From Tardiphaga robiniae (GTDB lineage Bacteria > Pseudomonadota > Alphaproteobacteria > Rhizobiales > Xanthobacteraceae), in assembly GCF_013359755.1 (NCBI RefSeq), contig NZ_JABMCJ010000076.1:186001-250000 (forward strand): a DNA stretch of 64,000 bases, in the 5' to 3' direction. Shown in pieces: positions 1 through 64,000 of the stretch. Positions within the stretch are counted from its first letter, which is position 1; each line of letters starts with the position of its first letter. The translations under genes and the position numbers were made by a program. Under the pieces are notes generated by a model, which was given only the letters and a program-made list of their open reading frames with translations, was not told the origin of the DNA and ran no database searches.

Positions 1-469
1 GTTCATCCAGCAGCAGCACCTTCGGCTTGGTGGCGAGCGCGCGGGCGATGGCAAGCTGCTGCTGTTGGCCGCCGGAGAGATTGCCACCGCGGCGGCCCTT
101 CATTTCCAGCAGCACCGGAAAGAGCTCGTAGAGATCGTCGGGCACTTCCTTCTCACCGGAGGCGACAAGGCCGGTCTCGATATTCTCCTTCACCGTCATG
201 TGCGAGAAGATCATGCGGCCCTGCGGGACATAAGCGAGGCCGCGCGCGACGCGCTCATAGCTCTTGAGCGCACCGAGCTCCTTGCCCTCCATGGTCACCG
301 AGCCGGACTTGGTCGGCACGATTCCCATCAGCGATTTCATCAGTGTGGTCTTGCCCATGCCGTTGCGGCCCATGATGGCCACGATTTCGTTGGGCTGCAC
401 TGAGACATTCAGGCCATGCAGGACTTCGCTCTGGCCGTAAGCGACGTGGAGATCGTTGATCGCGAGCAT
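1..469 (-). CDS. urtE: Urea ABC transporter ATP-binding protein UrtE (3' part outside window)
   Basis: One of two ATPases of the high-affinity urea importer, acting on the cytoplasmic face of the inner membrane. The visible 156 residues start at an ATG preceded by GGAG eight bases upstream. They contain Walker A GRNGMGKTT (residues 34-42), the ABC signature LSGGQQQ and a Walker B LLLDE just before the window edge, so roughly the last third of the protein is missing. It follows urtD with only about ten bases between them and is the last recognisable urt gene here. LivF-type amino-acid ATPases are similar, but the urtA-B-C-D order makes UrtE the better call. Confidence 0.93.
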   Translation of the reverse strand, partial: MLAINDLHVAYGQSEVLHGLNVSVQPNEIVAIMGRNGMGKTTLMKSLMGIVPTKSGSVTMEGKELGALKSYERVARGLAYVPQGRMIFSHMTVKENIETGLVASGEKEVPDDLYELFPVLLEMKGRRGGNLSGGQQQQLAIARALATKPKVLLLDE

Positions 470-479
470 GATGATCTCC

Positions 480-1235
480 TCAATGACCCAGATAGACTTC
501 GATGACCTTGGGATCGTTCTGGACCTTCTCCATGGTGCCTTCGGACAGGATCTGTCCCTGATGCAGCACGGTCACCTTGTGGGCGATGTCCTCGACGAAT
601 TTCATGTCGTGTTCGATCACCAGCACCGAGCGGTTCTTGATGATCGTATTGAGGAGTTCGGCCGTCTTGACGCGCTCGCTGACGCTCATGCCAGCAACTG
701 GCTCGTCGAGCATCAGCAGGTCCGGATCCTGGATCAGCAGCATGCCGATCTCGAGCCACTGCTTCTGGCCATGCGAGAGCACATCGGCATACATGTTGAG
801 GCGATCCTTCAGGAAGATCATCTCGGCGACTTCCTCGACGCGTTCGCGCACCGCCGCATCACGCTTGAACATCAGCGAACCGAACACCGAGCGCCCACGC
901 GGATAGGAAATCTCCAGATTTTCGAAGACGGTGAGATCGTCATACACCGACGGTGTCTGGAATTTGCGGCCGACGCCGGCCTGCACGATCTGGTTTTCCT
1001 TCAGCTTGGTCAGCTCCGTGCCACGGAACTGCACCGAGCCCGACGTGGCTTTGGTCTTGCCGCAGATCAGATCGAGGACGGTGGTCTTGCCCGCGCCATT
1101 GGGGCCGATGATGACGCGGATCTCATTCTCCTCCACATAGAAGGAGAGATCGTTGACCGCCTTGAAGCCGTCGAAGGAAACGGTGAGCCCTTCGACCGCG
1201 AGCAAAAACTCTTTGGGCTGATGTCCGATGAGCAT
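480..1235 (-). CDS. urtD: Urea ABC transporter ATP-binding protein UrtD
   Basis: Second ATPase of the urea importer, LivG-like, 251 residues, a normal length. Walker A GPNGAGKTT is at residues 44-52, a degenerate signature SHGQKQ at 153-158 (SHGQ replaces the usual SGGQ, as is common in UrtD) and Walker B LMLDEP at 173-178. The protein lies between urtC and urtE in the same direction with gaps of about ten bases, consistent with one transcript. It energises uptake through UrtB/UrtC of urea delivered by UrtA. Confidence 0.95.
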   Translation of the reverse strand: MLIGHQPKEFLLAVEGLTVSFDGFKAVNDLSFYVEENEIRVIIGPNGAGKTTVLDLICGKTKATSGSVQFRGTELTKLKENQIVQAGVGRKFQTPSVYDDLTVFENLEISYPRGRSVFGSLMFKRDAAVRERVEEVAEMIFLKDRLNMYADVLSHGQKQWLEIGMLLIQDPDLLMLDEPVAGMSVSERVKTAELLNTIIKNRSVLVIEHDMKFVEDIAHKVTVLHQGQILSEGTMEKVQNDPKVIEVYLGH

Positions 1236-1244
1236 GATGTCCCC

Positions 1245-2390
1245 TTACTCGGCCGGCGCGCCGTCGGCGGCGGATTTGATGGCCCAAGCCTTCTTGGATT
1301 TAGACGAGCGCATGGCAATCAGGCGATCGATGTGGCGCGCCACGTGATCGCGCCAGATGCCGGACAGGCCATTGGGGAAGAACAGCACCACGGCAATGAA
1401 CAAGCCGCCGAGGCCGAACAGCCAGAGCTCGGGGAAGGATTCCGACAGCATGGTCTTTGCGTAGTTCACCAGTAGCGTGCCGTAGACCGCACCGAAGATG
1501 GACATGCGGCCACCCACGGCCGTGTAGATCACCATCTCGATGGACGGCACGATGCCGACAAAGGACGGCGACATGAAGCCGATCTGCAGCGTGAACATGG
1601 CGCCGCCGATTGCCGCGAACATCGCCGCGGCACAGAAGGCGAAGATCTTGAAATTGGCGACGCTGTAGCCGGAGAAGCGGACGCGGTCCTCCTGTTCGCG
1701 CATCGCCACCAGGATGCGGCCGAGCTTGGTCAGGCGGATAAACTGCGCGGTGATGATACAGGCGAACAGCACGAAGACTTCGAAGAAGTAGAGAATGACC
1801 TTGGCGTGATCGGTGCGGATGTCCCAGCCGTTCAGCGTGCGCAGGTCGGTCATGCCGTTGATGCCGCCGGTGTAACCCTGCTGGCCGATGATCAGGATGG
1901 TGGCGATCGCTGCGATGGCTTGGGTGATGATGGCGAAATAGACGCCGCCCACGCGGCGTTTGAACATCGCAGCGCCGATGATGAAGGCCAGTAGCGTTGG
2001 CACCACGAGAATGGCGATGATCGTCAGCGTCAGCGAGTGAAACGGCTTCCAGAACATCGGCAGCGACGTGATCTGGTTCCAGTCCATGAAATCCGGAATG
2101 CCGGGGGTCGACTGGATCTTAGTGTTGGCGACGCTGGAGGCTTCCAGCTTCAGGAACATCGCCATGCAGTAGCCGCCGAGGCCGAAGAACACGCCCTGCC
2201 CGAGGCTTAGGATGCCGCCATAACCCCAGCACATCACAAGGCCCAAGGCGACGAAGGCATAGGTCAGATATTTGGCGACGAGGTTGAGACGAAACACATC
2301 GAGAAACAGCGGCAGGATCACCGCGAGCAGCAGCAGCAGCGACAGGAAACCGAGAAGCTCCGAGCGGTTGAAGAAGCGTGAATTGATCAT
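1245..2390 (-). CDS. urtC: Urea ABC transporter permease UrtC
   Basis: Inner-membrane permease of the LivM type, 381 residues with about ten hydrophobic segments. The N-terminal part carries the family stretch GYGGILSLGQGVFFGLGGY and the C-terminal part a conserved loop around FPNGLSGIW. It pairs with UrtB to form the transmembrane channel. The gene is 36 bases downstream of urtB and ten bases before urtD. The insert of about 40 residues after the second membrane segment (SSVANTKIQSTPGIPDFMDW) is typical of UrtC and separates it from amino-acid LivM proteins. Confidence 0.94.
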   Translation of the reverse strand: MINSRFFNRSELLGFLSLLLLLAVILPLFLDVFRLNLVAKYLTYAFVALGLVMCWGYGGILSLGQGVFFGLGGYCMAMFLKLEASSVANTKIQSTPGIPDFMDWNQITSLPMFWKPFHSLTLTIIAILVVPTLLAFIIGAAMFKRRVGGVYFAIITQAIAAIATILIIGQQGYTGGINGMTDLRTLNGWDIRTDHAKVILYFFEVFVLFACIITAQFIRLTKLGRILVAMREQEDRVRFSGYSVANFKIFAFCAAAMFAAIGGAMFTLQIGFMSPSFVGIVPSIEMVIYTAVGGRMSIFGAVYGTLLVNYAKTMLSESFPELWLFGLGGLFIAVVLFFPNGLSGIWRDHVARHIDRLIAMRSSKSKKAWAIKSAADGAPAE

Positions 2391-2426
2391 GTGATGATTG
2401 CCCTGCTCTGTCTGTACTGCACGCGC

Positions 2427-3353
2427 TTACTTGCGGACCTTGAGGGCGAACAGGCCCTGCGGCCGGATCATCAGGATCGCGACGATGGTGAGCAGCGTCA
2501 GCACTTTGGCCATCGAGCCGGACATGAAGAACTCCATGGTCGACTGCGCCTGGGAGATGGTGAAGGCCGAGGCAATGGTGCCGAACAGGCTGGCCGCGCC
2601 GCCGAACACCACGACGAGGAACGTGTCGACGATGTAGAGCTGGCCGGAGGTCGGGCCGGTCGAACCGATCATGGTGAAGGCGGAGCCCGCGATCCCCGCG
2701 ATGCCGCAGCCGAGGCCGAAGGTGTAGCGGTCGACCTTCTCGGTATTGATGCCGACGGCGCCGGCCATCACGCGGTTCTGCACCACGGCGCGAACCTGAC
2801 GACCCCAACGCGACTTGTACATGATGTAGGCGACCACCATGGTGATCCCCAGCGTCAGCACCATCACGAAGATACCGTTGATCGGCACCTCGATCGTATC
2901 GGTGACCTGCTTGGAGCCCATCATCCATTGCGGCAGCTCGACACCAACTTCGCGCGCACCGAACACCGAGCGATAAGCCTGCTGCAGGATCAGGCTGAGA
3001 CCCCAGGTCGCCAGCAGCGTGTCGAGCGGACGCTTGTAGAGATGCCGTATCAGCCCCCATTCGACCAACATCCCCAGCGCACCGGAGGCGATGAAGGCGA
3101 GGATCATGGCGACGAAGAAGTAGCCGGAGAACAGCGACGGCAGATGCGACTGGAAGAAGCTCGACGTCAGCCAGGTAACGTAGGCGCCGAGGATCATGAA
3201 TTCGCCATGCGCCATGTTGATGACGCCCATCTGCCCGAAGATGATTGCGAGGCCGAGTGCCATCAGCACATAGACCGAGAACAGGATCAGGCCGGCAAAG
3301 CCCTGCATTGCAAAGATGGCGCCAAGGTCGCCAATCGAATAGTCGCCGAACAT
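2427..3353 (-). CDS. urtB: Urea ABC transporter permease UrtB
   Basis: LivH-type inner-membrane permease, 308 residues, with about eight membrane segments and the family motif GVINMAHGEFMILGAY near the N terminus. It forms the channel with UrtC. The start ATG at 3353 is the first in frame. The 133 bases separating it from urtA hold two strong stem-loops (annotated separately), which may set a high ratio of binding protein to membrane subunits. Order and orientation match the standard urtABCDE operon. Confidence 0.95.
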   Translation of the reverse strand: MFGDYSIGDLGAIFAMQGFAGLILFSVYVLMALGLAIIFGQMGVINMAHGEFMILGAYVTWLTSSFFQSHLPSLFSGYFFVAMILAFIASGALGMLVEWGLIRHLYKRPLDTLLATWGLSLILQQAYRSVFGAREVGVELPQWMMGSKQVTDTIEVPINGIFVMVLTLGITMVVAYIMYKSRWGRQVRAVVQNRVMAGAVGINTEKVDRYTFGLGCGIAGIAGSAFTMIGSTGPTSGQLYIVDTFLVVVFGGAASLFGTIASAFTISQAQSTMEFFMSGSMAKVLTLLTIVAILMIRPQGLFALKVRK

Positions 3354-3380
3354 CGATCCGTCCTCCGTCAGGGAAAGGGT

Positions 3381-3472
3381 CCCGCGCCGCGCGATGAGAC
3401 GCGACGCGGGGTTGTCGTGCGCGGATAGGTCGTCCGCGCCAGGGAGAAGCTGCGCGGAGGCACGCTCCGCGC
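3381..3472 (-). promoter_or_regulatory. Two stem-loops between urtA and urtB
   Basis: CCCGCG (3381-3386) pairs with CGCGGG (3405-3410), with further pairing inside. GCGCGGAG (3452-3459) pairs perfectly with CTCCGCGC (3465-3472) around a five-base loop. No long T run follows, so these look like partial terminators or mRNA-stabilising structures downstream of the abundant binding-protein gene rather than a full terminator. The function is inference. Confidence 0.5.
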
Positions 3473-3486
3473 TTGAGGAGGAAGGC

Positions 3487-4746
3487 TTACTGGTAGCCCT
3501 TGGGGAACGGATCCGGCTCGATCAGTTCGGGCGTCTCGTAGACGACCTTGAACTGGCCATCGAGCTGGGCCTGGCCGACGCGGGCCTTGGACCACAGATG
3601 GTGGTTCGGATGGACCTTGACGTAGCCTTCCGGCGCCTTGGTGAATTCGATACCGGCAGACGCAGGTGCGATCTTGTCGATATCGAAGGAGCCGGCCTTT
3701 TCGACCGTCATTTTCCAGAGCCACGGGCCGAGATAGGCGGCCTGCGTCACGTCGCCGATCACGGTCTTCTCGCCCCACATCTTCTTGAAGGCAGCGACGA
3801 ATTCCTTGTTGTTCGGATTATCCAGCGACTGGAAGTATTTCATACAGGCATAGGCGCCCGCGATGTTTTCACCACCGATGCCGTCGATCTCGTCCTCGGT
3901 TACCGAAATGGTCAGCATGGTCTGCTTCGACAGGTCGATGCCGGCCGCCTTGAGCTGCTTGTAGAAGGCGACGTTGGAGCCGCCGACCACGGCCGCATAG
4001 ATCACGTCGGGCTTGGTCAGCTTGATCTTGTTGATCACCGAGTTGAACTGGGTGTGGCCGAGCGGGAAGTATTCTTCCCCCGACACTTTGCCGCCGAGCT
4101 TGCCCTCGATGTGCTTGCGGGCGATCTTCATCGACGTGCGCGGCCAGATATAGTCCGAGCCGATCAGATAGAAGCTCTTGCCGTTCTTGGTCTTGGAGAC
4201 CCAGTCGAGGCCGGCGAGGATCTGCTGGGTAGCTTCCTGACCCGTATAGATCACGTTCTTCGACTGCTCGAGACCTTCATAGAAGGTCGGGTAGTAGAGC
4301 ATGCCGTTATATTGTTCCATGACCGGCAGCACCGCCTTGCGGGAGGCCGAGGTCCAGCAGCCCATGATGGCAGCGACCTTGTCGTTGACCAGCAGCTTCT
4401 TGGCCTTTTCAGCGAAGGTCGGCCAGTCCGAGGCACCGTCTTCCTGGATGAACTTGATCTTGCGGCCGAGCACGCCGCCCATGGCGTTGATCTGGTCGAT
4501 GGCGAGCTTTTCAGCCTGAACCGAGCCGGTTTCCGAGATCGCCATCGTACCGGTGACGGAATGCAGAATGCCGACGGTAACTTCCGTATCGGTAACCGCA
4601 AGGCCGGTGGTATTGATGGCCGAGGTGGCCGGCGCCTGCGCAAAAGATGTGCGCGGAAGCAGCGACATTGCCGGCAAAGCCGCCATGCCCATCAGCAGTT
4701 TACGCCGCAACGGCGAGTGCAAGCCCGGTTTCTTCTCGTCTGACAT
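3487..4746 (-). CDS. urtA: Urea ABC transporter substrate-binding protein UrtA
   Basis: Periplasmic binding protein of the urea importer, 419 residues from the chosen ATG at 4746. The N terminus has a twin-arginine-like element (SPLRRKLLMGMAAL) followed by a hydrophobic stretch and a cleavage-like AQA at about residue 37. The body is a Peripla_BP type-1 fold with the UrtA-typical FYEGLEQSKNVIYTG and GDVTQAAYLG segments. Reading frame continues upstream to 4869, but that would place about 40 unrelated residues before the signal and run through the intergenic palindrome, so I reject that start. It is the first gene of urtABCDE. Confidence 0.95.
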   Translation of the reverse strand: MSDEKKPGLHSPLRRKLLMGMAALPAMSLLPRTSFAQAPATSAINTTGLAVTDTEVTVGILHSVTGTMAISETGSVQAEKLAIDQINAMGGVLGRKIKFIQEDGASDWPTFAEKAKKLLVNDKVAAIMGCWTSASRKAVLPVMEQYNGMLYYPTFYEGLEQSKNVIYTGQEATQQILAGLDWVSKTKNGKSFYLIGSDYIWPRTSMKIARKHIEGKLGGKVSGEEYFPLGHTQFNSVINKIKLTKPDVIYAAVVGGSNVAFYKQLKAAGIDLSKQTMLTISVTEDEIDGIGGENIAGAYACMKYFQSLDNPNNKEFVAAFKKMWGEKTVIGDVTQAAYLGPWLWKMTVEKAGSFDIDKIAPASAGIEFTKAPEGYVKVHPNHHLWSKARVGQAQLDGQFKVVYETPELIEPDPFPKGYQ

Positions 4747-4801
4747 TTCAACCCCACTGGTTCGAGTACGCCTATTGGTGAGGCAAGCATTGCTGAACTT
4801 G

Positions 4802-4842
4802 TGCGGTGCACGGATACGCGAGATCGCGTATACTGCACCGCA
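4802..4842. promoter_or_regulatory. 41-bp near-perfect palindrome between urtA and the permease-kinase gene
   Basis: Outer arms TGCGGTGCA (4802-4810) and TGCACCGCA (4834-4842) are perfect reverse complements. Inner arms ATACGCGA (4814-4821) and TCGCGTAT (4824-4831) are also perfect. Spacers are three and two bases outside and two bases in the centre. The site lies 56 bases upstream of the urtA ATG and 65 bases upstream of the kinase GTG. It could be a two-site operator, for example for the LuxR-type regulator encoded nearby, or a hairpin in the urtA leader. Symmetry is seen directly; the role is inferred. Confidence 0.6.
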
Positions 4843-4907
4843 AAATGCCGACGTAGGTTTTTGCATCACGCAAACATGCGTAGTTTGACAGGGTCAGGAG
4901 CGAAGTA

Positions 4908-7900
4908 GTGGCAGGGCGGCAGCGTATCGACCGCGTGAGACGCCAGTACAATCAATGGGTCGCCAACCAGACCCTGGAGGATTACGCACTCCGCTTTACG
5001 GCGAAGAGCGCCAGGCGCTGGTCCGCCGCGCGGGTCGCCAACACGGCATTGGGCGCCATTTCGTTTCTCGCCCTTGAGGCCATCGGCGGCACCATCACCA
5101 TCAATTACGGCATGACCAACGCCACCGCTGCGATCCTGGTGGTCAGCGTCATCATCTTCTGCTGCGGACTGCCGATCGCGTATTATGCCGCAAAATGCGG
5201 CATTGATATCGATCTCCTCACCCGCGGTGCCGGTTTCGGCTATATCGGCTCGACTGTTACCTCGCTGATTTATGCGTCTTTCACCTTCATCTTCTTCGCC
5301 ATCGAGGCGGTCATTCTCGCCTCGGCGCTGGAGATGTGTTTCGATATTCCACGCCCCATCGGCTACCTGATATCGGCCGTGGTCATCATCCCGCTGGTGA
5401 CCCATGGCATTACGCTGATCAGCCGTTTTCAGCTCTGGACGCAGCCGATCTGGCTGGTGCTCAACCTGCTGCCTTTCGCGGCCATCGCCTATGCCAGCCG
5501 CGACTCCTTCGTGGCCTGGACCAAATTTCCGGGCGACCACGGCAGCGCCGCCGGCCATCTCGATCTCCTGCTGTTTGGCACGGCCGCTTCGGTCGTATTC
5601 TCGCTGGTCGCGCAGATCGGCGAACAGGTCGACTTCCTGCGCTTCCTGCCGCGCGACCGCCGCAGCTCGCGTGCGAGCTGGTGGGTGGCGCTACTGTGCG
5701 CGGGCCCGGGCTGGATCATTGTCGGCGCAATCAAGCTGCTGGCCGGCTCGTTCCTCGCCTATTTCGCACTGACCCACGGCGTTTCGGCCGAACACGCCGC
5801 CGAGCCCGCGCATATGTATCTCGAAGCGTTTCGCTATGTGCTGTCGCAGCCTGATCTGGCGCTCGCTTTGACAGGCACCTTCGTGATCCTGTCGCAGCTC
5901 AAGATCAACGTCACCAACGCCTATGCGGGCTCGATCGCCTGGTCGAACTTCTTCTCGCGCCTCACCCACAGCCATCCCGGCCGCGTCGTCTGGCTGGTGT
6001 TCAATGTGCTGGTCGCGCTGCTGCTGATGGAAATCGGCGTCTACAAGGCGCTGGAGCAGACGCTGGCGCTGTATTCCAATGTTGCGATTGCCTGGGTCGG
6101 CGCGCTGGTCGCCGATCTGGTCATCAACAAGCCGCTCGGACTGCGCCCGCAGCAGATGGAGTTCAAGCGCGCGCATCTCTACGACATCAACCCGGTCGGC
6201 GTCGGCGCCATGCTGGCCGCCACCGTGATGTCGGTCAGCGCCTTCTACGGCCTGTTCGGCCCGACGGCCAAGGCACTGTCGCCGTTCGTAGCCTTGCTTA
6301 CCGCGCTTGTGACCGCGCCGATCATCGCCTTCGCGACAGGCGGGAAATACTACATTGCCCGCAAGCCGAAGCGCGCCTGGCAGAACATGGCAGCGATCCA
6401 GTGCTGTATCTGCGAACATTCGTTCGAGCCCGAGGACATGGCGCATTGCCCGGCCTATGCCGGCCCGATCTGCTCACTGTGCTGCTCGCTCGATGCGCGT
6501 TGCCACGATCTCTGCAAGCCGCATGCGCGGATCGACGCACAGATGTCGGCGACGTTCGGCAAATTGCTGCCGGAGCCGATCCTGGCCCGGCTCAATTCGC
6601 AGCTCGGCCATTATCTTGGCGTGTTCATGATCGCTGCCGGCCTCGTCGGCCTGACGCTGGGGCTCATCTATCTGCAGACCTCCGCCGCATCGCCGGGAGA
6701 CAGTGCGCAGGTCTCGGAAGTGCTGTGGAAAGTGTTCTTCGCGCTTGCGATCATCATCGGCGTGGTGGCGTGGCTATTCGTGCTGGCCAAGCAAAGCCGT
6801 CGCGCCGCCGAAGCTGAGACCAAGCGGCAGACCACCCTGCTGATGCAGGAAATCGACGCGCACAAGCGCACCGACGCCGAACTGCAGCGCGCCAAGGAAG
6901 TCGCCGAATCCGCCAATCTCGCCAAGAGCCGCTATGTGGTCGGCCTCAGCCACGAGCTGCGATCGCCGCTCAATGCGATCAGCGGCTATGCGCAGCTATT
7001 GGAACAGGACGAGAGCCTGCAGACCCGCCCGCGCGATCAGGTGCGCGTCGTCAAGCGCAGCGCCGATCATCTCTCCGGACTGATCGACGGCATTCTGGAC
7101 ATCTCCAAGATCGAGGCCGGACGTCTGTATCTGTCGCGTGACGAAGTCCGTCTCACCGATTTCCTCGATCAGCTCGTCGGCATGTTCCGCCTGCAGGCCG
7201 CCGCCAAGGGCATCGATTTCGTGTTCCGGCGGCCGAACATCCTGCCCACCGTGGTCTATGCCGACGAGAAGCGGTTGCGCCAGATCCTGATCAACCTGCT
7301 CTCCAATGCCATCAAGTTCACCCAACACGGCAGCGTGCAGTTCGTGATCCATTACCGCAGCCCGGTCGCCGAATTCGAGATCATCGATACCGGCCCAGGC
7401 ATCCGCCCCGACGATCTTGAACGCATCTTCGCGCCGTTTGAGCGTGGCGCGCTCGGCGCGGCGCAGCCGCATACGGGCACCGGCCTGGGTCTCACGATCT
7501 CGAAACTGCTTGCGGGTGTGATGGGCGGCGATATCCGCGTTAGCAGCGAGGTCGGCACCGGCAGCACGTTCCGCGTCAAGATGCTGTTGTCCGAAGTGAC
7601 CAACCCGACGCGTATCGCGCCGGTGGACGCGCCGATCTATGGCTATCACGGTATCAGAAAGACCATTCTGGTCACCGACGACGATCCGACGCAGCGCGAC
7701 CTCTTGCGTCAGGTGCTGACGCCGCTGGGCTTCATTCTTCTGAGCGCGCCCGATGGCCAGGCCTGCCTCAGCCTCGCCCAGCACTGCCGGCCCGATCTGT
7801 TCCTGCTGGATATTTCCATGGCCGGCATGGACGGCTGGACCGTCGCCGAAAGGCTACGGTCGTCGGGCCATCATCAGGCGCGTATCCTGATGGTCTCGGC

Positions 7901-8282
7901 CAGCGCGCTGGAAGCCCATGGCACGCCGCTCGCCCAGCCATTCCATGACGGCTACCTCATGAAGCCGATCGAACTGCCGCGGCTGCTGGAACAGATCGGA
8001 CAACTCCTGAAGATCGAATGGCAATACGAACGCGACGAAGTGGCACCGCTGCCGCAATGGACGCCCAATAGCGGCACACGGCCGCCCGTGCATCATGTAG
8101 AGGAACTCATTAGCCTTGGGCAGATGGGGCACATCCGCGCCATCCAGTTAAAGCTCGACGAAATCGGCAATGAACATCCCGAACATACCGACTTCGTCAC
8201 GCAGATGCGCTCGCTGATCGATCGCTTCGACCTCGATCAATACATGGCCACCTTGAAGACGCTGTACACCTATGACCACTGA
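4908..8282 (+). CDS. NCS1-type permease fused to hybrid sensor histidine kinase/response regulator
   Basis: An inner-membrane protein of 1124 residues. Residues about 40-480 form a block of some twelve membrane segments resembling NCS1 purine/cytosine/allantoin/hydantoin permeases. A segment with nine cysteines follows (C499, C500, C502, C514, C522, C525, C526, C532, C536), then two more membrane helices (about 568-590 and 608-628). A coiled linker leads to HisKA with SHELRSP (H682), N box N796/N800, DTGPG (827-831) and GTGLGL (857-862). A receiver domain has acidic D924-D926, phospho-acceptor D968 and K1019. The GTG start has CAGGAG about seven bases upstream. It overlaps the next response-regulator gene by 11 bases. 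By analogy with CbrA, where a solute symporter is fused to a kinase, it probably couples recognition of a nitrogen compound to signalling. The ligand is unknown; divergence from urtA suggests urea or a purine breakdown product. Confidence 0.88.
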   Translation: MAGRQRIDRVRRQYNQWVANQTLEDYALRFTAKSARRWSAARVANTALGAISFLALEAIGGTITINYGMTNATAAILVVSVIIFCCGLPIAYYAAKCGIDIDLLTRGAGFGYIGSTVTSLIYASFTFIFFAIEAVILASALEMCFDIPRPIGYLISAVVIIPLVTHGITLISRFQLWTQPIWLVLNLLPFAAIAYASRDSFVAWTKFPGDHGSAAGHLDLLLFGTAASVVFSLVAQIGEQVDFLRFLPRDRRSSRASWWVALLCAGPGWIIVGAIKLLAGSFLAYFALTHGVSAEHAAEPAHMYLEAFRYVLSQPDLALALTGTFVILSQLKINVTNAYAGSIAWSNFFSRLTHSHPGRVVWLVFNVLVALLLMEIGVYKALEQTLALYSNVAIAWVGALVADLVINKPLGLRPQQMEFKRAHLYDINPVGVGAMLAATVMSVSAFYGLFGPTAKALSPFVALLTALVTAPIIAFATGGKYYIARKPKRAWQNMAAIQCCICEHSFEPEDMAHCPAYAGPICSLCCSLDARCHDLCKPHARIDAQMSATFGKLLPEPILARLNSQLGHYLGVFMIAAGLVGLTLGLIYLQTSAASPGDSAQVSEVLWKVFFALAIIIGVVAWLFVLAKQSRRAAEAETKRQTTLLMQEIDAHKRTDAELQRAKEVAESANLAKSRYVVGLSHELRSPLNAISGYAQLLEQDESLQTRPRDQVRVVKRSADHLSGLIDGILDISKIEAGRLYLSRDEVRLTDFLDQLVGMFRLQAAAKGIDFVFRRPNILPTVVYADEKRLRQILINLLSNAIKFTQHGSVQFVIHYRSPVAEFEIIDTGPGIRPDDLERIFAPFERGALGAAQPHTGTGLGLTISKLLAGVMGGDIRVSSEVGTGSTFRVKMLLSEVTNPTRIAPVDAPIYGYHGIRKTILVTDDDPTQRDLLRQVLTPLGFILLSAPDGQACLSLAQHCRPDLFLLDISMAGMDGWTVAERLRSSGHHQARILMVSASALEAHGTPLAQPFHDGYLMKPIELPRLLEQIGQLLKIEWQYERDEVAPLPQWTPNSGTRPPVHHVEELISLGQMGHIRAIQLKLDEIGNEHPEHTDFVTQMRSLIDRFDLDQYMATLKTLYTYDH

Positions 8283-9195
8283 ATCGAAAAAACGCGACGT
8301 CGCACTGGTGGTCGATGACTCGCCGGAAACATTGCGGCTACTGACCGACGCGCTCGATGGCGCCGGCATGACCGTGATGGTGGCCATGGACGGCGCTGCG
8401 GCCATGCGGATCGTCGAACAGATCACGCCGGACATCATCCTGCTGGATGCCGTCATGCCGGGAATCGACGGCTTCGAAACCTGTCGCCGGCTGAAGCGCG
8501 ACGCGGGCCTCGGCGACGTGCCCGTGATTTTCATGACCGGGCTGTCCGAGACCGAACACATCGTGCGCGGCCTCGAGGCCGGCGGCGTCGATTACGTCAC
8601 CAAGCCGATCATCATCGAGGAAATGCTGGCGCGGATCCGCGTGCATCTCGCCAATGCGCGGCTGACGCAGAGTGCGCGCACCGCGCTCGATGTCTCCGGA
8701 CGCTTCCTCCTTGCCGTGAGCAACAAGGGCAATATCCTCTGGGCCACGCCGCAGGCGCAGAAATTGCTCAGCGATCACCTGATCGCCGCCCCCAATGATG
8801 AATTGCTGCTGCCACCAGTCATGATGCAGTGGCTCGAGCAGATGCAGCGACCGGGCGCCAAGCCGGCACCGTCATCGGGCTTTCCGAGCAACGAGCTGCT
8901 GCGTCTGCAATATATGGGGAAAGTCGGCTCCGACGAATTCTTGCTGCGTCTCGCCAAGGAGAATGCGCCAACCGCTCCCGCCGAATTCAGCAAGGAGCTT
9001 GGCCTCACGGGCCGCGAGGGCGAAGTGCTATCCTGGCTCAGCAAGGGCAAGAGCAACCGCGATATCGCGCAGATACTCGGCCTCTCACCGCGCACCGTCG
9101 ACAAGCATCTTGAGCAGATCTACGCCAAACTTGGCGTCGAGAACCGTACTGCGGCTGCGGCAATTGCGGTGAATGCGAGCCACAGGCGGCAATAG
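8272..9195 (+). CDS. Response regulator, REC plus LuxR-type HTH
   Basis: A 307-residue transcription factor. An N-terminal receiver domain (about 9-125) has the acidic pair D15-D16, phospho-acceptor D59 in LLDAVMPGIDG and K111 in YVTKP. A middle region of about 100 residues matches no domain I know, though it resembles a PAS-like stretch. The C-terminal LuxR/FixJ helix-turn-helix (about 240-300) includes LTGREGEVLSWLSKGKSNRDIA and LSPRTVDKHLEQIYAKLGV. Its ATG lies inside the end of the permease-kinase gene, so the two are translationally coupled and very probably form one two-component system. The likely targets are the urt operon or its own operon. Confidence 0.9.
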   Translation: MTTESKKRDVALVVDDSPETLRLLTDALDGAGMTVMVAMDGAAAMRIVEQITPDIILLDAVMPGIDGFETCRRLKRDAGLGDVPVIFMTGLSETEHIVRGLEAGGVDYVTKPIIIEEMLARIRVHLANARLTQSARTALDVSGRFLLAVSNKGNILWATPQAQKLLSDHLIAAPNDELLLPPVMMQWLEQMQRPGAKPAPSSGFPSNELLRLQYMGKVGSDEFLLRLAKENAPTAPAEFSKELGLTGREGEVLSWLSKGKSNRDIAQILGLSPRTVDKHLEQIYAKLGVENRTAAAAIAVNASHRRQ

Positions 9196-9305
9196 CCACG
9201 ACGTGACCGTCGCGTAGTTCGACCGCTGCTCCAATCAGTCTGATACCGCACCGCACGCACGGCATCGCGGCGCGTGCTCACACCTTTCCACGCGCGAATT
9301 CGCTA

Positions 9306-9333
9306 TTGACAAACCTTTTCGCCAATATCTAAT
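9306..9333 (+). promoter_or_regulatory. Sigma-70-like promoter before the 9392 binding-protein gene
   Basis: TTGACA (9306-9311), a 16-base spacer, then TCTAAT (9328-9333). GACAAA (9308-9313) and TTTGTC (9333-9338) form an inverted repeat overlapping both boxes, which could be an operator. The gene's ATG follows 58 bases downstream with a GGAGAG ribosome-binding site. Confidence 0.5.
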
Positions 9334-9391
9334 TTGTCGAAAAACAGAGAATGACTGGCCCGACACGAGGCCGCATTGGGGAGAGAAACAG

Positions 9392-10597
9392 ATGACACGC
9401 CAGTTCCTGGTGTGCGCAGCCGCGCTCACGCTTTGGACGTCCACCACCTCCGCTCAGGTCTCCGACGACGTCGTTCGCATCGGCGTTCTCACCGATCTCT
9501 CAAGCTGGGGGCGCGACAACAGCGGCCCCGGATCGGTTGAAGCCGCGAAGATGGCGCTCGAGGAATTCGGCCCGACCGTTCTAGGGAAACCGATCGAGAT
9601 CATCAGCGCCGATCATCAGATGAAGTCTGACGTCGGCATCCAGATTGCTCGCAACTGGTTTGATGCCGGCAAGGTCGATGCCGTGGTCGATATCCCGAAC
9701 TCCGCCATCGCCATCGCGGTTCATAATCTGGCGAAGGACCGCAACAAGATCGCGCTGCTGTCTGGCCCCGGCGCAAGCACGCTCACGGATGAGCTGTGCA
9801 GCCCCAACACGGTCCACTTCACCTACGACACCTATGCGCTTGCGAAGGTGACGGCCTCTGCTGTGGTCGCCGGCGGTGGAAAGTCATGGTTCTTCATCAC
9901 GGCCGACTACGCCTTCGGCAATCAGCTTGAACAGGACGCGACGCGCTTCATCAAGGCGAGTGGCGGCACCGTGCTGGGCGGCGTTCGCCATCCGACCAAT
10001 ACCGCCGACTTCTCGTCCTTCGCGCTGCAGGCGCAGAACTCGAAGGCTGAAGTCGTCGCCTTCGCCAATGCCGGCCAGGACACTGACAATTCGATCAAGC
10101 AATCCGGTGAATTCGGCCTCGTCAAGGGTGGCCAGAAACTGGTCGGCCTGTTGATGTTCGACACCGACGTTCACGCAATCGGACTGGAGGCGGCCCAAGG
10201 CACCTACCTCACCACCGCGTCCTACTGGAACATGGATGACAAGACGCGCGCATGGTCGAAGAAATTCTTCGAACGCACCAAGGTGATGCCGACCATGATC
10301 CAGACCGGCGTCTATGGCTCGGTGCTGCACTATCTCCAGGCCATCAAGGCTGCCGGCACCGACGATCCGGCCAAGGTAATGACCAAGATGCGCGAGCTGC
10401 CGATCGAGGACACCTTCGTGCATGGCGGCAAGCTGCGCGAAGACGGCCGCGTCATTCGCGACATGTATCTGGCCCGCGTGAAGAAGCCGTCGGAATCCAA
10501 AGAGCCTTGGGACTATCTCGACATCATCAAGACCGTGAAGGGCGATGACGCCTTCCGGCCCATCTCTGAATCGAAATGCCCATTGCTGAAGAAGTAA
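9392..10597 (+). CDS. ABC transporter substrate-binding protein, branched-chain amino acid type (Peripla_BP_6)
   Basis: A 401-residue periplasmic binding protein with a Sec signal peptide (cleavage near STTSAQ, residue about 22). The mature part begins with VRIGVLTDLSSWGRDNSGPG, typical of type-1 periplasmic-binding folds of the LivJ/aromatic-acid group. The start is supported by GGAGAG seven bases upstream. No cognate permease or ATPase gene is adjacent. The next gene, seven bases on, encodes a flavoprotein, so this protein probably captures the substrate of the catabolic enzymes that follow. The substrate cannot be told from sequence; aromatic or terpenoid-like acids are possible. Confidence 0.85.
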   Translation: MTRQFLVCAAALTLWTSTTSAQVSDDVVRIGVLTDLSSWGRDNSGPGSVEAAKMALEEFGPTVLGKPIEIISADHQMKSDVGIQIARNWFDAGKVDAVVDIPNSAIAIAVHNLAKDRNKIALLSGPGASTLTDELCSPNTVHFTYDTYALAKVTASAVVAGGGKSWFFITADYAFGNQLEQDATRFIKASGGTVLGGVRHPTNTADFSSFALQAQNSKAEVVAFANAGQDTDNSIKQSGEFGLVKGGQKLVGLLMFDTDVHAIGLEAAQGTYLTTASYWNMDDKTRAWSKKFFERTKVMPTMIQTGVYGSVLHYLQAIKAAGTDDPAKVMTKMRELPIEDTFVHGGKLREDGRVIRDMYLARVKKPSESKEPWDYLDIIKTVKGDDAFRPISESKCPLLKK

Positions 10598-10603
10598 GGT
10601 CTC

Positions 10604-12331
10604 ATGGCTATTGATCCCAAAGCGAATATCGAGCTCTACGAATGCGACGTGCTGGTCGCCGGCTCCGGCTGCTCCGGCATGTCGGCGGCGATCACCGCCA
10701 AGCATAGCGGGCTCGATGTTCTGATCGTCGAAAAGGAGCCGCGGTTTGGTGGCACGACCGCGCGTTCCGGCGGCTGGCTGTGGATTCCCGGCACGTCACT
10801 GGCGCGCGCCTGGGGCATCAATGAAGGTCCTGATGAGGCGCGCACCTATCTGCGTCATGAGGCTGGCAACAGCTATGACGCCGCGCGTGTCGATGCGTTT
10901 CTCGCCGCAGGGCCCGAAGCCATCGACTTCTTCACCAGCAAGACGGCGGTGCGCTTCGACATGCCGCTGACCTTTCCCGATTACGATGCGGAGGCGCCCG
11001 GCGGCAAGCAGGGTGGCCGCTCCATGGTGGCCCGGCCGTTCGACGGACGCGAACTCGGCGACCACATCAAGGATATCGGTGCGCCGCTGCCCGAACTGAC
11101 GGTGTTCGGCATCATGCTTGGCTCCGGCAAGGACATCATCCACTTCATGCGCGCGACAAAGTCACTGACCTCGGCGGTCTATGTGGCCAAGCGGCTGTCG
11201 AAGCATTTCCTGAACGTGCTGCGCTATGGCCGCGGCATGACATTGACCAACGGCAACGCCCTCGCCGGCCGGCTCGCCAAATCGGCCTTCGACCTCAAGA
11301 TTCCGCTGTGGCTGTCGTCCCCGGTGCGTGAACTGATCATCGAGAACGGCGCGGTCCGCGGCGCGATCATCGAACGCAACGGCAAGCGCATCCGCATCTT
11401 CGCACGCCGCGGCGTAGTGCTCGCATGCGGCGGCTTCCCGCACGACATCGAAAGGCGCAAGGCGATGTTTCCGCATGCGCCGACCGGCCGAGAGCACTAT
11501 TCGCCCGGCCCGACCGGCAATACCGGCGACGGTCTTCGTCTTGCCGAGTCCGTGGGCGCCCATGTCGAGGATTCATTACCGAATGCCGCTGCCTGGGTGC
11601 CGGTCTCGGTCACCCACCGCAAGAACGGCAGCAAAGGCGTGATGCCGCACTTCATCGATCGCGCCAAACCCGGCGTAATCGCCGTGATGCGCGACGGTGC
11701 CCGTTTCGCCAATGAGGGCAATTCCTACCACGCCTTCGTTCAGCAGATGATGAAGGCAGCGAAGCCCGGCGATGAGATCGCGGCCTGGCTCGTTTGCGAC
11801 CACCGCGCCTTGCGCCAATACGGGCTCGGCGCCGTGCCGCCATTCCCGATGCCGATCGGCCAATATCTGAATTCCGGCTATCTCATCAAAGGAGATACAC
11901 TCGAAGAGCTCGCGGCCAGGGCCGGCATCGACGCTGGCGGCTTCGTTACGACCATCGCGCAATTCAACAACACCGCCGCCGAAGGCCGCGATCCCGCCTA
12001 TGGCAAGGGCTCCCGCGCCTATAACCGCTATCAGGGCGACGCCAACCACGGGCCCAACCCCTGCGTCGCGCCGATCGAACAGGGGCCGTTCTATGCCATC
12101 AAGATGGTGATCGGCGATCTCGGCACTTATGCCGGCATCAGGACCGATGCGCAGGCACGCGCGCTCGATGCCGGCGGTCAGGTCATCAATGGCCTCTATG
12201 CGGCCGGCAATGACATGGCGAGCATCATGGGCGGCAACTACCCCGGCGCGGGTATCACGCTCGGCCCCGCGCTCACCTTCGGCTATATCGCCGGCCGCCA
12301 CCTCGCCGGCACACCGGTAAAGGCGGCATGA
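10604..12331 (+). CDS. FAD-dependent oxidoreductase, fumarate reductase/3-ketosteroid dehydrogenase-like
   Basis: A 575-residue flavoprotein. The dinucleotide-binding motif GSGCSGMSAA is at residues 20-29, followed by the acidic end of the second strand (VEKE). The C-terminal FAD-contacting segment reads GNDMASIMGGNYPGAGITLGPAL. This is the FAD_binding_2 arrangement of fumarate reductase flavoproteins and 3-oxosteroid 1-dehydrogenases, cytosolic here because no signal is visible. It lies between a binding protein (seven-base gap) and an SDR (four-base overlap), so it probably oxidises or reduces an alpha,beta-unsaturated or cyclic ketone. The exact substrate is not determinable. Confidence 0.82.
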   Translation: MAIDPKANIELYECDVLVAGSGCSGMSAAITAKHSGLDVLIVEKEPRFGGTTARSGGWLWIPGTSLARAWGINEGPDEARTYLRHEAGNSYDAARVDAFLAAGPEAIDFFTSKTAVRFDMPLTFPDYDAEAPGGKQGGRSMVARPFDGRELGDHIKDIGAPLPELTVFGIMLGSGKDIIHFMRATKSLTSAVYVAKRLSKHFLNVLRYGRGMTLTNGNALAGRLAKSAFDLKIPLWLSSPVRELIIENGAVRGAIIERNGKRIRIFARRGVVLACGGFPHDIERRKAMFPHAPTGREHYSPGPTGNTGDGLRLAESVGAHVEDSLPNAAAWVPVSVTHRKNGSKGVMPHFIDRAKPGVIAVMRDGARFANEGNSYHAFVQQMMKAAKPGDEIAAWLVCDHRALRQYGLGAVPPFPMPIGQYLNSGYLIKGDTLEELAARAGIDAGGFVTTIAQFNNTAAEGRDPAYGKGSRAYNRYQGDANHGPNPCVAPIEQGPFYAIKMVIGDLGTYAGIRTDAQARALDAGGQVINGLYAAGNDMASIMGGNYPGAGITLGPALTFGYIAGRHLAGTPVKAA

Positions 12332-13098
12332 TGGCCAGCTTCGCACCCGATCTGCTCAAGGGTCAATTGGCGCTTGTAACGGGTGCCGGCGCCGGCAACG
12401 GTCGTGCGATTGCGCTGGGGCTGGCTGCACATGGCGCCAATGTTATCGTGACCGACATCGACCGCGATGGCGCCGCACGCACGGCCGGCGATATTGCAGC
12501 CACCGGGCAGCGGTCATGGCATCATCATCTCGACGTCACGGATGTCGATGCCTGCCAAGAGCTCGCGCAGACCGTCAAAGCGAGCGCCGGCGACATTTCG
12601 ATCCTGATCAATAATGCCGGCATCATCATTCGCGAGGGCATCGACTCCGAGCGCGCGGTGGAGAACTGGCGGCGCGTACTCGACGTCAACCTCAACGGCG
12701 TGTTTAATGTCACCCATGCCTTCCTGCCGGCCTTGCGCGCCCGGCGTGGCAGCGTGATCAATCTTGGCTCCATCGCCTCTTTCGTCGGGGTCGCCGATAC
12801 GCTCGGCTATTCGCCCTCCAAAGGCGGCGTGAAGCTTCTGACGCAAGCGCTGGCGCGCGAAGTCGCCAAGGACGGCGTGCGCGTCAACGCCATTGCGCCG
12901 GGCGTGATCGAGACGGCCATGACCGAAGCGACACGCAACGATCCGGCACGGCTGGCGGGCTTCCTCGGCCGCACGCCACTGGGGCGCGTTGGCCAACCCG
13001 ATGAGCTGATTGGCCCCGTGGTCTTCCTCGCTTCTCCCATGGCGTCCTATGTCACCGGCGTGACCTTGCCAGTGGATGGAGGCTTTCTGGCCGTGTAG
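12328..13098 (+). CDS. SDR family NAD(P)-dependent oxidoreductase
   Basis: A 256-residue classical short-chain dehydrogenase. The cofactor motif TGAGAGNG is at residues 18-25, NNAG at 95-98, and the catalytic triad is S148, Y161 and K165 (YSPSK). D43 after the second strand favours NAD over NADP. The start overlaps the flavoprotein stop as ATGA, indicating translational coupling, and a second ATG follows immediately. It likely acts on a hydroxyl or keto group of the same substrate as the flavoprotein. The substrate is unknown. Confidence 0.88.
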   Translation: MMASFAPDLLKGQLALVTGAGAGNGRAIALGLAAHGANVIVTDIDRDGAARTAGDIAATGQRSWHHHLDVTDVDACQELAQTVKASAGDISILINNAGIIIREGIDSERAVENWRRVLDVNLNGVFNVTHAFLPALRARRGSVINLGSIASFVGVADTLGYSPSKGGVKLLTQALAREVAKDGVRVNAIAPGVIETAMTEATRNDPARLAGFLGRTPLGRVGQPDELIGPVVFLASPMASYVTGVTLPVDGGFLAV

Positions 13099-13124
13099 TG
13101 TCGCGGCACTGGTTTGGGGCAAGC

Positions 13125-13910
13125 ATGGCTAAAGAGAGTCGCGGCATTCAATCGATCGAGGTCGGGGGTGAATTGCTGCAAGCGCTGGTGCGCAATGGTG
13201 AACCGATGATGCTGCGCGATCTGGCACGCGAGGCCGGAATGTCACCGGCCAAAGCGCATCCCTATCTCGCCAGCTTTTCGCGCATCGGCCTGATCGAGCA
13301 GGACCCGTCCACCGGCCGTTATGAATTCGGTGCGCTCGCCCTCGAACTCGGCATCGTCACGCTGCGACGGCTGTCGGCGGTTCGCGTCGCAACGCCGGCC
13401 ATCACGTCATTAGCCGGTACCATCGACCACGCCGTCTCGCTGGCGATCTGGGGTACCCATGGACCGACCGTGGTGCGCATGGAGGAGCCCAGCCACCCTG
13501 TGCACATCGCCATGCGTGTGGGCTCCACGGTGTCGCTGCTCGAGACTGCGACAGGGCGGATATTCGCGGCATTCATGCCACCCGCAACCATTAATGCCGC
13601 GCTCACCGAGGATCTCGATCGGCTCTCGATCGGCTACGATCCGAACCGCAAGATAAAAGGCCCGGCCGTCGACAAGATCCTCGCTGACATTCGCACACGC
13701 GGGCTGGCCCGCGCCGTTGGCGAGCCCTTGCGCGGCGTCAATGCCTTCTCCGCACCGGTGTTCGATCATAGCGGCGCGGTGGTCCTGGCCGTGACCGCCA
13801 TGGGCGCGGTCGGGACGTTCGACGTCAACTGGAACAGCCCAATCGCCAGCGCCCTGCTCGATTGCACCAATGCGATCTCGCGTCGGCTCGGCCGCGACGT
13901 CAAGGACTGA
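13125..13910 (+). CDS. IclR family transcriptional regulator
   Basis: A 261-residue regulator. The N-terminal winged helix-turn-helix (about 5-70) contains LLQALVRNGEPMMLRDLAREAGMSPAKAHPYL, followed by an IclR effector-binding domain (about 80-255). I chose the ATG at 13125, preceded by TTGGGGC. An in-frame GTG at 13098 would overlap the SDR stop and add nine residues that do not look like the family. The position directly after the SDR suggests local control of this cluster, probably in response to the catabolised compound. Confidence 0.87.
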   Translation: MAKESRGIQSIEVGGELLQALVRNGEPMMLRDLAREAGMSPAKAHPYLASFSRIGLIEQDPSTGRYEFGALALELGIVTLRRLSAVRVATPAITSLAGTIDHAVSLAIWGTHGPTVVRMEEPSHPVHIAMRVGSTVSLLETATGRIFAAFMPPATINAALTEDLDRLSIGYDPNRKIKGPAVDKILADIRTRGLARAVGEPLRGVNAFSAPVFDHSGAVVLAVTAMGAVGTFDVNWNSPIASALLDCTNAISRRLGRDVKD

Positions 13911-13950
13911 GCAGCGCAGCAATCTGCGTAAGATGCGTGCAGGGTGCAAA

Positions 13951-13963
13951 GTTGTCTGACAAC
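13951..13963. promoter_or_regulatory. Perfect 13-bp palindrome upstream of the ABC importer genes
   Basis: GTTGTC-T-GACAAC lies 120 bases upstream of the solute-binding-protein ATG at 14083. The core TTGTCTGACAA resembles sites bound by FCD-type GntR regulators, but no such gene is next to it. The neighbouring IclR protein is the other candidate. The symmetry is seen; the binder is inferred. Confidence 0.45.
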
Positions 13964-14082
13964 CCGACGCGTGGCCTTGTCGCCCCAGTCCATCGTGTTA
14001 CGATCCCTTAGGCGCATCTCCGGTCCACGGGGAGCGACCATAAAATCACCGCCGGTCAAGGCGGCTCGAGGGAGGATGACAC

Positions 14083-15405
14083 ATGGCTCTTTACGGCCCG
14101 ACACGTCGTGCCTTTGTGCAGGGGGCGCTCGCCACCAGCGCGCTTGGCCTCACCGGCATTCCAGCTTTCGCCGATCCCGCCTGGAAGAAGTATGCAGGCA
14201 CCACGATTGAAGCCAACCTGATCAAGGGTCCGCGCGGCGAACTGCTGCAGAAATACGCCTCCGAATTCACGGAACTGACCGGCATCAAGGTCGAGTCCGA
14301 AGTGATCCCGGAGCAGCAGCAGCGCCAGAAGGCCGTGATCGAGCTCACCTCCGGCAAGCCCAGCTTCGACGTCGTGCATGTCAGCTACCACGTCCAGAAG
14401 CGCCAGTTCGAAAAGGCCGGCTGGCTCGCCGATCTCACCGGCTTCATGAAGGATCCGAACCTGACCGCGCCGGATTTGCGCGTCGATGACTTCTCCGCCG
14501 GCGGCCTGCAATTCGCCCAGAACGACAAGGGCGAGATGCACTCGCTGCCGTGGTCGGTCGACTATTTCATCCTGTACTACAACAAGGAGATGTTCGCGAA
14601 GAAGGGCGTCGCAGTTCCAAAGACCATGGATGAGATGGCGGTAGCTGCAGAAAAACTCAACGATCCCGCCAACGGCATCTACGGCTTCACCGGCCGGGGC
14701 TTACGCAATGCCAACATGACGCTGTGGACCAACTTCTTCCTGAACTATGGCGGCGAATTCCTCGACGCCAAGGGCAACATCCTGACCGATGGGCCCGAGG
14801 CGATCGAAGCGACCAAGATGTATCAGCGCCTCCTCACCAAGACGGCACCTCCCGGCGTCGCCGGTTTCAACTGGATGGAGTCGATGGCATCGCTGACGCA
14901 GGGCCGCGCGGCCATGTGGATCGACGGTGTCGGCTGGGCGCCGCCCATCGAGGATCCCAATGGGTCGCGCGTGGTCGGCAAGATTGGCTACACCGTCGTG
15001 CCCGCCGGACCGAAGGGGCAATTCTCCGCCGCCTATGGCGACGGCATCGGCATCGCCAAGACCAGCACCAAGAAGGAAGCCGCCTATCTCTATTGCCAAT
15101 GGGCGGTGTCGAAGACCATGGGCGCCCGGCTGTTGCAGAGCGGCGGCGGCGTGCCGTTCCGCAATTCGATCCTCAATGACGAGACGGTGCGCAAGGGCGT
15201 GAAGAACCAGGAGTGGCTGGATTCGGTGATCGCCTCGGCCAAGATCAGCAAGCTCGGCCTGCCGGTCATCGTGCCTGTCGCCGAATTCCGCGACCTTGTC
15301 GGCGCCGCTGTGACTGCGACTTTGGCAGGCGCGGATCCGGCTACCGAGCTGAAGAAGGCCCACGAACAGTTCCGGCCGATTCTGGAGCGCAGCGAAAAAT
15401 CGTGA
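14083..15405 (+). CDS. Extracellular solute-binding protein family 1, Tat-type signal
   Basis: A 440-residue periplasmic binding protein of the sugar/glycerol-phosphate type. The N terminus carries a twin-arginine-like signal (PTRRAFVQGALATSALGL, arginines at 8-9) ending near AFADPA. The mature part has the family opening TTIEANLIKGPRGELLQKY and a later WIDGVGWAPP segment. GGAGG sits ten bases upstream of the ATG. It is the first gene of a three-gene importer with the two permeases downstream. The ligand could be a sugar, polyol or polyamine-like compound and is not identifiable here. Confidence 0.86.
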   Translation: MALYGPTRRAFVQGALATSALGLTGIPAFADPAWKKYAGTTIEANLIKGPRGELLQKYASEFTELTGIKVESEVIPEQQQRQKAVIELTSGKPSFDVVHVSYHVQKRQFEKAGWLADLTGFMKDPNLTAPDLRVDDFSAGGLQFAQNDKGEMHSLPWSVDYFILYYNKEMFAKKGVAVPKTMDEMAVAAEKLNDPANGIYGFTGRGLRNANMTLWTNFFLNYGGEFLDAKGNILTDGPEAIEATKMYQRLLTKTAPPGVAGFNWMESMASLTQGRAAMWIDGVGWAPPIEDPNGSRVVGKIGYTVVPAGPKGQFSAAYGDGIGIAKTSTKKEAAYLYCQWAVSKTMGARLLQSGGGVPFRNSILNDETVRKGVKNQEWLDSVIASAKISKLGLPVIVPVAEFRDLVGAAVTATLAGADPATELKKAHEQFRPILERSEKS

Positions 15406-16361
15406 GTGAACTGACAGCGGGAAAGGCAGTCGCCAAAACGACCGCAACGGTCGCGGCCGAAACGGCGACTGCGAAGAAGAACGAGTGGCGGCCAATTTCC
15501 TATTGGCCGTTCGTGATCCCAGCGATGATCGTCGTCATGGCGGTCATCATCTTCCCGTGGGTCTATACGATCTGGATGAGCCTGCACGAATGGAAGGTCG
15601 GCCAAGCGCCGACCTTCGTCGGCTTCGCCAATTATCTCAGGCTGCCAAGCGATGCGCGTTTCGTGGAATCCGTGGGGCACACCCTGGTCTACACGGCGCT
15701 GTCAGTCGCGCTGCCGCTGATCCTCGGCACATTGGCGGCAGTGATCTTCAACAACAAGTTTCCGCTGCGCGGCTTCTTCCGCGGGCTCTTCATCCTGCCG
15801 ATGATGGCGACACCGGTCGCCATCGCCCTGGTGTGGACGATGATGTTCCACCCGCAGCTCGGCGTGCTGAACTATCTGCTGTCGCTGTTCGGCCTGCCGC
15901 CATCGCTCTGGGTGTTCCATCCCGCCACCGCGATCCCGTCGCTGGTGCTGGTGGAGACGTGGCAATGGACGCCGCTGGTCATGCTGATCGTGCTCGGCGG
16001 CCTCAGCGCTATTCCGACCGAGCCCTATGAAAGCGCGCAGATCGACGGCGCGACCCCGTGGCAGACCTTCCGCTACATCTCGCTGCCGATGATCATGCCG
16101 TTCCTGTTCATTGCGGCGATGATCCGCATGATCGACGCCGTGAAGAGCTTCGACATCATCTTCGCCATTACGCAAGGCGGCCCCGGCAGCGCCTCGGAAA
16201 CCATCAACCTGTATCTCTACAGCGTCGCCTTCGTCTATTACGACGTCGGCTACGCCTCCGCGATCGTGGTGGTGTTCTTCGCGCTCATCGTCGCGCTCGC
16301 CGGCGCGCTCTTGCATCTGCGTCAGCGCACCCACTGGAACGAAGCCGGAGGCAGCGCCTGA
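15402..16361 (+). CDS. Sugar-type ABC transporter permease (MalF/UgpA-like)
   Basis: An inner-membrane permease of 319 residues with six predicted helices. The ATPase-docking EAA loop reads EPYESAQIDGATPWQTFRYI near residue 210. The start is a GTG overlapping the stop of the binding-protein gene (GTGA), so translation is coupled. The frame stays open upstream to 15213, but that part lies within the binding-protein gene and is discarded. It should pair with the next permease. Confidence 0.86.
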   Translation: MSELTAGKAVAKTTATVAAETATAKKNEWRPISYWPFVIPAMIVVMAVIIFPWVYTIWMSLHEWKVGQAPTFVGFANYLRLPSDARFVESVGHTLVYTALSVALPLILGTLAAVIFNNKFPLRGFFRGLFILPMMATPVAIALVWTMMFHPQLGVLNYLLSLFGLPPSLWVFHPATAIPSLVLVETWQWTPLVMLIVLGGLSAIPTEPYESAQIDGATPWQTFRYISLPMIMPFLFIAAMIRMIDAVKSFDIIFAITQGGPGSASETINLYLYSVAFVYYDVGYASAIVVVFFALIVALAGALLHLRQRTHWNEAGGSA

Positions 16362-16363
16362 TC

Positions 16364-17176
16364 ATGCGGGACTTTCTCAACAAACTCGGCCTGACCTTCG
16401 CCTTCATCGTCATCGTCTCGCCGGCGGTGCTGTTCTTCCTCTGGATGCTGTCGCTGTCGCTGAAATTCGAGATCGACAACGCCTCCTATCCGCCGGTCTT
16501 CATCCCCGAGCGCATCAATTGGGGCAACTACGCCGCGGTCATCGAATCCAAGCGGTTCATGACCTATTTCTTCAACACACTGATCGTCACCGGCTCGGCG
16601 ACCTTGTTCGCTCTCGTCATCGGCGTTCCTGCCGGTTACGGCATCGCGCGCATGCGCGCGCGCAAATCCGCCATCGTGATCCTGATCGCGCGCATCACGC
16701 CCGGCCTGTCATATCTGATCCCGCTATTCCTGCTGTTCCAATGGCTCGGCCTCCTGGGTACGCTGTGGCCACAGATCATCATCCATCTCGTGGTCACCGT
16801 GCCGATCGTGATCTGGATCATGATCGGCTATTTCGAGACGACACCGATGGAGCTCGAAGAATCCGCCATCATCGACGGCGCCACCCGCTGGCAGGTGTTC
16901 CGCCACGTCGCGCTGCCGATTGCGCGCTCCGGCATCGCCGTTGCCTTCATCCTCTCGGTGATCTTCTCCTGGAACAATTTCGTGTTTGGCATCGTACTGG
17001 CGGGACGGGAAACGCGGACACTGCCGGTCGCGGTCTACAACATGATCTCGTTCGATCAGTTGAGTTGGGGGCCGCTGGCGGCGGCCGCCCTGATCGTGAC
17101 GCTGCCGGTGCTGCTGCTGACGATGTTTGCGCAAAGGCAGATTGTGGCGGGACTGACCGCGGGCGCGGTGAAGTGA
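16364..17176 (+). CDS. Sugar-type ABC transporter permease (MalG/UgpE-like)
   Basis: A 270-residue inner-membrane protein with six hydrophobic segments and an EAA loop containing MELEESAIIDGATRWQVFR. The ATG at 16364 is two bases after the upstream permease stop. It completes the membrane part of the importer. No ATP-binding subunit follows; the next sequence is a repeat and then genes on the other strand. The importer must therefore borrow an MsmK/UgpC-type ATPase encoded elsewhere. Confidence 0.86.
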   Translation: MRDFLNKLGLTFAFIVIVSPAVLFFLWMLSLSLKFEIDNASYPPVFIPERINWGNYAAVIESKRFMTYFFNTLIVTGSATLFALVIGVPAGYGIARMRARKSAIVILIARITPGLSYLIPLFLLFQWLGLLGTLWPQIIIHLVVTVPIVIWIMIGYFETTPMELEESAIIDGATRWQVFRHVALPIARSGIAVAFILSVIFSWNNFVFGIVLAGRETRTLPVAVYNMISFDQLSWGPLAAAALIVTLPVLLLTMFAQRQIVAGLTAGAVK

Positions 17177-17194
17177 CGCAAGGGCCCCTCCGCA

Positions 17195-17280
17195 TCATTG
17201 CGAGGAGCCCTTGCGACGAAGCAATCCAGTCTTCGCTTGCGGCCCTCTGGATTGCCGCGTCGCTTCGCTCCTCGCAATGA
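17195..17280. repeat. Palindromic intergenic repeat
   Basis: TCATTGCGAGGAG at 17195-17207 is mirrored by CTCCTCGCAATGA ending at 17280, with the inner pair GCAATCCAG and CTGGATTGC. The element lies between the convergent permease and nitrate reductase genes. It resembles a repeat I know to be common in Bradyrhizobium and Rhodopseudomonas intergenic DNA. It may act as a bidirectional terminator. Confidence 0.8.
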
Positions 17281-17298
17281 CGGCTGAAAGGCCCACGC

Positions 17299-20007
17299 TC
17301 AATTCGCAGCCGCCACCTTGCGCTGCTCATCCGGCGCCGTTTCGCTCGCGGCAATCAGGCGCTTGAGCTCCGGAATGCACGAGCCGCAATTGGTGCCGGC
17401 CTTGAGCCTGGTGCCGATTTCCGCCGCGGTTCCAGCCCCTGCTACAATTGCGTCGCAGATGGTGTTGCGGCCGACGCCGAAACAGGCGCAGACGATCGGA
17501 CCGGCACTCGCAGCACCATCTGCGGACTTTCCAGAGAGCAGCGTACGGCGCTGGTCGTCGCTGACGGTCTCGGCGGCGAACAATTCCTTCACGGCGTCCC
17601 AGGAGAGCGCCCCCTGCGTCGGGCCGATGAACAGACAGGTCTCGATACGGTCATCCTTGAACGACACCGCGCGATACACACCTTGGCCCGCGTCTTCGTA
17701 TTCAGCGGCATCATCGCCCAGCAACGGCTTCAGCCAGTTCTGCCAGGTCTCGACATCGGTATTGTCCGAGAGCAGATAGCCGACGCCGCCCGTGACTGCG
17801 ACGCGCGCCCATTGCACGCCGAATGGCATCTCCAGCGGACTACGCGACAGCACGAAGCCACGCTGTGCAAACACCGCAGGTGCGATCGCCACCGGCGTGG
17901 CCTTGTTCTCGGGCTGACCGGAGAACGGGTCGGTGATCGGCGCGACAAGTCCACCGACACGCGCGAAACCCGCGGTCTCGTCGTTCCAGTGGATCGGCGC
18001 GAACAGCATGCCGCGCTGCTGGCGTTCGCTGACAATGACTTTCAGCACGCATTCGCCATGGTCGGTCGTCAGCCGCGCATGGCCACCATCGACGATCCCG
18101 AACTGCGCGGCATCGTCCGGATGGATCTCGACGAAGGGCTCCGGAATATGCTGGCCGAGCCGCGGGCTGAGACCCGTGCGCGTCATCGTGTGCCACTGAT
18201 CGCGAACGCGGCCAGTGTTCAAACGCAGCGGCCGCTCGATCGACACCTGCGTGCGCAGCTCCGGCGCCTCCGGCGCGATGAAACGCGCGCGCCGGTCATT
18301 GGCGTAGAATTGGCCGTCGGCGAAGAAGCGCGCCTGCGGCTTCGTCGTGCCCTGACGCACCGGCCATTGCACCGGGGCCATGGTGTCGAAGGCCTCATCC
18401 GAGACTTTCATCAACCCGCCGATATCGAAATCGCGATTGCCGTTGTTCTCGAAGGCCGAAAGGGCGGCGTGCTCGCGAAAAATCTCGGCAGCCGATGTGT
18501 AGGCAAATGACGCACCATAACCCAGGCGCTTGGCGACTTCGCTCAGCGCCCACCAGTCCGGCCGTGCCTCGCCAGGCGCGCGCAGAAACGAGCGCTGCCG
18601 CGACACGCGGCGTTCGGAATTCGTCACCGTGCCGGACTTTTCGCCCCAAGCCAGCGCGGGCAGCAGCACATGCGCACCGGCATTCACGGTATCATTGGAG
18701 CGCACATTCTCCGACACCACGAATAGACCGAGCTTGCTCAGCGCCGCCCGCACGGCATCGGCATCCGGGAGCGACACCGCGGGATTGGTACCCATCACCC
18801 ACAACGCCTTGATCTCGCCACGGCCGATGGCTTCGAACATCTGCACGGCCTTGAGGCCTTCATGGGTGGCGATATGCGGTGCCTTCCAGAACCGGCGCAC
18901 ACGGTCGATATCGACAGGCGTGAAGCCCATATGGGCTGCGAGCTGGTTGGCGAGGCCGCCGACCTCGCGGCCGCCCATGGCATTCGGCTGGCCGGTCAGC
19001 GAGAACGGCGACGCGCCGGTCTTACCGATGCGGCCGGTGGCCAGATGGCAGTTGAGGATCGCATTGACCTTGTCGGTGCCCTGCGCCGACTGGTTGACGC
19101 CCTGCGAATACAGCGTGACCACGCGCGGCGTCGCCTTGAACATCTGGAAGAAGGTCGCGACATCGATCTCGTCGAGTCCGGTCGCCTTTGCTGTCGCCGC
19201 CACACTGCCAGCGATGGTTCTGGCCCGCGCCAGCGCGTCGTCAAAGCCTGACGTATGCTCATCAATATAGCTGCGATCGAGCGCCCCGTTATCGGCAAGA
19301 TAGGCGAACAGCCCGCTGAACAACGCGGTATCAGTGCCGGGCTTCAGGCCGAGAAACAGATCGTCATCGCCAACCGTGTCGGTGCGGCGCGGGTCGATCA
19401 CGACGATCCGCGCGCCCCGCGTCTGCTTGTTGGCCAGCATGCGCTGATACAGCACCGGATGGCACCAGGCGGCATTGGAGCCGACCAGCACCAGCAGATC
19501 TGCCTGGTCGAGATCCTCGTAGCACCCCGGCACCGTATCGGCGCCAAACGCACGCTTGTGGCCAGCCACGGATGAGGCCATGCAGAGCCGCGAATTGGTA
19601 TCGACATTGGCGCTGCCGAGAAAGCCCTTCATCAGCTTGTTGGCGACGTAGTAATCCTCGGTCAGCAATTGGCCGGAAAGATAAAACGCTACGGCACCGG
19701 GCCCATGTTCGGCGACGACCTTCCGAAATCCCTCGGCGACATGATCCAGCGCATCGCCCCAGGCGACCTGCACCATCTCGCCATCGTCGCCCCGCATCAT
19801 CGGATGCAGCAGGCGCTCGTCGAGGCTCAGCGTTTCGCCGAGCGCCGATCCCTTCGAGCAGAGCCGCCCGAGATTGGCGGGATGCGCAGGATCACCCGCA
19901 ATCGCTGCGCCACCGTTGCCGTCCGGCGTCGCCAGCACGCCGCAACCGACACCGCAGTAAGGGCATGTCGTGCGCGTGGCGTGCAAATGCGGATCGACCG
20001 CGTTCAT
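17299..20007 (-). CDS. nasA: Assimilatory nitrate reductase catalytic subunit (NasA/NasC type)
   Basis: Cytoplasmic molybdenum enzyme that reduces nitrate to nitrite, 902 residues. An N-terminal [4Fe-4S] site has C15, C18, C22 and C50. The molybdopterin oxidoreductase core follows (about 60-560), then a molydopterin-dinucleotide-binding domain (about 590-720). The C-terminal BFD-like [2Fe-2S] module has C840, C842, C874 and C877, as in the longer NasA/NasC forms. It abuts the flavoprotein gene, which shares base 20007. In Bradyrhizobium the matching gene is called nasC and receives electrons from Flp. No Tat signal is present, which fits assimilation rather than respiration. Confidence 0.94.
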   Translation of the reverse strand: MNAVDPHLHATRTTCPYCGVGCGVLATPDGNGGAAIAGDPAHPANLGRLCSKGSALGETLSLDERLLHPMMRGDDGEMVQVAWGDALDHVAEGFRKVVAEHGPGAVAFYLSGQLLTEDYYVANKLMKGFLGSANVDTNSRLCMASSVAGHKRAFGADTVPGCYEDLDQADLLVLVGSNAAWCHPVLYQRMLANKQTRGARIVVIDPRRTDTVGDDDLFLGLKPGTDTALFSGLFAYLADNGALDRSYIDEHTSGFDDALARARTIAGSVAATAKATGLDEIDVATFFQMFKATPRVVTLYSQGVNQSAQGTDKVNAILNCHLATGRIGKTGASPFSLTGQPNAMGGREVGGLANQLAAHMGFTPVDIDRVRRFWKAPHIATHEGLKAVQMFEAIGRGEIKALWVMGTNPAVSLPDADAVRAALSKLGLFVVSENVRSNDTVNAGAHVLLPALAWGEKSGTVTNSERRVSRQRSFLRAPGEARPDWWALSEVAKRLGYGASFAYTSAAEIFREHAALSAFENNGNRDFDIGGLMKVSDEAFDTMAPVQWPVRQGTTKPQARFFADGQFYANDRRARFIAPEAPELRTQVSIERPLRLNTGRVRDQWHTMTRTGLSPRLGQHIPEPFVEIHPDDAAQFGIVDGGHARLTTDHGECVLKVIVSERQQRGMLFAPIHWNDETAGFARVGGLVAPITDPFSGQPENKATPVAIAPAVFAQRGFVLSRSPLEMPFGVQWARVAVTGGVGYLLSDNTDVETWQNWLKPLLGDDAAEYEDAGQGVYRAVSFKDDRIETCLFIGPTQGALSWDAVKELFAAETVSDDQRRTLLSGKSADGAASAGPIVCACFGVGRNTICDAIVAGAGTAAEIGTRLKAGTNCGSCIPELKRLIAASETAPDEQRKVAAAN

Positions 20008-21224
20008 TACGCTGCCTCCGCGCGGACGGCGAGTGCGCGGCCGAACATCATCTCGGCGCGGATATCGGAAATATCAGCGCCGCTGCGGATCAGTTCGAGA
20101 TACCACAGCGCATCCTGCGTATCGCCGACCAGCACGGCACCAGTGAGCGCGCCGTCTGCGATCACCAGCTTCTTATAGGTGCCGCGGCGGACATCATTGA
20201 GCAGCAGCGTCTCGCTGCCTTCGCCCGCCATAAAATCTCCCGCGGAGAAAACGCTGACGCCGGAGACCTTGAGATTGGTAGAGAGCACGCTGCCGGTATA
20301 GGCAGCGGACTTGCCCGCGAGATGGCGCGCCAACACCCTGGCCTGTTCGTAGGCGGGCTCGACGAGGCCATAGCAGGTGCCGCGATGCTCGGCGCATTCA
20401 CCGAGCGCGAAGACGTTGTCGGTGCCGGTTGCCATCTGGTCGTTGACGACAATGCCGCGATTGACCAGGATGTCCGCTTCCTTGGCGAGCGATGTATTGG
20501 GCCGAATGCCGGCCGCAAAGATCACCGCATCGGCGTCAAGCGTGCGGCCATCGGCGAGCTCGACGCTCTCGACACAATCGCTGCCGTGAATACGCGCCGT
20601 ATTGGCATTGAGCAAAATCCTGACGCCCTTGCGCTCGACCAGCGTTTTCAGGAGGTTCGCTGCAGGTGCATCGAGCTGGCGTTCCATCAGCCGGTCCATC
20701 AGATGGATCAGTGTGACGTCAGCGCCCGCCTTGGCGAGACCATAGGCAGCTTCGAGACCCAGCAGGCCGCCACCGACCACGACGACACGCTTCTTCTGCG
20801 CAGCGAGTTCGAGCAGCAGGTCCACGTCGCGGCTGTCGCGGAACACATGCACGCCCTTGAGATCACCACCGGGCACCGGCAGACGCAGTGCAGATGAACC
20901 GGTGGCGATGACGAGTTTTGAGAACGGCACATGTTTGCCGGTGGATGTCGTGACCTCGCGCGCGGCCATATCGATGGCGGTCGCCGTTGCGCCGTATTTC
21001 AGCGTGACGCCGCGGTCGCGCCACCAGGCAGCGGGCTTCAGCTCGATCTCCTGGGATGTTGCCTCACCAGCCAGCACCGACGACAGCAACACGCGATTGT
21101 AGGCGAGCCGCGGTTCGTCTCCGATCACGGCGATGGCGTATCGACCGAGCGCGCATTTCGCCAGCTCGTCGACAAGCCGAGCCGCTGCCATTCCGTTACC
21201 AATGATGACCAGCGGCTCGCTCAC
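20007..21224 (-). CDS. flp: Flp-like FAD-dependent NAD(P)H oxidoreductase of nitrate assimilation
   Basis: A 405-residue pyridine nucleotide-disulfide-type flavoprotein. The first FAD motif is IGNGMAAARL (about residues 8-17) and the second nucleotide motif VVVGGGLLGLEAA lies near residue 150. It matches the N-terminal FAD region of NirB-type nitrite reductases but lacks the sirohaem and [4Fe-4S] domains. It therefore cannot reduce nitrite itself and most likely donates electrons to the adjacent nitrate reductase and to the haemoglobins. In Bradyrhizobium the gene between the haemoglobin bjgb and nasC is called flp, and the order here is the same. Confidence 0.87.
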   Translation of the reverse strand: MSEPLVIIGNGMAAARLVDELAKCALGRYAIAVIGDEPRLAYNRVLLSSVLAGEATSQEIELKPAAWWRDRGVTLKYGATATAIDMAAREVTTSTGKHVPFSKLVIATGSSALRLPVPGGDLKGVHVFRDSRDVDLLLELAAQKKRVVVVGGGLLGLEAAYGLAKAGADVTLIHLMDRLMERQLDAPAANLLKTLVERKGVRILLNANTARIHGSDCVESVELADGRTLDADAVIFAAGIRPNTSLAKEADILVNRGIVVNDQMATGTDNVFALGECAEHRGTCYGLVEPAYEQARVLARHLAGKSAAYTGSVLSTNLKVSGVSVFSAGDFMAGEGSETLLLNDVRRGTYKKLVIADGALTGAVLVGDTQDALWYLELIRSGADISDIRAEMMFGRALAVRAEAA

Positions 21225-21233
21225 GTCATATCC

Positions 21234-21659
21234 TTACTCGGCCGCCTGCGCTGTGCCGTAGGCTTCAGAAATCATGTAGCCGGACAGCGTGCCATAGGCC
21301 GCGGTCCAGGCTGCTGCGAGTTCGGGCGTCCAGGCGTCGCCGAGGCCCTTCTCCAGGGTCCACAGCAGCGCACCGCCAACGATCGGATAGTGTTCGGCCT
21401 TCACGCCATAAGCCACGTGCTGCTTCGCGAGCGCGCTCGCTGCAGGCAATACGGTTTCGAGTCGCGTCAGGCCGGTGACGACGACGCCAAGCGTCGCCAT
21501 CAATTTGCGACCTTGTTCCTTCAGGTCGCCGCGAAACATCGGCTTCACTTGCGGGGCAACCTCGAAGAGGCGGCCGTAGAACAATTCCGCAGCCACATCG
21601 GAAATCGGTGCGACTTTCTTGAAACTCTCCTGAACCAGAGCGACGTCGGACGCATTCAT
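21234..21659 (-). CDS. Single-domain bacterial haemoglobin (copy 1, Bjgb-like)
   Basis: A 141-residue globin of the Vgb/flavohaemoglobin-head family, cytoplasmic. The proximal F8 histidine is H81 (KQHVAYGV), the B10 tyrosine is Y28 (LFYGRLF), and alignment with Vitreoscilla haemoglobin puts Q49 at distal position E7. There is no reductase domain; the Flp-like flavoprotein encoded nine bases downstream is the likely partner. By analogy with Bradyrhizobium Bjgb it probably removes nitric oxide produced during nitrate and nitrite metabolism. It is followed upstream by a second globin of similar size. Confidence 0.92.
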   Translation of the reverse strand: MNASDVALVQESFKKVAPISDVAAELFYGRLFEVAPQVKPMFRGDLKEQGRKLMATLGVVVTGLTRLETVLPAASALAKQHVAYGVKAEHYPIVGGALLWTLEKGLGDAWTPELAAAWTAAYGTLSGYMISEAYGTAQAAE

Positions 21660-21744
21660 GCTAACTCTCCTTGCAGTGAAAGGTGAGCTTGTGTGTCGCG
21701 CCGCGTGAGCAAATGTTCAGCGCGCGATAAAATGCGATGTGGTT

Positions 21745-22170
21745 CTAGTGATAGGCCGCAGAAATCATGCGCGCCGCCAGGAAATTGTAGACCTTGTGCC
21801 ACGAGGCTTCGACCTCGGGCGTCCAGCGCTCGCCAAGCCCCTGCCCCAGACTCCAGAACAGTGCCTCGCCGACAGACTCGTAGTGCGCGGCTTCCACGCC
21901 ATAATGCACATGGTCTTTCGCGAGCTTGCCGATCACCGACAACAGACCTGTGATATTGTCGAGACTGCCGACGATCACTGCAAGCGTTGCGATGAACTTG
22001 TGCTTGAGCTGCGCCATGTCGCCGCGAAACAGCGGGCGCGTTTCCGGCAATGTCTCGAACAGCCGGGCATAAAACAGATCCACCATGACCGAGGAGTTCG
22101 GCCACATCTGATCGAATGACGATTGCACGCGCATGATTTCTTCGCGCGTCAGGCCTATCGAACGACTCAT
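21745..22170 (-). CDS. Single-domain bacterial haemoglobin (copy 2)
   Basis: A second 141-residue globin of the same family, clearly diverged from copy 1. Proximal H87 (KDHVHYGV) and B10 Y34 (LFYARLF) are kept, but the residue aligned with distal E7 is L55 instead of glutamine. A hydrophobic distal pocket usually changes ligand affinity and dissociation, so the two copies may divide the roles of oxygen binding and NO removal. It lies 85 bases upstream of copy 1, after the nitrate importer genes, and probably shares their transcript. The E7 assignment comes from manual alignment. Confidence 0.9.
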   Translation of the reverse strand: MSRSIGLTREEIMRVQSSFDQMWPNSSVMVDLFYARLFETLPETRPLFRGDMAQLKHKFIATLAVIVGSLDNITGLLSVIGKLAKDHVHYGVEAAHYESVGEALFWSLGQGLGERWTPEVEASWHKVYNFLAARMISAAYH

Positions 22171-22244
22171 GATTTGCAGCTATCCGGAAAGTCTGAGCCG
22201 CATTCATTCGGTTTATCCTCGGAAGTCAAGAGGTAACAAGATGC

Positions 22245-23039
22245 TTACGCGGCTTCGACGAACTTGTGGCGCTCATACAGGAATTCGAGCACGCGCTTGC
22301 GGCAGTCGAGATAAACCGGGTTACTCGCCAGTTCGAGACGCTGACGCGGTCGTGCGAGCGGCACATCGAGCACTTCGCCGATGGTCGCTGATGGGCCGTT
22401 GGTCATCATGACGATGCGGTCTGACAGCAGCACGGCTTCGTCCACGTCATGGGTGATCATGACGATGGTGTTGCCGAGCTTCTGATGCAGCGCCATTACC
22501 GAGTCCTGCAAATGCGCGCGGGTCAGTGCGTCGAGCGCACCGAACGGTTCGTCCAGCAACAGCACCTTGGGCTCCATCGCGAGCGCACGGGCAATGCCGA
22601 CGCGCTGCTTCATGCCGCCGGAGATTTCCGAAGGGCGCTTGTCCTTGGCATGCGTCATCTGCACGAGATTGAGATTGTGCATTGTCCATTCGTCGCGCTC
22701 AGCGCGGGACTTGGTCTTGGCAAACACCTTGTCCACGCCAAGACGAACGTTCTGATAAACCGTCAGCCACGGCAGCAGACTGTGGTTCTGGAACACGACG
22801 GCGCGATCGGGGCCGGGCGAATTGACTTCGCGATCCTCAAGGATCACGCCGCCCATCGTTGCACGTGTCAGGCCGGCGATGATGTTGAGCATCGTCGACT
22901 TGCCGCAACCGGAATGGCCGATGATCGAGATATACTCACCCTTGCCGAGGCTGAGGTTGATGTCCTTCAATACTTCGGACGAGACCTTGCCGCGGGTGAA
23001 CACCTTGTCGACGTGGTCGAGCTTCAGATATGCCTTCAT
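22245..23039 (-). CDS. nrtD: Nitrate/nitrite ABC transporter ATP-binding protein (NrtD type)
   Basis: A 264-residue ATPase. Walker A GHSGCGKST is at residues 41-49, the signature ISGGMKQRVGIARAL is central, and Walker B LLLDEPFGALD follows. This sequence set is typical of the nitrate/sulfonate/taurine (NrtC-D/SsuB/TauB) branch. It is a single-domain form without the NrtA-like C-terminal extension of cyanobacterial NrtC, so it is NrtD-like. It lies 27 bases after the permease gene and is followed by the haemoglobins. The neighbourhood makes nitrate the likely substrate. Confidence 0.9.
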   Translation of the reverse strand: MKAYLKLDHVDKVFTRGKVSSEVLKDINLSLGKGEYISIIGHSGCGKSTMLNIIAGLTRATMGGVILEDREVNSPGPDRAVVFQNHSLLPWLTVYQNVRLGVDKVFAKTKSRAERDEWTMHNLNLVQMTHAKDKRPSEISGGMKQRVGIARALAMEPKVLLLDEPFGALDALTRAHLQDSVMALHQKLGNTIVMITHDVDEAVLLSDRIVMMTNGPSATIGEVLDVPLARPRQRLELASNPVYLDCRKRVLEFLYERHKFVEAA

Positions 23040-23066
23040 GATATCTCTCCTTAGCTGACCAAAATG

Positions 23067-23960
23067 TTAGCTGACTGAAGTGCCGTGGGTGACGAGCTTG
23101 CCGAGGGCGGCGATCAGGCGGTCGAGCACGAAGCCGACGATGCCGACATAGAACAGCGCCAGGATGATCTCGCTCATATGCGAGGAATTCCAGGCGTCCC
23201 AGATGAAGAACCCGATGCCGACGCCACCGATCAGCATTTCAGCCGCGATGATGGCGAGCCATGACAGGCCGATACCAATGCGCAGACCGGTGAAAATATA
23301 TGGCGCAGCCGCCGGCAGCATGACCTTCCAGAAAAATTCCACCGGATTGAGCTGCACCACGGCGGCGACGTTGCGATAGTCCTGCGGGATGTTGCGAATG
23401 CCGACCGCGGTATTGATGATGATCGGCCAGATCGAGGTGATGAAGATCACGAAGATTGCCGACGGCTGACCGTCACGGAAAGCCGCGAGTGCCAGCGGCA
23501 GCCAGGCCAGCGGCGGAATGGTGCGCAACACCTGGAAAATCGGATCGAGGCCACGCATCGCCCAGACCGACTGGCCAACCAGTGTGCCGAGGCCGATGCC
23601 GACCACGGCAGCGAGCGAGTAGCCGTAAGCCACACGCAGGAGACTCGCCGAAATATGCCAGAACAGCCCCTTGTCCAGACCGCCATTGTCGAAGAACGGA
23701 TCGAAGATCAGTTCCTTGGTGTCCTTGTAGACCTTGGAGGGCGGCGGGAGCGTTGAGCCGGTGCGCCGGCACAAGAGCTCCCACATCACACCGAGCAGGA
23801 GGACGACGATCAGCGGCGGGATCACCCGCGCCGCTGTTTCCTTCGCCATCTTGGCGTATCTGTCGAAACTTACGGGCTGCTTGGGAGACAGTGCGACGCT
23901 CGCCACCGGCGGCTTCGCCAGTGCCGTTGCCGGCTCCGTCTTGATAGCTTGCATGTTCAT
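23067..23960 (-). CDS. nrtB: Nitrate ABC transporter permease NrtB
   Basis: A 297-residue inner-membrane permease with about six helices after a soluble N-terminal stretch of 35 residues. The segment GTLVGQSVWAMRGLDPIFQVLRTIPPLAWLPL and the loop INTAVGIRNIPQDYRNVAAVV are hallmarks of NrtB-type permeases. It forms the channel for nitrate with the NrtD-like ATPase. The gene lies 51 bases after nrtA and 27 before nrtD in one operon. Confidence 0.92.
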   Translation of the reverse strand: MNMQAIKTEPATALAKPPVASVALSPKQPVSFDRYAKMAKETAARVIPPLIVVLLLGVMWELLCRRTGSTLPPPSKVYKDTKELIFDPFFDNGGLDKGLFWHISASLLRVAYGYSLAAVVGIGLGTLVGQSVWAMRGLDPIFQVLRTIPPLAWLPLALAAFRDGQPSAIFVIFITSIWPIIINTAVGIRNIPQDYRNVAAVVQLNPVEFFWKVMLPAAAPYIFTGLRIGIGLSWLAIIAAEMLIGGVGIGFFIWDAWNSSHMSEIILALFYVGIVGFVLDRLIAALGKLVTHGTSVS

Positions 23961-24011
23961 CGCACTGTCTCCGTCATTTCAGCTAGTCCGCATCGGTCCC
24001 AAACGTGTGCC

Positions 24012-25328
24012 TCAGGCTTCGACGCGCTTGATGGCGAGCGACTTGAGGTAGGCTGCCGGATTTTCGGGATCGAAGACCTTGCCGTCGAAGAAGGTCTCCT
24101 TGCCGCGCGAGGTCGAAGTCGGGATTTCGGCGGCAGCGACGCCCATGGTCTTCGCCGCGTCACGCCAGATATCCTCGCGGTTGACCTTGGCGATCAGCGC
24201 CTTCGAGTCAAAGCCGGGCTCGTATTTGCCCCAGCGGATGTCCTCGGTCATGAACCAGAGGTCGTGGCTCTGGAACGGATAGGACGCGAAGTCCTTCCAG
24301 TACTTCATGATGTGCGGCGAGTTCTCGACCACCTTGCCGGTGCCGTAGTCGAACTTGCCGCGGGCGCGATCGAGGATGTCCTCGACCGGGCAGTTGATCC
24401 ACTGCCGCTTGCCCATGATGGTGGCGAGCTCTTCCTTGTTCTCCATCTTGTCGGCCCACTGCTGGGCTTCCATGATGGCCATGGTGATGGCCTTCGCCGC
24501 CTTCGGGTTCTTGTCGACCCAGGCCGCGCGCATGCCGAGCGACTTCTCCGGATGCTTGTTCCAGATCTCGCCGGTGTTCACCGCGGTGTAGCCGATCTTC
24601 TGGTGCACGAGCTGGCCGGGCCACGGCTCACCGACGCAGAACGCGTCCATGGTACCGACCTTCATATTCGCCACCATCTGCGGCGGCGGCACGGTAATGG
24701 TCTCGACATCCTTGTCGGGATCGATGCCGCCGGCGGCGAGCCAGTAGCGGATCCACAGGTCATGGGTACCGCCCGGGAAGGTCATCGCCACCTTCACCGA
24801 CTTGCCCGCAGCCTTCTTTTTCTCGAACGCTGCTTTCAGCGGCGCGACGTCGAGGCCAACCTTCAGATCGGCATATTCATTGCCGACCGAGATGCACTGC
24901 GCATCGAGATTGAGACGCGCGAGGATGTACATCGGCGTCGGCTGATTGTTCTGGGTGACCTTGCCGGACGAGATCAGATACGGCATCGGCGTCAGGATAT
25001 GCGCGCCATCGATGCCGTTGCCTTCGGAGCCGAGCACCATGTTGTCGCGCAGCGTGCCCCACGAGGCCTGCTTCGACACTTCCACATCGGGCATGCCGTA
25101 TTTGGCGAACAGGCCCTTGTCCTTGGCAACGAATAGCGGACCGGCATCGCTCAGCGCGATGAAGCCGAGCTTGGCGCCTTTCACTTCGGGCCCGGCATCC
25201 TGCGCGAAAGCGCCGCCGGGGAAGTTCAGTCGGGCGGCCGCGAGCAAGGCAGCGGTTCCCGCGCCGGCTTTCAGAAGCTGACGGCGGCTGATCTTGCGGC
25301 CCGGCTTGTTGGTCTCTGACTTCGTCAT
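24012..25328 (-). CDS. nrtA: Nitrate ABC transporter substrate-binding protein NrtA
   Basis: A 438-residue periplasmic nitrate-binding protein. The chosen ATG at 25328 gives a twin-arginine signal (KISRRQLLKAGAGTAALLAAA) ending near GGAFAQDAG. The body contains the NrtA-type segments KVAMTFPGGTHDLWIRYWLAAGG and FCVGEPWPGQLV that line the anion pocket. Thirty further in-frame residues upstream lack family character and are discarded. It is the first gene of a long minus-strand operon: nrtA-nrtB-nrtD-globin-globin-flp-nasA. Confidence 0.94.
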   Translation of the reverse strand: MTKSETNKPGRKISRRQLLKAGAGTAALLAAARLNFPGGAFAQDAGPEVKGAKLGFIALSDAGPLFVAKDKGLFAKYGMPDVEVSKQASWGTLRDNMVLGSEGNGIDGAHILTPMPYLISSGKVTQNNQPTPMYILARLNLDAQCISVGNEYADLKVGLDVAPLKAAFEKKKAAGKSVKVAMTFPGGTHDLWIRYWLAAGGIDPDKDVETITVPPPQMVANMKVGTMDAFCVGEPWPGQLVHQKIGYTAVNTGEIWNKHPEKSLGMRAAWVDKNPKAAKAITMAIMEAQQWADKMENKEELATIMGKRQWINCPVEDILDRARGKFDYGTGKVVENSPHIMKYWKDFASYPFQSHDLWFMTEDIRWGKYEPGFDSKALIAKVNREDIWRDAAKTMGVAAAEIPTSTSRGKETFFDGKVFDPENPAAYLKSLAIKRVEA

Positions 25329-25745
25329 GTGCTGCTGTCGTCCTTTCGCGCCTCGGATCGCCTGCACCGTCATTGGCCCCTCGTCACAGCGCACCTTGGG
25401 TCGAAGGCGTACGGACATAGCGGCGCGTCTGGGGGAAGCCCCATGATGGCAATGCTGGCTGGTGATTGATTGTGACGGCTACAATGGCGTCGCTAAGAAC
25501 TATTCAAAGTTCGTGCCAACCGCTGCCTGATGGAAATTTCGATAAATTGCAGCCACTTACCTAAAGGCAACGAGACCAGCGCAGAGAACCACGCGCATCG
25601 AAAATTTGCGGGACGCTCATTTATTGTGCGACGCACGCGGAATAGGCAGCGAATTGTGAGGTACTATTTTGCCGACTTCATCGGCATGCCGACCCGTGGA
25701 TCGGTGCTATCAACCGGATCCAATTTCTAGCGAACGGACCGCTTC
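25329..25745. other. Intergenic region with nitrate operon promoter and leader
   Basis: These 417 bases separate nrtA (minus) from the protein starting at 25746 (plus). A short GGGG/CCCC hairpin with a four-base loop lies at 25431-25442 on the nrtA side. I do not see a clear paired-hairpin leader of the kind used by NasT/NasR antiterminators, nor a convincing -24/-12 promoter. A 66-codon reading frame at 25530-25730 has no supporting start site and looks accidental. Confidence 0.4.
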
Positions 25746-26255
25746 ATGCCGACCATTCCGGTGATCACCGAACCTGCCCTCTCGTCGCTTCGAAAGGCAA
25801 TCAGCACCCTGAAGGCGGCGACCGTGGTGTCCGCGGCAGCGATCCTGTCTCAGGGCAAAAGCGACCTCGAAGCGAATGCGGCGGCAGCGTTCGGTCATTT
25901 CGAGGATGTCTCACGGCAACTTCATATGTTCCGAAAAGCTGTCCTTGAGGACGCGCTGATACCGACCAAAGACAACGCTGTCACTGTGGATGTCGATATC
26001 GATGCTCTCGATCGCGCCGTCGACGATGTCGATCTACAGATCGCACAAACCAAGGGCGCACTCCACGCAGTCGTCGAGAGTTCTGATCGCAGCGGGCTCG
26101 AGGCGTTTGCCGAGCGCATCGGCGAACTCGGCCGCGCGCTGTTAGGCATGGTCACCCTCATCGCGCCATCGGCCGGCGATGCACCGTTCCTGTTCGATCA
26201 GTTCTTCCTGGAGTCGCTGCAGGAACTCTCGCAACGCGACTGGAGCGCGACCTGA
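25746..26255 (+). CDS. Uncharacterised 169-residue protein
   Basis: Not recognised. The protein is soluble, acidic and mostly helical in appearance, with no signal peptide and no cysteine. Stretches such as ALDRAVDDVDLQIAQTKGALHAVVE and EAFAERIGELGRALLGMV suggest a helical bundle or coiled coil, which could be a regulatory or chemosensory-like helper. Codon use resembles the neighbours, supporting a real gene. It points away from nrtA and converges with the dioxygenase gene, whose stop lies 29 bases away, so it has no clear operon partner. Confidence 0.55.
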   Translation: MPTIPVITEPALSSLRKAISTLKAATVVSAAAILSQGKSDLEANAAAAFGHFEDVSRQLHMFRKAVLEDALIPTKDNAVTVDVDIDALDRAVDDVDLQIAQTKGALHAVVESSDRSGLEAFAERIGELGRALLGMVTLIAPSAGDAPFLFDQFFLESLQELSQRDWSAT

Positions 26256-26283
26256 CCGCAGATCGCAAGACGGCTGGGATCGC

Positions 26284-27195
26284 TTACGCCTCGGCCTTTT
26301 CCGGCATCATCGGCTGCGGAACCGTGCCCTCGCCCGGCTTCATCCGGAAATTATAGGTCATCAGATGCCACGGCCCCGTGGCAGGCTGACCATCAGGCAT
26401 AAAGGCATCGCTGCGCTTCTCGACGGTGGCGATCAGATCGTCCTTCACGCCGAACACGACATCGGAGTCGAGATATTCGTCGCCCTCGATGAAGACGTGA
26501 GTGATCAGCGGTTCATAGCCGGGAGCCGCGACGAGAAAGTGCACATGCGCCGGACGCATCGGATGACGTCTCGCCTTCAGCACCAGATCGCCCACCGGTC
26601 CGTCGGTCGGGATCGGATAGCTGCAGGGCAGAATGGTGCGGAAGAACAACCGGCCATCACTGTCAGTGATGAAGCGCGCGCGCGACGACGGGCCCTGCGT
26701 GGCATAGCCGGCCTTCTGCGAGTCGTAGAAACCGTCATCATCGGCATGCCAGATATCAACCGGCACTCCGGCCAGCGGTTTGCCGTCGAGATCGGTGACG
26801 CGGCTCTGCACGAACATGCGCTCGCCCGTGAGGCCCGGAGAGATATCGGCGCCATGCGCCATGACGGGATGCTCGCCGACATAGAACGGTCCGAGCACCG
26901 TCGTCTGTGTGGCCCCCTCACGCTCCCTGTGGTTGACGGCATCGACCAGCATCGAGACGCCCAGCACGTCAGAGAGCAAGATGAACTCCTGCCGGATCGG
27001 CGTGCATTTCTGGCCCGTGCGGGTCAGGAAATCGATCGCCACTTCCCATTCACCGAAGGTGAGATCGGTCCTGCGGACATAGTCGTGCAAAGACTTCACG
27101 AGTTCTTGCAGCAGGAATTTCGTGCGCGGATCGGGCGTCTTGTCGAAGCTCTGGATGACGGCCGCAGTGAGTTCAGTGTCATTGAATTGGGTCAT
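26284..27195 (-). CDS. Intradiol ring-cleavage dioxygenase (hydroxyquinol/catechol 1,2-dioxygenase)
   Basis: A 303-residue non-haem Fe(III) enzyme that opens catechol-type rings between the hydroxyls. The N-terminal linker domain (about 1-95) is followed by the catalytic barrel. The four iron ligands are Y157 (DGFYDSQ), Y193 (CSYPIP), H217 and H219 (RPAHVHF), with the spacing expected for catechol 1,2-dioxygenases. Length and the GPFYVGEHP motif fit hydroxyquinol 1,2-dioxygenases best. No other ring-cleavage pathway gene such as maleylacetate reductase is adjacent, so the substrate is uncertain. Confidence 0.87.
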   Translation of the reverse strand: MTQFNDTELTAAVIQSFDKTPDPRTKFLLQELVKSLHDYVRRTDLTFGEWEVAIDFLTRTGQKCTPIRQEFILLSDVLGVSMLVDAVNHREREGATQTTVLGPFYVGEHPVMAHGADISPGLTGERMFVQSRVTDLDGKPLAGVPVDIWHADDDGFYDSQKAGYATQGPSSRARFITDSDGRLFFRTILPCSYPIPTDGPVGDLVLKARRHPMRPAHVHFLVAAPGYEPLITHVFIEGDEYLDSDVVFGVKDDLIATVEKRSDAFMPDGQPATGPWHLMTYNFRMKPGEGTVPQPMMPEKAEA

Positions 27196-27347
27196 AATTC
27201 CATCCTGAGCAACACGACGCGATTACATCTTTAAGGATACACCAAACAGAGCTTCGCGTAAGCTCGCGGCGCTACAAACCCATATGGACAACCGCTGATT
27301 TTCATCCATAGAAACGAGCCGCGTCCACACATCGGAGTGATGTTGCA

Positions 27348-28601
27348 ATGCCGTCCCAAAGCCTGAGCCCTTCGTCTGCGTCACCCGAACAGGTCGGCAT
27401 GTCGACCACGGCACTGGCCCGCGTCGAAGCGCATCTCAAACAGCGCTATGTCGATGCCGGCCGCCTTCCCGGCACACGCCTGCTGGTCTATCGCCGCGGC
27501 GAAATCGTGCACAGCACGGCACAGGGCTTTGCCGATGTGGAGCGCAAAGCCCCCGTCAAGGACGATACGATCTTCCGCATCTATTCGATGACCAAGCCGA
27601 TCACGACAGTCGCCTTCATGATGCTGGTGGAGGAAGGACGTGTCGCGCTCGATGAACCCGTTCATAAATATATTCCCGAATGGGCAAATCTCGGCGTATT
27701 TCAGGCCGGCGTGACGGCACCATTCCTGACGAAGCCACCGGCCCGTCCGATGCAGATCGTCGACCTGCTGCGTCACACATCCGGACTCACTTACGGATTC
27801 CAGCAGCGCACCAATGTCGATGCCGCTTATCGTGCGCTCAAGATCGGCGAGGTTGAAAAATCCGGTACGCTGACGTCAATGATTTCAGATCTCGCCAAAA
27901 TCCCTCTGGAGTTCTCGCCAGGCGACGCGTGGAATTATTCGGTCTCGACCGATGTGGTCGGCTATCTCATCGAGAAGATCGCCGGGAAACCGTTCGAACA
28001 ATTTCTGCAGCAGCGCATCTTCAATCCGCTCGGCATGACTGATACCAGCTTCTTTGTGCCTTCCGACAAGGCGCATCGCTTCGCTGCCTGCTACGCAGCC
28101 GATGGCAAGGGCGGCCTCACTTTGCAGGACGATCCCGCGACGAGTTCATTCTTGTCCCCGCCCTCGATGATCTCCGGCGGCGGCGGCCTGTGTTCGACAA
28201 CTGCTGACTATCTCACCTTCTGCCGCGCACTGCTCAATGGCGGCGCGCTTGGCGACGTGCGCTTGCTGTCCCCAAAGACCATCACATTGATGACCAGCAA
28301 CCATCTCCCCGGCGGCCGCGATCTCACCGAAATGTCGAAGTCGATGTTTAGCGAAGCGAGCTATGCCGGCATCGGCTTCGGACTCGGATTTTCGGTGACG
28401 ATGAATCCGGCCAAGACCATGATCCCCGGCAGCGCCGGTGAGTATGCATGGGGCGGCGCGGCGAGCACGGCATTCTGGATAGATCCGGCCGAACAGCTGA
28501 TCGCAATCTTTATGACGCAGCTGTTGCCATCGAGCGCCTATCCGATCCGGCGCGAGCTGCGTACCATGATCTACTCCGCGATTACCGACAGCAATGTTTA
28601 G
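27348..28601 (+). CDS. Serine hydrolase, beta-lactamase class C/family VIII esterase type
   Basis: A 417-residue enzyme of the beta-lactamase/transpeptidase-like fold. The nucleophile motif SMTK is at residues 80-83 and the second catalytic motif YSV at 196-198, with Y-S in place of the Y-A-N of true AmpC. That pattern fits EstB-like esterases rather than antibiotic resistance. A glycine-rich GGGGLCSTTADY segment follows. I see no Sec signal, so it is probably cytoplasmic. It is divergent from the dioxygenase gene and might hydrolyse an ester feeding the same pathway, which is only inference. Confidence 0.85.
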   Translation: MPSQSLSPSSASPEQVGMSTTALARVEAHLKQRYVDAGRLPGTRLLVYRRGEIVHSTAQGFADVERKAPVKDDTIFRIYSMTKPITTVAFMMLVEEGRVALDEPVHKYIPEWANLGVFQAGVTAPFLTKPPARPMQIVDLLRHTSGLTYGFQQRTNVDAAYRALKIGEVEKSGTLTSMISDLAKIPLEFSPGDAWNYSVSTDVVGYLIEKIAGKPFEQFLQQRIFNPLGMTDTSFFVPSDKAHRFAACYAADGKGGLTLQDDPATSSFLSPPSMISGGGGLCSTTADYLTFCRALLNGGALGDVRLLSPKTITLMTSNHLPGGRDLTEMSKSMFSEASYAGIGFGLGFSVTMNPAKTMIPGSAGEYAWGGAASTAFWIDPAEQLIAIFMTQLLPSSAYPIRRELRTMIYSAITDSNV

Positions 28602-29222
28602 TAACGAACGGTATGATCAATATTGCTCAGTCGGTGCGCGCCACCAGGCACCGGTCGCGCTCAGCACGAATCAAATGAAATTCTCTCTCAGTGAGAATTT
28701 GGAATGAAACTTCCGGTGCGCATGGGACGTAGCAACAACCACCCACGGAATTGTGATATTACGTCGGTGCTACACAGGAGATCGTAAAGTGCGAAATTGC
28801 AGCTGGAAATCGCATGGAATGCTGCATGCCAGAGATTTGCAGCTTACGAATGCGAACGACTCTCAGTTATCCTGCGTGCGTCAGGCAAGTCACATGTGTA
28901 TAGCATGATGACCAACTTGTACTTTCGCTTCCGCTGCAAGGCCCGTATCGATAGAAATTGAGTTCCGGTATTCGTTGGAAGTTTTGCAAGCAATGCGAAG
29001 TAGCAACAGAATACCGCAAGGTTTTTTTGTACGATTGGATGACCCTCGCGATTACGTGTCGATCAATTCGAGTATCGCGACGATTTCAGCCATCCCAATC
29101 GTCATGACGATGTGTATAACAGAGATGCCTTTGAAAGTTAGCTTTAAGGGCTCTCGGGCTAAGAAGCTCTAACAAGAAAATAAAACCAAACTCCCTTATT
29201 CAAACAAACTGAATGGTGACGA
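28602..29222. other. AT-richer intergenic region without a convincing gene
   Basis: These 621 bases are visibly lower in GC than their surroundings, especially 28650-29220. A 65-codon frame at 28975-29172 has unusual codons, no ribosome-binding site and no recognisable product, so I do not call it. The region just before 29223 is A-rich and likely carries the promoter of the XRE regulator. Lower GC may mark a control region or an acquired segment. Confidence 0.4.
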
Positions 29223-29594
29223 ATGAAGCAACGTAGCGCCGGCAAACCCGACATTGAGATGGGCAAGAGGATCCGTCTGCGTCGTGTTGAGCAGAAAATT
29301 TCGCAGGCGGATTTAGGCGAAAAGCTGGGCGTCAGCTTCCAGCAGGTTCAGAAGTACGAAAAGGGTGTCAATCGCGTTGGCGCTGCGCGTCTTCAGCAGA
29401 TTGCCACGGCGCTCGATGTGCCGGTCACCTTCTTCTACGATGGCGATGGCAAGAGCCGCGAAGTGGAAAGCTTGCTGTTCCTCGATAGCGCTTTCAGCCT
29501 CCGCTTGCTTCGTGCTTACAGCCGCATCAAGAGCCAGACGGTCCAGCGCCAGATGGTCGTCCTGATGGAAGCGATCGCCGACGAAGAGAAGTAA
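29223..29594 (+). CDS. XRE-family HTH regulator, PraR/PhrR-like
   Basis: A 123-residue regulator. The Cro/CI helix-turn-helix spans about residues 13-70 and includes KISQADLGEKLGVSFQQVQKYEKG and the VGAARLQ element typical of the Rhizobiales PraR/PhrR group. The C-terminal 45 residues (LRAYSRIKSQTVQRQMVVLMEAIA) probably form the oligomerisation helix. The family is linked to biofilm, quorum or stress control in rhizobia. The gene stands alone, with 163 bases before dctA; regulation of dctA is possible but unproven. Confidence 0.87.
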   Translation: MKQRSAGKPDIEMGKRIRLRRVEQKISQADLGEKLGVSFQQVQKYEKGVNRVGAARLQQIATALDVPVTFFYDGDGKSREVESLLFLDSAFSLRLLRAYSRIKSQTVQRQMVVLMEAIADEEK

Positions 29595-29757
29595 TCGTCG
29601 CATGGCCGCCGGAACGACCCGGCCGCTGATCGGCTCGATTTCAATCCCCCTCGACACGAAAGGAACTCGCCGTAACCGCGGCGAGATTTTACACGTTTGC
29701 ACCTAGCGGTGGCACAGTTGTTGCTGGAATATTCGTGAACCTCAGGGGGAGCGAACC

Positions 29758-31080
29758 ATGTCTACAGCTACGATTACCGCCGTCGAACCAATCCGCAAGC
29801 CTCTCTATCAGTCGCTCTTCGTGCAGGTGCTTGTCGCCCTGCTACTCGGCATCGTCCTTGGCATCGCCGTGCCGGACTTCGCCGTCGGCCTGAAGGTCTT
29901 CAGCGACGCGTTCCTCAAACTCATCTCCATGATTGTGGCCCCCATCGTGTTCTGTGTGGTGGTGCATGGGATTGCGGGTGCCGGCGACCTCAAGAAGGTC
30001 GGCAGGGTTGGCGTCAAGGCACTGATCTATTTCGAGGCAATGACCACGCTGGCGCTCGTTGTCGGCCTGGTGCTGGCCTATCTGTTCGGCCCGGGCCACG
30101 GCATGAACATCAATCCGGCCTCGCTCGACGGCAAGGCACTCACGACGGTCGCAGACAACGCGCACAAGCTGCAGGGCGGCGGCATCGGCAGTTTCCTGCT
30201 CAACATCATTCCGACCACCTCGTTCGACGCTCTGGCGCGCAACGATGTCCTGCAGGTGCTGTTCTTCGCCATCCTCTTCGGCACCAGCCTGGCCCTGGTT
30301 GGCGGCGAGAAGGGCGAGCGGATTTCGAGCTTCATCGAAGCCGTATCGACCGTTCTGTTTCGCGCGATGGGATTGATCGTTCGCCTCGCCCCGATCGGCG
30401 TGCTCGGCGCCGTCGCCTATACGGTCGGACGCTACGGTGTCGGATCGCTGAAGCAACTCGTCTCGCTGGTGGTGCTATTCTATGTCTCGGTCGGGATCTT
30501 CGTCTTCGGCGTGCTTGGCGGTGTGATGGCACTGGCCGGGCTGAACATCATCAAATTCCTGAACTATCTGCGCGAGGAACTCACCATCGTGCTGGCCACC
30601 GCGTCCTCGGATGCAGTGCTGCCCCAGGTCATGCGCAAACTCGAACGGCTCGGCGTCAAGGACAATGTGGTCGGCCTCGTGATCCCGACCGGATATTCGT
30701 TCAATCTCGACGCGTTCTCGATCTATCTGACGCTGGCCGTCGTGTTCATCGCGCAGGCCACCAATACGCCGCTGTCCTTCGGCGACCTCATGCTGGTGCT
30801 GGGCGTCTCGCTGGTAACGTCGAAGGGCGCCCATGGCGTACCGGGCTCAGCGATCGTGATCCTTGCTGCGACGCTGAATGCCGTGCCGAGCATTCCCGCC
30901 ATCGGTCTCGTGCTGGTGCTGTCGGTAGACTGGTTCATCGGCATGGCCCGCGCGCTCGGCAACCTGATCGGCAACTGCGTTGCCACCGTCGTGGTCGGTG
31001 CATGGGAAGGCGATCTCGACCATGCCAAGGCGAAGCGTGTGTTGGATGGCGAAGAGCTCGTGGACGTGACGGCGGGTTGA
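29758..31080 (+). CDS. dctA: C4-dicarboxylate transporter DctA
   Basis: A 440-residue inner-membrane symporter of the DAACS family that takes up succinate, fumarate and malate with protons or sodium. The sequence covers the whole family length with eight helices and two re-entrant hairpins. Characteristic segments include FLKLISMIVAPIVFCVVVHGIAG, the serine-rich ATASSDAVLPQVMRKLE and TGYSFNLDAFSIYLTL. A GGGGGAG ribosome-binding site is close to the ATG. DctB/DctD are not in the window, so sigma-54-linked control cannot be judged here. Confidence 0.93.
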   Translation: MSTATITAVEPIRKPLYQSLFVQVLVALLLGIVLGIAVPDFAVGLKVFSDAFLKLISMIVAPIVFCVVVHGIAGAGDLKKVGRVGVKALIYFEAMTTLALVVGLVLAYLFGPGHGMNINPASLDGKALTTVADNAHKLQGGGIGSFLLNIIPTTSFDALARNDVLQVLFFAILFGTSLALVGGEKGERISSFIEAVSTVLFRAMGLIVRLAPIGVLGAVAYTVGRYGVGSLKQLVSLVVLFYVSVGIFVFGVLGGVMALAGLNIIKFLNYLREELTIVLATASSDAVLPQVMRKLERLGVKDNVVGLVIPTGYSFNLDAFSIYLTLAVVFIAQATNTPLSFGDLMLVLGVSLVTSKGAHGVPGSAIVILAATLNAVPSIPAIGLVLVLSVDWFIGMARALGNLIGNCVATVVVGAWEGDLDHAKAKRVLDGEELVDVTAG

Positions 31081-31097
31081 GGCGACCCCGCATGCTG

Positions 31098-31178
31098 TCA
31101 TGGCCGGGCTTGTCCCGGCCATCCACGTCTTTCTACGTGGCGAAGACGTGAATGCCCGGCACAAGGCCGGGCATGACG
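31098..31178. repeat. Palindromic intergenic repeat with three stems
   Basis: ATGGCCGGG/CCCGGCCAT (31100-31122), CCACGT/ACGTGG (31124-31140) and ATGCCCGGC/GCCGGGCAT (31152-31174) are all perfect. The element lies between the convergent dctA and alcohol dehydrogenase genes and could end both transcripts. It belongs to a repeat class common in related genomes. Confidence 0.8.
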
Positions 31179-31205
31179 ACTTTGAGAGTGAATCCCGACT
31201 CTTCC

Positions 31206-32273
31206 CTACGCCGGCGTGAGGATCGCGCGGCCGACCAGCTTGCCGTCTTTCAGATCGTTCAGCGCCGCATTGGCCTTTGCAAGCGGCATCGGGCTCGTCG
31301 GGATCGGCTGCACCTTCTTGGTGCGCACCAGCTCCAGCAGTTCCTTGGTCTCGCGGAGATTGCCGACATAGCTGCCCTGGATGGTGAGTGCCTTCATGGC
31401 TATCAGCGGCAGCGCCCAGGTGGCGCCGCCACCGAACAGACCGACCATGATCAGCTTGCCGCCCTTGGAGAGCACATCAAAGCCGAGCTGCGTCGTCGAC
31501 GGAGTGCCGACCAGATCGATCACCGACAGGATCGGCTGACCGGCGGCCTTGGCAAGCTGCTCGAGCGCGTCGGGCGCATTGCCGTCCACGGCCGCCAGAG
31601 CGCCGGCCTTGATCGCCGCCTCGCGCTTTCGCGCATCGATATCGACAACGATGGCGCCCTTGCCGCCCATCGCCTTCAACAGTTCAAGCGCCATCAGGCC
31701 GAGGCCGCCAGCGCCGAAGATCACGATCGGATTGCCAAGATCGCTCTCGATCTTCTTCAGCGCACTATAGGTGGTGACGCCCGAGCAGGCGTAAGGCGCG
31801 GCGATGACCGGATCCATGCCCTTGAGGTCGATCAGGTAGCGCGGATGCGGCACCAGAAGGTGATCGGAGTAACCACCGTCGCAATGTACGCCGAGGCAGC
31901 GCGGCGCGAGGCAGAGATTCTCGTCACCGGCGAGACAGACCGCACATTTACCACAGCCGATCCACGGATAGGCCAGCGCGATGTCGCCGATCTTGACGCC
32001 GCCAGCTTCCTGTTGCGCATCCGGACCGAAGGCAATAACTTCACCGACGGTCTCGTGACCCATGGTGCGCGGCAGCGTGATGCCGCGATCCTTCAGCGAC
32101 AGCTTCTTGCGGCCGTGGCCGAGTTCATAACCGCCTTCCCAGATGTGCAGGTCGCTATGGCAGACGCCAGCAGCCTTCACGCGGATCAGCACCTGCGTGC
32201 CGGTCGGCTGCGGGGTCTGCTCGTCGACCTCGCCGAGCGGTTCGTTGAATTCGAGAACCTTGAAGCTCTTCAT
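31206..32273 (-). CDS. Zinc-dependent alcohol dehydrogenase
   Basis: A 355-residue medium-chain dehydrogenase (GroES-like plus Rossmann fold) in the cytoplasm. Catalytic zinc ligands include C38 (GVCHSD) and H73 (MGHE). The structural zinc has C107, C110, C113 and C121. The nucleotide motif is FGAGGLGLMALE, followed by an acidic residue (VDID) that suggests NAD. Proteins of this subgroup oxidise primary alcohols or related compounds, and the native substrate is open. The gene lies between two palindromic repeats and seems to be transcribed alone. Confidence 0.88.
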   Translation of the reverse strand: MKSFKVLEFNEPLGEVDEQTPQPTGTQVLIRVKAAGVCHSDLHIWEGGYELGHGRKKLSLKDRGITLPRTMGHETVGEVIAFGPDAQQEAGGVKIGDIALAYPWIGCGKCAVCLAGDENLCLAPRCLGVHCDGGYSDHLLVPHPRYLIDLKGMDPVIAAPYACSGVTTYSALKKIESDLGNPIVIFGAGGLGLMALELLKAMGGKGAIVVDIDARKREAAIKAGALAAVDGNAPDALEQLAKAAGQPILSVIDLVGTPSTTQLGFDVLSKGGKLIMVGLFGGGATWALPLIAMKALTIQGSYVGNLRETKELLELVRTKKVQPIPTSPMPLAKANAALNDLKDGKLVGRAILTPA

Positions 32274-32310
32274 TGTGTTTTCTCTCCCGGTTGAAGTTTC
32301 TTGTTATCCG

Positions 32311-32390
32311 CAGGATGGGTCGAGCGAAGCGAAACCCATCGCATAGAACCCGATCATGATGGGTTTCGCGACGACGCTCTACCCATCCTG
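32311..32390. repeat. Palindromic intergenic repeat with nested arms
   Basis: CAGGATGGGT (32311-32320) pairs with ACCCATCCTG (32381-32390), and inside it GAAACCCATC (32331-32340) pairs with GATGGGTTTC (32358-32367). It lies between the alcohol dehydrogenase gene and the end of the molybdenum hydroxylase gene, seven bases beyond the latter's stop. Confidence 0.8.
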
Positions 32391-32397
32391 CAGGGTC

Positions 32398-34725
32398 TCA
32401 GCCATGCGTTGCGCTTGCGCTCCTGATTGCTTCCCACACCTTGATGGGCGACAGCGGCGTATTGAGCTGCGTGATGCCCAGTGGTTGCAGCGCATCCAGC
32501 ACGCCATTGACGATGCAGGGCGGACCACCGATCGCGCCGGATTCGCCGCAGCCCTTCGAGCCGATCGGGTTGGTGACGCAGGGTGCCGAGCCGTCCAATG
32601 TCACTGACAGGGGTGGCAGATCACCCGCGCGCGGAATGCAGTAGTCCTGATAGCTCGCGGTGATGAGCTGGCCATCCTCGTCGTAATGAACGTTCTCGAA
32701 CAGCGCCTGGCCGATGCCTTGCGCCACGCCGCCGTGGATCTGGCCTGTCACCAGCATCGGATTCACCGCCACGCCGACATCGTCGACCGTAGTGTAGCGA
32801 ACGACATTGGTGATGCCGGTCTCCGGATCGATCTCGACCTCGCAGATATGCGTTCCGTTCGGCCAGGTCGGGCCGTCCGCCACGCCGGTGGACTCGACGC
32901 TGAGCTGTTCGCCGTCTTCGGCTTTCGCGATTTCGAACAGGCCAACGCGCTTGTCGGTGCCGACGACGGTGAGGAAGCCTGCGGAATACTCGATGTCCTC
33001 CACCGAAGCTTCCAGCATGTTGGCCGCTTTCTCACGCGCCTTGGCGATCATATCGGCCGCCGACACCACCGCGGCAGTACCGCCAACGAACAACGAACGC
33101 GAACCGACACTACCCATGCCGACGATCACGTCGGTATCGCCCTGGATCACATCGATCTTGTCGATGCCGATGCCGAGCGCTTCAGAGACGAGCTGCGAAT
33201 AGGCGGTCTGCAGGCCCTGCCCCATTGCCATGGTGCCGGAATGCAGGATGACGCGGCCATTGGCCGTGGCGCGCAGGCGAACCTTTTCGGTGGTGCCCGG
33301 ACCGCCGGTCCATTCGATATAGCTGGTGAGCCCGCGGCCGTAGAGCAGACCCTTCTTCTTCGCCGCCTTCTTGCGCGCGGCGAAGCCGTCCCAATCCGAC
33401 AGTTCGGTGGCACGGTCGAGCATGTGCGCGAAGGCGCCGCTGTCATAGGTCTGACCGACGGCGTTCTTGTAGGGAAACTGCGTCGGCTTGATGTAATTCA
33501 CCTTGCGGATGGCGCGCGGATCCATGCCCATCTGCCGTGCGGCGGCATCCATCAGACGCTCGATGATGAAAACCGCTTCCGGACGCCCGGCACCGCGATA
33601 GGCGCCCACCGGCGCGGTGTTCGTGATGACCGCCTTGATGTCGTAATGCACGTTCTGCAGGTCGTAGACACCGGTCTGCACGAACGGCCCCAGCACCAGC
33701 GGAATGATGACAGCGGTCGCCGACATATAGGCACCAGTGCCGCCGATCGAACGGACGCGATAGGCCAAGATCCGCCCCTTGGCATCGAGCGCGAGTTCTG
33801 CCGTCGACGTCAGATCGCGACCATGAGTCCCGCCAACGAATTCGTCGGTGCGATCTCCGCGCCAGCGGATCGTCTTGTTCAGCTTCACGGCTACATAAGC
33901 GACGACGCCGTCTTCCGGATACAGGCTCGTCTTCTGGCCGAAACCGCCGCCGATATCGCCCACCACCACGCGGATCGATTCCTTCGGACGCTTGAGCACA
34001 GCGTCCGCAAGGATATCGCGGGTCGATGCCGGGGTCTGCGACTGCACGTACAGGGTCAGCTTGCCGGACTTCTTGTCGACTTCAGCGATGGTCGAGCGCG
34101 GCTCCATGGCCGATGGCACGAGACGCTGGCTCGCGATGTCCAGCGACACCGTATGCTTGGCAGCGGCAAAAGCAGCCTCCACCTTGGCAGGATCGCCATA
34201 GCTGGTGGCCGCAACGATATTGTCCGGTGCATCCGGCCAGACCACGGCCGCACCGGGCTTCATCGCCTCGACGGGATCGACCACCGCAGGCAGGACGTCA
34301 TAGCTGATGTCGATCGCTTCGGCCGCGAGCTGGGCAGCGGCGCGCGACGTGGCGACGATCGCCGCCACTGCTTCGCCGGCGAACCGCACGACCTCGTGCG
34401 CGAGCAGCCGGCGCGGCGGAAAGGTCGCTGCGGAGCCGTCAGGACGCTTGAAGATCGGCAGCGTCGGCAGCGTGCCGACATCGTCGGCCACGAGATCCGC
34501 GCCGGTATAGATCGCCTCGACACCGGGCATCGCCTTGGCGGCGGCCACGTCAATCGCGGTGATCTTCGCATGGGCATGCGGCGAGCGCAGCAGATGCAGC
34601 CACAGCGCGCCGTCTTCCGGCTTGTCGTCGATGAATTTGCCCTGCCCGGTGAGAAGTCTTTGATCTTCAAGGCGCTTGGGAGAAAGACCGGCGCCGAAGC
34701 GCAGATTGCCGGGCAGAATGTTCAT
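32398..34725 (-). CDS. Xanthine dehydrogenase-family Mo-binding subunit, CoxL form II-like, orphan
   Basis: A 775-residue large subunit of a molybdenum hydroxylase. The N-terminal Ald_Xan_dh domain (about 20-130) includes RSPHAHAKI. The Mo-binding domain has the active-site loop AYRGAGR at 375-381, the motif of form II CoxL-like enzymes; form I CO dehydrogenases have AYRCSFR. The C-terminal GSKGCGESGAIGGPP carries the catalytic glutamate. No FAD or [2Fe-2S] subunit gene adjoins it, so partners must come from elsewhere, for example the separate subunit at 48058. It probably hydroxylates an aromatic or heterocyclic compound rather than CO. Confidence 0.87.
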   Translation of the reverse strand: MNILPGNLRFGAGLSPKRLEDQRLLTGQGKFIDDKPEDGALWLHLLRSPHAHAKITAIDVAAAKAMPGVEAIYTGADLVADDVGTLPTLPIFKRPDGSAATFPPRRLLAHEVVRFAGEAVAAIVATSRAAAQLAAEAIDISYDVLPAVVDPVEAMKPGAAVVWPDAPDNIVAATSYGDPAKVEAAFAAAKHTVSLDIASQRLVPSAMEPRSTIAEVDKKSGKLTLYVQSQTPASTRDILADAVLKRPKESIRVVVGDIGGGFGQKTSLYPEDGVVAYVAVKLNKTIRWRGDRTDEFVGGTHGRDLTSTAELALDAKGRILAYRVRSIGGTGAYMSATAVIIPLVLGPFVQTGVYDLQNVHYDIKAVITNTAPVGAYRGAGRPEAVFIIERLMDAAARQMGMDPRAIRKVNYIKPTQFPYKNAVGQTYDSGAFAHMLDRATELSDWDGFAARKKAAKKKGLLYGRGLTSYIEWTGGPGTTEKVRLRATANGRVILHSGTMAMGQGLQTAYSQLVSEALGIGIDKIDVIQGDTDVIVGMGSVGSRSLFVGGTAAVVSAADMIAKAREKAANMLEASVEDIEYSAGFLTVVGTDKRVGLFEIAKAEDGEQLSVESTGVADGPTWPNGTHICEVEIDPETGITNVVRYTTVDDVGVAVNPMLVTGQIHGGVAQGIGQALFENVHYDEDGQLITASYQDYCIPRAGDLPPLSVTLDGSAPCVTNPIGSKGCGESGAIGGPPCIVNGVLDALQPLGITQLNTPLSPIKVWEAIRSASATHG

Positions 34726-34875
34726 CAGACGTCCTTCAATGGCGAGCCTTACGGGCGGGCTGTATGGTTTCTAGCCCAGAAAGACCGCGTGAGCCAACAG
34801 GCCAGCCGCACAAGGCTGAGCGACAAAATGTGCATGAGCGCTGCTCGTTTGCGCGTCTGGCGGCAACGACATCGA

Positions 34876-35751
34876 TCAGCCGACATCCCGCAAGACGGTC
34901 TCGATCACCTTGCGCTCGTCCGCGGTCAAGGCCGGCTGCGGCGCTACGGGATCGCCGACATCGTAGCCCTGGATCGCCAGGCCCGTCTTGATGCAGGCGG
35001 CCAGATTATAGCGCGCAAAGGCCTCGTTGAGACGCCACATCCGCCGTTGCAGAACCATGGCTTCGTCCCAGCGATGCGCCTTGCAGAGATTGTAGAGTTC
35101 GACGCTCTGCTTCGGCACGACGCAGGCCGGGCCCGCCATCCAGCCGACGCCGCCGATCAGCATGACGGCTGACGGAATATGCGCCGAGGCGGCAAACACT
35201 TTCAGTTTGTCGCCGCAGCGGTTGATGATCGACAACAGCCGGCCGGTATTGGTGGAGGCATCCTTGATATACTGAATGCGCGGATGTTCAGCGAGCCGCG
35301 CCACGACGTCGAGTGTCAGATCCGAACGCTGGAATTGCGGATTGGTGTAGATCACCACGGGAATATCGACGGCATCGGCGATGGCGCGGAAGTAGGATTC
35401 GATCTGCGCATCCTTGAGCGGGAAATACGCTTCGAGAATAGCTAGGATGCCGGTGGCGCCGAGCTTCTGATACGACTTCGCCTGCGCCACCGCATCGACC
35501 GTCGAGGTCGATGCCACGCCTGCCACCACCGGCACGCGCCCGCCTGCCGCCTCGATCGTAGCCTGCACCACCGTCCTGCGCTGCTCGCGATTGAGATAGG
35601 CGAATTCGCCGGTCGAGCCGAGCGGCGTCAGACCATGCACGCCCGCGCTGATGAGATCCCCGCACAGGCGGCCCAGCACATCGGTGCGGATACGCCCCTC
35701 GTCGTCAGCAGGCGAGACGAGATAGGGAAACACGCCGTGGAAATCTGCCAT
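34876..35751 (-). CDS. DapA/N-acetylneuraminate lyase-family aldolase
   Basis: A 291-residue TIM-barrel protein of the dihydrodipicolinate synthase family. The Schiff-base lysine is K163 (YIKDAS), the catalytic tyrosine Y135 (VIYTNP) and the carboxylate-binding loop GSTGE is at 45-49. Its ATG lies four bases after the stop of the M20 amidohydrolase gene, so both are likely translated together. That pairing and the purine-rich surroundings argue for a catabolic aldolase or hydratase-lyase rather than lysine synthesis. The keto-acid substrate is unknown. Confidence 0.85.
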
Positions 35752-35755
35752 CGCA

Positions 35756-37024
35756 TCAGGCCTTCGGCTTGAAATTCTCGATCACGCGCAACAACACGCG
35801 CGCACCGACCTCGACATCCGCATCGTCCACATGCTCGGCAGGATTGTGGCTGATCCCGCCGCGACAGCGCACGAACAGCATCGCCACATCGGCAATATCG
35901 GTCATCGCCATGCCGTCATGGCCGGCCCCGCTCGGCAGCTCGAACGCGCGATAGCCCTCGGCAGTAATTGCATCGGCGATCTGCTTCTGCAGCCAGGGCG
36001 CACACGGCACCGTGCGATTCTCATGGGTGATGTTGATCTGCAGATCGAGCTTGCGCGCTTTGGCGATCGACTCGATCTCACGCACCATGTCGGTGATGGC
36101 GAGCTTGCGATAGGAATCCTTTGGCGACCGGATATCCATGGTGAACGATACCAGCCCGGGAATGACATTGGTCGCACCCGGCATCGCATTGATATAACCC
36201 ACGGTGCCGACAAGACCGCCGCGGTCCGACTGGCAGAACTCCTCGATCGCAACGATACATTCGGCGGCGCCCACCAGTGCATCGCGCCGCATCGCCATGG
36301 GTACCGTGCCGGCATGACCGGCCATGCCGTGCAATTCGACTGCGAGACGCGTCGCACCCGAAATGGCAGTCACGACCCCCACCGGCAGCTTCTGCGCTTC
36401 AAGCACCGGCCCCTGCTCGATATGCAGTTCGAGATAGGCGAGCAATTCGCCGGGCGCGCGCGCTGCGGCGCCGACGTGATCGGGATCGAGGCCGAAGGTG
36501 ATCATCGCCTCGCGCATCGAGATGCCCGCTTTGTCGCGGCCGGCGAGCACGCTCTCGACAAAAGTCCCGGCCACCGCGCGGCTGCCGAGCAGCGTCGAGG
36601 CGAAGCGTACGCCCTCCTCGTCGGCGAAAGCAGCGATCTCGATCGCGAATGGCAGGCGCGCGCCACGGCGATTGAGATCGCCGACGCAGGAAATCGCCGT
36701 GATGACCCCGAGCGGCCCGTCCCAGCGGCCGGCATCGCGGACGGTGTCGTAATGTGAGCCCAGCATTAGGCACGGCAGACCGGGCCGGTCGCCTTCATAG
36801 CGTCCGCAGACATTGCCGATCGCATCGATACGCGCCCGCATGCCGGCTGCCTGCATCCAGCCGATGATCAGTTCGGCGGCAGCACGATGTTCCGGTGTAA
36901 GGAATATTCGCGTGATGTTGTCCGGCGCTTCCGAAATAGCAGCCAGCGCGTTGATGCGTTCGACGATCTCGCCGCCGAGCGATTGGCCGGAAGCTCCGAC
37001 GACTTTCTCTTCCATCGCAATCAT
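35756..37024 (-). CDS. allC: Allantoate amidohydrolase/N-carbamoyl-amino-acid hydrolase (M20 family)
   Basis: A 422-residue binuclear metal amidohydrolase. Metal-binding residues are H91 and D93 (GSHYDT), D102 and E136/E137 (FADEEGVR), with a C-terminal His in GGISHNP. A dimerisation domain (about 215-330) holds [14 protein letters not shown]. This subgroup cleaves allantoate or N-carbamoyl amino acids, releasing ammonia and CO2. With uricase, HIU hydrolase and allantoinase genes in the same window, allantoate is the best guess. Sequence alone does not exclude N-carbamoyl-amino-acid substrates. The gene is divergent from the guanine deaminase gene. Confidence 0.82.
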
Positions 37025-37167
37025 GCTTCTTTGTTCAGACCAGTGGCCCGGCTGGGACTTGAATGATCCAGCTCGTAAATACTAGTGCGGCCAGCAGGGC
37101 AAAGCGAATCCGCGTTTGACCTCGCGGGAAGCTAGCAGATTTCGACACCCGGACGACAGGAGCCCCG

Positions 37168-37665
37168 ATGGCCAGGCAAGACTCGTCGAGTAGAGATGAG
37201 GCCCTTCTCAGACTTTCTTTCGACGCCGCACGCAAAGCCATGGAGCGCGGCAACCATCCGTTCGGCGCGATCCTGGTCGATGCACACGGCAAGGTCCTGA
37301 TGGAAGCCGGTAACGCCTTCATGCCGTCCCATGACGGCACCGCCCATGCCGAACGGCTGCTCTGCAGCGAAGCCTCGATTGCCTATGACGAGAGCGAACT
37401 AAAGACCTTCACGCTGTATTCGTCGGCAGAACCCTGCGCCATGTGCGCCGGCGCGATCTATTGGGTCGGCATTGGCCGGCTGGTTTATGGGCTCGGCGAA
37501 GCAAGGCTCAAGGCGATCACCGGCGACCATCCGGAGAATCCCACGCTGGATCTGCCTTGCCGCAATGTCTTTGCTGCCGGGCAGAAGAGCATCGAGGTCG
37601 TCGGACCGCTGCTCGAAGACGAGGCAGCCGTGCAGCACGAGAATTTCTGGGCGCAACAGGGCTAG
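37168..37665 (+). CDS. guaD: Nucleoside/guanine deaminase, cytidine-deaminase-like fold
   Basis: A 165-residue cytoplasmic zinc deaminase. The zinc site is H60 with catalytic E62 (HAE) and C90/C93 (PCAMC). Length and the NHPFGAILVD start fit the GuaD group of Bacillus-type guanine deaminases; tRNA adenosine deaminases carry a different C terminus. It would convert guanine to xanthine for the xanthine dehydrogenase encoded at 48058-51485. An AGGAG ribosome-binding site lies about seven bases before the ATG. It faces away from the amidohydrolase gene across 143 bases. Confidence 0.84.
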   Translation: MARQDSSSRDEALLRLSFDAARKAMERGNHPFGAILVDAHGKVLMEAGNAFMPSHDGTAHAERLLCSEASIAYDESELKTFTLYSSAEPCAMCAGAIYWVGIGRLVYGLGEARLKAITGDHPENPTLDLPCRNVFAAGQKSIEVVGPLLEDEAAVQHENFWAQQG

Positions 37666-37677
37666 TCATGTCGACAT

Positions 37678-37712
37678 GAAAACGACGCCGCGATTCACGC
37701 AGCGTCGTTTTC
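37678..37712. terminator. Bidirectional terminator between guanine deaminase and outer membrane protein genes
   Basis: GAAAACGACGC (37678-37688) pairs perfectly with GCGTCGTTTTC (37702-37712). The A and T runs inside the stem give a T-rich tail in both directions. It lies 13 bases after the plus-strand stop and 20 bases from the minus-strand stop at 37732. Confidence 0.78.
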
Positions 37713-37731
37713 GTATTGAAGTCAGCTCAGA

Positions 37732-38778
37732 TCAGAACTTGACGGTGACGCCGGAATAGAGCGAGTCCTCGCGGCACGATCCGGGCGCAAACGTGGTGCA
37801 CGGCAGGCTGGCATTCTCATCCAAGCCGAACTTGTTCCGCCAGAGCCGATAGGCCACCCACACGTCGACATTGTGAGTGTATTTCGGTCCCCAGATCGCC
37901 TTGCTGGCGTCGAAGGTCAGACGGATCGGTTCGGCGTTGATCTCCATCTTGGTTGCCGTGCCGATGATCTGGCCGTTCTCCGAACCTTTCGGCCCGTAGA
38001 AGCCGGCCCGGCCGCTGATCGCGAAATAATCCATGCTCGGCGGCAGGAAGCCGAGATCCATGTAGTAATTGAGTTCAACGGCCCAGGTCGGGTTGAACTG
38101 GCGGTTGCCGTCGATGTTGCACGAGACGCCCGGGATTTGACCGGGAGCGCCGGCGTAACCGCACTGCGTAAAGGTGCTGCGGTTGGCGAACTCGTAATAG
38201 AACAACGGATTGACGTTGAAGAAGCCCTTGTAAGGCAGGTCGAAAGCGAATTGCAGACCGGTCACGACGTCGCGCTTGGATGCGGAGAAGAACCGGTTTT
38301 CAGTGCTGCCATCCGCACCGATGACGAACGACACGTTGCGCAGCGGGCCCATCGAGAAGGCCTTGGTGTTGAAGACCTCGTTGAAGCCGATCGTGCTACG
38401 GATCAGGCCGTAGATTTCTGTTGCGCCTTCGCAGCCCGTGATCGGACGCAGCGGATCGGCGCACGGATTAGCCGGGCTGCTCTTGCCCGCCTTCTCGAGG
38501 CCGATGTTGAAGAAGTTGGTGCCGTAGGTCCAGACGTCGAAGTGGGTGAAGGCGAAGACCTGTTTGGTGGTCTTGTTGGTCACGCCGGGATCGACCGCCC
38601 CCCACTGATAGGCATAGGTGAAGCGGTTATCGATCAACAGGAAGAACGGAAGATCCGGGATCGGCTTTGCCTTGACCGGCATGGCCGCCATGTCGGCGGC
38701 GCTTGCCGAGCCTGTCGGCACCATGGCTGTTAGCGACAGCAACGTCGCGGCTGCGATTGCGCGGAAACGATTGGCCAT
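37732..38778 (-). CDS. Outer membrane channel, Tsx-like nucleoside-specific type
   Basis: A 348-residue outer membrane protein with a Sec signal (cleavage near GSASAADM). It is rich in alternating aromatic beta strands and ends in a C-terminal phenylalanine (SGVTVKF), as BAM substrates do. The size and strand pattern resemble the Tsx family of nucleoside channels, which I judge by eye only. Four cysteines (in ANPCADP/TGCEGA and TQCGYAG/VSCNID) could form loop disulfides. I chose the ATG at 38778 after the GGTGGGGG element rather than a GTG at 38793. It is divergent from a purine-type ABC importer, which supports a nucleoside or purine role. Confidence 0.7.
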   Translation of the reverse strand: MANRFRAIAAATLLSLTAMVPTGSASAADMAAMPVKAKPIPDLPFFLLIDNRFTYAYQWGAVDPGVTNKTTKQVFAFTHFDVWTYGTNFFNIGLEKAGKSSPANPCADPLRPITGCEGATEIYGLIRSTIGFNEVFNTKAFSMGPLRNVSFVIGADGSTENRFFSASKRDVVTGLQFAFDLPYKGFFNVNPLFYYEFANRSTFTQCGYAGAPGQIPGVSCNIDGNRQFNPTWAVELNYYMDLGFLPPSMDYFAISGRAGFYGPKGSENGQIIGTATKMEINAEPIRLTFDASKAIWGPKYTHNVDVWVAYRLWRNKFGLDENASLPCTTFAPGSCREDSLYSGVTVKF

Positions 38779-39370
38779 TGGAATTACCCCCACCTGTTGA
38801 CAATGATTGCGTGCCTCTCGCGAGAGAGTTGTTGCAATCAGTCCGAGTGAGAAGCCTCAACTTTTTCCAATAGTTGCCACGGATTTCATCAGGGATGCCC
38901 AGTGAAATCAGTATTTTATGCTTGAAGCATCGTGTTTTCGGGATGGTGAAATGACACCATGCGAGCGCGTGTAAGACACGCGCTTAGAGACTGTAAAGAT
39001 TGGTATTTTGCGACGTTCTGTCGCAGGTTTCCGAACGAAGCTCCGATGGTGAATTCACACTGTGATTCCGTGTTTGCACCGCAAGAAAATCACTGCCCAA
39101 CTTCTCAACACACGAGAAAATCCGGATATCGAATTCGTTGCACATGTACCAGAACTGCAACACTTCAGACCAAGTATACAATGCGAAAGTCGAATAAACG
39201 TCATTCAATCAACGAAAAGCCCGAGCTCACGCGATTGCGTCGACAGGAATCGCCCAAGAAAGCGATCCAGTCCAAAAATAAGGCAGACGCTGGCGCTTAT
39301 TCGAGATTTACGCTGCATTCCAATCCGGCACACACTTGCCGCAAACCTCCTTTTCACGCGTGAGTAGCGA
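38779..39370. other. Long intergenic region between outer membrane channel and purine importer genes
   Basis: These 592 bases are AT-richer than their surroundings and contain three inverted repeats, annotated separately. A frame of 134 codons at 38959-39363 is rich in Cys, His, Arg and Lys, has no ribosome-binding site and looks accidental. The region should carry promoters for both divergent units. Confidence 0.45.
38943..39025. promoter_or_regulatory. Cluster of three inverted repeats, possible operators
   Basis: ATGGTG-N6-CACCAT (38943-38960), AGCGCGTGT-AAG-ACACGCGCT (38964-38984, perfect nine-base arms) and TGCGAC-N5-GTCGCA (39009-39025) fall within 83 bases. They lie between the Tsx-like gene and the purine importer. 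They could bind a shared regulator or form mRNA hairpins in the long leader of either gene. Confidence 0.45.
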
Positions 39371-40939
39371 ATGTTGGATTCGGGATCGGGACACGCGCGT
39401 TCGGGGACGGTGCTTCTGCAGACCATCGGTCTGACCAAGCGCTATGGCAGTTTCCTCGCCAATGACGCCATCGACATCGCGATCCGTCCGCAGGAAATTC
39501 ACGCGCTGCTCGGCGAGAACGGCGCCGGCAAATCCACGCTCGTCAAAACCATCTACGGCCTGATCCAACCAAGCGAAGGCGAGATGCTCTGGCAGGGCGA
39601 GAAGATGGTGCTCGCCGGCCCGCACGATGCGCGCGCCCGCGGCATCGGCATGGTGTTCCAGCATTTCTCGCTGTTCGACAATCTCACTGTCGCCGAGAAC
39701 GTTGCGCTCGGTCTCGACGGCAAGGAATCCTTCAAGGCGATGTCGGCGCGGCTCGAACAGGTGTCGCAGCAATATGGCTTGCCGCTCGATCCGAAGCGCG
39801 AGGTCTGGCAGCTCTCGGTCGGCGAACGTCAGCGCATCGAGATCGTGCGCGTGCTGATGCAGAATCCGAAATTCCTGATCCTCGACGAGCCCACCGCCGT
39901 GCTGACGCCGCAGGAGGCCGATCAGCTCTTCGTCGTGCTGGAGCGCCTGAAGTCGGAAGGCCGCGCGATCCTTTACATCAGCCACAAGCTCGACGAGGTG
40001 AAGCGGCTCTGCGACACCGCCACCGTCCTGCGCGGCGGCAAGAAGATCTCGACCTGTCTGCCGCGCGAAGAAACTGCCGCATCATTGGCGCGCATGATGG
40101 TCGGCACCGAGATCAAGCAGGTCAAAGCCGCCGCCAATCGGCAAACCACCGTGCCGCGGCTCGTGGTCAACGATCTCAGCCTCGCGCCCGACGAACCACA
40201 TGGCGTGCATCTGAAAAACATCTCGCTGGAGCTGAAGGGCGGCGAGATCCTGGGGATCGCTGGCGTCGCCGGCAATGGGCAGGACGAGTTCTTCGCGGCG
40301 CTCTCCGGCGAGCGTCTCGCCAAAGATCCCGGCACCATTGTCATCGACGGTCACGCAGCCGGACATCTGTCGATCACCGCGCGCCGCAAGCTCGGCGCCG
40401 CCTTCGTGCCCGAAGAACGGCTCGGCCACGGCACCGCGCCGCGCATGCGCCTGTCGGAGAACGCGCTGCTCACCGGCCACGCCGCATCCGGCATGGTGCA
40501 CAACGGTTTCATCAATACGGCGGCAACGCTCGCGACCGTCGACCGCGCCACCGCGAGCTTCGACGTGCGCAAGGCCAAGCGCGATCCGGAAGCCGCCAGC
40601 CTTTCCGGCGGCAACCTGCAGAAATTCATCGTCGGCCGCGAGATTTTGCGTAATCCCATCGTGCTCGTGGTCAGCCAGCCGACATGGGGCGTCGATGCCG
40701 GCGCCGCCGCCGTCATCCGTCAGGCGCTGCTCGATCTTGCCGCTGCGGGCGCGGCCATCCTTGTCACCAGCCAGGACCTTGACGAACTCGCTGATATCGC
40801 CGACCGCATCGCTGTGATGTTCCACGGTCACCTGTCCGAGCCGTTAATGACGGCGGATGCCGACAGGGAAACGCTGGGCCTGTTGATGGGCGGCAGCGCA
40901 CTCACGCCAAAGGACGTGCCCGATGCAGTTGGTGCTTGA
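39371..40939 (+). CDS. ABC importer ATP-binding protein, nucleoside/purine (BMP) type
   Basis: A 522-residue tandem ATPase of the MglA/RbsA/NupA architecture. The first half has Walker A GENGAGKST, signature LSVGERQRIEIVRVL and Walker B ILDEPTAVLTP. The second half has a degenerate A loop (GVAGNGQDEF) and a good signature SGGNLQKFIVGRE. It powers the two permeases that follow and overlaps the first by 17 bases. The ATG at 39371 lacks a clear ribosome-binding site. A GTG at 39410 preceded by GGGGA is an alternative start that keeps the whole domain. Confidence 0.88.
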   Translation: MLDSGSGHARSGTVLLQTIGLTKRYGSFLANDAIDIAIRPQEIHALLGENGAGKSTLVKTIYGLIQPSEGEMLWQGEKMVLAGPHDARARGIGMVFQHFSLFDNLTVAENVALGLDGKESFKAMSARLEQVSQQYGLPLDPKREVWQLSVGERQRIEIVRVLMQNPKFLILDEPTAVLTPQEADQLFVVLERLKSEGRAILYISHKLDEVKRLCDTATVLRGGKKISTCLPREETAASLARMMVGTEIKQVKAAANRQTTVPRLVVNDLSLAPDEPHGVHLKNISLELKGGEILGIAGVAGNGQDEFFAALSGERLAKDPGTIVIDGHAAGHLSITARRKLGAAFVPEERLGHGTAPRMRLSENALLTGHAASGMVHNGFINTAATLATVDRATASFDVRKAKRDPEAASLSGGNLQKFIVGREILRNPIVLVVSQPTWGVDAGAAAVIRQALLDLAAAGAAILVTSQDLDELADIADRIAVMFHGHLSEPLMTADADRETLGLLMGGSALTPKDVPDAVGA

Positions 40940-42014
40940 GAAGCGCGCGGAGCGATCGACCATCATCGCGCTGGTATCGCCTGTTATCGCCATCGGGCTG
41001 ACCATCGTGACCATGAGCATCCTGTTCATGATCATCGGCAAGAATCCGATCGCGGCGCTCAACGTCTATTTCATCACGCCGCTGACCGACGCCTATTCGC
41101 TGCAGGAGCTTGCGGTGAAGGCGGCGCCGCTGGTGATGATCGCCATTGGCCTGTCGCTTTGTTACCTCGCCAATGTCTGGAATATCGGCGCGGAGGGACA
41201 GTTCCTCGTCGGTGCCGTGGCGGGCAGTTGGCTTGCGGTGAAGACCAACGGCACCGATGCCGGCGTCTGGGTCTTGCCGGCGATGCTGCTGCTCGGTGCC
41301 ATCGCGGGCGCGCTCTATGCGTTGATCCCGGCCCTCTGCAAGGTGCGCTTCGGCGCCAGCGAAATTCTGGTCAGCCTGATGCTGGTCTATGTGGCCGACC
41401 TGCTGCTCGATTATCTCGTCCGCGGCCCGTGGCGCGATCCCAAAGGGTTCAACTTCCCGACCACGGCCGAATTCGATCCGGTCGCCACCGTGCCTCTGCT
41501 GTTCGAGGGTGGGCGGCTGCATCTCGGCGCGGTCATCGCGCTGGTGATCGTTGTTGCCGCTGCTGTCCTGCTCGGCCGCACCATCAAGGGTTTTGAAATT
41601 CGCGTGGTTGGCGCGGCGCCGCGGGCGGCGCGCTTCGGCGGCTTCTCCTCCAACCAGCTGGTGCTGCTGACTTTCGCGATATCCGGCGCGCTGGCCGGCC
41701 TCGCGGGGATCATCGAGGTTGCCGGCCCCGTCGGCCATCTGCAGCCCGGCATCTCGCCCGGCTATGGCTTCACCGCGATCATCGTTGCATTTCTCGGACG
41801 GCTCAACCCGGTTGGAATACTAATTGCAGGGCTTTTCCTGGCGCTGACATTTATCGGCGGGGAGCAAGCGCAGATCGCCATGAAGATCCCACTCGATATC
41901 ACCAAGGTGTTTCAGGGTATCCTGCTGTTCTATGTGCTCGCCTGCGACAGCCTGATCCTGTACCGGATCAAGCTCATCATGCCGCAGCGGAAGGTCGCCG
42001 ATGGAGCTGCTTGA
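40923..42014 (+). CDS. ABC transporter permease, nucleoside/purine type (first)
   Basis: A 363-residue inner-membrane permease of the BPD_transp_2 family. About nine hydrophobic segments are visible, with the family stretch LCYLANVWNIGAEGQFLVGA near residue 80 and GYGFTAIIVAFLGRLNPVGI near residue 280. It overlaps the ATPase gene by 17 bases and the next permease gene by 14, so the four-gene unit is tightly packed. It resembles NupB/YufP-type subunits for nucleosides. The exact substrate is inferred from context. Confidence 0.88.
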   Translation: MQLVLEKRAERSTIIALVSPVIAIGLTIVTMSILFMIIGKNPIAALNVYFITPLTDAYSLQELAVKAAPLVMIAIGLSLCYLANVWNIGAEGQFLVGAVAGSWLAVKTNGTDAGVWVLPAMLLLGAIAGALYALIPALCKVRFGASEILVSLMLVYVADLLLDYLVRGPWRDPKGFNFPTTAEFDPVATVPLLFEGGRLHLGAVIALVIVVAAAVLLGRTIKGFEIRVVGAAPRAARFGGFSSNQLVLLTFAISGALAGLAGIIEVAGPVGHLQPGISPGYGFTAIIVAFLGRLNPVGILIAGLFLALTFIGGEQAQIAMKIPLDITKVFQGILLFYVLACDSLILYRIKLIMPQRKVADGAA

Positions 42015-42918
42015 AGCCATCATCCTTGCCGTACTCGCGGCGTCGACACCGCTGCTGCTCGCCGCCTCCGGCGAGCTGCTGGTGGAGCGCGCCGGCGTGC
42101 TCAATCTCGGCGTCGAAGGCATGATGATCGTCGGCGCAGCCTGCGGCTTTGCTGGCGCCTGGGCCACCGGCTCGACATTCATCGGCGCGCTGTGCGGAAT
42201 TCTCGCGGGCGTCGCGCTCTCATTGGTATTTGCACTGATGACGCTCGGCCTCGCGGTCAATCAGGTCGCCACGGGTCTCGCGCTCACAATCCTGGGCATC
42301 GGCGTCTCCGGCCTGATCGGCGCCGGCTTCGTCGGTGAGCGTATCGCCACCGCGCCGCGGCTGTACATTCCCGGCCTGACCACGCTCCCCTTCGTCGGCA
42401 AGATCCTGTTCGGCGAAGATGCCTTCGTCTATGTCTCGCTCGCGCTGATCATCGGAATGTCCTGGTTCCTCTATCGCACCCGGGCGGGGCTGGTCCTCCG
42501 CGCCATCGGCGACAATCATGTCTCCGCCCATGCGCTCGGTTATCCCGTGCTGAAGATCCGCATGTTCGCCGTGATGTTCGGCGGCGGCTGCGCGGGTCTG
42601 GCCGGCGCCTATCTGCCGCTGGCCTATACGCCGTTCTTCGTCCCCGGCATGACCGCCGGCCGCGGCTGGATCGCGCTGGCGCTGGTGGTATTCGCCTCAT
42701 GGCTGCCGGGGCGCCTCGTGATTGGCGCCTATCTGTTCGGCGCGGTCTCGATCTTGCAACTGCATGCGCAGGGCTGGGGCGTCGGCGTGCCCTCGCAACT
42801 GATGTCCGCACTGCCCTATCTCGCAACCGTCGTCGTGCTGGTGTTGATCTCGCGCACCCGCAGCGGCGGCTCCACGGCGCCGGCAGCATTGGGCACGGTA
42901 TTCGTGCCCGACCGCTAA
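42001..42918 (+). CDS. ABC transporter permease, nucleoside/purine type (second)
   Basis: A 305-residue permease, partner of the preceding one. The N terminus has the typical [29 protein letters not shown], and the segment [28 protein letters not shown] is conserved in NupC/YufQ-type subunits. The start lies within the last codons of the first permease, so the two are translationally coupled. A 40-base gap leads to the binding-protein gene. Confidence 0.88.
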
Positions 42919-42958
42919 AGACATTCTCGCAAGACTATCTCGCAAACAGGAGACACGT

Positions 42959-44038
42959 ATGAACAGGAAAGCACTTGCAGCCGCCGCCCTACTGCTGGCC
43001 ACCGGCCTCGGATTGGGTGCAGCCGTCGCCGCCGACAAGCTGAAAGTTGGCTTTGTCTATATCGGCCCGGTCGGCGATTTCGGCTGGACCTATCAGCACG
43101 AAGTCGGCCGCCAGATGATCGTCAAGGAATTTGGCGACAAGATCGAGACCACCTATCTCGAAAACGTCAGCGAAGGCCCGGACTCCGAGCGCTCCATCGA
43201 ACAGCTCGCGCGGGCCGGCAATCAGCTCATCTTCACCACGTCGTTCGGCTATATGGATCCGACGCTGAAAGTCGCCAAGCGCAATCCCAAGGTGATGTTC
43301 GAACACGCCACCGGCTTCAAGCGCGACAAGAACATGTCGAGCTATTCCGGCCGCTTCTTCGAAGGCCGCTACATCCAGGGCCTGATCGCCGCCAAGATGT
43401 CGAAGAAGGGCGTGCTGGGCTATATCGGCTCGTTCCCGATCCCGGAAGTGATCTCCGGCATCAATGCCACCATGCTGGCTGCGCAGAAGATCAATCCGGA
43501 CATCAAGATCAAGATCATCTGGGTCAACACCTGGTTCGATCCCGGCAAGGAAGCCGATGCCGCCAAGGCGCTGCTCGATCAGGGCGCCGACGTGATCATG
43601 CAGCACACGGATTCGCCGGCCGCGATGCAGGTCGCCTCCGAGCGCGGCGCGCTCGCCTTCGGCCAAGACTCCGACATGATCAAGTTCGGTCCGAAGACGC
43701 AGCTTACCGCGGTCACCAACAACTGGGGCCCGTATTACGTCGAGCGCGTCAAGGCGGCACTCGACGGCACCTGGAAGTCGGAAGACACCTGGGCCGGCCT
43801 GAAAGAGAAGATGGTCGTGATGGCGCCCTATACCAACATGCCGGATGACGTGAAGAAGATGGCGATGGACACCGAAGCCGCCATCATCGCCGGCACGCTG
43901 AAGCCGTTCAAATGCCCGATCTTGGGACAGGACGGCAAGGAAGTGGAATGCAAGGGCGGCGACGCCCTCGATCCCGGCCAGGTGCTCGGGATGAACTTCT
44001 ATGTGAAGGGGATCGACGACAAGATTCCGGGGAAGTAA
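42959..44038 (+). CDS. BMP-family (Bmp/PnrA) purine nucleoside-type substrate-binding protein
   Basis: A 359-residue periplasmic binding protein with a Sec signal (cleavage near AAVAADKL). It carries the BMP-family opening KVGFVYIGPVGDFGWTYQHEVGR, in which the early aromatic and Asp residues contact purine rings in PnrA-type proteins. The IDKTN lipobox of spirochete homologues is absent, as expected for a Gram-negative soluble protein. AGGAGAC precedes the ATG. It is the last gene of the importer and is followed by a strong terminator. Confidence 0.88.
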   Translation: MNRKALAAAALLLATGLGLGAAVAADKLKVGFVYIGPVGDFGWTYQHEVGRQMIVKEFGDKIETTYLENVSEGPDSERSIEQLARAGNQLIFTTSFGYMDPTLKVAKRNPKVMFEHATGFKRDKNMSSYSGRFFEGRYIQGLIAAKMSKKGVLGYIGSFPIPEVISGINATMLAAQKINPDIKIKIIWVNTWFDPGKEADAAKALLDQGADVIMQHTDSPAAMQVASERGALAFGQDSDMIKFGPKTQLTAVTNNWGPYYVERVKAALDGTWKSEDTWAGLKEKMVVMAPYTNMPDDVKKMAMDTEAAIIAGTLKPFKCPILGQDGKEVECKGGDALDPGQVLGMNFYVKGIDDKIPGK

Positions 44039-44055
44039 CCGGCGCCGGCCCCTCG

Positions 44056-44118
44056 CGAGATATCCGGACGACAGCGTCCGGATATCTCGTTGATGACCGT
44101 CGGAGATTCGCTCCGACG
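44056..44118. terminator. Two tandem perfect hairpins between convergent genes
   Basis: CGAGATATCCGGAC (44056-44069) pairs with GTCCGGATATCTCG (44076-44089) over 14 perfect bases. CGTCGGAG (44098-44105) pairs with CTCCGACG (44111-44118). They begin 18 bases after the importer stop and end three bases before the TPR-methyltransferase stop, so they probably end both transcripts. Confidence 0.78.
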
Positions 44119-44120
44119 CA

Positions 44121-46436
44121 TCACATCTTCTGAACCCAGAACTGATACATCGAAATGAACGTATAGGGGTTCTCGGTTTCGAACACATGCCACGACCCAA
44201 GATCGGTCATGGCAATGTCTGCAGGAAATCGCTGACGATATTTTCGCTTCGTCGCGACGTCGACATCGAAGCCGAGAAACCGCAGATCGTTATCCTTCAG
44301 GAACCGCTCGATCTGCGGCAGCGTCATGCGATGTTCCTGCCCGTGAAACAGCAGGTCGCGGCAGTCGCTCAGGCTGAAGAAATCCGATGTCAATGTCACG
44401 TTCTTGAGCGGCATGCCGTCCTCGCAGGCGAGCAATTCCTGCCGGCAGAGACGAATGTCCGCGGGTACGGGCCGATAGCCACGCTCCGCGATGAATGCGC
44501 GCGCGGCGACGATGTCCCGTCTGGCGATCTCGCTATAGAGCGCGATCTGCATCACGCCATCGGGCTTCAACAGCGACACCAATATGCGCCATGCAGCGAA
44601 TGGATCGGCGAGATGGTGCAGCACACCGCTCGATTCGATCATCTCGAACGTGTGGCCGATCGACGACAACTTCATAATGTCGGCATGGGCATGGCGCAGA
44701 TTGCGGATGCCGAGCGCGCGCGTCTGCCGCCGCGCATAACTCAGCGATTTCAAACTGAGATCGATGGCGAGGACCTGCGCGTCACGGAATCTCTGTGCCG
44801 CGTGGATAGCCGAGCGGCCCGTGCCGCAACCAGCCACCAGGATGTTGACCGATCCCTCCTTGCCACCGGGTATGAAGGACGAGTCAGGAAATTGTTCGGA
44901 GAGAAACGCATCGAGCGTCGTTGATGGACCAATCGGCTCCGCAGCGAGCCACTGCGGATAGGGATGCTCCTCATAGTGGCTGCGGACCTGCAACGACACG
45001 TCGTCATCGACCGGCGTCAAGGCCGGCATGAGGGAGCTGAGCCGCCGTTCCTCTTGCCAGGCGCGGATCTGCTGATCCAGCACGGCGCCGACGCTATCCG
45101 GCCAACGGCGATCGAGAAGACGCTCCGGATTGGCGAGAGCATGGAGCGGCATATAGCTGGCAATCGCCAGGAGCGACAAAGCTGACACGGACGCTCCCGA
45201 CGCTAGTCTGGCAGCAACGTCGCTCCGCAACGACTCGACGTGCTCTGCCTCGATTGCGGATAGCGCAAAGACATAGCTGTTGATGAAGCACTGCCGTGCA
45301 ACGGCAGAGAACAGCGTCAGCACGGGTGCTGGCACCGCGGCGCCGGATAGGCCTTGCGCAGTGCTCAGAAGAACGAAGCGAAGCTCGGTCGCGAATTTTT
45401 CCAGCAACGGGTTCGACACGGGTGTCGCCTGCAGCACGGCACGCAGCAGTGAATCCCCGGCAAACGCTGCTATTCCCGACGAAGCCAGTATCGCCTCTGC
45501 CGGCTGCGACCGAAAATCCGGATCGGCAAGCCGCGCCATGCCCGATCTCAATGCATCACTGAGCACGAGAAAGGTCGCACAGGCAGGCGCAAGGGTGGAC
45601 GGCCTCACCCACGCCTCGGAGATCGCACGCTCCAGGATCGATCTGATATCGCCGGCATCGGGCCGAAGCAGCGGCGACTGCAGGCAAGCAGCCACAGTTG
45701 CTTTCGTCTCAAACGTCTCCTGTACGGCCAGTGCCCGGCACGACAGCCGCAGCGCCTGTGCGATATCCCCGTTCTGCAACAACAGCCTTGCCAGGGCGCA
45801 CAAGGCCTCCGGCCAGTCCGGCTTCAGCGCCAGCGCATGACGATAAGCCTCCTCGGCGTCCCGTTCACGCGCCAGTTCGATGAACGCCCATCCACGACCA
45901 AGCCATGCTTCGGCAAGACGCGAATTGATTGCGAGTGCCTGATCGTAAGTCGCGCACGCATCACCGTATTGTCGGAGCCCGAGCAAGGCACTTGCCTTGT
46001 TGACGATGACCTCCGCATAGTTCGGACGCAGTGCGATGGCCCTGTCGAAAGCAATGATGGCTTCGGCGTATCGCTTGAGGTCGTTGAGAACAGTCCCTCG
46101 GCCATTCCAGGTATCGGCAACGGCAGGATTGATCGCCAGCGCTCCGTCAAAGCGCTGCAAGGCCTCCGCCGGACGCTTCAATGCCTTCAGAACGAGACCG
46201 TAATTGTAGAAAGTCGCATCCGACGACGCGTCGAGCTGAAGAGCCGTCTTGATAAATGGCTCCGCCTCGGCATGGCGTTTCAACTGGCTGAGAACGACGC
46301 TCAGGAGGTTGAGCGTGGCAATGTGTCTGGGCTGCTGCCGGAGGACTTTCCTTAGTCCTCGCTCAGCATCCTCAAGCCGGCCCGACTGCAAGAACGCAAT
46401 AGCTTCCCGAAAACTGAACTCGACCGGTGCCGACAT
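44121..46436 (-). CDS. TPR-repeat protein with C-terminal class I methyltransferase domain
   Basis: A 771-residue protein. Residues about 10-230 contain six or seven TPR units (for example YNYGLVLKALKRPAEALQRFDGALAINP). A central region without clear repeats (about 240-470) follows. A SAM-dependent methyltransferase domain lies at about 480-660 with motif I VAGCGTGRSA, the acidic strand AIDLS and SSGVLHHLADP. The last 100 residues are of unknown type. TPR-methyltransferase proteins are often linked to glycan or protein modification, but nothing beside it supports a specific target. It converges with the purine importer. Confidence 0.83.
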   Translation of the reverse strand: MSAPVEFSFREAIAFLQSGRLEDAERGLRKVLRQQPRHIATLNLLSVVLSQLKRHAEAEPFIKTALQLDASSDATFYNYGLVLKALKRPAEALQRFDGALAINPAVADTWNGRGTVLNDLKRYAEAIIAFDRAIALRPNYAEVIVNKASALLGLRQYGDACATYDQALAINSRLAEAWLGRGWAFIELARERDAEEAYRHALALKPDWPEALCALARLLLQNGDIAQALRLSCRALAVQETFETKATVAACLQSPLLRPDAGDIRSILERAISEAWVRPSTLAPACATFLVLSDALRSGMARLADPDFRSQPAEAILASSGIAAFAGDSLLRAVLQATPVSNPLLEKFATELRFVLLSTAQGLSGAAVPAPVLTLFSAVARQCFINSYVFALSAIEAEHVESLRSDVAARLASGASVSALSLLAIASYMPLHALANPERLLDRRWPDSVGAVLDQQIRAWQEERRLSSLMPALTPVDDDVSLQVRSHYEEHPYPQWLAAEPIGPSTTLDAFLSEQFPDSSFIPGGKEGSVNILVAGCGTGRSAIHAAQRFRDAQVLAIDLSLKSLSYARRQTRALGIRNLRHAHADIMKLSSIGHTFEMIESSGVLHHLADPFAAWRILVSLLKPDGVMQIALYSEIARRDIVAARAFIAERGYRPVPADIRLCRQELLACEDGMPLKNVTLTSDFFSLSDCRDLLFHGQEHRMTLPQIERFLKDNDLRFLGFDVDVATKRKYRQRFPADIAMTDLGSWHVFETENPYTFISMYQFWVQKM

Positions 46437-46550
46437 GAGTGTGCCGAAAGAACCTGAGAAAAATCTGCAATATTTCTCTCAATTACCAGCACAGCCTGCG
46501 ACTTTAAAGCGCACTTTTCTCTCACGCCCTACCTTGACACCGCAGTTTTC

Positions 46551-47900
46551 TTAATGGGTTTGCATCTTCTTCGCCGCCGCGCTGTGCCGCCGGATCAGAT
46601 CCGCGATATCCAGACCCGGAATGGCGCCGTCGATCACGCGCCACGCGCCGCCCACCATCACCCGGTCCGCACGATGCGCGCCGCACAGCACGAGTGCCGC
46701 CAGCGGATCGCCATGGCCGGAGAAGCGCAGCTCGTCGAGTTTGAACAACGCCAGATCCGCCATCTTCCCCACAGCGATCTCACCCAGCTCTGGCCGCCCC
46801 ACACAGGCCGCCGAGCCTTTCGTCGCCCAGCGCAGCGCGTCCTTGTGGCTGACGCGCCCGACGCCGTAACGCGCCCGCTGCAGCAGAAATGCCGCGCGCA
46901 CTTCCTGGATCAAATTCGATCCGTCATTCGATGCCGAACCATCGACACCGAGGCCGATGCCGACACCCGCGTCTTCCATTTCGCAGACCGGGCAGCAGCC
47001 TGACGCCAGCAACTGATTGCTGCACGAGCAGTGACTGATCGTGGTCCCGGCCTTGCCGAGCCGCAGCATTTCCGCCCTGTTGAAGTGGATGCCATGTGCA
47101 AGCCAGGTACGCTTGTTCAGCCAGCCGGTCTGCTCCAGATAATCCAGCGGACGGCAGCCATAGATCTCCTCGCAATAGCGGTTCTCGTCCTCGGTCTCGC
47201 CTAGATGGGTATGCAGGCGGACATCGAGCTTGTCCGCAAGCGCCGCGGTGCTTGCCATCAGCGAGGTCGTTACCGAGAAAGGCGAGCACGGCGCCAGCGC
47301 GATCTGCACCATCGCGTCTTCGCCGCGCTGGTGGAATGCCGCCACCACGCGCTCGCTATCAGCCAGGATCGTGTCCTCGTCCTGCACCACACTGTCCGGG
47401 GGCAAACCGCCGTCTTTCACTGAGCGGTTCATCGATCCCCGCGTCAGCAGCACGCGCATGCCGAGCCGCTGCGCCACCGCGACCTCGATATCGACCGACT
47501 GTTCGAGGCCGGCCGGAAACACATAGTGGTGATCGGTGGTCGTGGTGCAGCCCGACAGCAGCAATTCCGACATCGCCACGCTGACGCCGAGATGGAGATT
47601 CTCGGGCGTCAGCCGCGCCCAGACCGGATAGAGCGCCTGCAGCCAGGGAAACAGCTCGCGGTCCAGGGCGGCCGGCAAGGCGCGCGTCAGCGTCTGATAG
47701 AAATGGTGATGCGTATTGATCAGCCCCGGCAGCACCACATGGGCGCTGGCATCATAGACCGCCACATCCGCTGTTGCTGGCTGGCCGCTGGCCGGCACCA
47801 ATTCGACAATCCGGCCATTCCTGACGACAATGCCGCGCTCGGCACCCTCGGCGAAAATGCCGAGGGGATCCTTGATCCATGTGGCCTGCGTTTCTGTCAT
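46551..47900 (-). CDS. 8-oxoguanine deaminase (amidohydrolase family)
   Basis: A 449-residue zinc amidohydrolase. Metal and catalytic motifs are H64/H66 (NTHHHF), HTHLGETEDE, LAHGIHF and a final Asp in GLGVDGSASNDG. The length and the PALDRELFPWLQALYPVWARLTPENL and SMNRSVKDGGLPPDSVVQ stretches fit the 8-oxoguanine deaminase group, relatives of atrazine and cytosine/guanine deaminases. It would convert 8-oxoguanine to urate, feeding the uricase encoded downstream. It is divergent from the xanthine dehydrogenase genes across 157 bases that likely hold both promoters. Confidence 0.84.
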   Translation of the reverse strand: MTETQATWIKDPLGIFAEGAERGIVVRNGRIVELVPASGQPATADVAVYDASAHVVLPGLINTHHHFYQTLTRALPAALDRELFPWLQALYPVWARLTPENLHLGVSVAMSELLLSGCTTTTDHHYVFPAGLEQSVDIEVAVAQRLGMRVLLTRGSMNRSVKDGGLPPDSVVQDEDTILADSERVVAAFHQRGEDAMVQIALAPCSPFSVTTSLMASTAALADKLDVRLHTHLGETEDENRYCEEIYGCRPLDYLEQTGWLNKRTWLAHGIHFNRAEMLRLGKAGTTISHCSCSNQLLASGCCPVCEMEDAGVGIGLGVDGSASNDGSNLIQEVRAAFLLQRARYGVGRVSHKDALRWATKGSAACVGRPELGEIAVGKMADLALFKLDELRFSGHGDPLAALVLCGAHRADRVMVGGAWRVIDGAIPGLDIADLIRRHSAAAKKMQTH

Positions 47901-48057
47901 GGCTCATCTCCTTAGGTCCTGGACCCGACCTTGCAATTCAGGGACCAGCCACGAATACTTCGATTTGTTCTGCAATTGTCGGCGACTTGGCGTCGGTCTT
48001 GCAAGGTTCACAATGATACTTCAAGGGGTCATTGCCGAGTGAAAGCATAACCGCCCT

Positions 48058-48879
48058 ATGGATTTGAATACGGTCACGTCCGTTGCCCGCCCTACGACGC
48101 GGGAACAGCTACCGACATGGAGTGCCGGGGATGCATGGCTCGCCGGGGGCACTTGGCTTTTCTCCGAACCACAGACCCACCTGACGCGGCTGATCGACCT
48201 CACCGATCTCAAATGGCCGGCCCTTACCGTCACCGACAAGGAATTACAGATCGCTGCGACCTGCACAGTGGCGCAGCTCGACGCGCTGCCCTGCCCGCCC
48301 GACTGGATCGCATCGCCCCTGATCAATCAATGTTGCCGCGCCTTCCTCGCCTCCTTCAAGATCTGGAAGACGGCAACGGTCGGCGGCAATCTCTGCATGT
48401 CGCTACCGGCGGGCCCGATGATCGCGCTCACCGCCGCGCTCGATGGGGTCTGCACGATCTGGAAGGCGGATGGCAGCGTAGACACGATCGACGTGGTGGA
48501 CTTCGTCACCGGCGATCAAAGCAATGTGCTGATGCCGGGTGATCTCCTGCGCAGCATTGCCATTCCGCTTGCAGCCTTCAAACGACGCTCGGCATTCCGC
48601 CAGATCTCGCTGACGCCGGTCGGGCGATCTGCTGCGCTGCTGATAGGAAGCCTTGATGAGGATGGCTTGCGGCTGACGATCACGGCTTCGACGAAGCGTC
48701 CTGTTCGTATCGCGCTCCCAACACTTCCCGATACCGACACGTTCGAAGAAGCGATCCTCGACCGAGTTCCGGACAACCTCTATCACGACGACGTTCACGG
48801 CAAGCCGGCCTGGCGCAAGCAGATGACATTGCGACTCGCGGAAGAAATCCGTGCCGAGCTGCAGGGCTTCAGGCCATGA
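48058..48879 (+). CDS. Xanthine dehydrogenase FAD-binding subunit
   Basis: A 273-residue CoxM/XdhB-type subunit that carries electrons from the iron-sulfur centres to NAD. The FAD-binding PCMH fold is recognised by AGGTWLF near residue 30 and TATVGGNLCMSLPAGPM near residue 105. A CO_deh_flav_C-like C-terminal domain follows (about 170-273). Its stop overlaps the ATG of the Fe-S/Mo subunit (ATGA), so the two are coupled. The arrangement resembles the E. coli YgfM/XdhD pair. Confidence 0.87.
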   Translation: MDLNTVTSVARPTTREQLPTWSAGDAWLAGGTWLFSEPQTHLTRLIDLTDLKWPALTVTDKELQIAATCTVAQLDALPCPPDWIASPLINQCCRAFLASFKIWKTATVGGNLCMSLPAGPMIALTAALDGVCTIWKADGSVDTIDVVDFVTGDQSNVLMPGDLLRSIAIPLAAFKRRSAFRQISLTPVGRSAALLIGSLDEDGLRLTITASTKRPVRIALPTLPDTDTFEEAILDRVPDNLYHDDVHGKPAWRKQMTLRLAEEIRAELQGFRP

Positions 48880-51485
48880 GTTTCGAGATCAACGGCCACA
48901 GCTTTTCGCAGCAGCCGCAAACCGGCCAGTGCCTGCGCACCTTCCTGCGCGAGCTCGGCCATTTCGGCGTCAAAAAAGGCTGCGATGCCGGCGACTGCGG
49001 CGCCTGCACCGTGCTGCTCGATGGCGAGCCTGTGCATAGCTGCATCATTCCGGCATTTCGTGCCGACGGCCATGCCGTCACCACCATCGAAGGCCTCGCA
49101 TCCGAAGTCGGCATCCATCCAATGCAGCAGGCGTTCCTGGACGCACAGGGATTCCAGTGCGGCTTCTGCACCTCCGGCATGATCGTGACCTGCGCGTCGC
49201 TCAATCAGGCACAGCGCGCCGATCTCGGAGCGTCGTTGAAGGGAAATCTGTGTCGCTGCACAGGCTATCGCACGATCGAGGACGCACTCGACGGCAAGTC
49301 CAATGTGGAAGACGCCGAGCCCGGCGCCGCCTTCGGCCGCAGCCTGCCCGCGCCCGCTGGTCCCCAGGTGGTGACGGGCAAGGCGCGCTACACATTTGAC
49401 GTCGCCATGGACGGCTTGCTGCATATCAAGATGCTGCGCTCGCCGCATCCGCATGCCCGCATCATATCGATTGATTCATCAGCAGCACGGGCGATGCCGG
49501 GCGTGCATGCGGTGCTGACGCATGCGGATACTCCGACAACGTTGTTCTCGACGGCGCGCCACGAGATCGATGCAATGGATCCCGAGGATACACGGATCCT
49601 CGACGACACCGTGCGCTTCATCGGCCAGAAAGTCGCCGCCGTGGTCGCGGACAGCGAGGCGATCGCCGAAGAAGCTTGCCGCCGCATCGACGTCGTCTAT
49701 GACATCCTGCCCGCGGTGTTCGATCCTGCAGCCGCCGTCGCGTCGGGTGCGCCGGTCATTCACCCCGACAAGACGCCGGGGCATCGCGTCAGCAATGCTA
49801 TCAGAAACATCGTCGCCGAAACGCATGGCGAATTCGGCGACGTCGCCGCGGCATTGGCCTCGTCGGCCGTCACCTATGAAGGCACATTCACCACGCAACG
49901 CGTGCAGCACGGCCATCTCGAGACCCATGGCGGCATCGCCTGGCTCGATGCCGGCGGCATCCTCAATATTCGCTCGAGCACGCAGACGCCATTCCTGACA
50001 CGCCGCGCGTTGGCTCAACTTTATGACCTTCCCTCCGACAAGGTCCGCGTGTTCTGCGAACGCGTCGGCGGCGGGTTCGGCGGCAAGCAGGAAATGTTCG
50101 TCGAGGATATTCTGGCGCTCGCCGCGCTCAAGACCGGTCGCCCGGTGAAATGGGAACTGACCCGCGAGGAGCAATTCATCGCCACATCGACGCGGCATCC
50201 GATGCGCGTCACGGTCAAGGCCGGCGCCGACAAGCACGGCAAGCTCACCGCGCTGCAGCTCGACGTGCTGTCCAACACCGGCGCCTATGGCAATCATGCA
50301 GGCCCGGTGTTGTTTCACGCCTGCGGTGAATCGCTCGGCGTCTATAACTGCGCCAACAAGAAGGTCGATGCCGTCGTTGCCTATACCAACACGGTGCCGG
50401 CCGGTGCGTTTCGCGGCTACGGCCTGCCGCAAACGCTGTTCGCGGTGGAGGCCGCCATCGACGACCTTGCGAAACAGCTCGGCATCAGCCCGTATGATTT
50501 CCGCCGGCACAACGTCATCAAGCCTGGCGACCCCATGCTGTCACCCGCCGGCACGCATTATGACGACGTGACCATCGGCAGCTACGGCCTTGACCAGTGC
50601 CTCGACCTCGTCGAGCGCGCGATGGAGATAGAGACCAAACACGATCTCGATGACGACTGGCTGATCGGCGACGGCATCGCGCTCACCATGATCGACACAG
50701 TGCCGCCGCAGGGCCACATCGCCGAAGTCGTCATCGCCAAACGCGATGACGGCGGTTACGATCTCACGGTCGGCACCGCCGAATTCGGCAACGGCACCGC
50801 GACGGTGCATCGGCAGATCGCCGCCACGACGCTCGGCTGCAGCGTCGAGCAGATTCATCTGCGCCAGTCCGATACGCGGAACGGCGGCCACGACACCGGC
50901 GCCTATGGCAGCGCCGGCACATTCGTCGCTGGCAAAGCCACCCATGACGCCGCGCAAAAGCTGGTGGCGGCGATGCAGGCGGACAGCAATGCACGCAGCG
51001 CTACCGGAACTTCAGGCGGCACCCCGCGTTCGGTCGCCTTCAACGTCCAGGGGTTTCGCGTGGCGGTGAACAAGGGTACCGGTGCGATCAAGGTTCTCAA
51101 GAGCGTGCAGGCCGCGGACGCTGGCGCCGTCGCCAATCCGATGCAGCTCCGCGGCCAGATCGAAGGCGGCGTCGCGCAGTCGCTGGGGGCCACGCTCTAT
51201 GAGGAGATGGTGATCGACGACCGCGGCCGCGTCGTCAATCCGAAATTCCGCGACTATCATCTACCGTCATTCGCCGACCTCCCGCGCACCGACGTGTATT
51301 TCGCCGACACCTATGATGCGATCGGGCCATTAGGTGCGAAGTCGATGAGCGAAAGCCCCTACAATCCCGTCGCCGCGGCGATGGGCAACGCGCTGTTCGA
51401 CGCCACCGGCATCCGGTTTACACAGGTGCCGTTCAAGCCGGATCGGATTTTTCCGGAATTGCAGAAGAAGTTTGGGAAGGCATGA
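48876..51485 (+). CDS. Xanthine dehydrogenase, fused [2Fe-2S] and molybdenum-binding subunit
   Basis: An 869-residue protein joining two subunits that are usually separate. Residues 1-150 hold the plant-type [2Fe-2S] cluster (C36, C41, C44, C56) and the helical cluster (C95, C98, C126, C128). From about 165 on comes the Ald_Xan_dh and Mo-binding part with VGGGFGGKQ, GAFRGYG and a C-terminal GAKSMSESP carrying the glutamate region. This is the XdhD-like layout. Together with the preceding FAD subunit it should oxidise hypoxanthine/xanthine to urate. It converges with the uricase gene. Confidence 0.88.
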   Translation: MSFEINGHSFSQQPQTGQCLRTFLRELGHFGVKKGCDAGDCGACTVLLDGEPVHSCIIPAFRADGHAVTTIEGLASEVGIHPMQQAFLDAQGFQCGFCTSGMIVTCASLNQAQRADLGASLKGNLCRCTGYRTIEDALDGKSNVEDAEPGAAFGRSLPAPAGPQVVTGKARYTFDVAMDGLLHIKMLRSPHPHARIISIDSSAARAMPGVHAVLTHADTPTTLFSTARHEIDAMDPEDTRILDDTVRFIGQKVAAVVADSEAIAEEACRRIDVVYDILPAVFDPAAAVASGAPVIHPDKTPGHRVSNAIRNIVAETHGEFGDVAAALASSAVTYEGTFTTQRVQHGHLETHGGIAWLDAGGILNIRSSTQTPFLTRRALAQLYDLPSDKVRVFCERVGGGFGGKQEMFVEDILALAALKTGRPVKWELTREEQFIATSTRHPMRVTVKAGADKHGKLTALQLDVLSNTGAYGNHAGPVLFHACGESLGVYNCANKKVDAVVAYTNTVPAGAFRGYGLPQTLFAVEAAIDDLAKQLGISPYDFRRHNVIKPGDPMLSPAGTHYDDVTIGSYGLDQCLDLVERAMEIETKHDLDDDWLIGDGIALTMIDTVPPQGHIAEVVIAKRDDGGYDLTVGTAEFGNGTATVHRQIAATTLGCSVEQIHLRQSDTRNGGHDTGAYGSAGTFVAGKATHDAAQKLVAAMQADSNARSATGTSGGTPRSVAFNVQGFRVAVNKGTGAIKVLKSVQAADAGAVANPMQLRGQIEGGVAQSLGATLYEEMVIDDRGRVVNPKFRDYHLPSFADLPRTDVYFADTYDAIGPLGAKSMSESPYNPVAAAMGNALFDATGIRFTQVPFKPDRIFPELQKKFGKA

Positions 51486-51501
51486 GAGCAAAACGCCGAT
51501 C

Positions 51502-51741
51502 TTAACCTCTCCCCGCTCTGCGCGGGGAGAGGTCGCCGCGTCTTCGCGGCGGGTGAGGGGCCGGGCATACGGCTAAACCTGCCGACAACCTCTGAGGTCG
51601 ATCGGCTGCATCAACCTCCAATCGCCGAATTGAATGTTATCCGATCCGCTAGCGTGAGTTTGCCGCAGCATCGCGCCTTGCCCCTCACCCGGATCGCAAG
51701 GGCGATCCGACCTCTCCCCGCAAAGGGCGGGGAGAGGTTAA
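51502..51741. repeat. Paired inverted palindromic repeats between xanthine dehydrogenase and uricase genes
   Basis: TTAACCTCTCCCCG at 51502-51515 is mirrored by CGGGGAGAGGTTAA at 51728-51741, and each half has its own hairpin. The middle (about 51565-51675) shows no gene. It is the first of three related elements in the purine region, the others being at 54215 and 55190. Confidence 0.78.
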
Positions 51742-51768
51742 GAACGGCGCTCTTGTCTTCGCCGCGAA

Positions 51769-52608
51769 CTACCCCCGCCCCACCGTGCATTCGATCTGCC
51801 CGTGTGGCTCGTCCGTCGGCAGGAACACGTCGTTGTTGTTGTCGAGACCAAAGGCCGAGAGATTCATCAGGATGTAGTGGATGTTGGGACAGGCCATGCT
51901 GATCTCGGAAATCTCCGGCACAGCGGCCAGCACCTTCTCGCCCATACGATACAGACTGTTCTGCACGCTCGGACTGTAGGTCGTCGCAAATTCCTTCAGC
52001 AGCGTGTCCAGAATTGTCTTGTTGGTCGCCGGATAGCTGGTGGGCTTGCCGGACCACTTCCACGACGCGACCATCGATGTCGCGCAGATACGGTCGCTGG
52101 TCGGCTGGATCGTCGAATATTTGTCGGTGTAGTAATTCTCCCAGCCGGATTGCGTCGACTTCATGAAGGTGAAGCCGTCGAGGCCCGAGCTCATGGTCAT
52201 GCCATCGCGCGTCGCGACAATCTCGACAGTGGGCTTGCCGTTGCTGTCGAGCAGGAACGAATGCGGATGCAACTCGCCATCGACGGCAAGGCGCGCCCAC
52301 TTGGTCTCATGCGCAGTGATGCTGACGGAACTCGCCTGCGGATACAGGTCGAGATAGCGTTTCGCCAATACCTGGCAGAACTCCTCGGTCGACAGTGCAG
52401 TATTCTCGCGCGCCACCACATTGACGATGTTCTTGATCGTGTCCGTGGAGGTCGAGGTGGAGTTGTCGGCCTCGGTATAGGCGCGGCCGAAATCGCCTTC
52501 CAGCATCGCCTTGATGCTGAGCTGGCTGACATCCTGCTTGTCGCCGTCGCGATGGATCCGCATGATGCGGACACGGCCTTTTCCATATCTGTTCTTGATG
52601 AGCGACAC
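51769..52608 (-). CDS. Urate oxidase (uricase)
   Basis: A 279-residue cofactor-free uricase of two T-fold repeats that oxidises urate to 5-hydroxyisourate. The SLIKNRYGKGRVRIMRI start, the SVSITAHETKWARL and GLDGFTFMKSTQSGWENYYTDKYSTIQPTSDRI blocks and a C-terminal IHYILMNL are diagnostic. I place the start at GTG 52608 because GGAGG stands six bases upstream. A longer frame from ATG 52671 has no such site and adds 21 residues absent from the family. The permease for its substrate is divergent from it. Confidence 0.92.
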   Translation of the reverse strand: MSLIKNRYGKGRVRIMRIHRDGDKQDVSQLSIKAMLEGDFGRAYTEADNSTSTSTDTIKNIVNVVARENTALSTEEFCQVLAKRYLDLYPQASSVSITAHETKWARLAVDGELHPHSFLLDSNGKPTVEIVATRDGMTMSSGLDGFTFMKSTQSGWENYYTDKYSTIQPTSDRICATSMVASWKWSGKPTSYPATNKTILDTLLKEFATTYSPSVQNSLYRMGEKVLAAVPEISEISMACPNIHYILMNLSAFGLDNNNDVFLPTDEPHGQIECTVGRG

Positions 52609-52808
52609 GCGCGACCTCCGGTCTGTGTTGGCGACCAGAGAACCTCGGTCGCCGGGCAATATATTCAGCAATGCTCACTTTCGAGCAACCTTCGTGCCAC
52701 CGGCCACTCATCAACCTCGAAATGGCTTTCAGCGGCGTCTGGCACGAGGCTTGTATCTGACGATCATAATGCCACGATATTTCATCACCTAAGCAAGGGG
52801 CTAGATCA

Positions 52809-54203
52809 ATGACAGAGAGCGTCCATCCCGTCGACGAGGTCCTCCCGACCCCGCGCCTGCTCGCGCTGGGCCTGCAGCATGTGCTGGTGATGTATGCCGG
52901 CGCGGTCGCGGTGCCGCTCATTATCGGCCGCGCCCTGAAGCTGCCGCCGCAGGACGTCGCCTTCCTGATCTCCGCCGACCTGTTCGCCTGCGGCCTGGCC
53001 ACGCTGGTCCAGTGTATCGGCTTTCCCGGCGTCGGCATCCGCCTGCCTGTCATGATGGGCGTCACTTTCGCCTCGGTCGGCCCGATGCTGTCGATGGCCA
53101 CCGCCCCGGAGATCGGCCTGCTCGGCATCTATGGCTCGGTCATCGCTGCCGGAATCTTCGGCATCATTGTCGCGCCTTTCATCAGCCGGCTGCTGCCGCT
53201 GTTTCCACCGGTGGTCACCGGCACCATCATCATGGTGATCGGCATCTCCCTGATGCGCGTTGGTATCAACTGGGCTGGTGGCGGACTACCCATGTTCACA
53301 AAGATGATCGATGGCGTTCCGCACACGTTCCCCAATCCGGCTTACGGCCAGTTGCAGGGGCTCGGCATCGCGCTGTTCGTGCTGGTCGTGATCCTTGCTT
53401 TGATCAAATGGGGCACCGGCTTTCTGTCCAACGTCTCGGTGCTGCTCGGCATCATCGCGGGCGCGATCCTTGCCAGCGTGCTCGGCGTGATGCATTTCGA
53501 CAAGGTCGGCACTGCCGGCTGGGTCGACATCGTGCTGCCGTTCCATTTCGGCATGCCGCAATTCCATCTCGTGCCCATCGTCACCATGTGCATCGTGATG
53601 ATCGTGGTGATGATCGAGTCCCTCGGCATGTTTCTGGCGCTCGGTGAAATGACCGACCGCAAGGTCGACCGCGATGCGCTCACCAAGGGCCTGCGCGCCG
53701 ATGGCGTCGGCACCTTCCTCGGCGGCATCTTCAACACCTTCCCCTACACCTCGTTCTCGCAGAATGTCGGCCTTGTCGGCGTCACCGGCGTGCGCTCGCG
53801 CTGGGTCACCATCGCCGGCGGCGGCATCATGCTGGTGCTCGGCCTGCTGCCGAAGATGGCAGCCTTGGTGGAGTCGGTGCCGCAGGTGGTGCTTGGCGGC
53901 GCCGGCCTCGTGATGTTCGGCATGGTCGCCGCGACCGGCGCGCGCATCCTCACCGCGGTGGACTTCAAGACCAACCAGCGCAACCTGTTCGTGGTCGCCA
54001 TCTCCGTCGGCTTCGGCATGATCCCGCTGGTGTCGCCGAATTTCTTCAAGGCGCTGCCGCACGACCTGCATCCGCTGCTGGAGTCGGGCATCCTGCTTTG
54101 CGCGCTGGTGGCCGTGATCCTCAACGCGTTCTTCAATGGCGTGAGCAGTGCCGAGACCGCAAAGGCGGAAGCGGCTGGTGTTGCCGCGGCGGCGACGCAT
54201 TAG
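52809..54203 (+). CDS. NCS2-family urate/xanthine permease (UacT/PucK type)
   Basis: A 464-residue inner-membrane symporter with about fourteen segments. Family signatures are LGLQHVLVMYAGAVAVPLIIG at the N terminus, the FESLGMF-like VVMIESLGMFLALGEMTDR with the key Glu, and the NCS2 motif FPYTSFSQNVGLVGVTGVRSR. These place it in the xanthine/urate branch rather than the uracil branch. It is divergent from uricase across 200 bases and most probably brings urate or xanthine to the enzymes beside it. Confidence 0.91.
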   Translation: MTESVHPVDEVLPTPRLLALGLQHVLVMYAGAVAVPLIIGRALKLPPQDVAFLISADLFACGLATLVQCIGFPGVGIRLPVMMGVTFASVGPMLSMATAPEIGLLGIYGSVIAAGIFGIIVAPFISRLLPLFPPVVTGTIIMVIGISLMRVGINWAGGGLPMFTKMIDGVPHTFPNPAYGQLQGLGIALFVLVVILALIKWGTGFLSNVSVLLGIIAGAILASVLGVMHFDKVGTAGWVDIVLPFHFGMPQFHLVPIVTMCIVMIVVMIESLGMFLALGEMTDRKVDRDALTKGLRADGVGTFLGGIFNTFPYTSFSQNVGLVGVTGVRSRWVTIAGGGIMLVLGLLPKMAALVESVPQVVLGGAGLVMFGMVAATGARILTAVDFKTNQRNLFVVAISVGFGMIPLVSPNFFKALPHDLHPLLESGILLCALVAVILNAFFNGVSSAETAKAEAAGVAAAATH

Positions 54204-54214
54204 TTTGCCTCTTA

Positions 54215-54370
54215 ACCTCTCCCCGCTTGCGGGGAGAGGTCGACGTCCGCATGCGAAGCATGTGGGCGTCGGGTGAGGGGGACTCTCCGCGAACGCCACG
54301 GCTCGTGGAGAGTCCCCCTCATCCGTCGTCGCTTCGCGACGCCACCTTCTCCCCGCAAGCGGGGAGAAGG
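54215..54370. repeat. Compound palindromic repeat with three stems (copy 2)
   Basis: ACCTCTCCCCGC/GCGGGGAGAGGT (54215-54240), GAGGGGGACTCTCC/GGAGAGTCCCCCTC in the middle, and CCTTCTCCCCGC/GCGGGGAGAAGG (54345-54370). It separates convergent permease and binding-protein genes and may act as a bidirectional terminator. Confidence 0.8.
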
Positions 54371-54382
54371 CAAACAGCCGCC

Positions 54383-55156
54383 TCACTTCACCTTCGGCTC
54401 AAGCCCGCTGGCCACGATCACCGGCGCGGCCTGCTGCGAGGACAGAAACGCGATCAGCGCCTTGCCCGCATCAGGCTGCGGCGCATTGCTCGCAAGCCCC
54501 GCCGAGAACACGGTGATCTTCTGCAGCTCCGCCGGCAGCGGGCCGACGATCTCGATGCCCTTGACCGGCTTCAATTCGCTGATCTGCTGAAAGCCGATCT
54601 CGGCCTCGCCCCTCGCAACGATCTCGCCGACCGGCGTCGCCGGGATCTTGCGCGCCTTGTCTTTCATGGCGTCGGCAATGCCGAGCTTCTCGAACATCTC
54701 CTTGCTGACATAGACGCCGCTGGCGCTGTCCGAATAGGCCACGGTCCTGGTCTTCAGCAGCGCCACCTTCAGCGTATCCGCCGAGGACAGGTCCGGCTGC
54801 GGCGCGCCCTCCTTCACCGCCACTCCGATCGGCGAATCCGCGAGATCGACGCGGCTGTCGGCGATCACCTTGCCCTTGCTGACGAGATCACCCAACGCAT
54901 AGCCCACCATGATCAGCACATCGGCCGGCTCGCCCCGCGCCAGCCGCATCGGGATCGCCTGCGGCGTCTCGCCCATCGACGGCCCATAGGCCGTGACGAC
55001 CGTATTGCCTGTTGCCTTCTCGAATTGCGGCACCAGTTCCTTATAGGCCGCCGTGAAGCCGCCGGAGATCATCACATGGACTTCGGAGGCGAAGGCGCTG
55101 GGCGTCGAGGCGACGGCGCAGCCGAGCACGAGCAGCGAACGAATGATGTGGCGCAT
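54383..55156 (-). CDS. Periplasmic substrate-binding protein, ModA-like (SBP_bac_11)
   Basis: A 257-residue binding protein with a Sec signal (cleavage near AFASEV). The mature start VHVMISGGFTAAYKELVPQFEK and the EPADVLIMVG and VAYSDSASGVYVSKEMFEKLG blocks are of the molybdate/extracellular type-2 fold. True ModA proteins have a neighbouring modBC pair, which is missing, and the serine ligands are only partly conserved. It is therefore a ModA-like protein of unknown ligand. Its place between the permease and uraD/HIU hydrolase genes suggests a link to purine use or to molybdenum supply for xanthine dehydrogenase. Confidence 0.78.
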   Translation of the reverse strand: MRHIIRSLLVLGCAVASTPSAFASEVHVMISGGFTAAYKELVPQFEKATGNTVVTAYGPSMGETPQAIPMRLARGEPADVLIMVGYALGDLVSKGKVIADSRVDLADSPIGVAVKEGAPQPDLSSADTLKVALLKTRTVAYSDSASGVYVSKEMFEKLGIADAMKDKARKIPATPVGEIVARGEAEIGFQQISELKPVKGIEIVGPLPAELQKITVFSAGLASNAPQPDAGKALIAFLSSQQAAPVIVASGLEPKVK

Positions 55157-55189
55157 GGTGTCTCTCCCGCTTGACGTCTTTTTTTCTTA

Positions 55190-55336
55190 TCCTCTCCCCG
55201 CTTGCGGGGAGAGGTCGACTGGAACGCGCGAAGCGCGTGGAAGTCGGGTGAGGGGGAGCCAGTGTTTTACTCGCTGGCTCCCCCTCATCCGTCGTCGCTT
55301 CGCGACGCCACCTTCTCCCCGCAAGCGGGGAGAAGG
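55190..55336. repeat. Compound palindromic repeat with three stems (copy 3)
   Basis: Same family as the element at 54215: a CCTCTCCCCGC/GCGGGGAGAGG stem, a central GAGGGGGAGCCAG/CTGGCTCCCCCTC stem and a CCTTCTCCCCGC/GCGGGGAGAAGG stem. It lies inside the minus-strand group between the uraD/HIU hydrolase gene and the binding-protein gene, so it may reduce read-through into the latter. Confidence 0.8.
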
Positions 55337-55341
55337 AAACC

Positions 55342-56229
55342 TCAGCTCCCGCGATACGTCCCATAGCTCCACGGCGTCACCAGCAGCGGCACGTGGAGAT
55401 GGCCTTCGGGTTCATAGACCGAAAAGCGCAGCGGGATCTCGTCGAGGAACGGCGGATCGGACATCGGCACGCCCCGCTCCGCAAAATAGCTGCCGACCTT
55501 GAAGGTCAATTCATAGCGTCCGATCGGCACCGGGCGGCCGCCGATCAGCGGCACATCGGTGCGGCCGTCGTGATTGGTCAGCGTGCGCGCAATCACGCGG
55601 CTGACGCCAAGCTTCGACAATTCGACAAGCTCGACCGAAATCCCGGCCGCAGGTCTGCCGCTATGGGTATCCAGCACATGGGTCGAGAGCCGGCCATGCA
55701 CCTGTAGGCGATCCGGCCCGTCGACCAGCAGATCGGTGCGCAATGCCGCGATCTTGCAGATTTCGGCGACCGATGCGGTGACCTCGGCGGCCGGGTCGTT
55801 GGGCAACCGCTTCTCGAAATCCGCGAGGATGGAATCCTTGGTGTGACGACGGACACAGACGATGTAGGGGAAGCCGAACTTCGCTCGATAGGCATTGTTG
55901 ACGCGATCGAAAGCCGCATATTCCGCTTCCGACAGCCGATCGAGCCCGACGCTGTTCTGCTCGGCATTGGATTCCGCCGTCAGGAGATCGCCGCGTTGCG
56001 TTTTATCGGCGAGATCCGGATGCGCCTTGATCAGCGCCAGCCGCTGACCTGCAGCCGCCTCCTCCACCACCTTGCGCATCGCGGCGAACAACTGCTTCAC
56101 GCCCGCGAAGGGCCTGCTCTCCGCCGCCTTCTCCGCGATCCACGGGGAATATTCGAAGATATTCGCCAGCGCTGCGACGAAATCCGCTTTGCTGCAGGCG
56201 TTGAGTTCGTCGAGCGTCTTCTCTGTCAT
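55342..56229 (-). CDS. Bifunctional OHCU decarboxylase/5-hydroxyisourate hydrolase
   Basis: A 295-residue fusion that performs the two steps after uricase, in the cytoplasm. Residues 1-165 are OHCU decarboxylase with catalytic H70-P71 (IKAHPDLA) and a GFPYIVCVR segment. Residues about 176-295 are a transthyretin-like HIU hydrolase with H184 (LSTHVLDT) and the C-terminal YRGS signature. The reaction order is reversed relative to the domain order, as in plant allantoin synthase. The product is S-allantoin, the substrate of the allantoinase encoded 24 bases upstream in the same operon. Confidence 0.93.
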   Translation of the reverse strand: MTEKTLDELNACSKADFVAALANIFEYSPWIAEKAAESRPFAGVKQLFAAMRKVVEEAAAGQRLALIKAHPDLADKTQRGDLLTAESNAEQNSVGLDRLSEAEYAAFDRVNNAYRAKFGFPYIVCVRRHTKDSILADFEKRLPNDPAAEVTASVAEICKIAALRTDLLVDGPDRLQVHGRLSTHVLDTHSGRPAAGISVELVELSKLGVSRVIARTLTNHDGRTDVPLIGGRPVPIGRYELTFKVGSYFAERGVPMSDPPFLDEIPLRFSVYEPEGHLHVPLLVTPWSYGTYRGS

Positions 56230-56253
56230 GACAGGGCTTATCCCAATCCTGGT

Positions 56254-57189
56254 CTATCCGATGGCACGGGCGTCGGCGGCGAGATGTTTCAGATTGGCGT
56301 GCCAGTGCTCGGCGATATCAAGGCGCGTCGGCACCCAGACGCGCTCGAAGCTGCCGATGTAATCGAGAAACCGCATCAGCGAGGCCGCACGTCCGGGCCG
56401 CCCGACGACGCGGCAATGTAGGCCCACGGTCATCATCTTCGGCGACGTCGCGCCTTCGGCATACAGCACATCGAACGAATCCTTCAGGTAGGTGAGGAAC
56501 TCGTCACCGCCACCAAAGCCCTGCGGGTTGACGAAGCGCATGTCATTGGCATCGAGCGTATAGGGAATGATGAGCTGCGGTTCGCTGGGCCCCTTGATCC
56601 AGTACGGCAGATCGTCGGCATAGGAATCGCACAGATACTTGAAGCCGCCGGCTTCCATCAGCAGGCGAATGGTGTTGATCGAACTGCGGCCGGTGTACCA
56701 GCCGGTCGGGCGCGCGCCGGTCGCCTCGGTATGCACGCGGATCGCCTCGGCGATCTCGAAGCGCTCCTCGGGCTCCGACATATCCTTGTGCTCGATCCAC
56801 TTCAGACTGTGGCTGGCGATATCCCATTTCGCCTCCTGCATCGCGGCGACGATTTCGGGATTGCGTTGCAGCGCTGTCGCGACGCCGAAAACCGTTGTCG
56901 GCATATTGCGCTCGGTGAACATCCGCCACAGCCGCCAGAAGCCGGCGCGCGAGCCATATTCGAACATGGATTCGATATTGGCGTGGCGCTGGCCCGGCCA
57001 GGGCTGTGCGCCCAGCACATCCGAGAGAAACGCTTCCGAGGCGCGGTCGCCATGCAGGATGTTGTTCTCGCCGCCTTCTTCGAAATTGACGACGAACTGT
57101 ACCGCCACGCGCGCGCCATCCGGCCATTTCGGATCGGGCGGATTGCGGCCGTAGCCGCGCAGATCGCGGGGATAGTCGCTCCCGGCCAT
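56254..57189 (-). CDS. puuE: Allantoinase PuuE (polysaccharide-deacetylase-like)
   Basis: A 311-residue enzyme of the NodB-like deacetylase fold that hydrolyses allantoin to allantoate. The PuuE-type N terminus PRDLRGYGRNPPDPKWPDGARVAVQFVVNFEEGGE and the later SHSLKWIEH and GWYTGRSS stretches are characteristic. This is the metal-independent or alternative class, not the AllB amidohydrolase. Its ATG overlaps the stop of the DUF3830-like gene by one base, so the genes are coupled, and the OHCU/HIU gene follows in 24 bases. Confidence 0.92.
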   Translation of the reverse strand: MAGSDYPRDLRGYGRNPPDPKWPDGARVAVQFVVNFEEGGENNILHGDRASEAFLSDVLGAQPWPGQRHANIESMFEYGSRAGFWRLWRMFTERNMPTTVFGVATALQRNPEIVAAMQEAKWDIASHSLKWIEHKDMSEPEERFEIAEAIRVHTEATGARPTGWYTGRSSINTIRLLMEAGGFKYLCDSYADDLPYWIKGPSEPQLIIPYTLDANDMRFVNPQGFGGGDEFLTYLKDSFDVLYAEGATSPKMMTVGLHCRVVGRPGRAASLMRFLDYIGSFERVWVPTRLDIAEHWHANLKHLAADARAIG

Positions 57190-57602
57190 CAGACCATCTC
57201 GAAACGGACGGGTTGCGCACCCTTCCAGAGCACGGTCTTGCCCATCTCTTTCAGATTTTCGAGGTTCGAGGTCAGCGTAATGAAATGGTTGCCGGCGAGC
57301 TGGCCCATCTTGCTGGCGAAATGCACGCCGCTATAGGCCAGCAGGATCTCGGTCTCGCTGATGCCGCCCGGATACAGGATGATGTGGCCCGGCGCCGGAA
57401 AGCTGGTGTGGTTTTCATAGGGCACGCCGAAATCGAGATCGCCAAGCGGCATCCAGACGCCCTCGCCGCTCCAGCGCACATGGATCGCCTGGCTGACAAA
57501 CGGCATCGCCTTCTTGAAGGCGGCGACGGTCTTGGGGGCGTCCTTCTCCTCGAATTTCGCGTCGAAGGTGAAGTCGCCGACATGGACTTTGAGCTGGCTC
57601 AT
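57189..57602 (-). CDS. DUF3830-like (cyclophilin-fold) protein coupled to allantoinase
   Basis: A 137-residue cytoplasmic protein without signal or membrane segment. It looks like the DUF3830 group (cyclophilin-like beta barrel) from SQAIHVRWSGEGVWMPLG, ENHTSFPAPGHIILYPGGISETEILLAYG-like and FASKMGQLAGNHF stretches; I name it by eye only. The ATG at 57602 is chosen because the longer frame runs into repeat DNA. It is the first gene of DUF3830-puuE-uraD/HIU hydrolase, with a TGATG junction to puuE. A role in allantoin or hydantoin ring metabolism is inferred from this position. No catalytic function is known to me. Confidence 0.7.
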   Translation of the reverse strand: MSQLKVHVGDFTFDAKFEEKDAPKTVAAFKKAMPFVSQAIHVRWSGEGVWMPLGDLDFGVPYENHTSFPAPGHIILYPGGISETEILLAYSGVHFASKMGQLAGNHFITLTSNLENLKEMGKTVLWKGAQPVRFEMV

Positions 57603-57723
57603 CCGTGGAATCTCGTAATTGGAGTGACTGACAGTGATCCATCCAGATTGCAGCAGAGGGCGAAAGAAGCAAGCCGCAGTTTTCGGCGGCGTTGCCTGTA
57701 GACTGCGTTCCCTCTCCAACACT

Positions 57724-57896
57724 GTCATTCCGGGGCCTCCTTGCTCGTCATTCCGGGGCGCACGAAGCGGCACAGCCGCGTAGTGCGAACCCGGAATCTT
57801 GAGGTGTTTTGCTGAACATGCTGGGATTCCGGGGTCGCGTCCGGCTTACGCCGGCCACGCCCTCAGGCAAACCAATTGGTTTGCCGGGGAATAACG
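57724..57896. repeat. Palindromic intergenic repeat
   Basis: GTCATTCCGGGGCGCAC near 57747 and its diverged mirror around CTGGGATTCCGGGGTCGCG near 57821, with CGAACCCGGAATC between. A GGCAAACCA/TGGTTTGCC arm pair lies at 57866-57884. It resembles repeats common in Bradyrhizobium-type genomes, located upstream of the DUF3830-puuE operon. Confidence 0.65.
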
Positions 57897-57972
57897 AGTG
57901 TGGGGGCAGGAAGACGTCAAACATATTTTCCTATCTTCCATTGACAACATCCCTTCTTGGATTATATTCCTT

Positions 57973-58508
57973 CGCGTCCGGCCCCGATGAGAGGGGCGAG
58001 CGCGATCGTCACGTTCGCGGGGCTGGATGCGGTGGACGCCGGAGATGCGGCGTTACGCGGTTTGGGGGTGACGTCTGTCTTCGGGCAGGACGGATCTGCG
58101 CCAGCACTGCCACCGGCATGGAGACGGCCGGGTTTGAGATGGAAAGACTCCCTGGACAGTGTAATGGACGACCAAATCGAAACGCGTCCGGCCAACTGTC
58201 TGAGGCCCCCTGTCCCTTCGTGGACACTAATAGTGGCAACGGATCGATCGCCACGGCGAAGCGCAGACAAGCCGAAAAAACACCGTATGCGGAACGCCGG
58301 GCACTATCTTTGCCCCGCGCCTTCCGAAAGTCCTGATGCACTAACTTGCGGAAGACCGCATTCGCATCAGGCCCAAGGGTGCAACGGGCACCCGGCGTTC
58401 CGCACGCCCTCTCATAGGGGGCGAGGTGGGAATGCTCATAGCTCGGACGCGCAAGCGCCGCGAGAATGCGAACGCATGTTTTCAGGACAGTGGCTGTTTG
58501 AAATTTGA
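57973..58508. repeat. Long dispersed repeat element with nested stems
   Basis: A segment of about 535 bases that I recognise as a dispersed, non-coding element of Bradyrhizobium/Rhodopseudomonas genomes (marker strings GCGATCGTCACGTTCGCGGG and CATAGCTCGGACGC). The outer stem TGCGGAACGCCGGG (58288-58301) pairs with CCCGGCGTTCCGCA (58391-58404). Inside it CCTGATGC (58332-58339) pairs with GCATCAGG (58364-58371), and inside that TGCGG pairs with CCGCA around AAGA (58347-58360). All arms are perfect. Its boundaries are approximate. Confidence 0.7.
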
Positions 58509-58530
58509 ATCCTGCAATGATGCGCTGCCG

Positions 58531-58800
58531 CTATCGTTCATCACTCAGCGGTGGCTTGAACGTCAGCGGTGATTCCATCGCACGCTGCCTGGCGCGCTCG
58601 ACGGCCTGTGCAAAATCCTGCGCATCGAACCACGGCTCATCGCGCATCAACGCATCCAGATCCTCGTTCCAGATCTGCGACACCTCGATATCGAACTTCA
58701 TATTGTGCTTCTGGCTGACAGCCTGAATTCCATAGCCGGTAACGGCCCATTGTTTGCCGAGCCAAAACACATCCCGATGCAGCACCACGTCTACGCCCAA
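58531..58800 (-). CDS. Uncharacterised 89-residue protein
   Basis: Not assigned to a function. The protein is soluble, with the pattern LHRDVFWLGKQWAVTGYGIQAVSQKHNMKFDIEVSQIWNE... in its first half and a helical second half. Similar small proteins occur as hypothetical genes in Bradyrhizobium relatives, as far as I recall. The KQWAVTGYGIQ stretch looks conserved. It stands alone next to the dispersed repeat and has a normal codon pattern. Confidence 0.62.
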   Translation of the reverse strand: MGVDVVLHRDVFWLGKQWAVTGYGIQAVSQKHNMKFDIEVSQIWNEDLDALMRDEPWFDAQDFAQAVERARQRAMESPLTFKPPLSDER

Positions 58801-58920
58801 TCTCGTCCGGTATCGTACAGAGACGAAAAGAACCCCAACCTGATGAGGGTGAGGCTCTACTGAACCGGTCTAGTCCATCAAATTTTAGCAACATCGTCCA
58901 GCGTTGAGACCAACGCCGAT

Positions 58921-59163
58921 CTAGATGCGACCATTCTCGTTCGGTGGCTGTGGATGCTGCGCCTTCTGCGCCCGTTCCGCATCGGCCTTGTTGGCCTCGT
59001 GGCGTCCGATCACGCACCCCGCAACGACGCCGACCTTGCCATGTCCTGCATAGTGGCCGGCGATTCCGCCAATGATCGCGCCCTTGATACAGCCTTTCGC
59101 CTCGGCCGCAACCGATGAAAACGCGAGACCCGCAACCGCAGTGCAAAGCAGCAATTTCTTCAT
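58921..59163 (-). CDS. Small exported glycine-zipper protein
   Basis: An 80-residue protein. A Sec signal (MKKLLLCTAVAGLAFSSVAAEAKG, cleavage near residue 22) is followed by a glycine-rich stretch KGAIIGGIAGHYAGHGKVGVVAGCVIG, then a charged, proline-rich tail. Such glycine-zipper segments insert into or lie along membranes. C25 and C51 could form a disulfide. GGGAGAG stands eight bases before the ATG at 59163, supporting this start over the longer frame. It is divergent from the homocysteine synthase gene. Function unknown. Confidence 0.75.
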   Translation of the reverse strand: MKKLLLCTAVAGLAFSSVAAEAKGCIKGAIIGGIAGHYAGHGKVGVVAGCVIGRHEANKADAERAQKAQHPQPPNENGRI

Positions 59164-59300
59164 GATAACTCTCCCGCGTGATCGACCTCCTATAAGTCGC
59201 CGCTCCGCATTTCGTTCCATCAGTTGAAATATCGCCGACTCACACTCGCATCCGATTCGTGCCATAGATGTCGCAAATTGCGTCCAGGGATAAAACGACC

Positions 59301-60596
59301 ATGCCAGCACCCAAACCGCCTGCTTTCGAAACGCTGAGTCTGCATGCCGGCCAGCATCCGGACGCAATCACCGGCGCGCGCGCCGTGCCGATCTACCAGA
59401 CCACGTCCTACGTGTTTCAGGATTCGGATCACGCCGCTGCGCTGTTCAATCTCGAACGTGCCGGCCACATCTATACGCGCATTTCAAATCCGACGACGGC
59501 GGTGCTGGAAGAGCGACTCGCCGCACTTGAGAACGGCGTCGGCGCGGTGTGCACCGCATCGGGCATGGCAGCGCTGCATCTGGCCATCGCCACACTGCTC
59601 AATGCCGGCGATCACATCGTGGCGTCGTCCTCCCTCTATGGCGGCACCATCAACTTGCTGGCCCACACGCTGCCGCGCTTCGGCATCACCACGAGTTTCG
59701 TCAAGCCGCGCGATCTCGACGCCTTCAAGGCGGCGATCAAGCCGAACACCAGACTGATCATCGGCGAAACCATCGGCAATCCCGGCCTCGAAGTGCTCGA
59801 CATTCCCGCCGTTGCCGACATTGCCCATGCCGCGAAGATCCCGCTGCTGATCGACAACACCTTCGCGACGCCGTTCCTGTCGCGGCCGATCGAGCTCGGC
59901 GCGGACATCGTGATGAACTCGGCCACCAAATGGATCGGCGGCCACGGCATCGCTATCGGCGGCGTCATCGTCGACGGCGGCCGTTTCGACTGGCACGCCT
60001 CCGGCAAGTTCCCGCAACTGACCGAACCCTATGCCGGCTATCACGGCATTGTCTTCGACGAGCAATTCGGCACTGCCGCCTTCATCATGCGTGCCCGCAC
60101 GGAAGGATTGCGTGATTTCGGCGCGTGTCTCTCGCCGACCAATGCCTTCCAGCTGCTGCAAGGCGTCGAGACGCTGGGCATTCGCATGGAGCGCCATATG
60201 GCCAATACCCATGCGGTGCTGGCGGCGCTCACGGCAAACAAGGCGGTCGATTGGGTGCTGCATCCGTCGCTGGAGAATCATCCGGACTATGCGCTGGCAA
60301 AACGCCTGCTGCCGCGCGGCGCCGGCTCCATCGTCTCCTTCGGCATCAAGGGCGGCCGCAATGCCGGGCGCAAATTCATCGAGGCGCTCAAGCTGACTAG
60401 TCACCTCGCCAATGTCGGCGACGCCAAGACGCTGGTCATTCATCCCGGAAGCACCACGCATCAGCAGATGGACGCCGAGCAGCTCAAGGCCGCCGGCATC
60501 GGCGAGGAGCTGATCCGGCTGTCGGTCGGCATCGAAGCCGCCGATGACATCATCGATGACCTCGCGCAGGCGCTGCGCATCTCGCAGAAGGGCTGA
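59301..60596 (+). CDS. metY: O-acetylhomoserine sulfhydrylase / homocysteine synthase
   Basis: A 431-residue PLP enzyme of the Cys/Met metabolism family, making homocysteine from O-acetyl- or O-succinylhomoserine and sulfide. The start FETLSLHAGQHPD, the YTRISNPT motif and the PLP lysine in SATKWIGGHG are diagnostic of MetY. I chose ATG 59301 with AGGGA upstream over ATG 59268. The alpha/beta hydrolase gene follows in three bases and is probably co-transcribed. A SAM riboswitch is not evident upstream. Confidence 0.92.
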   Translation: MPAPKPPAFETLSLHAGQHPDAITGARAVPIYQTTSYVFQDSDHAAALFNLERAGHIYTRISNPTTAVLEERLAALENGVGAVCTASGMAALHLAIATLLNAGDHIVASSSLYGGTINLLAHTLPRFGITTSFVKPRDLDAFKAAIKPNTRLIIGETIGNPGLEVLDIPAVADIAHAAKIPLLIDNTFATPFLSRPIELGADIVMNSATKWIGGHGIAIGGVIVDGGRFDWHASGKFPQLTEPYAGYHGIVFDEQFGTAAFIMRARTEGLRDFGACLSPTNAFQLLQGVETLGIRMERHMANTHAVLAALTANKAVDWVLHPSLENHPDYALAKRLLPRGAGSIVSFGIKGGRNAGRKFIEALKLTSHLANVGDAKTLVIHPGSTTHQQMDAEQLKAAGIGEELIRLSVGIEAADDIIDDLAQALRISQKG

Positions 60597-60599
60597 GCG

Positions 60600-61388
60600 A
60601 TGCAACTCACCGTCAACGGTCACGAGACCTATATCGCGAATGGCGGCCGCGCATTCGATCCTTCCCTGCCCGTGGTCGTGATGATCCACGGCGCCGGCTT
60701 CGATCACTCGACATGGGCGCTGCATACGCGCTGGTTTGCGCATCATGGCTTCGCCGTACTAGCGCCGGATCTGCCCGGCCATGGTCGCTCACAAGGTGAA
60801 GCGCTCACGACCATCGCCGATCTCGCAGACTGGACCGCAGCATTGATCGAGGCAGCGGGCACAAAGACTGCGCGGCTGATCGGCCATTCCATGGGCTCGC
60901 TGATTGCGCTGGAGACCGCAGCGCGGCATCCCCGTAAAGTCACGCGCCTCGACCTGATGGGCACGGCAGGGACGATGACCGTCGGCCCGGATCTGTTGAA
61001 GGATGCCGAAGCCAATCAGCACTCCGCCATCGACATGGTGTCAATCTGGGGGCTCGGCTTTCGCGCCGAACTCGGCGGCAGTCTCGCGCCGGGGTTGTGG
61101 ATGCATAGCGGCGCGCAGCGCGTGCTGGAAGCCACGAAGCCGGGCGTGCTGTTCGCCGATCTCAACGCCTGCAATACATACCAGAATGCGCTGACTGCTG
61201 CGGCCCAGCTCGAAATCCCGGTCACGCTCATCCTCGGCGAACGGGACATGATGACTCCCGCCAAGGCCGGCAAGATCCTGGCCGCCGCATTGAAAAACGC
61301 CCGCACGGTGATTCTGCCCGGCACTGGCCACATGATGATGGTCGAACGTCCCGACGACGTGCTCGCCGCGCTACAGCACGAGCAATAG
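60600..61388 (+). CDS. Alpha/beta hydrolase
   Basis: A 262-residue hydrolase. The oxyanion region is HGAG at residues 30-33, the nucleophile S97 lies in GHSMGS and the C-terminal Asp/His pair is likely GERDMMTP and GTGHMMMVERP. No signal peptide is visible, so it is cytosolic. The ATG is three bases after the homocysteine synthase stop. An association with homoserine acyl ester metabolism is possible, yet it lacks the MetX-specific features, so it is left as a general hydrolase. Confidence 0.85.
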   Translation: MQLTVNGHETYIANGGRAFDPSLPVVVMIHGAGFDHSTWALHTRWFAHHGFAVLAPDLPGHGRSQGEALTTIADLADWTAALIEAAGTKTARLIGHSMGSLIALETAARHPRKVTRLDLMGTAGTMTVGPDLLKDAEANQHSAIDMVSIWGLGFRAELGGSLAPGLWMHSGAQRVLEATKPGVLFADLNACNTYQNALTAAAQLEIPVTLILGERDMMTPAKAGKILAAALKNARTVILPGTGHMMMVERPDDVLAALQHEQ

Positions 61389-61449
61389 AGTCTAGAAGTC
61401 TTCGATGACTGTTGCACCGCGCGGCGCGCTGTGCTTCCTGTCTGTCGTT

Positions 61450-61623
61450 ATCGGTGCCTCCGCGAGGAGGTGAAACGGGAATGCGGTGCGGGGAAATATC
61501 CCCTATGCCGCGGCTGCCCCCGCAACTGTAAGCGGCCATTCCGGGTCCACAAAGCCACTGAATTTGCATCGCAGATTCGGGAAGGCGGACCGGGAGACCA
61601 CCGCGAGCCAGGAGACCGGCCGG
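61450..61623 (+). promoter_or_regulatory. Cobalamin (B12) riboswitch
   Basis: The conserved elements appear in order: GGTGCC (61453-61458), AGGAGGTGAAACGGGAA, GGCTGCCCCCGCAACTGTAA, AAGCCACTG, GGGAAGGCGG and the B12-box-like GAGCCAGGAGACCGGCC (61605-61621). A seven-base hairpin AACGAGT/ACTCGTT (61625-61643) follows and may be part of the expression platform before the AAGGGG ribosome-binding site at about 61661. It should switch btuB off when adenosylcobalamin is abundant. Confidence 0.93.
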
Positions 61624-61670
61624 TAACGAGTTTCACACTCGTTCGACGGTGGGTCGACGGAAGGGGTTAT

Positions 61671-63647
61671 ATGACTATCCGGAATTTGGCCGCAGGCACT
61701 GCGGCCGTTGTTGTTCTGTCCTGCTCTCATAGTGCTGCGCATGCGCAGTCCAGTGCCGAGCAGCTCTCCGAAATCGTGGTGACGGCGGACAGAGCACCCG
61801 AACAGCTCAATCGCACTGGCAGTTCGATTAGCGTGGTGTCGGGCGAGACCATTGCGACCAGCAATCCCGGCTCGCTGGTCGATGCGCTGCGCACTGTGCC
61901 AGGTCTCGACATCAGTGAAAACGGCGGCCCTGGCGGCACCGCGAATGTGCGCTTGCGCGGCGGCAACACCGGCCAGACGCTGGTGATGATCGACGGCATC
62001 CGCGTCAACGATCCCACCGCCGCATCGGGCGACTTCGAATTCGCCATGTTCACGCCTTCGGCGATGGAGCGCATCGAAGTCCTGAAGGGCCCGCAGAGCG
62101 CGCTCTATGGCTCAGACGCCATGGGCGGCGTGATCAATATCATTACCAAGAAGGGCTCGGGCCCTGCGCAAGTTAACGTGCGCACCGAAGCCGGCAGCTA
62201 TGGCACTGTCATGACGCAGGGATCGCTGACCGGCACCAACGGTCCGTGGTCCTACGCTTTCACAGGTGGCGGTCAGCATTCGAACGGTTTCTCGCGTTAC
62301 GGTTATCGTATCCCTGCCCTCGAAGCACGTTTTCCGAATCTCGAAAACGACAGCTTCGATCGCGTCGGCGGCTCGGCGCGCATCGGCTACGATGCAGGCG
62401 AAGGCATCCGGCTGGAATCCGGCATTGTTCATTCGTTCACGCGCGCAGCCTACGATGCGGCCAGCGGTACATATCCAGATACAGGATCGTCCACTGACCG
62501 CCTGCTGCAAACCGTCTACGGCCGCGTTGGGATCGACTCGTTCGGTGGGGTGTTGACGCACAACATAACTGTCTCGAATACCCATACCGAGCGCTCGTTC
62601 AACGAACTCAGCTATCCACTCAGTATGCGGCCGCCGCCGGGCGCGACCGCGAGGATCTTGGATTACTGGGGCAACAGTCTCGGCGCAGAATACCAAGCGA
62701 CGCTGAAACTTGGCGCTTTCGGCTCGCTGATCTACGGTGCCAAGACCCAGAGCGAAACGGCACAGACTTTCACCACGGGCATCCTTCCGACACCGACTGC
62801 AATGACCTCCACATTGGCGAAACGGCAGGACACAAATTCGGTGTTCGCGTTGTGGTCAGTCCCGATAGGAGAGCGGCTTAACATCACCCTCGGCGGCCGT
62901 GTAGATGACGTCGTCGATGTCGCTCGCTTCGAGACGTGGCGCGCGACTGCCGCCTATAACATCACGGAGACCGGGACCAAATTTCACGCCAGCGCCGGAA
63001 CAGGCGCCAAGGCACCAACGCTGTTCCAGCTCTATTCACAGGCCAACGGCACCCCGTCGCTTTCCCCCGAAACGAACTTTGGCTACGATGCTGGTATCGA
63101 TCAGAGCCTGTTCAACGGTCGCGTGGTAGTATCGGTCACAGGCTTCGCAACCGACTACAGCAATCTGATCAACTTTGTATCGTTTACACCTAGTGCATGC
63201 GCCGCTGACCAGAAGACGGGTTGCTATAACAACGTCGCACGCGCCGAAACCAGCGGTCTCGAAGTTGGCGCCAATGTGGACGTAATTCCCGGCCTGATGA
63301 AGTTCAACGCGGCCTACACCTATCTGCACGCGCAAGATCTCGGCAATGATACAGTGCTGGCACGTCGTCCCAAGAACTTCGCCCGCTTCGCGCTCACCAT
63401 CACGCCCACCGACAAGTGGATGATCGAGCCGCGCGTTACGACCGTGTCGAAGCGCTTCAGCAGTGCCAATCAGGTCGGTCAGGTGGATGCCTATACCCGC
63501 ATCGATCTCTATACCGAGTACAAGATCGATGCGAACTGGAAGGTCTTCGCCCGCGGCGAGAACATCCTGAATGAGCATTATCAGGAAGTGCTGAACTTCG
63601 GCACCACGGGACCTGCGGCTTACGCAGGCTTCAACGCCACATGGTGA
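61671..63647 (+). CDS. btuB: TonB-dependent vitamin B12 receptor BtuB
   Basis: A 658-residue outer membrane receptor. A Sec signal ends near AAHAQSS. The TonB-box-like SEIVVTA follows, then the plug domain (about 45-155) with VRLRGGNTGQTLVMIDGIRVND and a 22-strand barrel ending in the aromatic YAGFNATW. The start at 61671 is preceded by AAGGGG. A longer open frame from 61431 would run through the riboswitch and is rejected. It imports cobalamin with TonB energy. The next gene overlaps its stop and encodes the inner-membrane permease. Confidence 0.93.
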   Translation: MTIRNLAAGTAAVVVLSCSHSAAHAQSSAEQLSEIVVTADRAPEQLNRTGSSISVVSGETIATSNPGSLVDALRTVPGLDISENGGPGGTANVRLRGGNTGQTLVMIDGIRVNDPTAASGDFEFAMFTPSAMERIEVLKGPQSALYGSDAMGGVINIITKKGSGPAQVNVRTEAGSYGTVMTQGSLTGTNGPWSYAFTGGGQHSNGFSRYGYRIPALEARFPNLENDSFDRVGGSARIGYDAGEGIRLESGIVHSFTRAAYDAASGTYPDTGSSTDRLLQTVYGRVGIDSFGGVLTHNITVSNTHTERSFNELSYPLSMRPPPGATARILDYWGNSLGAEYQATLKLGAFGSLIYGAKTQSETAQTFTTGILPTPTAMTSTLAKRQDTNSVFALWSVPIGERLNITLGGRVDDVVDVARFETWRATAAYNITETGTKFHASAGTGAKAPTLFQLYSQANGTPSLSPETNFGYDAGIDQSLFNGRVVVSVTGFATDYSNLINFVSFTPSACAADQKTGCYNNVARAETSGLEVGANVDVIPGLMKFNAAYTYLHAQDLGNDTVLARRPKNFARFALTITPTDKWMIEPRVTTVSKRFSSANQVGQVDAYTRIDLYTEYKIDANWKVFARGENILNEHYQEVLNFGTTGPAAYAGFNATW

Positions 63648-64000
63648 GCATAGCGCCAGCAGCACGACGCCGGACGATCGCGACAATCGCGCTCGTCGGT
63701 CTCGTCACGCTGCTGGCACTCGGCTCGCTCGGCACGGGACCTGTCAAACTCTCGCCGCTGACGGTGCTCGATGCATTGTTCAGCGGCAGCAGCGATGTGC
63801 ATCAGATCATCGTGCGTGAAATCCGCCTGCCGCGCGCGATTCTCGCACTTGCCATCGGCGCGATCCTCGGCCTATCCGGTGCCGCGCTGCAGGGCTTGCT
63901 GCGCAATCCCCTCGCCTCGCCGTCGCTGTTCGGCGCGCCACAATCGGCGGCCTTCGGCGCGGTGCTGATGATTTCGCTCGGCTGGGCCGATGTTCGCTCA
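63641..64000 (+). CDS. BtuC/FecCD-family ABC permease (cut by window edge)
   Basis: The first 120 residues of an inner-membrane permease of the iron-siderophore/cobalamin family. The visible part has one N-terminal helix, the VREIRLPRAILALAIGAILGLSGAALQGLLRNPLASPS signature and the start of the next helix. The ATG at 63641 overlaps the btuB stop; a GTG at 63644 is an alternative. Placement behind btuB and the riboswitch makes cobalamin the likely cargo. BtuD and BtuF are presumably beyond the edge. Confidence 0.9.
   Translation, partial: MVSIAPAARRRTIATIALVGLVTLLALGSLGTGPVKLSPLTVLDALFSGSSDVHQIIVREIRLPRAILALAIGAILGLSGAALQGLLRNPLASPSLFGAPQSAAFGAVLMISLGWADVRS

Follow-up and report, generated by a model that had tools for sequence, protein, structure and literature searches.

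Among the described systems closest to the locus analysed here are sensor kinases that incorporate a transporter domain. In the SLC5/STAC kinases (CbrA, CrbS and RpuS), as in the protein reported below, a LeuT-fold transporter domain is fused to a histidine kinase. The cited accounts present CrbS and RpuS as hybrid kinases with LuxR-type partners, report that CrbR needs an inverted-repeat operator and place a lysine in the Na2 site of CbrA (PMC13022988, PMC9100948, PMC5715377). The Kuenenia ammonium sensor, an Amt-histidine kinase, likewise joins the transporter domain for a nitrogen compound to a kinase (PMC5764959). On the side of uptake, amide transport was inferred for a B. japonicum cluster that contains genes of the formamidase family and for aliphatic amidase (PMC3098086), and a Pseudomonas veronii cluster containing amiE and fmdA was suggested to take up formamide (PMC13209695); in the parts of these two papers cited here, an NCS1-kinase sensor is not discussed. 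Our literature search found no paper describing such a sensor and, although urtABCDE operons are widespread, no sensor kinase dedicated to urea or amides that serves them.

Within a stretch of 64,000 nucleotides from Tardiphaga robiniae (the window, to which all positions refer), a hybrid histidine kinase gene with a GTG start (4908-8282, plus strand, as are all its domains) encodes a protein of 1124 residues. An N-terminal NCS1-type permease domain (about residues 40-485; 5025-6362) is followed by a cysteine module (C499-C536; 6402-6515) and by two extra transmembrane helices (about residues 565-626; 6600-6785) that run into a long helix preceding the kinase. HisKA (residues 673-738; 6924-7121), HATPase_c (786-893; 7263-7586) and REC (920-1030; 7665-7997) all score far over their Pfam cut-offs. 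In an alignment of 81 sequences, the window protein and 80 homologues, the phospho-acceptor H682 and the HATPase residues N796, N800, D827, G829 and G857 are invariant (81/81), and D968 of the receiver is retained in 78. Together with their catalytic residues, these three domains identify a hybrid histidine kinase, and the original prediction of permease, Cys-rich stretch, two helices, HisKA/HATPase and REC in one gene holds for this single open reading frame with its kinase intact. The two linker helices are hydrophobic (mean Kyte-Doolittle values of 2.14 and 2.46 over the 81 sequences); Pfam detects no PAS domain in the sensor, and a STAC match is absent from the Pfam scans, whose library may hold no STAC model. 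The predicted partner is also present: a REC-LuxR response regulator gene (8272-9195, plus strand; Pfam Response_reg and GerE) overlaps the sensor gene by 11 bp, and in 77 of 80 loci a homologue of the regulator gene follows the sensor gene in the same orientation.

The family of the membrane domain is not obvious. No Pfam or NCBIfam transporter model matched residues 1-640 of the sensor, neither PF02133 nor TIGR00800 directly matched the window protein or any of 37 family members, and a PF02133 search of the same genome found a match at another locus only. The profile check proposed with the original prediction thus came out negative for direct model scans, but the family could be reached through a homologue and through the predicted fold. 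A Klebsiella pneumoniae homologue without a kinase (a solo permease), 43% identical to the sensor's membrane part over solo residues 20-534, passes PF02133 (38.1 bits against a cut-off of 23.5), as does a weaker homologue, L152. In a Foldseek search with the predicted model (pLDDT 81, pTM 0.81), CodB was the best match (TMt 0.77, E 6.9e-9), the five best PDB matches were CodB and Mhp1 structures, and SLC5 structures ranked below NCS1. On these three lines, homology and modelled fold taken together, the domain is of the NCS1 type, as had been proposed in preference to SLC5; filing the sensor under SLC5/STAC was rejected on fold, and no SSF (SLC5) Pfam match occurred in the sensor or the members scanned. 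In other searches, three further close solos gave no PF02133 match, the K. pneumoniae and Acinetobacter solos no NCBIfam match at 1e-6, and a PDB profile search with the 37 members no match (0), and the hhalign comparison was weak against CodB (probability 10%) and moderate against the NCS1 protein of the same genome (60%). A scan of viral contigs revealed no relative.

Directly to the left of the sensor gene, and divergent from it, lie urtA (3487-4746), urtB (2427-3353), urtC (1245-2390), urtD (480-1235) and the 5' part of urtE (1-469), which extends out of the window, all on the minus strand. The start of urtA was re-placed at the ATG of MSDEKK, before the signal-like stretch RRKLLMG (the longest open reading frame reaches 4869), and the translations of urtC and urtD match the annotated genes of locus L245 at 66% and 70%. 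A formamidase gene, fmdA, follows about 50 bp past the end of urtE, outside the window (L161:12502-13731). The urtABCDE-fmdA layout is that of other urtABCDE operons with formamidase and, in the light of the two published clusters (PMC3098086, PMC13209695), the 'urea importer' operon, ending as it does in a formamidase gene, may be an amide importer.

The expected adjacency to urt genes is conserved and the neighbours are non-random. Among 80 loci chosen for taxonomic spread before their neighbours were known, urtA is present in 68, and ten of the other 12 have urease (seven) or FmdA (three); one locus, L112, has none of the marker genes apart from the regulator. By sequence, the urt importers are of two types, which differ in their enzyme neighbours, so that one ligand may not fit all. 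The permease domain also matches 342 Klebsiella plasmid records; on the one plasmid examined, which is conjugative, the sensor adjoins urtABCDE and a formamidase gene.

Our preferred interpretation, to which we assign a probability of roughly three in four, is that the protein is a transceptor-type, NCS1-based sensor kinase for urea or short-chain amides whose LuxR partner controls urtABCDE-fmdA. The ligand of the NCS1-derived domain would be urea or else formamide or acetamide as short-chain amides, and the conformational change of the domain would be relayed through a cytosolic cysteine module and the two-helix membrane hairpin to the core of the kinase. This hybrid kinase, which has a receiver domain of its own, would then control phosphorylation of the overlapping REC-LuxR regulator. 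The target of the regulator would be an inverted repeat, ATACGY-N6-RCGTAT, located where the two promoters diverge, and its binding there would activate both urtABCDE-fmdA and the sensor gene itself. A transporter-based sensor, as originally put forward, is supported by the sequence analysis.

The nine cysteines (C499, C500, C502, C514, C522, C525, C526, C532 and C536) form the segment whose conservation had been anticipated, and eight are invariant in all 81 sequences, C500 being a cysteine in only 15. The segment contains CxxC pairs; a PDB profile search with it returned zinc fingers and rubredoxins, mainly over one CxxC stretch, and these were set aside as evidence of fold. Such strict conservation would also suit a protein in which the module is the true sensor (of zinc, through an iron-sulphur site or by redox), the membrane domain a structural anchor and the linkage to urea genes a reflection of nitrogen or nickel/metal status. 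Of seven solos examined, one has the whole module and four have part of it, which might be taken to favour a role of its own; solos, however, have the module without any kinase, two actinobacterial solos have lost most of the cysteines but kept the permease motifs, and the permease is itself rich in invariant residues in TM3, TM6 and TM8, with QxxEQxDxxRF conserved in TM6 and QxKINxxNxYAGS in TM8. We consider sensing by the module alone unlikely.

NCS1 members classically carry nucleobases, allantoin and purines; PF02133 is named after such substrates, and solos located in urease operons are annotated as cytosine or allantoin permeases. A sensor of this kind could read a urea precursor and switch on urea uptake in advance, and the original prediction had listed allantoin and purines beside urea as ligands. 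The enzyme neighbours, however, are formamidase, aliphatic amidase, urease and allophanate hydrolase; together with urt itself, these narrow the ligand to urea or short-chain amides, and a non-systematic look at the annotated loci examined revealed no allantoin or purine catabolic genes. The pocket also argues against it. The CodB positions F204, T278 and T279, the two threonines belonging to the Na+ site, are taken from a published account that also describes an aromatic pair conserved across NCS1 (PMC9379551). In an alignment of low identity, the profile comparison with CodB being weak, F204 corresponds to L233 (81/81), T278 to K332 (81/81), T279 to I333 (80/81) and W108 to position 129, which is Phe in 57 of 81 sequences, the window protein included, and Leu in 24. 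Half of the aromatic clamp may therefore remain; by this alignment the Na2 threonines are replaced and the nucleobase clamp of CodB is not retained as such. On neighbour genes and pocket residues the allantoin/purine part of the proposal was set aside, and a nucleobase-type sensor appears improbable. Poorer still are the prospects of a permease domain that senses flux by contact with the ABC importer rather than by binding a ligand, as tight linkage to the importer genes might suggest, since five loci (L136, L141, L142, L143 and L103) have urease or formamidase without an importer in the 20-kb locus and a Methylovirgula sensor accompanies a solo permease without urt genes in the stretch examined, although in all these cases the importer may lie elsewhere in the genome.

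The urea/amide reading also includes a target site. Between the divergent urtA and sensor genes lies a putative operator, ATACGCGAGATCGCGTAT (4814-4831; outer arms 4799-4810 and 4834-4845), whose consensus is conserved in the divergent promoter: with at most one mismatch it occurs in 81 of the 125 upstream regions but, after shuffling, in only 1 of 125. A matrix gave 0 matches in 2,896,059 simulated bases; having been trained on the sensor-upstream regions of the same loci, it yields site counts there that are not independent. Of 23 loci with urtA more than 600 bp away from the sensor, 15 have the site at urtA, 4 have it at the sensor and 5 have none at either gene; where urtA lies within 600 bp, neither gene has a site in 20 of 120. 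A site is present at half of the separated fmdA genes (11/22, with none at the other 11) and at none of those directly behind urtE (0/62); additional sites lie ahead of one gene for allophanate hydrolase and one for aliphatic amidase. The T. robiniae genome contains a single perfect match, the one in the window; allowing one mismatch gives 30 sites, compared with 19 when the pattern is reversed, and we therefore claim no wider regulon.

Six of the seven solo relatives examined have urease, formamidase or amidase genes alongside, being located in urease operons or lying beside or close to either fmdA or a gene for aliphatic amidase; the Streptomyces solo has no such neighbour. In a tree with very long outgroup branches and support from SH-aLRT alone, the seven solos form one clade within the fused set and the importer type changes at least four times. 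A bolder proposal, tentative and in our judgement less likely than not, is that an unnamed NCS1 branch transports urea and short-chain amides without sodium, with a lysine in the Na2 site. The solos would be the urea permease of urease operons (Klebsiella, Acinetobacter), and the fused forms working transceptors in which a metal-bound cysteine module couples permease to kinase. Solos and fused forms would then constitute a second class of LeuT-fold transporter-kinase sensors that evolved independently and uses one conserved operator code in Alpha- and Gammaproteobacteria alike.

If the main interpretation is correct, urtABCDE operons acquire a urea/amide sensor kinase together with its operator and the targets predicted for it, and there is a second scaffold on which to study the control of kinases by LeuT-fold transporters. 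The findings also suggest an NCS1-type urea permease within urease operons, concealed by its present annotation. Compared with the described systems, the window pair resembles CrbS and RpuS in combining a hybrid kinase with a LuxR-type partner, the candidate operator recalls the inverted repeat reported for CrbR, and K332, at the position of a Na2 threonine, recalls the lysine reported for CbrA. It differs from the SLC5/STAC kinases in its NCS1 fold, in a linker made of a cysteine module and a membrane hairpin with no PAS domain by Pfam, and in its linkage to urea and amide genes. With CodB and Mhp1 it shares the predicted fold, and with CodB also the D..RF motif of TM6 and a TM8 asparagine, but Phe204 is replaced by Leu and the two Na2 threonines by Lys and Ile, and a cysteine module and kinase are added. 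The Kuenenia sensor, as described, is built on the Amt fold and responds to ammonium, whereas the present sensor is of the NCS1 type.

The gene at 4908-8282 (+) encodes a product of 1124 residues in which Pfam places HisKA, HATPase_c and REC domains, all within residues 673-1030, and it overlaps by 11 bp a REC-LuxR regulator gene (8272-9195, +), bearing out the hybrid kinase and overlapping partner of the original prediction. Across 81 aligned sequences (the window protein and 80 homologues), H682 of the kinase and the ATP-site residues N796, N800, D827, G829 and G857 are invariant, while the receiver aspartate, D968, is retained in 78; because of this conservation pattern, the kinase looks live.

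Assignment of the membrane part to the NCS1 permeases, also predicted, found no backing in direct family models: Pfam matched no transporter family within residues 1-640 of the sensor, nor in any of 37 diverse members. It stands by way of homologues and predicted fold. A 'solo' permease (a relative lacking the kinase), encoded in a urease operon of Klebsiella pneumoniae, shares 43% identity with the membrane part and scores 38.1 bits against PF02133 (cut-off 23.5). Three further close solos scanned alongside it did not match PF02133, and NCBIfam at 1e-6 gave no model for the solos of Klebsiella and Acinetobacter. L152, a homologue with a weaker match (E 5e-32), also exceeds the PF02133 cut-off, with a TIGR00800 match below cut-off. 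When residues 1-660 are modelled by AlphaFold2 (pLDDT 81, pTM 0.81), the five best PDB matches are CodB and Mhp1; SLC5 proteins rank lower, so that the preference for NCS1 over SLC5 is upheld in this predicted structure. Direct profile-profile comparison of the membrane part with CodB was weak. On the strength of the K. pneumoniae solo, L152 and the model matches, we place the membrane part, by predicted fold and homology, in NCS1.

The cysteine module follows the pattern CxxC-x11-C-x7-CxxCC-x5-C-x3-C. Its cysteines are conserved among homologues, as anticipated, with eight of the nine invariant in 81/81 aligned sequences and C500 the exception; the pattern makes a metal site likely. The module is complete in the Methylovirgula solo permease, reduced in the solos of Klebsiella, Acinetobacter, Moraxella and Streptomyces, and mostly gone from those of Arthrobacter and Tsukamurella. 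Since solos carry it too, the module is a feature of the permease family and not only of the kinase fusion. In the sensors of L141, L142, L143 and L144 (open frames of 1216-1365 aa) an insertion separates permease from module, and L157:6842-8710 holds a 623-aa kinase frame that begins inside the module and has no permease part; it is a truncated or stand-alone form.

At E <= 0.001, in overlapping samples, matches were found in 47/149 genomes of the family, 64/249 of the order, 22/337 of the class and 60/398 of the phylum, weak matches (best E > 1e-20) accounting for 5 of the order, 1 of the class and 9 of the phylum counts; some of these weak matches are ordinary NCS1 proteins. A scan of named genomes confirmed at least 597 stretches, of which the 80 kept include Bradyrhizobium, Rhizobium, Sinorhizobium, Marinobacter, Alcanivorax and Pseudomonas. 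Solo permeases counted in, 534 PLSDB plasmid records match (Klebsiella 342, Sinorhizobium 78).

For gene neighbourhoods, 80 loci were chosen from the family, order, class and phylum matches for taxonomic spread, their neighbours still unseen. UrtA is present at 68, in 63 of them divergent and no more than 3.5 kb away, which confirms the expected adjacency to urt genes, and the regulator lies downstream of the sensor at 77/80. The UrtA proteins fall into two types: 41 genes with at least 60% identity to the window UrtA, the formamidase FmdA being encoded in 39 of these loci, and 27 with less than 60%, none with FmdA in the locus and three with urease. In the window genome, fmdA directly follows urtE. 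Full UrtA is missing at 12 loci. At seven (L128, L135, L136, L139, L141, L142 and L143) urease genes occur within 8 kb, and three of the seven also have urtD; L103, L104 and L151 encode FmdA, and L110 and L112 have neither urease nor FmdA, the inverted repeat described below occurring in L110. In the sensor tree, importer type switches at least four times, and one sensor family serving two importer types stands against a single ligand. A urt-like cluster of Bradyrhizobium japonicum, which includes genes of the formamidase family and for an aliphatic amidase, has been argued to transport an amide, not urea (PMC3098086, 2010), and formamide uptake has been suggested for a urtABCDE-fmdA-amiE cluster of a Pseudomonas veronii strain that grows on formamide and acetamide (PMC13209695, 2026).

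Two side observations concern these loci. L103, L104 and L151 carry shorter sensor variants (open frames of 889-911 aa) without a REC domain; in place of the usual regulator, the opposite strand shows only a weak match of receiver type. A formamidase gene is near and the inverted repeat is absent. In the window, a second UrtA-like periplasmic binding protein (9392-10597; weak TIGR03407 match) heads what by eye is an apparently separate cluster; it includes genes resembling those for flavoproteins and short-chain dehydrogenases and probably serves a different substrate.

Seven solo loci were read among those found. Those of Klebsiella (L243:9944-11551, in a 5.4 Mb record labelled plasmid) and Acinetobacter (L244:5663-7270) lie inside urease operons; annotated as cytosine or allantoin permease, they are candidate urea permeases. 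The Moraxella solo adjoins fmdA and that of Tsukamurella lies near it; an aliphatic amidase gene adjoins the Arthrobacter solo and is near that of Methylovirgula. The Streptomyces solo had no urease, fmdA or amidase neighbour in the stretch read. Methylovirgula unites formamidase, fused sensor, regulator, solo permease and aliphatic amidase in one cluster, with no urt genes within the stretch read.

Upstream of 125 sensors, the window's among them, whose divergent urtA is no more than about 2 kb away, shared dyads are far more frequent than in shuffled sequence: the commonest occurs in 45/125 (at most 3 in shuffles), and ATACGY-N6-RCGTAT with at most one mismatch occurs in 81/125 against 1/125 shuffled. 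No recognisable site (four or five mismatches) was seen in 26/125 within the 260 bp examined. The predicted operator at window 4814-4831 is the sole perfect match in the genome. Many Bradyrhizobium-Afipia loci have longer outer arms flanking the repeat; in the window these are TTGTGCGGTGCA and TGCACCGCAAAA, 11/12 complementary, giving a 47-bp near-palindrome (4799-4845).

A matrix built from 99 sites had no match in 1,560,381 shuffled or 2,896,059 first-order simulated bases, and found 146 sites in 160 loci. Sensor and urtA share 108 of them, 16 belong only to urtA, 6 only to the sensor, and 16 lie at neither. Twelve of the last sit 70-130 bp upstream of fmdA, one precedes an allophanate hydrolase gene, one a porin-like gene adjoining urtA, and two are in L106 and L117. 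Among the 23 loci in which urtA lies more than 600 bp from the sensor (the training set included two of these), 15 have the site at urtA and 4 at the sensor; one locus is counted in both figures, and five have no site at either gene. Directly behind urtE, fmdA never has its own site (0/62); when separated, it does in 11/22. Methylovirgula has sites upstream of fmdA and of the amidase gene. No matrix site was found in six solo loci from elsewhere, in the REC-less variants, in seven urease-linked sensor loci or in several other sensor loci (L112, L108, L137, L246 and L247). The site positions therefore make urea/amide uptake and hydrolysis genes the predicted targets.

In the proposed scheme, the permease domain would bind the ligand, the signal would pass via the cysteine module and membrane hairpin to the kinase, and the regulator would bind the inverted repeat; ligand, sign of the response, metal, transport and regulator-DNA binding are what we infer. 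A conjugative Klebsiella variicola plasmid carries the fused sensor and a regulator-like frame (together L245:12001-16255) adjoining urtABCDE and a formamidase gene, with a matrix site at L245:11878; the regulator-like frame (15368-16255) is missing from PLSDB's incomplete gene table. A Klebsiella CG307 preprint (PMC13060141) presents UrtABC/AmiF, named 'UTS', as transporting urea; 'histidine kinase', 'two-component' and 'sensor kinase' are absent from its main text. For a second urtABCDE operon of Ectopseudomonas, the portion consulted of PMC13296017 (2026) lists a hybrid kinase and LuxR response regulator without further analysis. No NCS1-type kinase fusion, and no comparable sensor of urt genes, was found described in the portions of the literature searched.

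Comparison with characterized transporters bears on the pocket. CodB sandwiches cytosine between Trp108 and Phe204, positions aromatic across NCS1, and its Na+ ligands include the Thr278 and Thr279 hydroxyls (PMC9379551). In a low-identity alignment, the Trp108 equivalent, residue 129, is Phe in 57/81 and Leu in 24/81, most members (the window protein among them) keeping an aromatic side chain there; the Phe204 equivalent is Leu233 (81/81), and those of Thr278 and Thr279 are Lys332 (81/81) and Ile333 (80/81). From this low-identity alignment we infer a Na+-independent pocket not built for nucleobases. The SLC5-based sensor kinase CbrA holds a lysine at its Na2 site (PMC13022988), a likeness to Lys332 at the CodB Thr278 position of the sensor.
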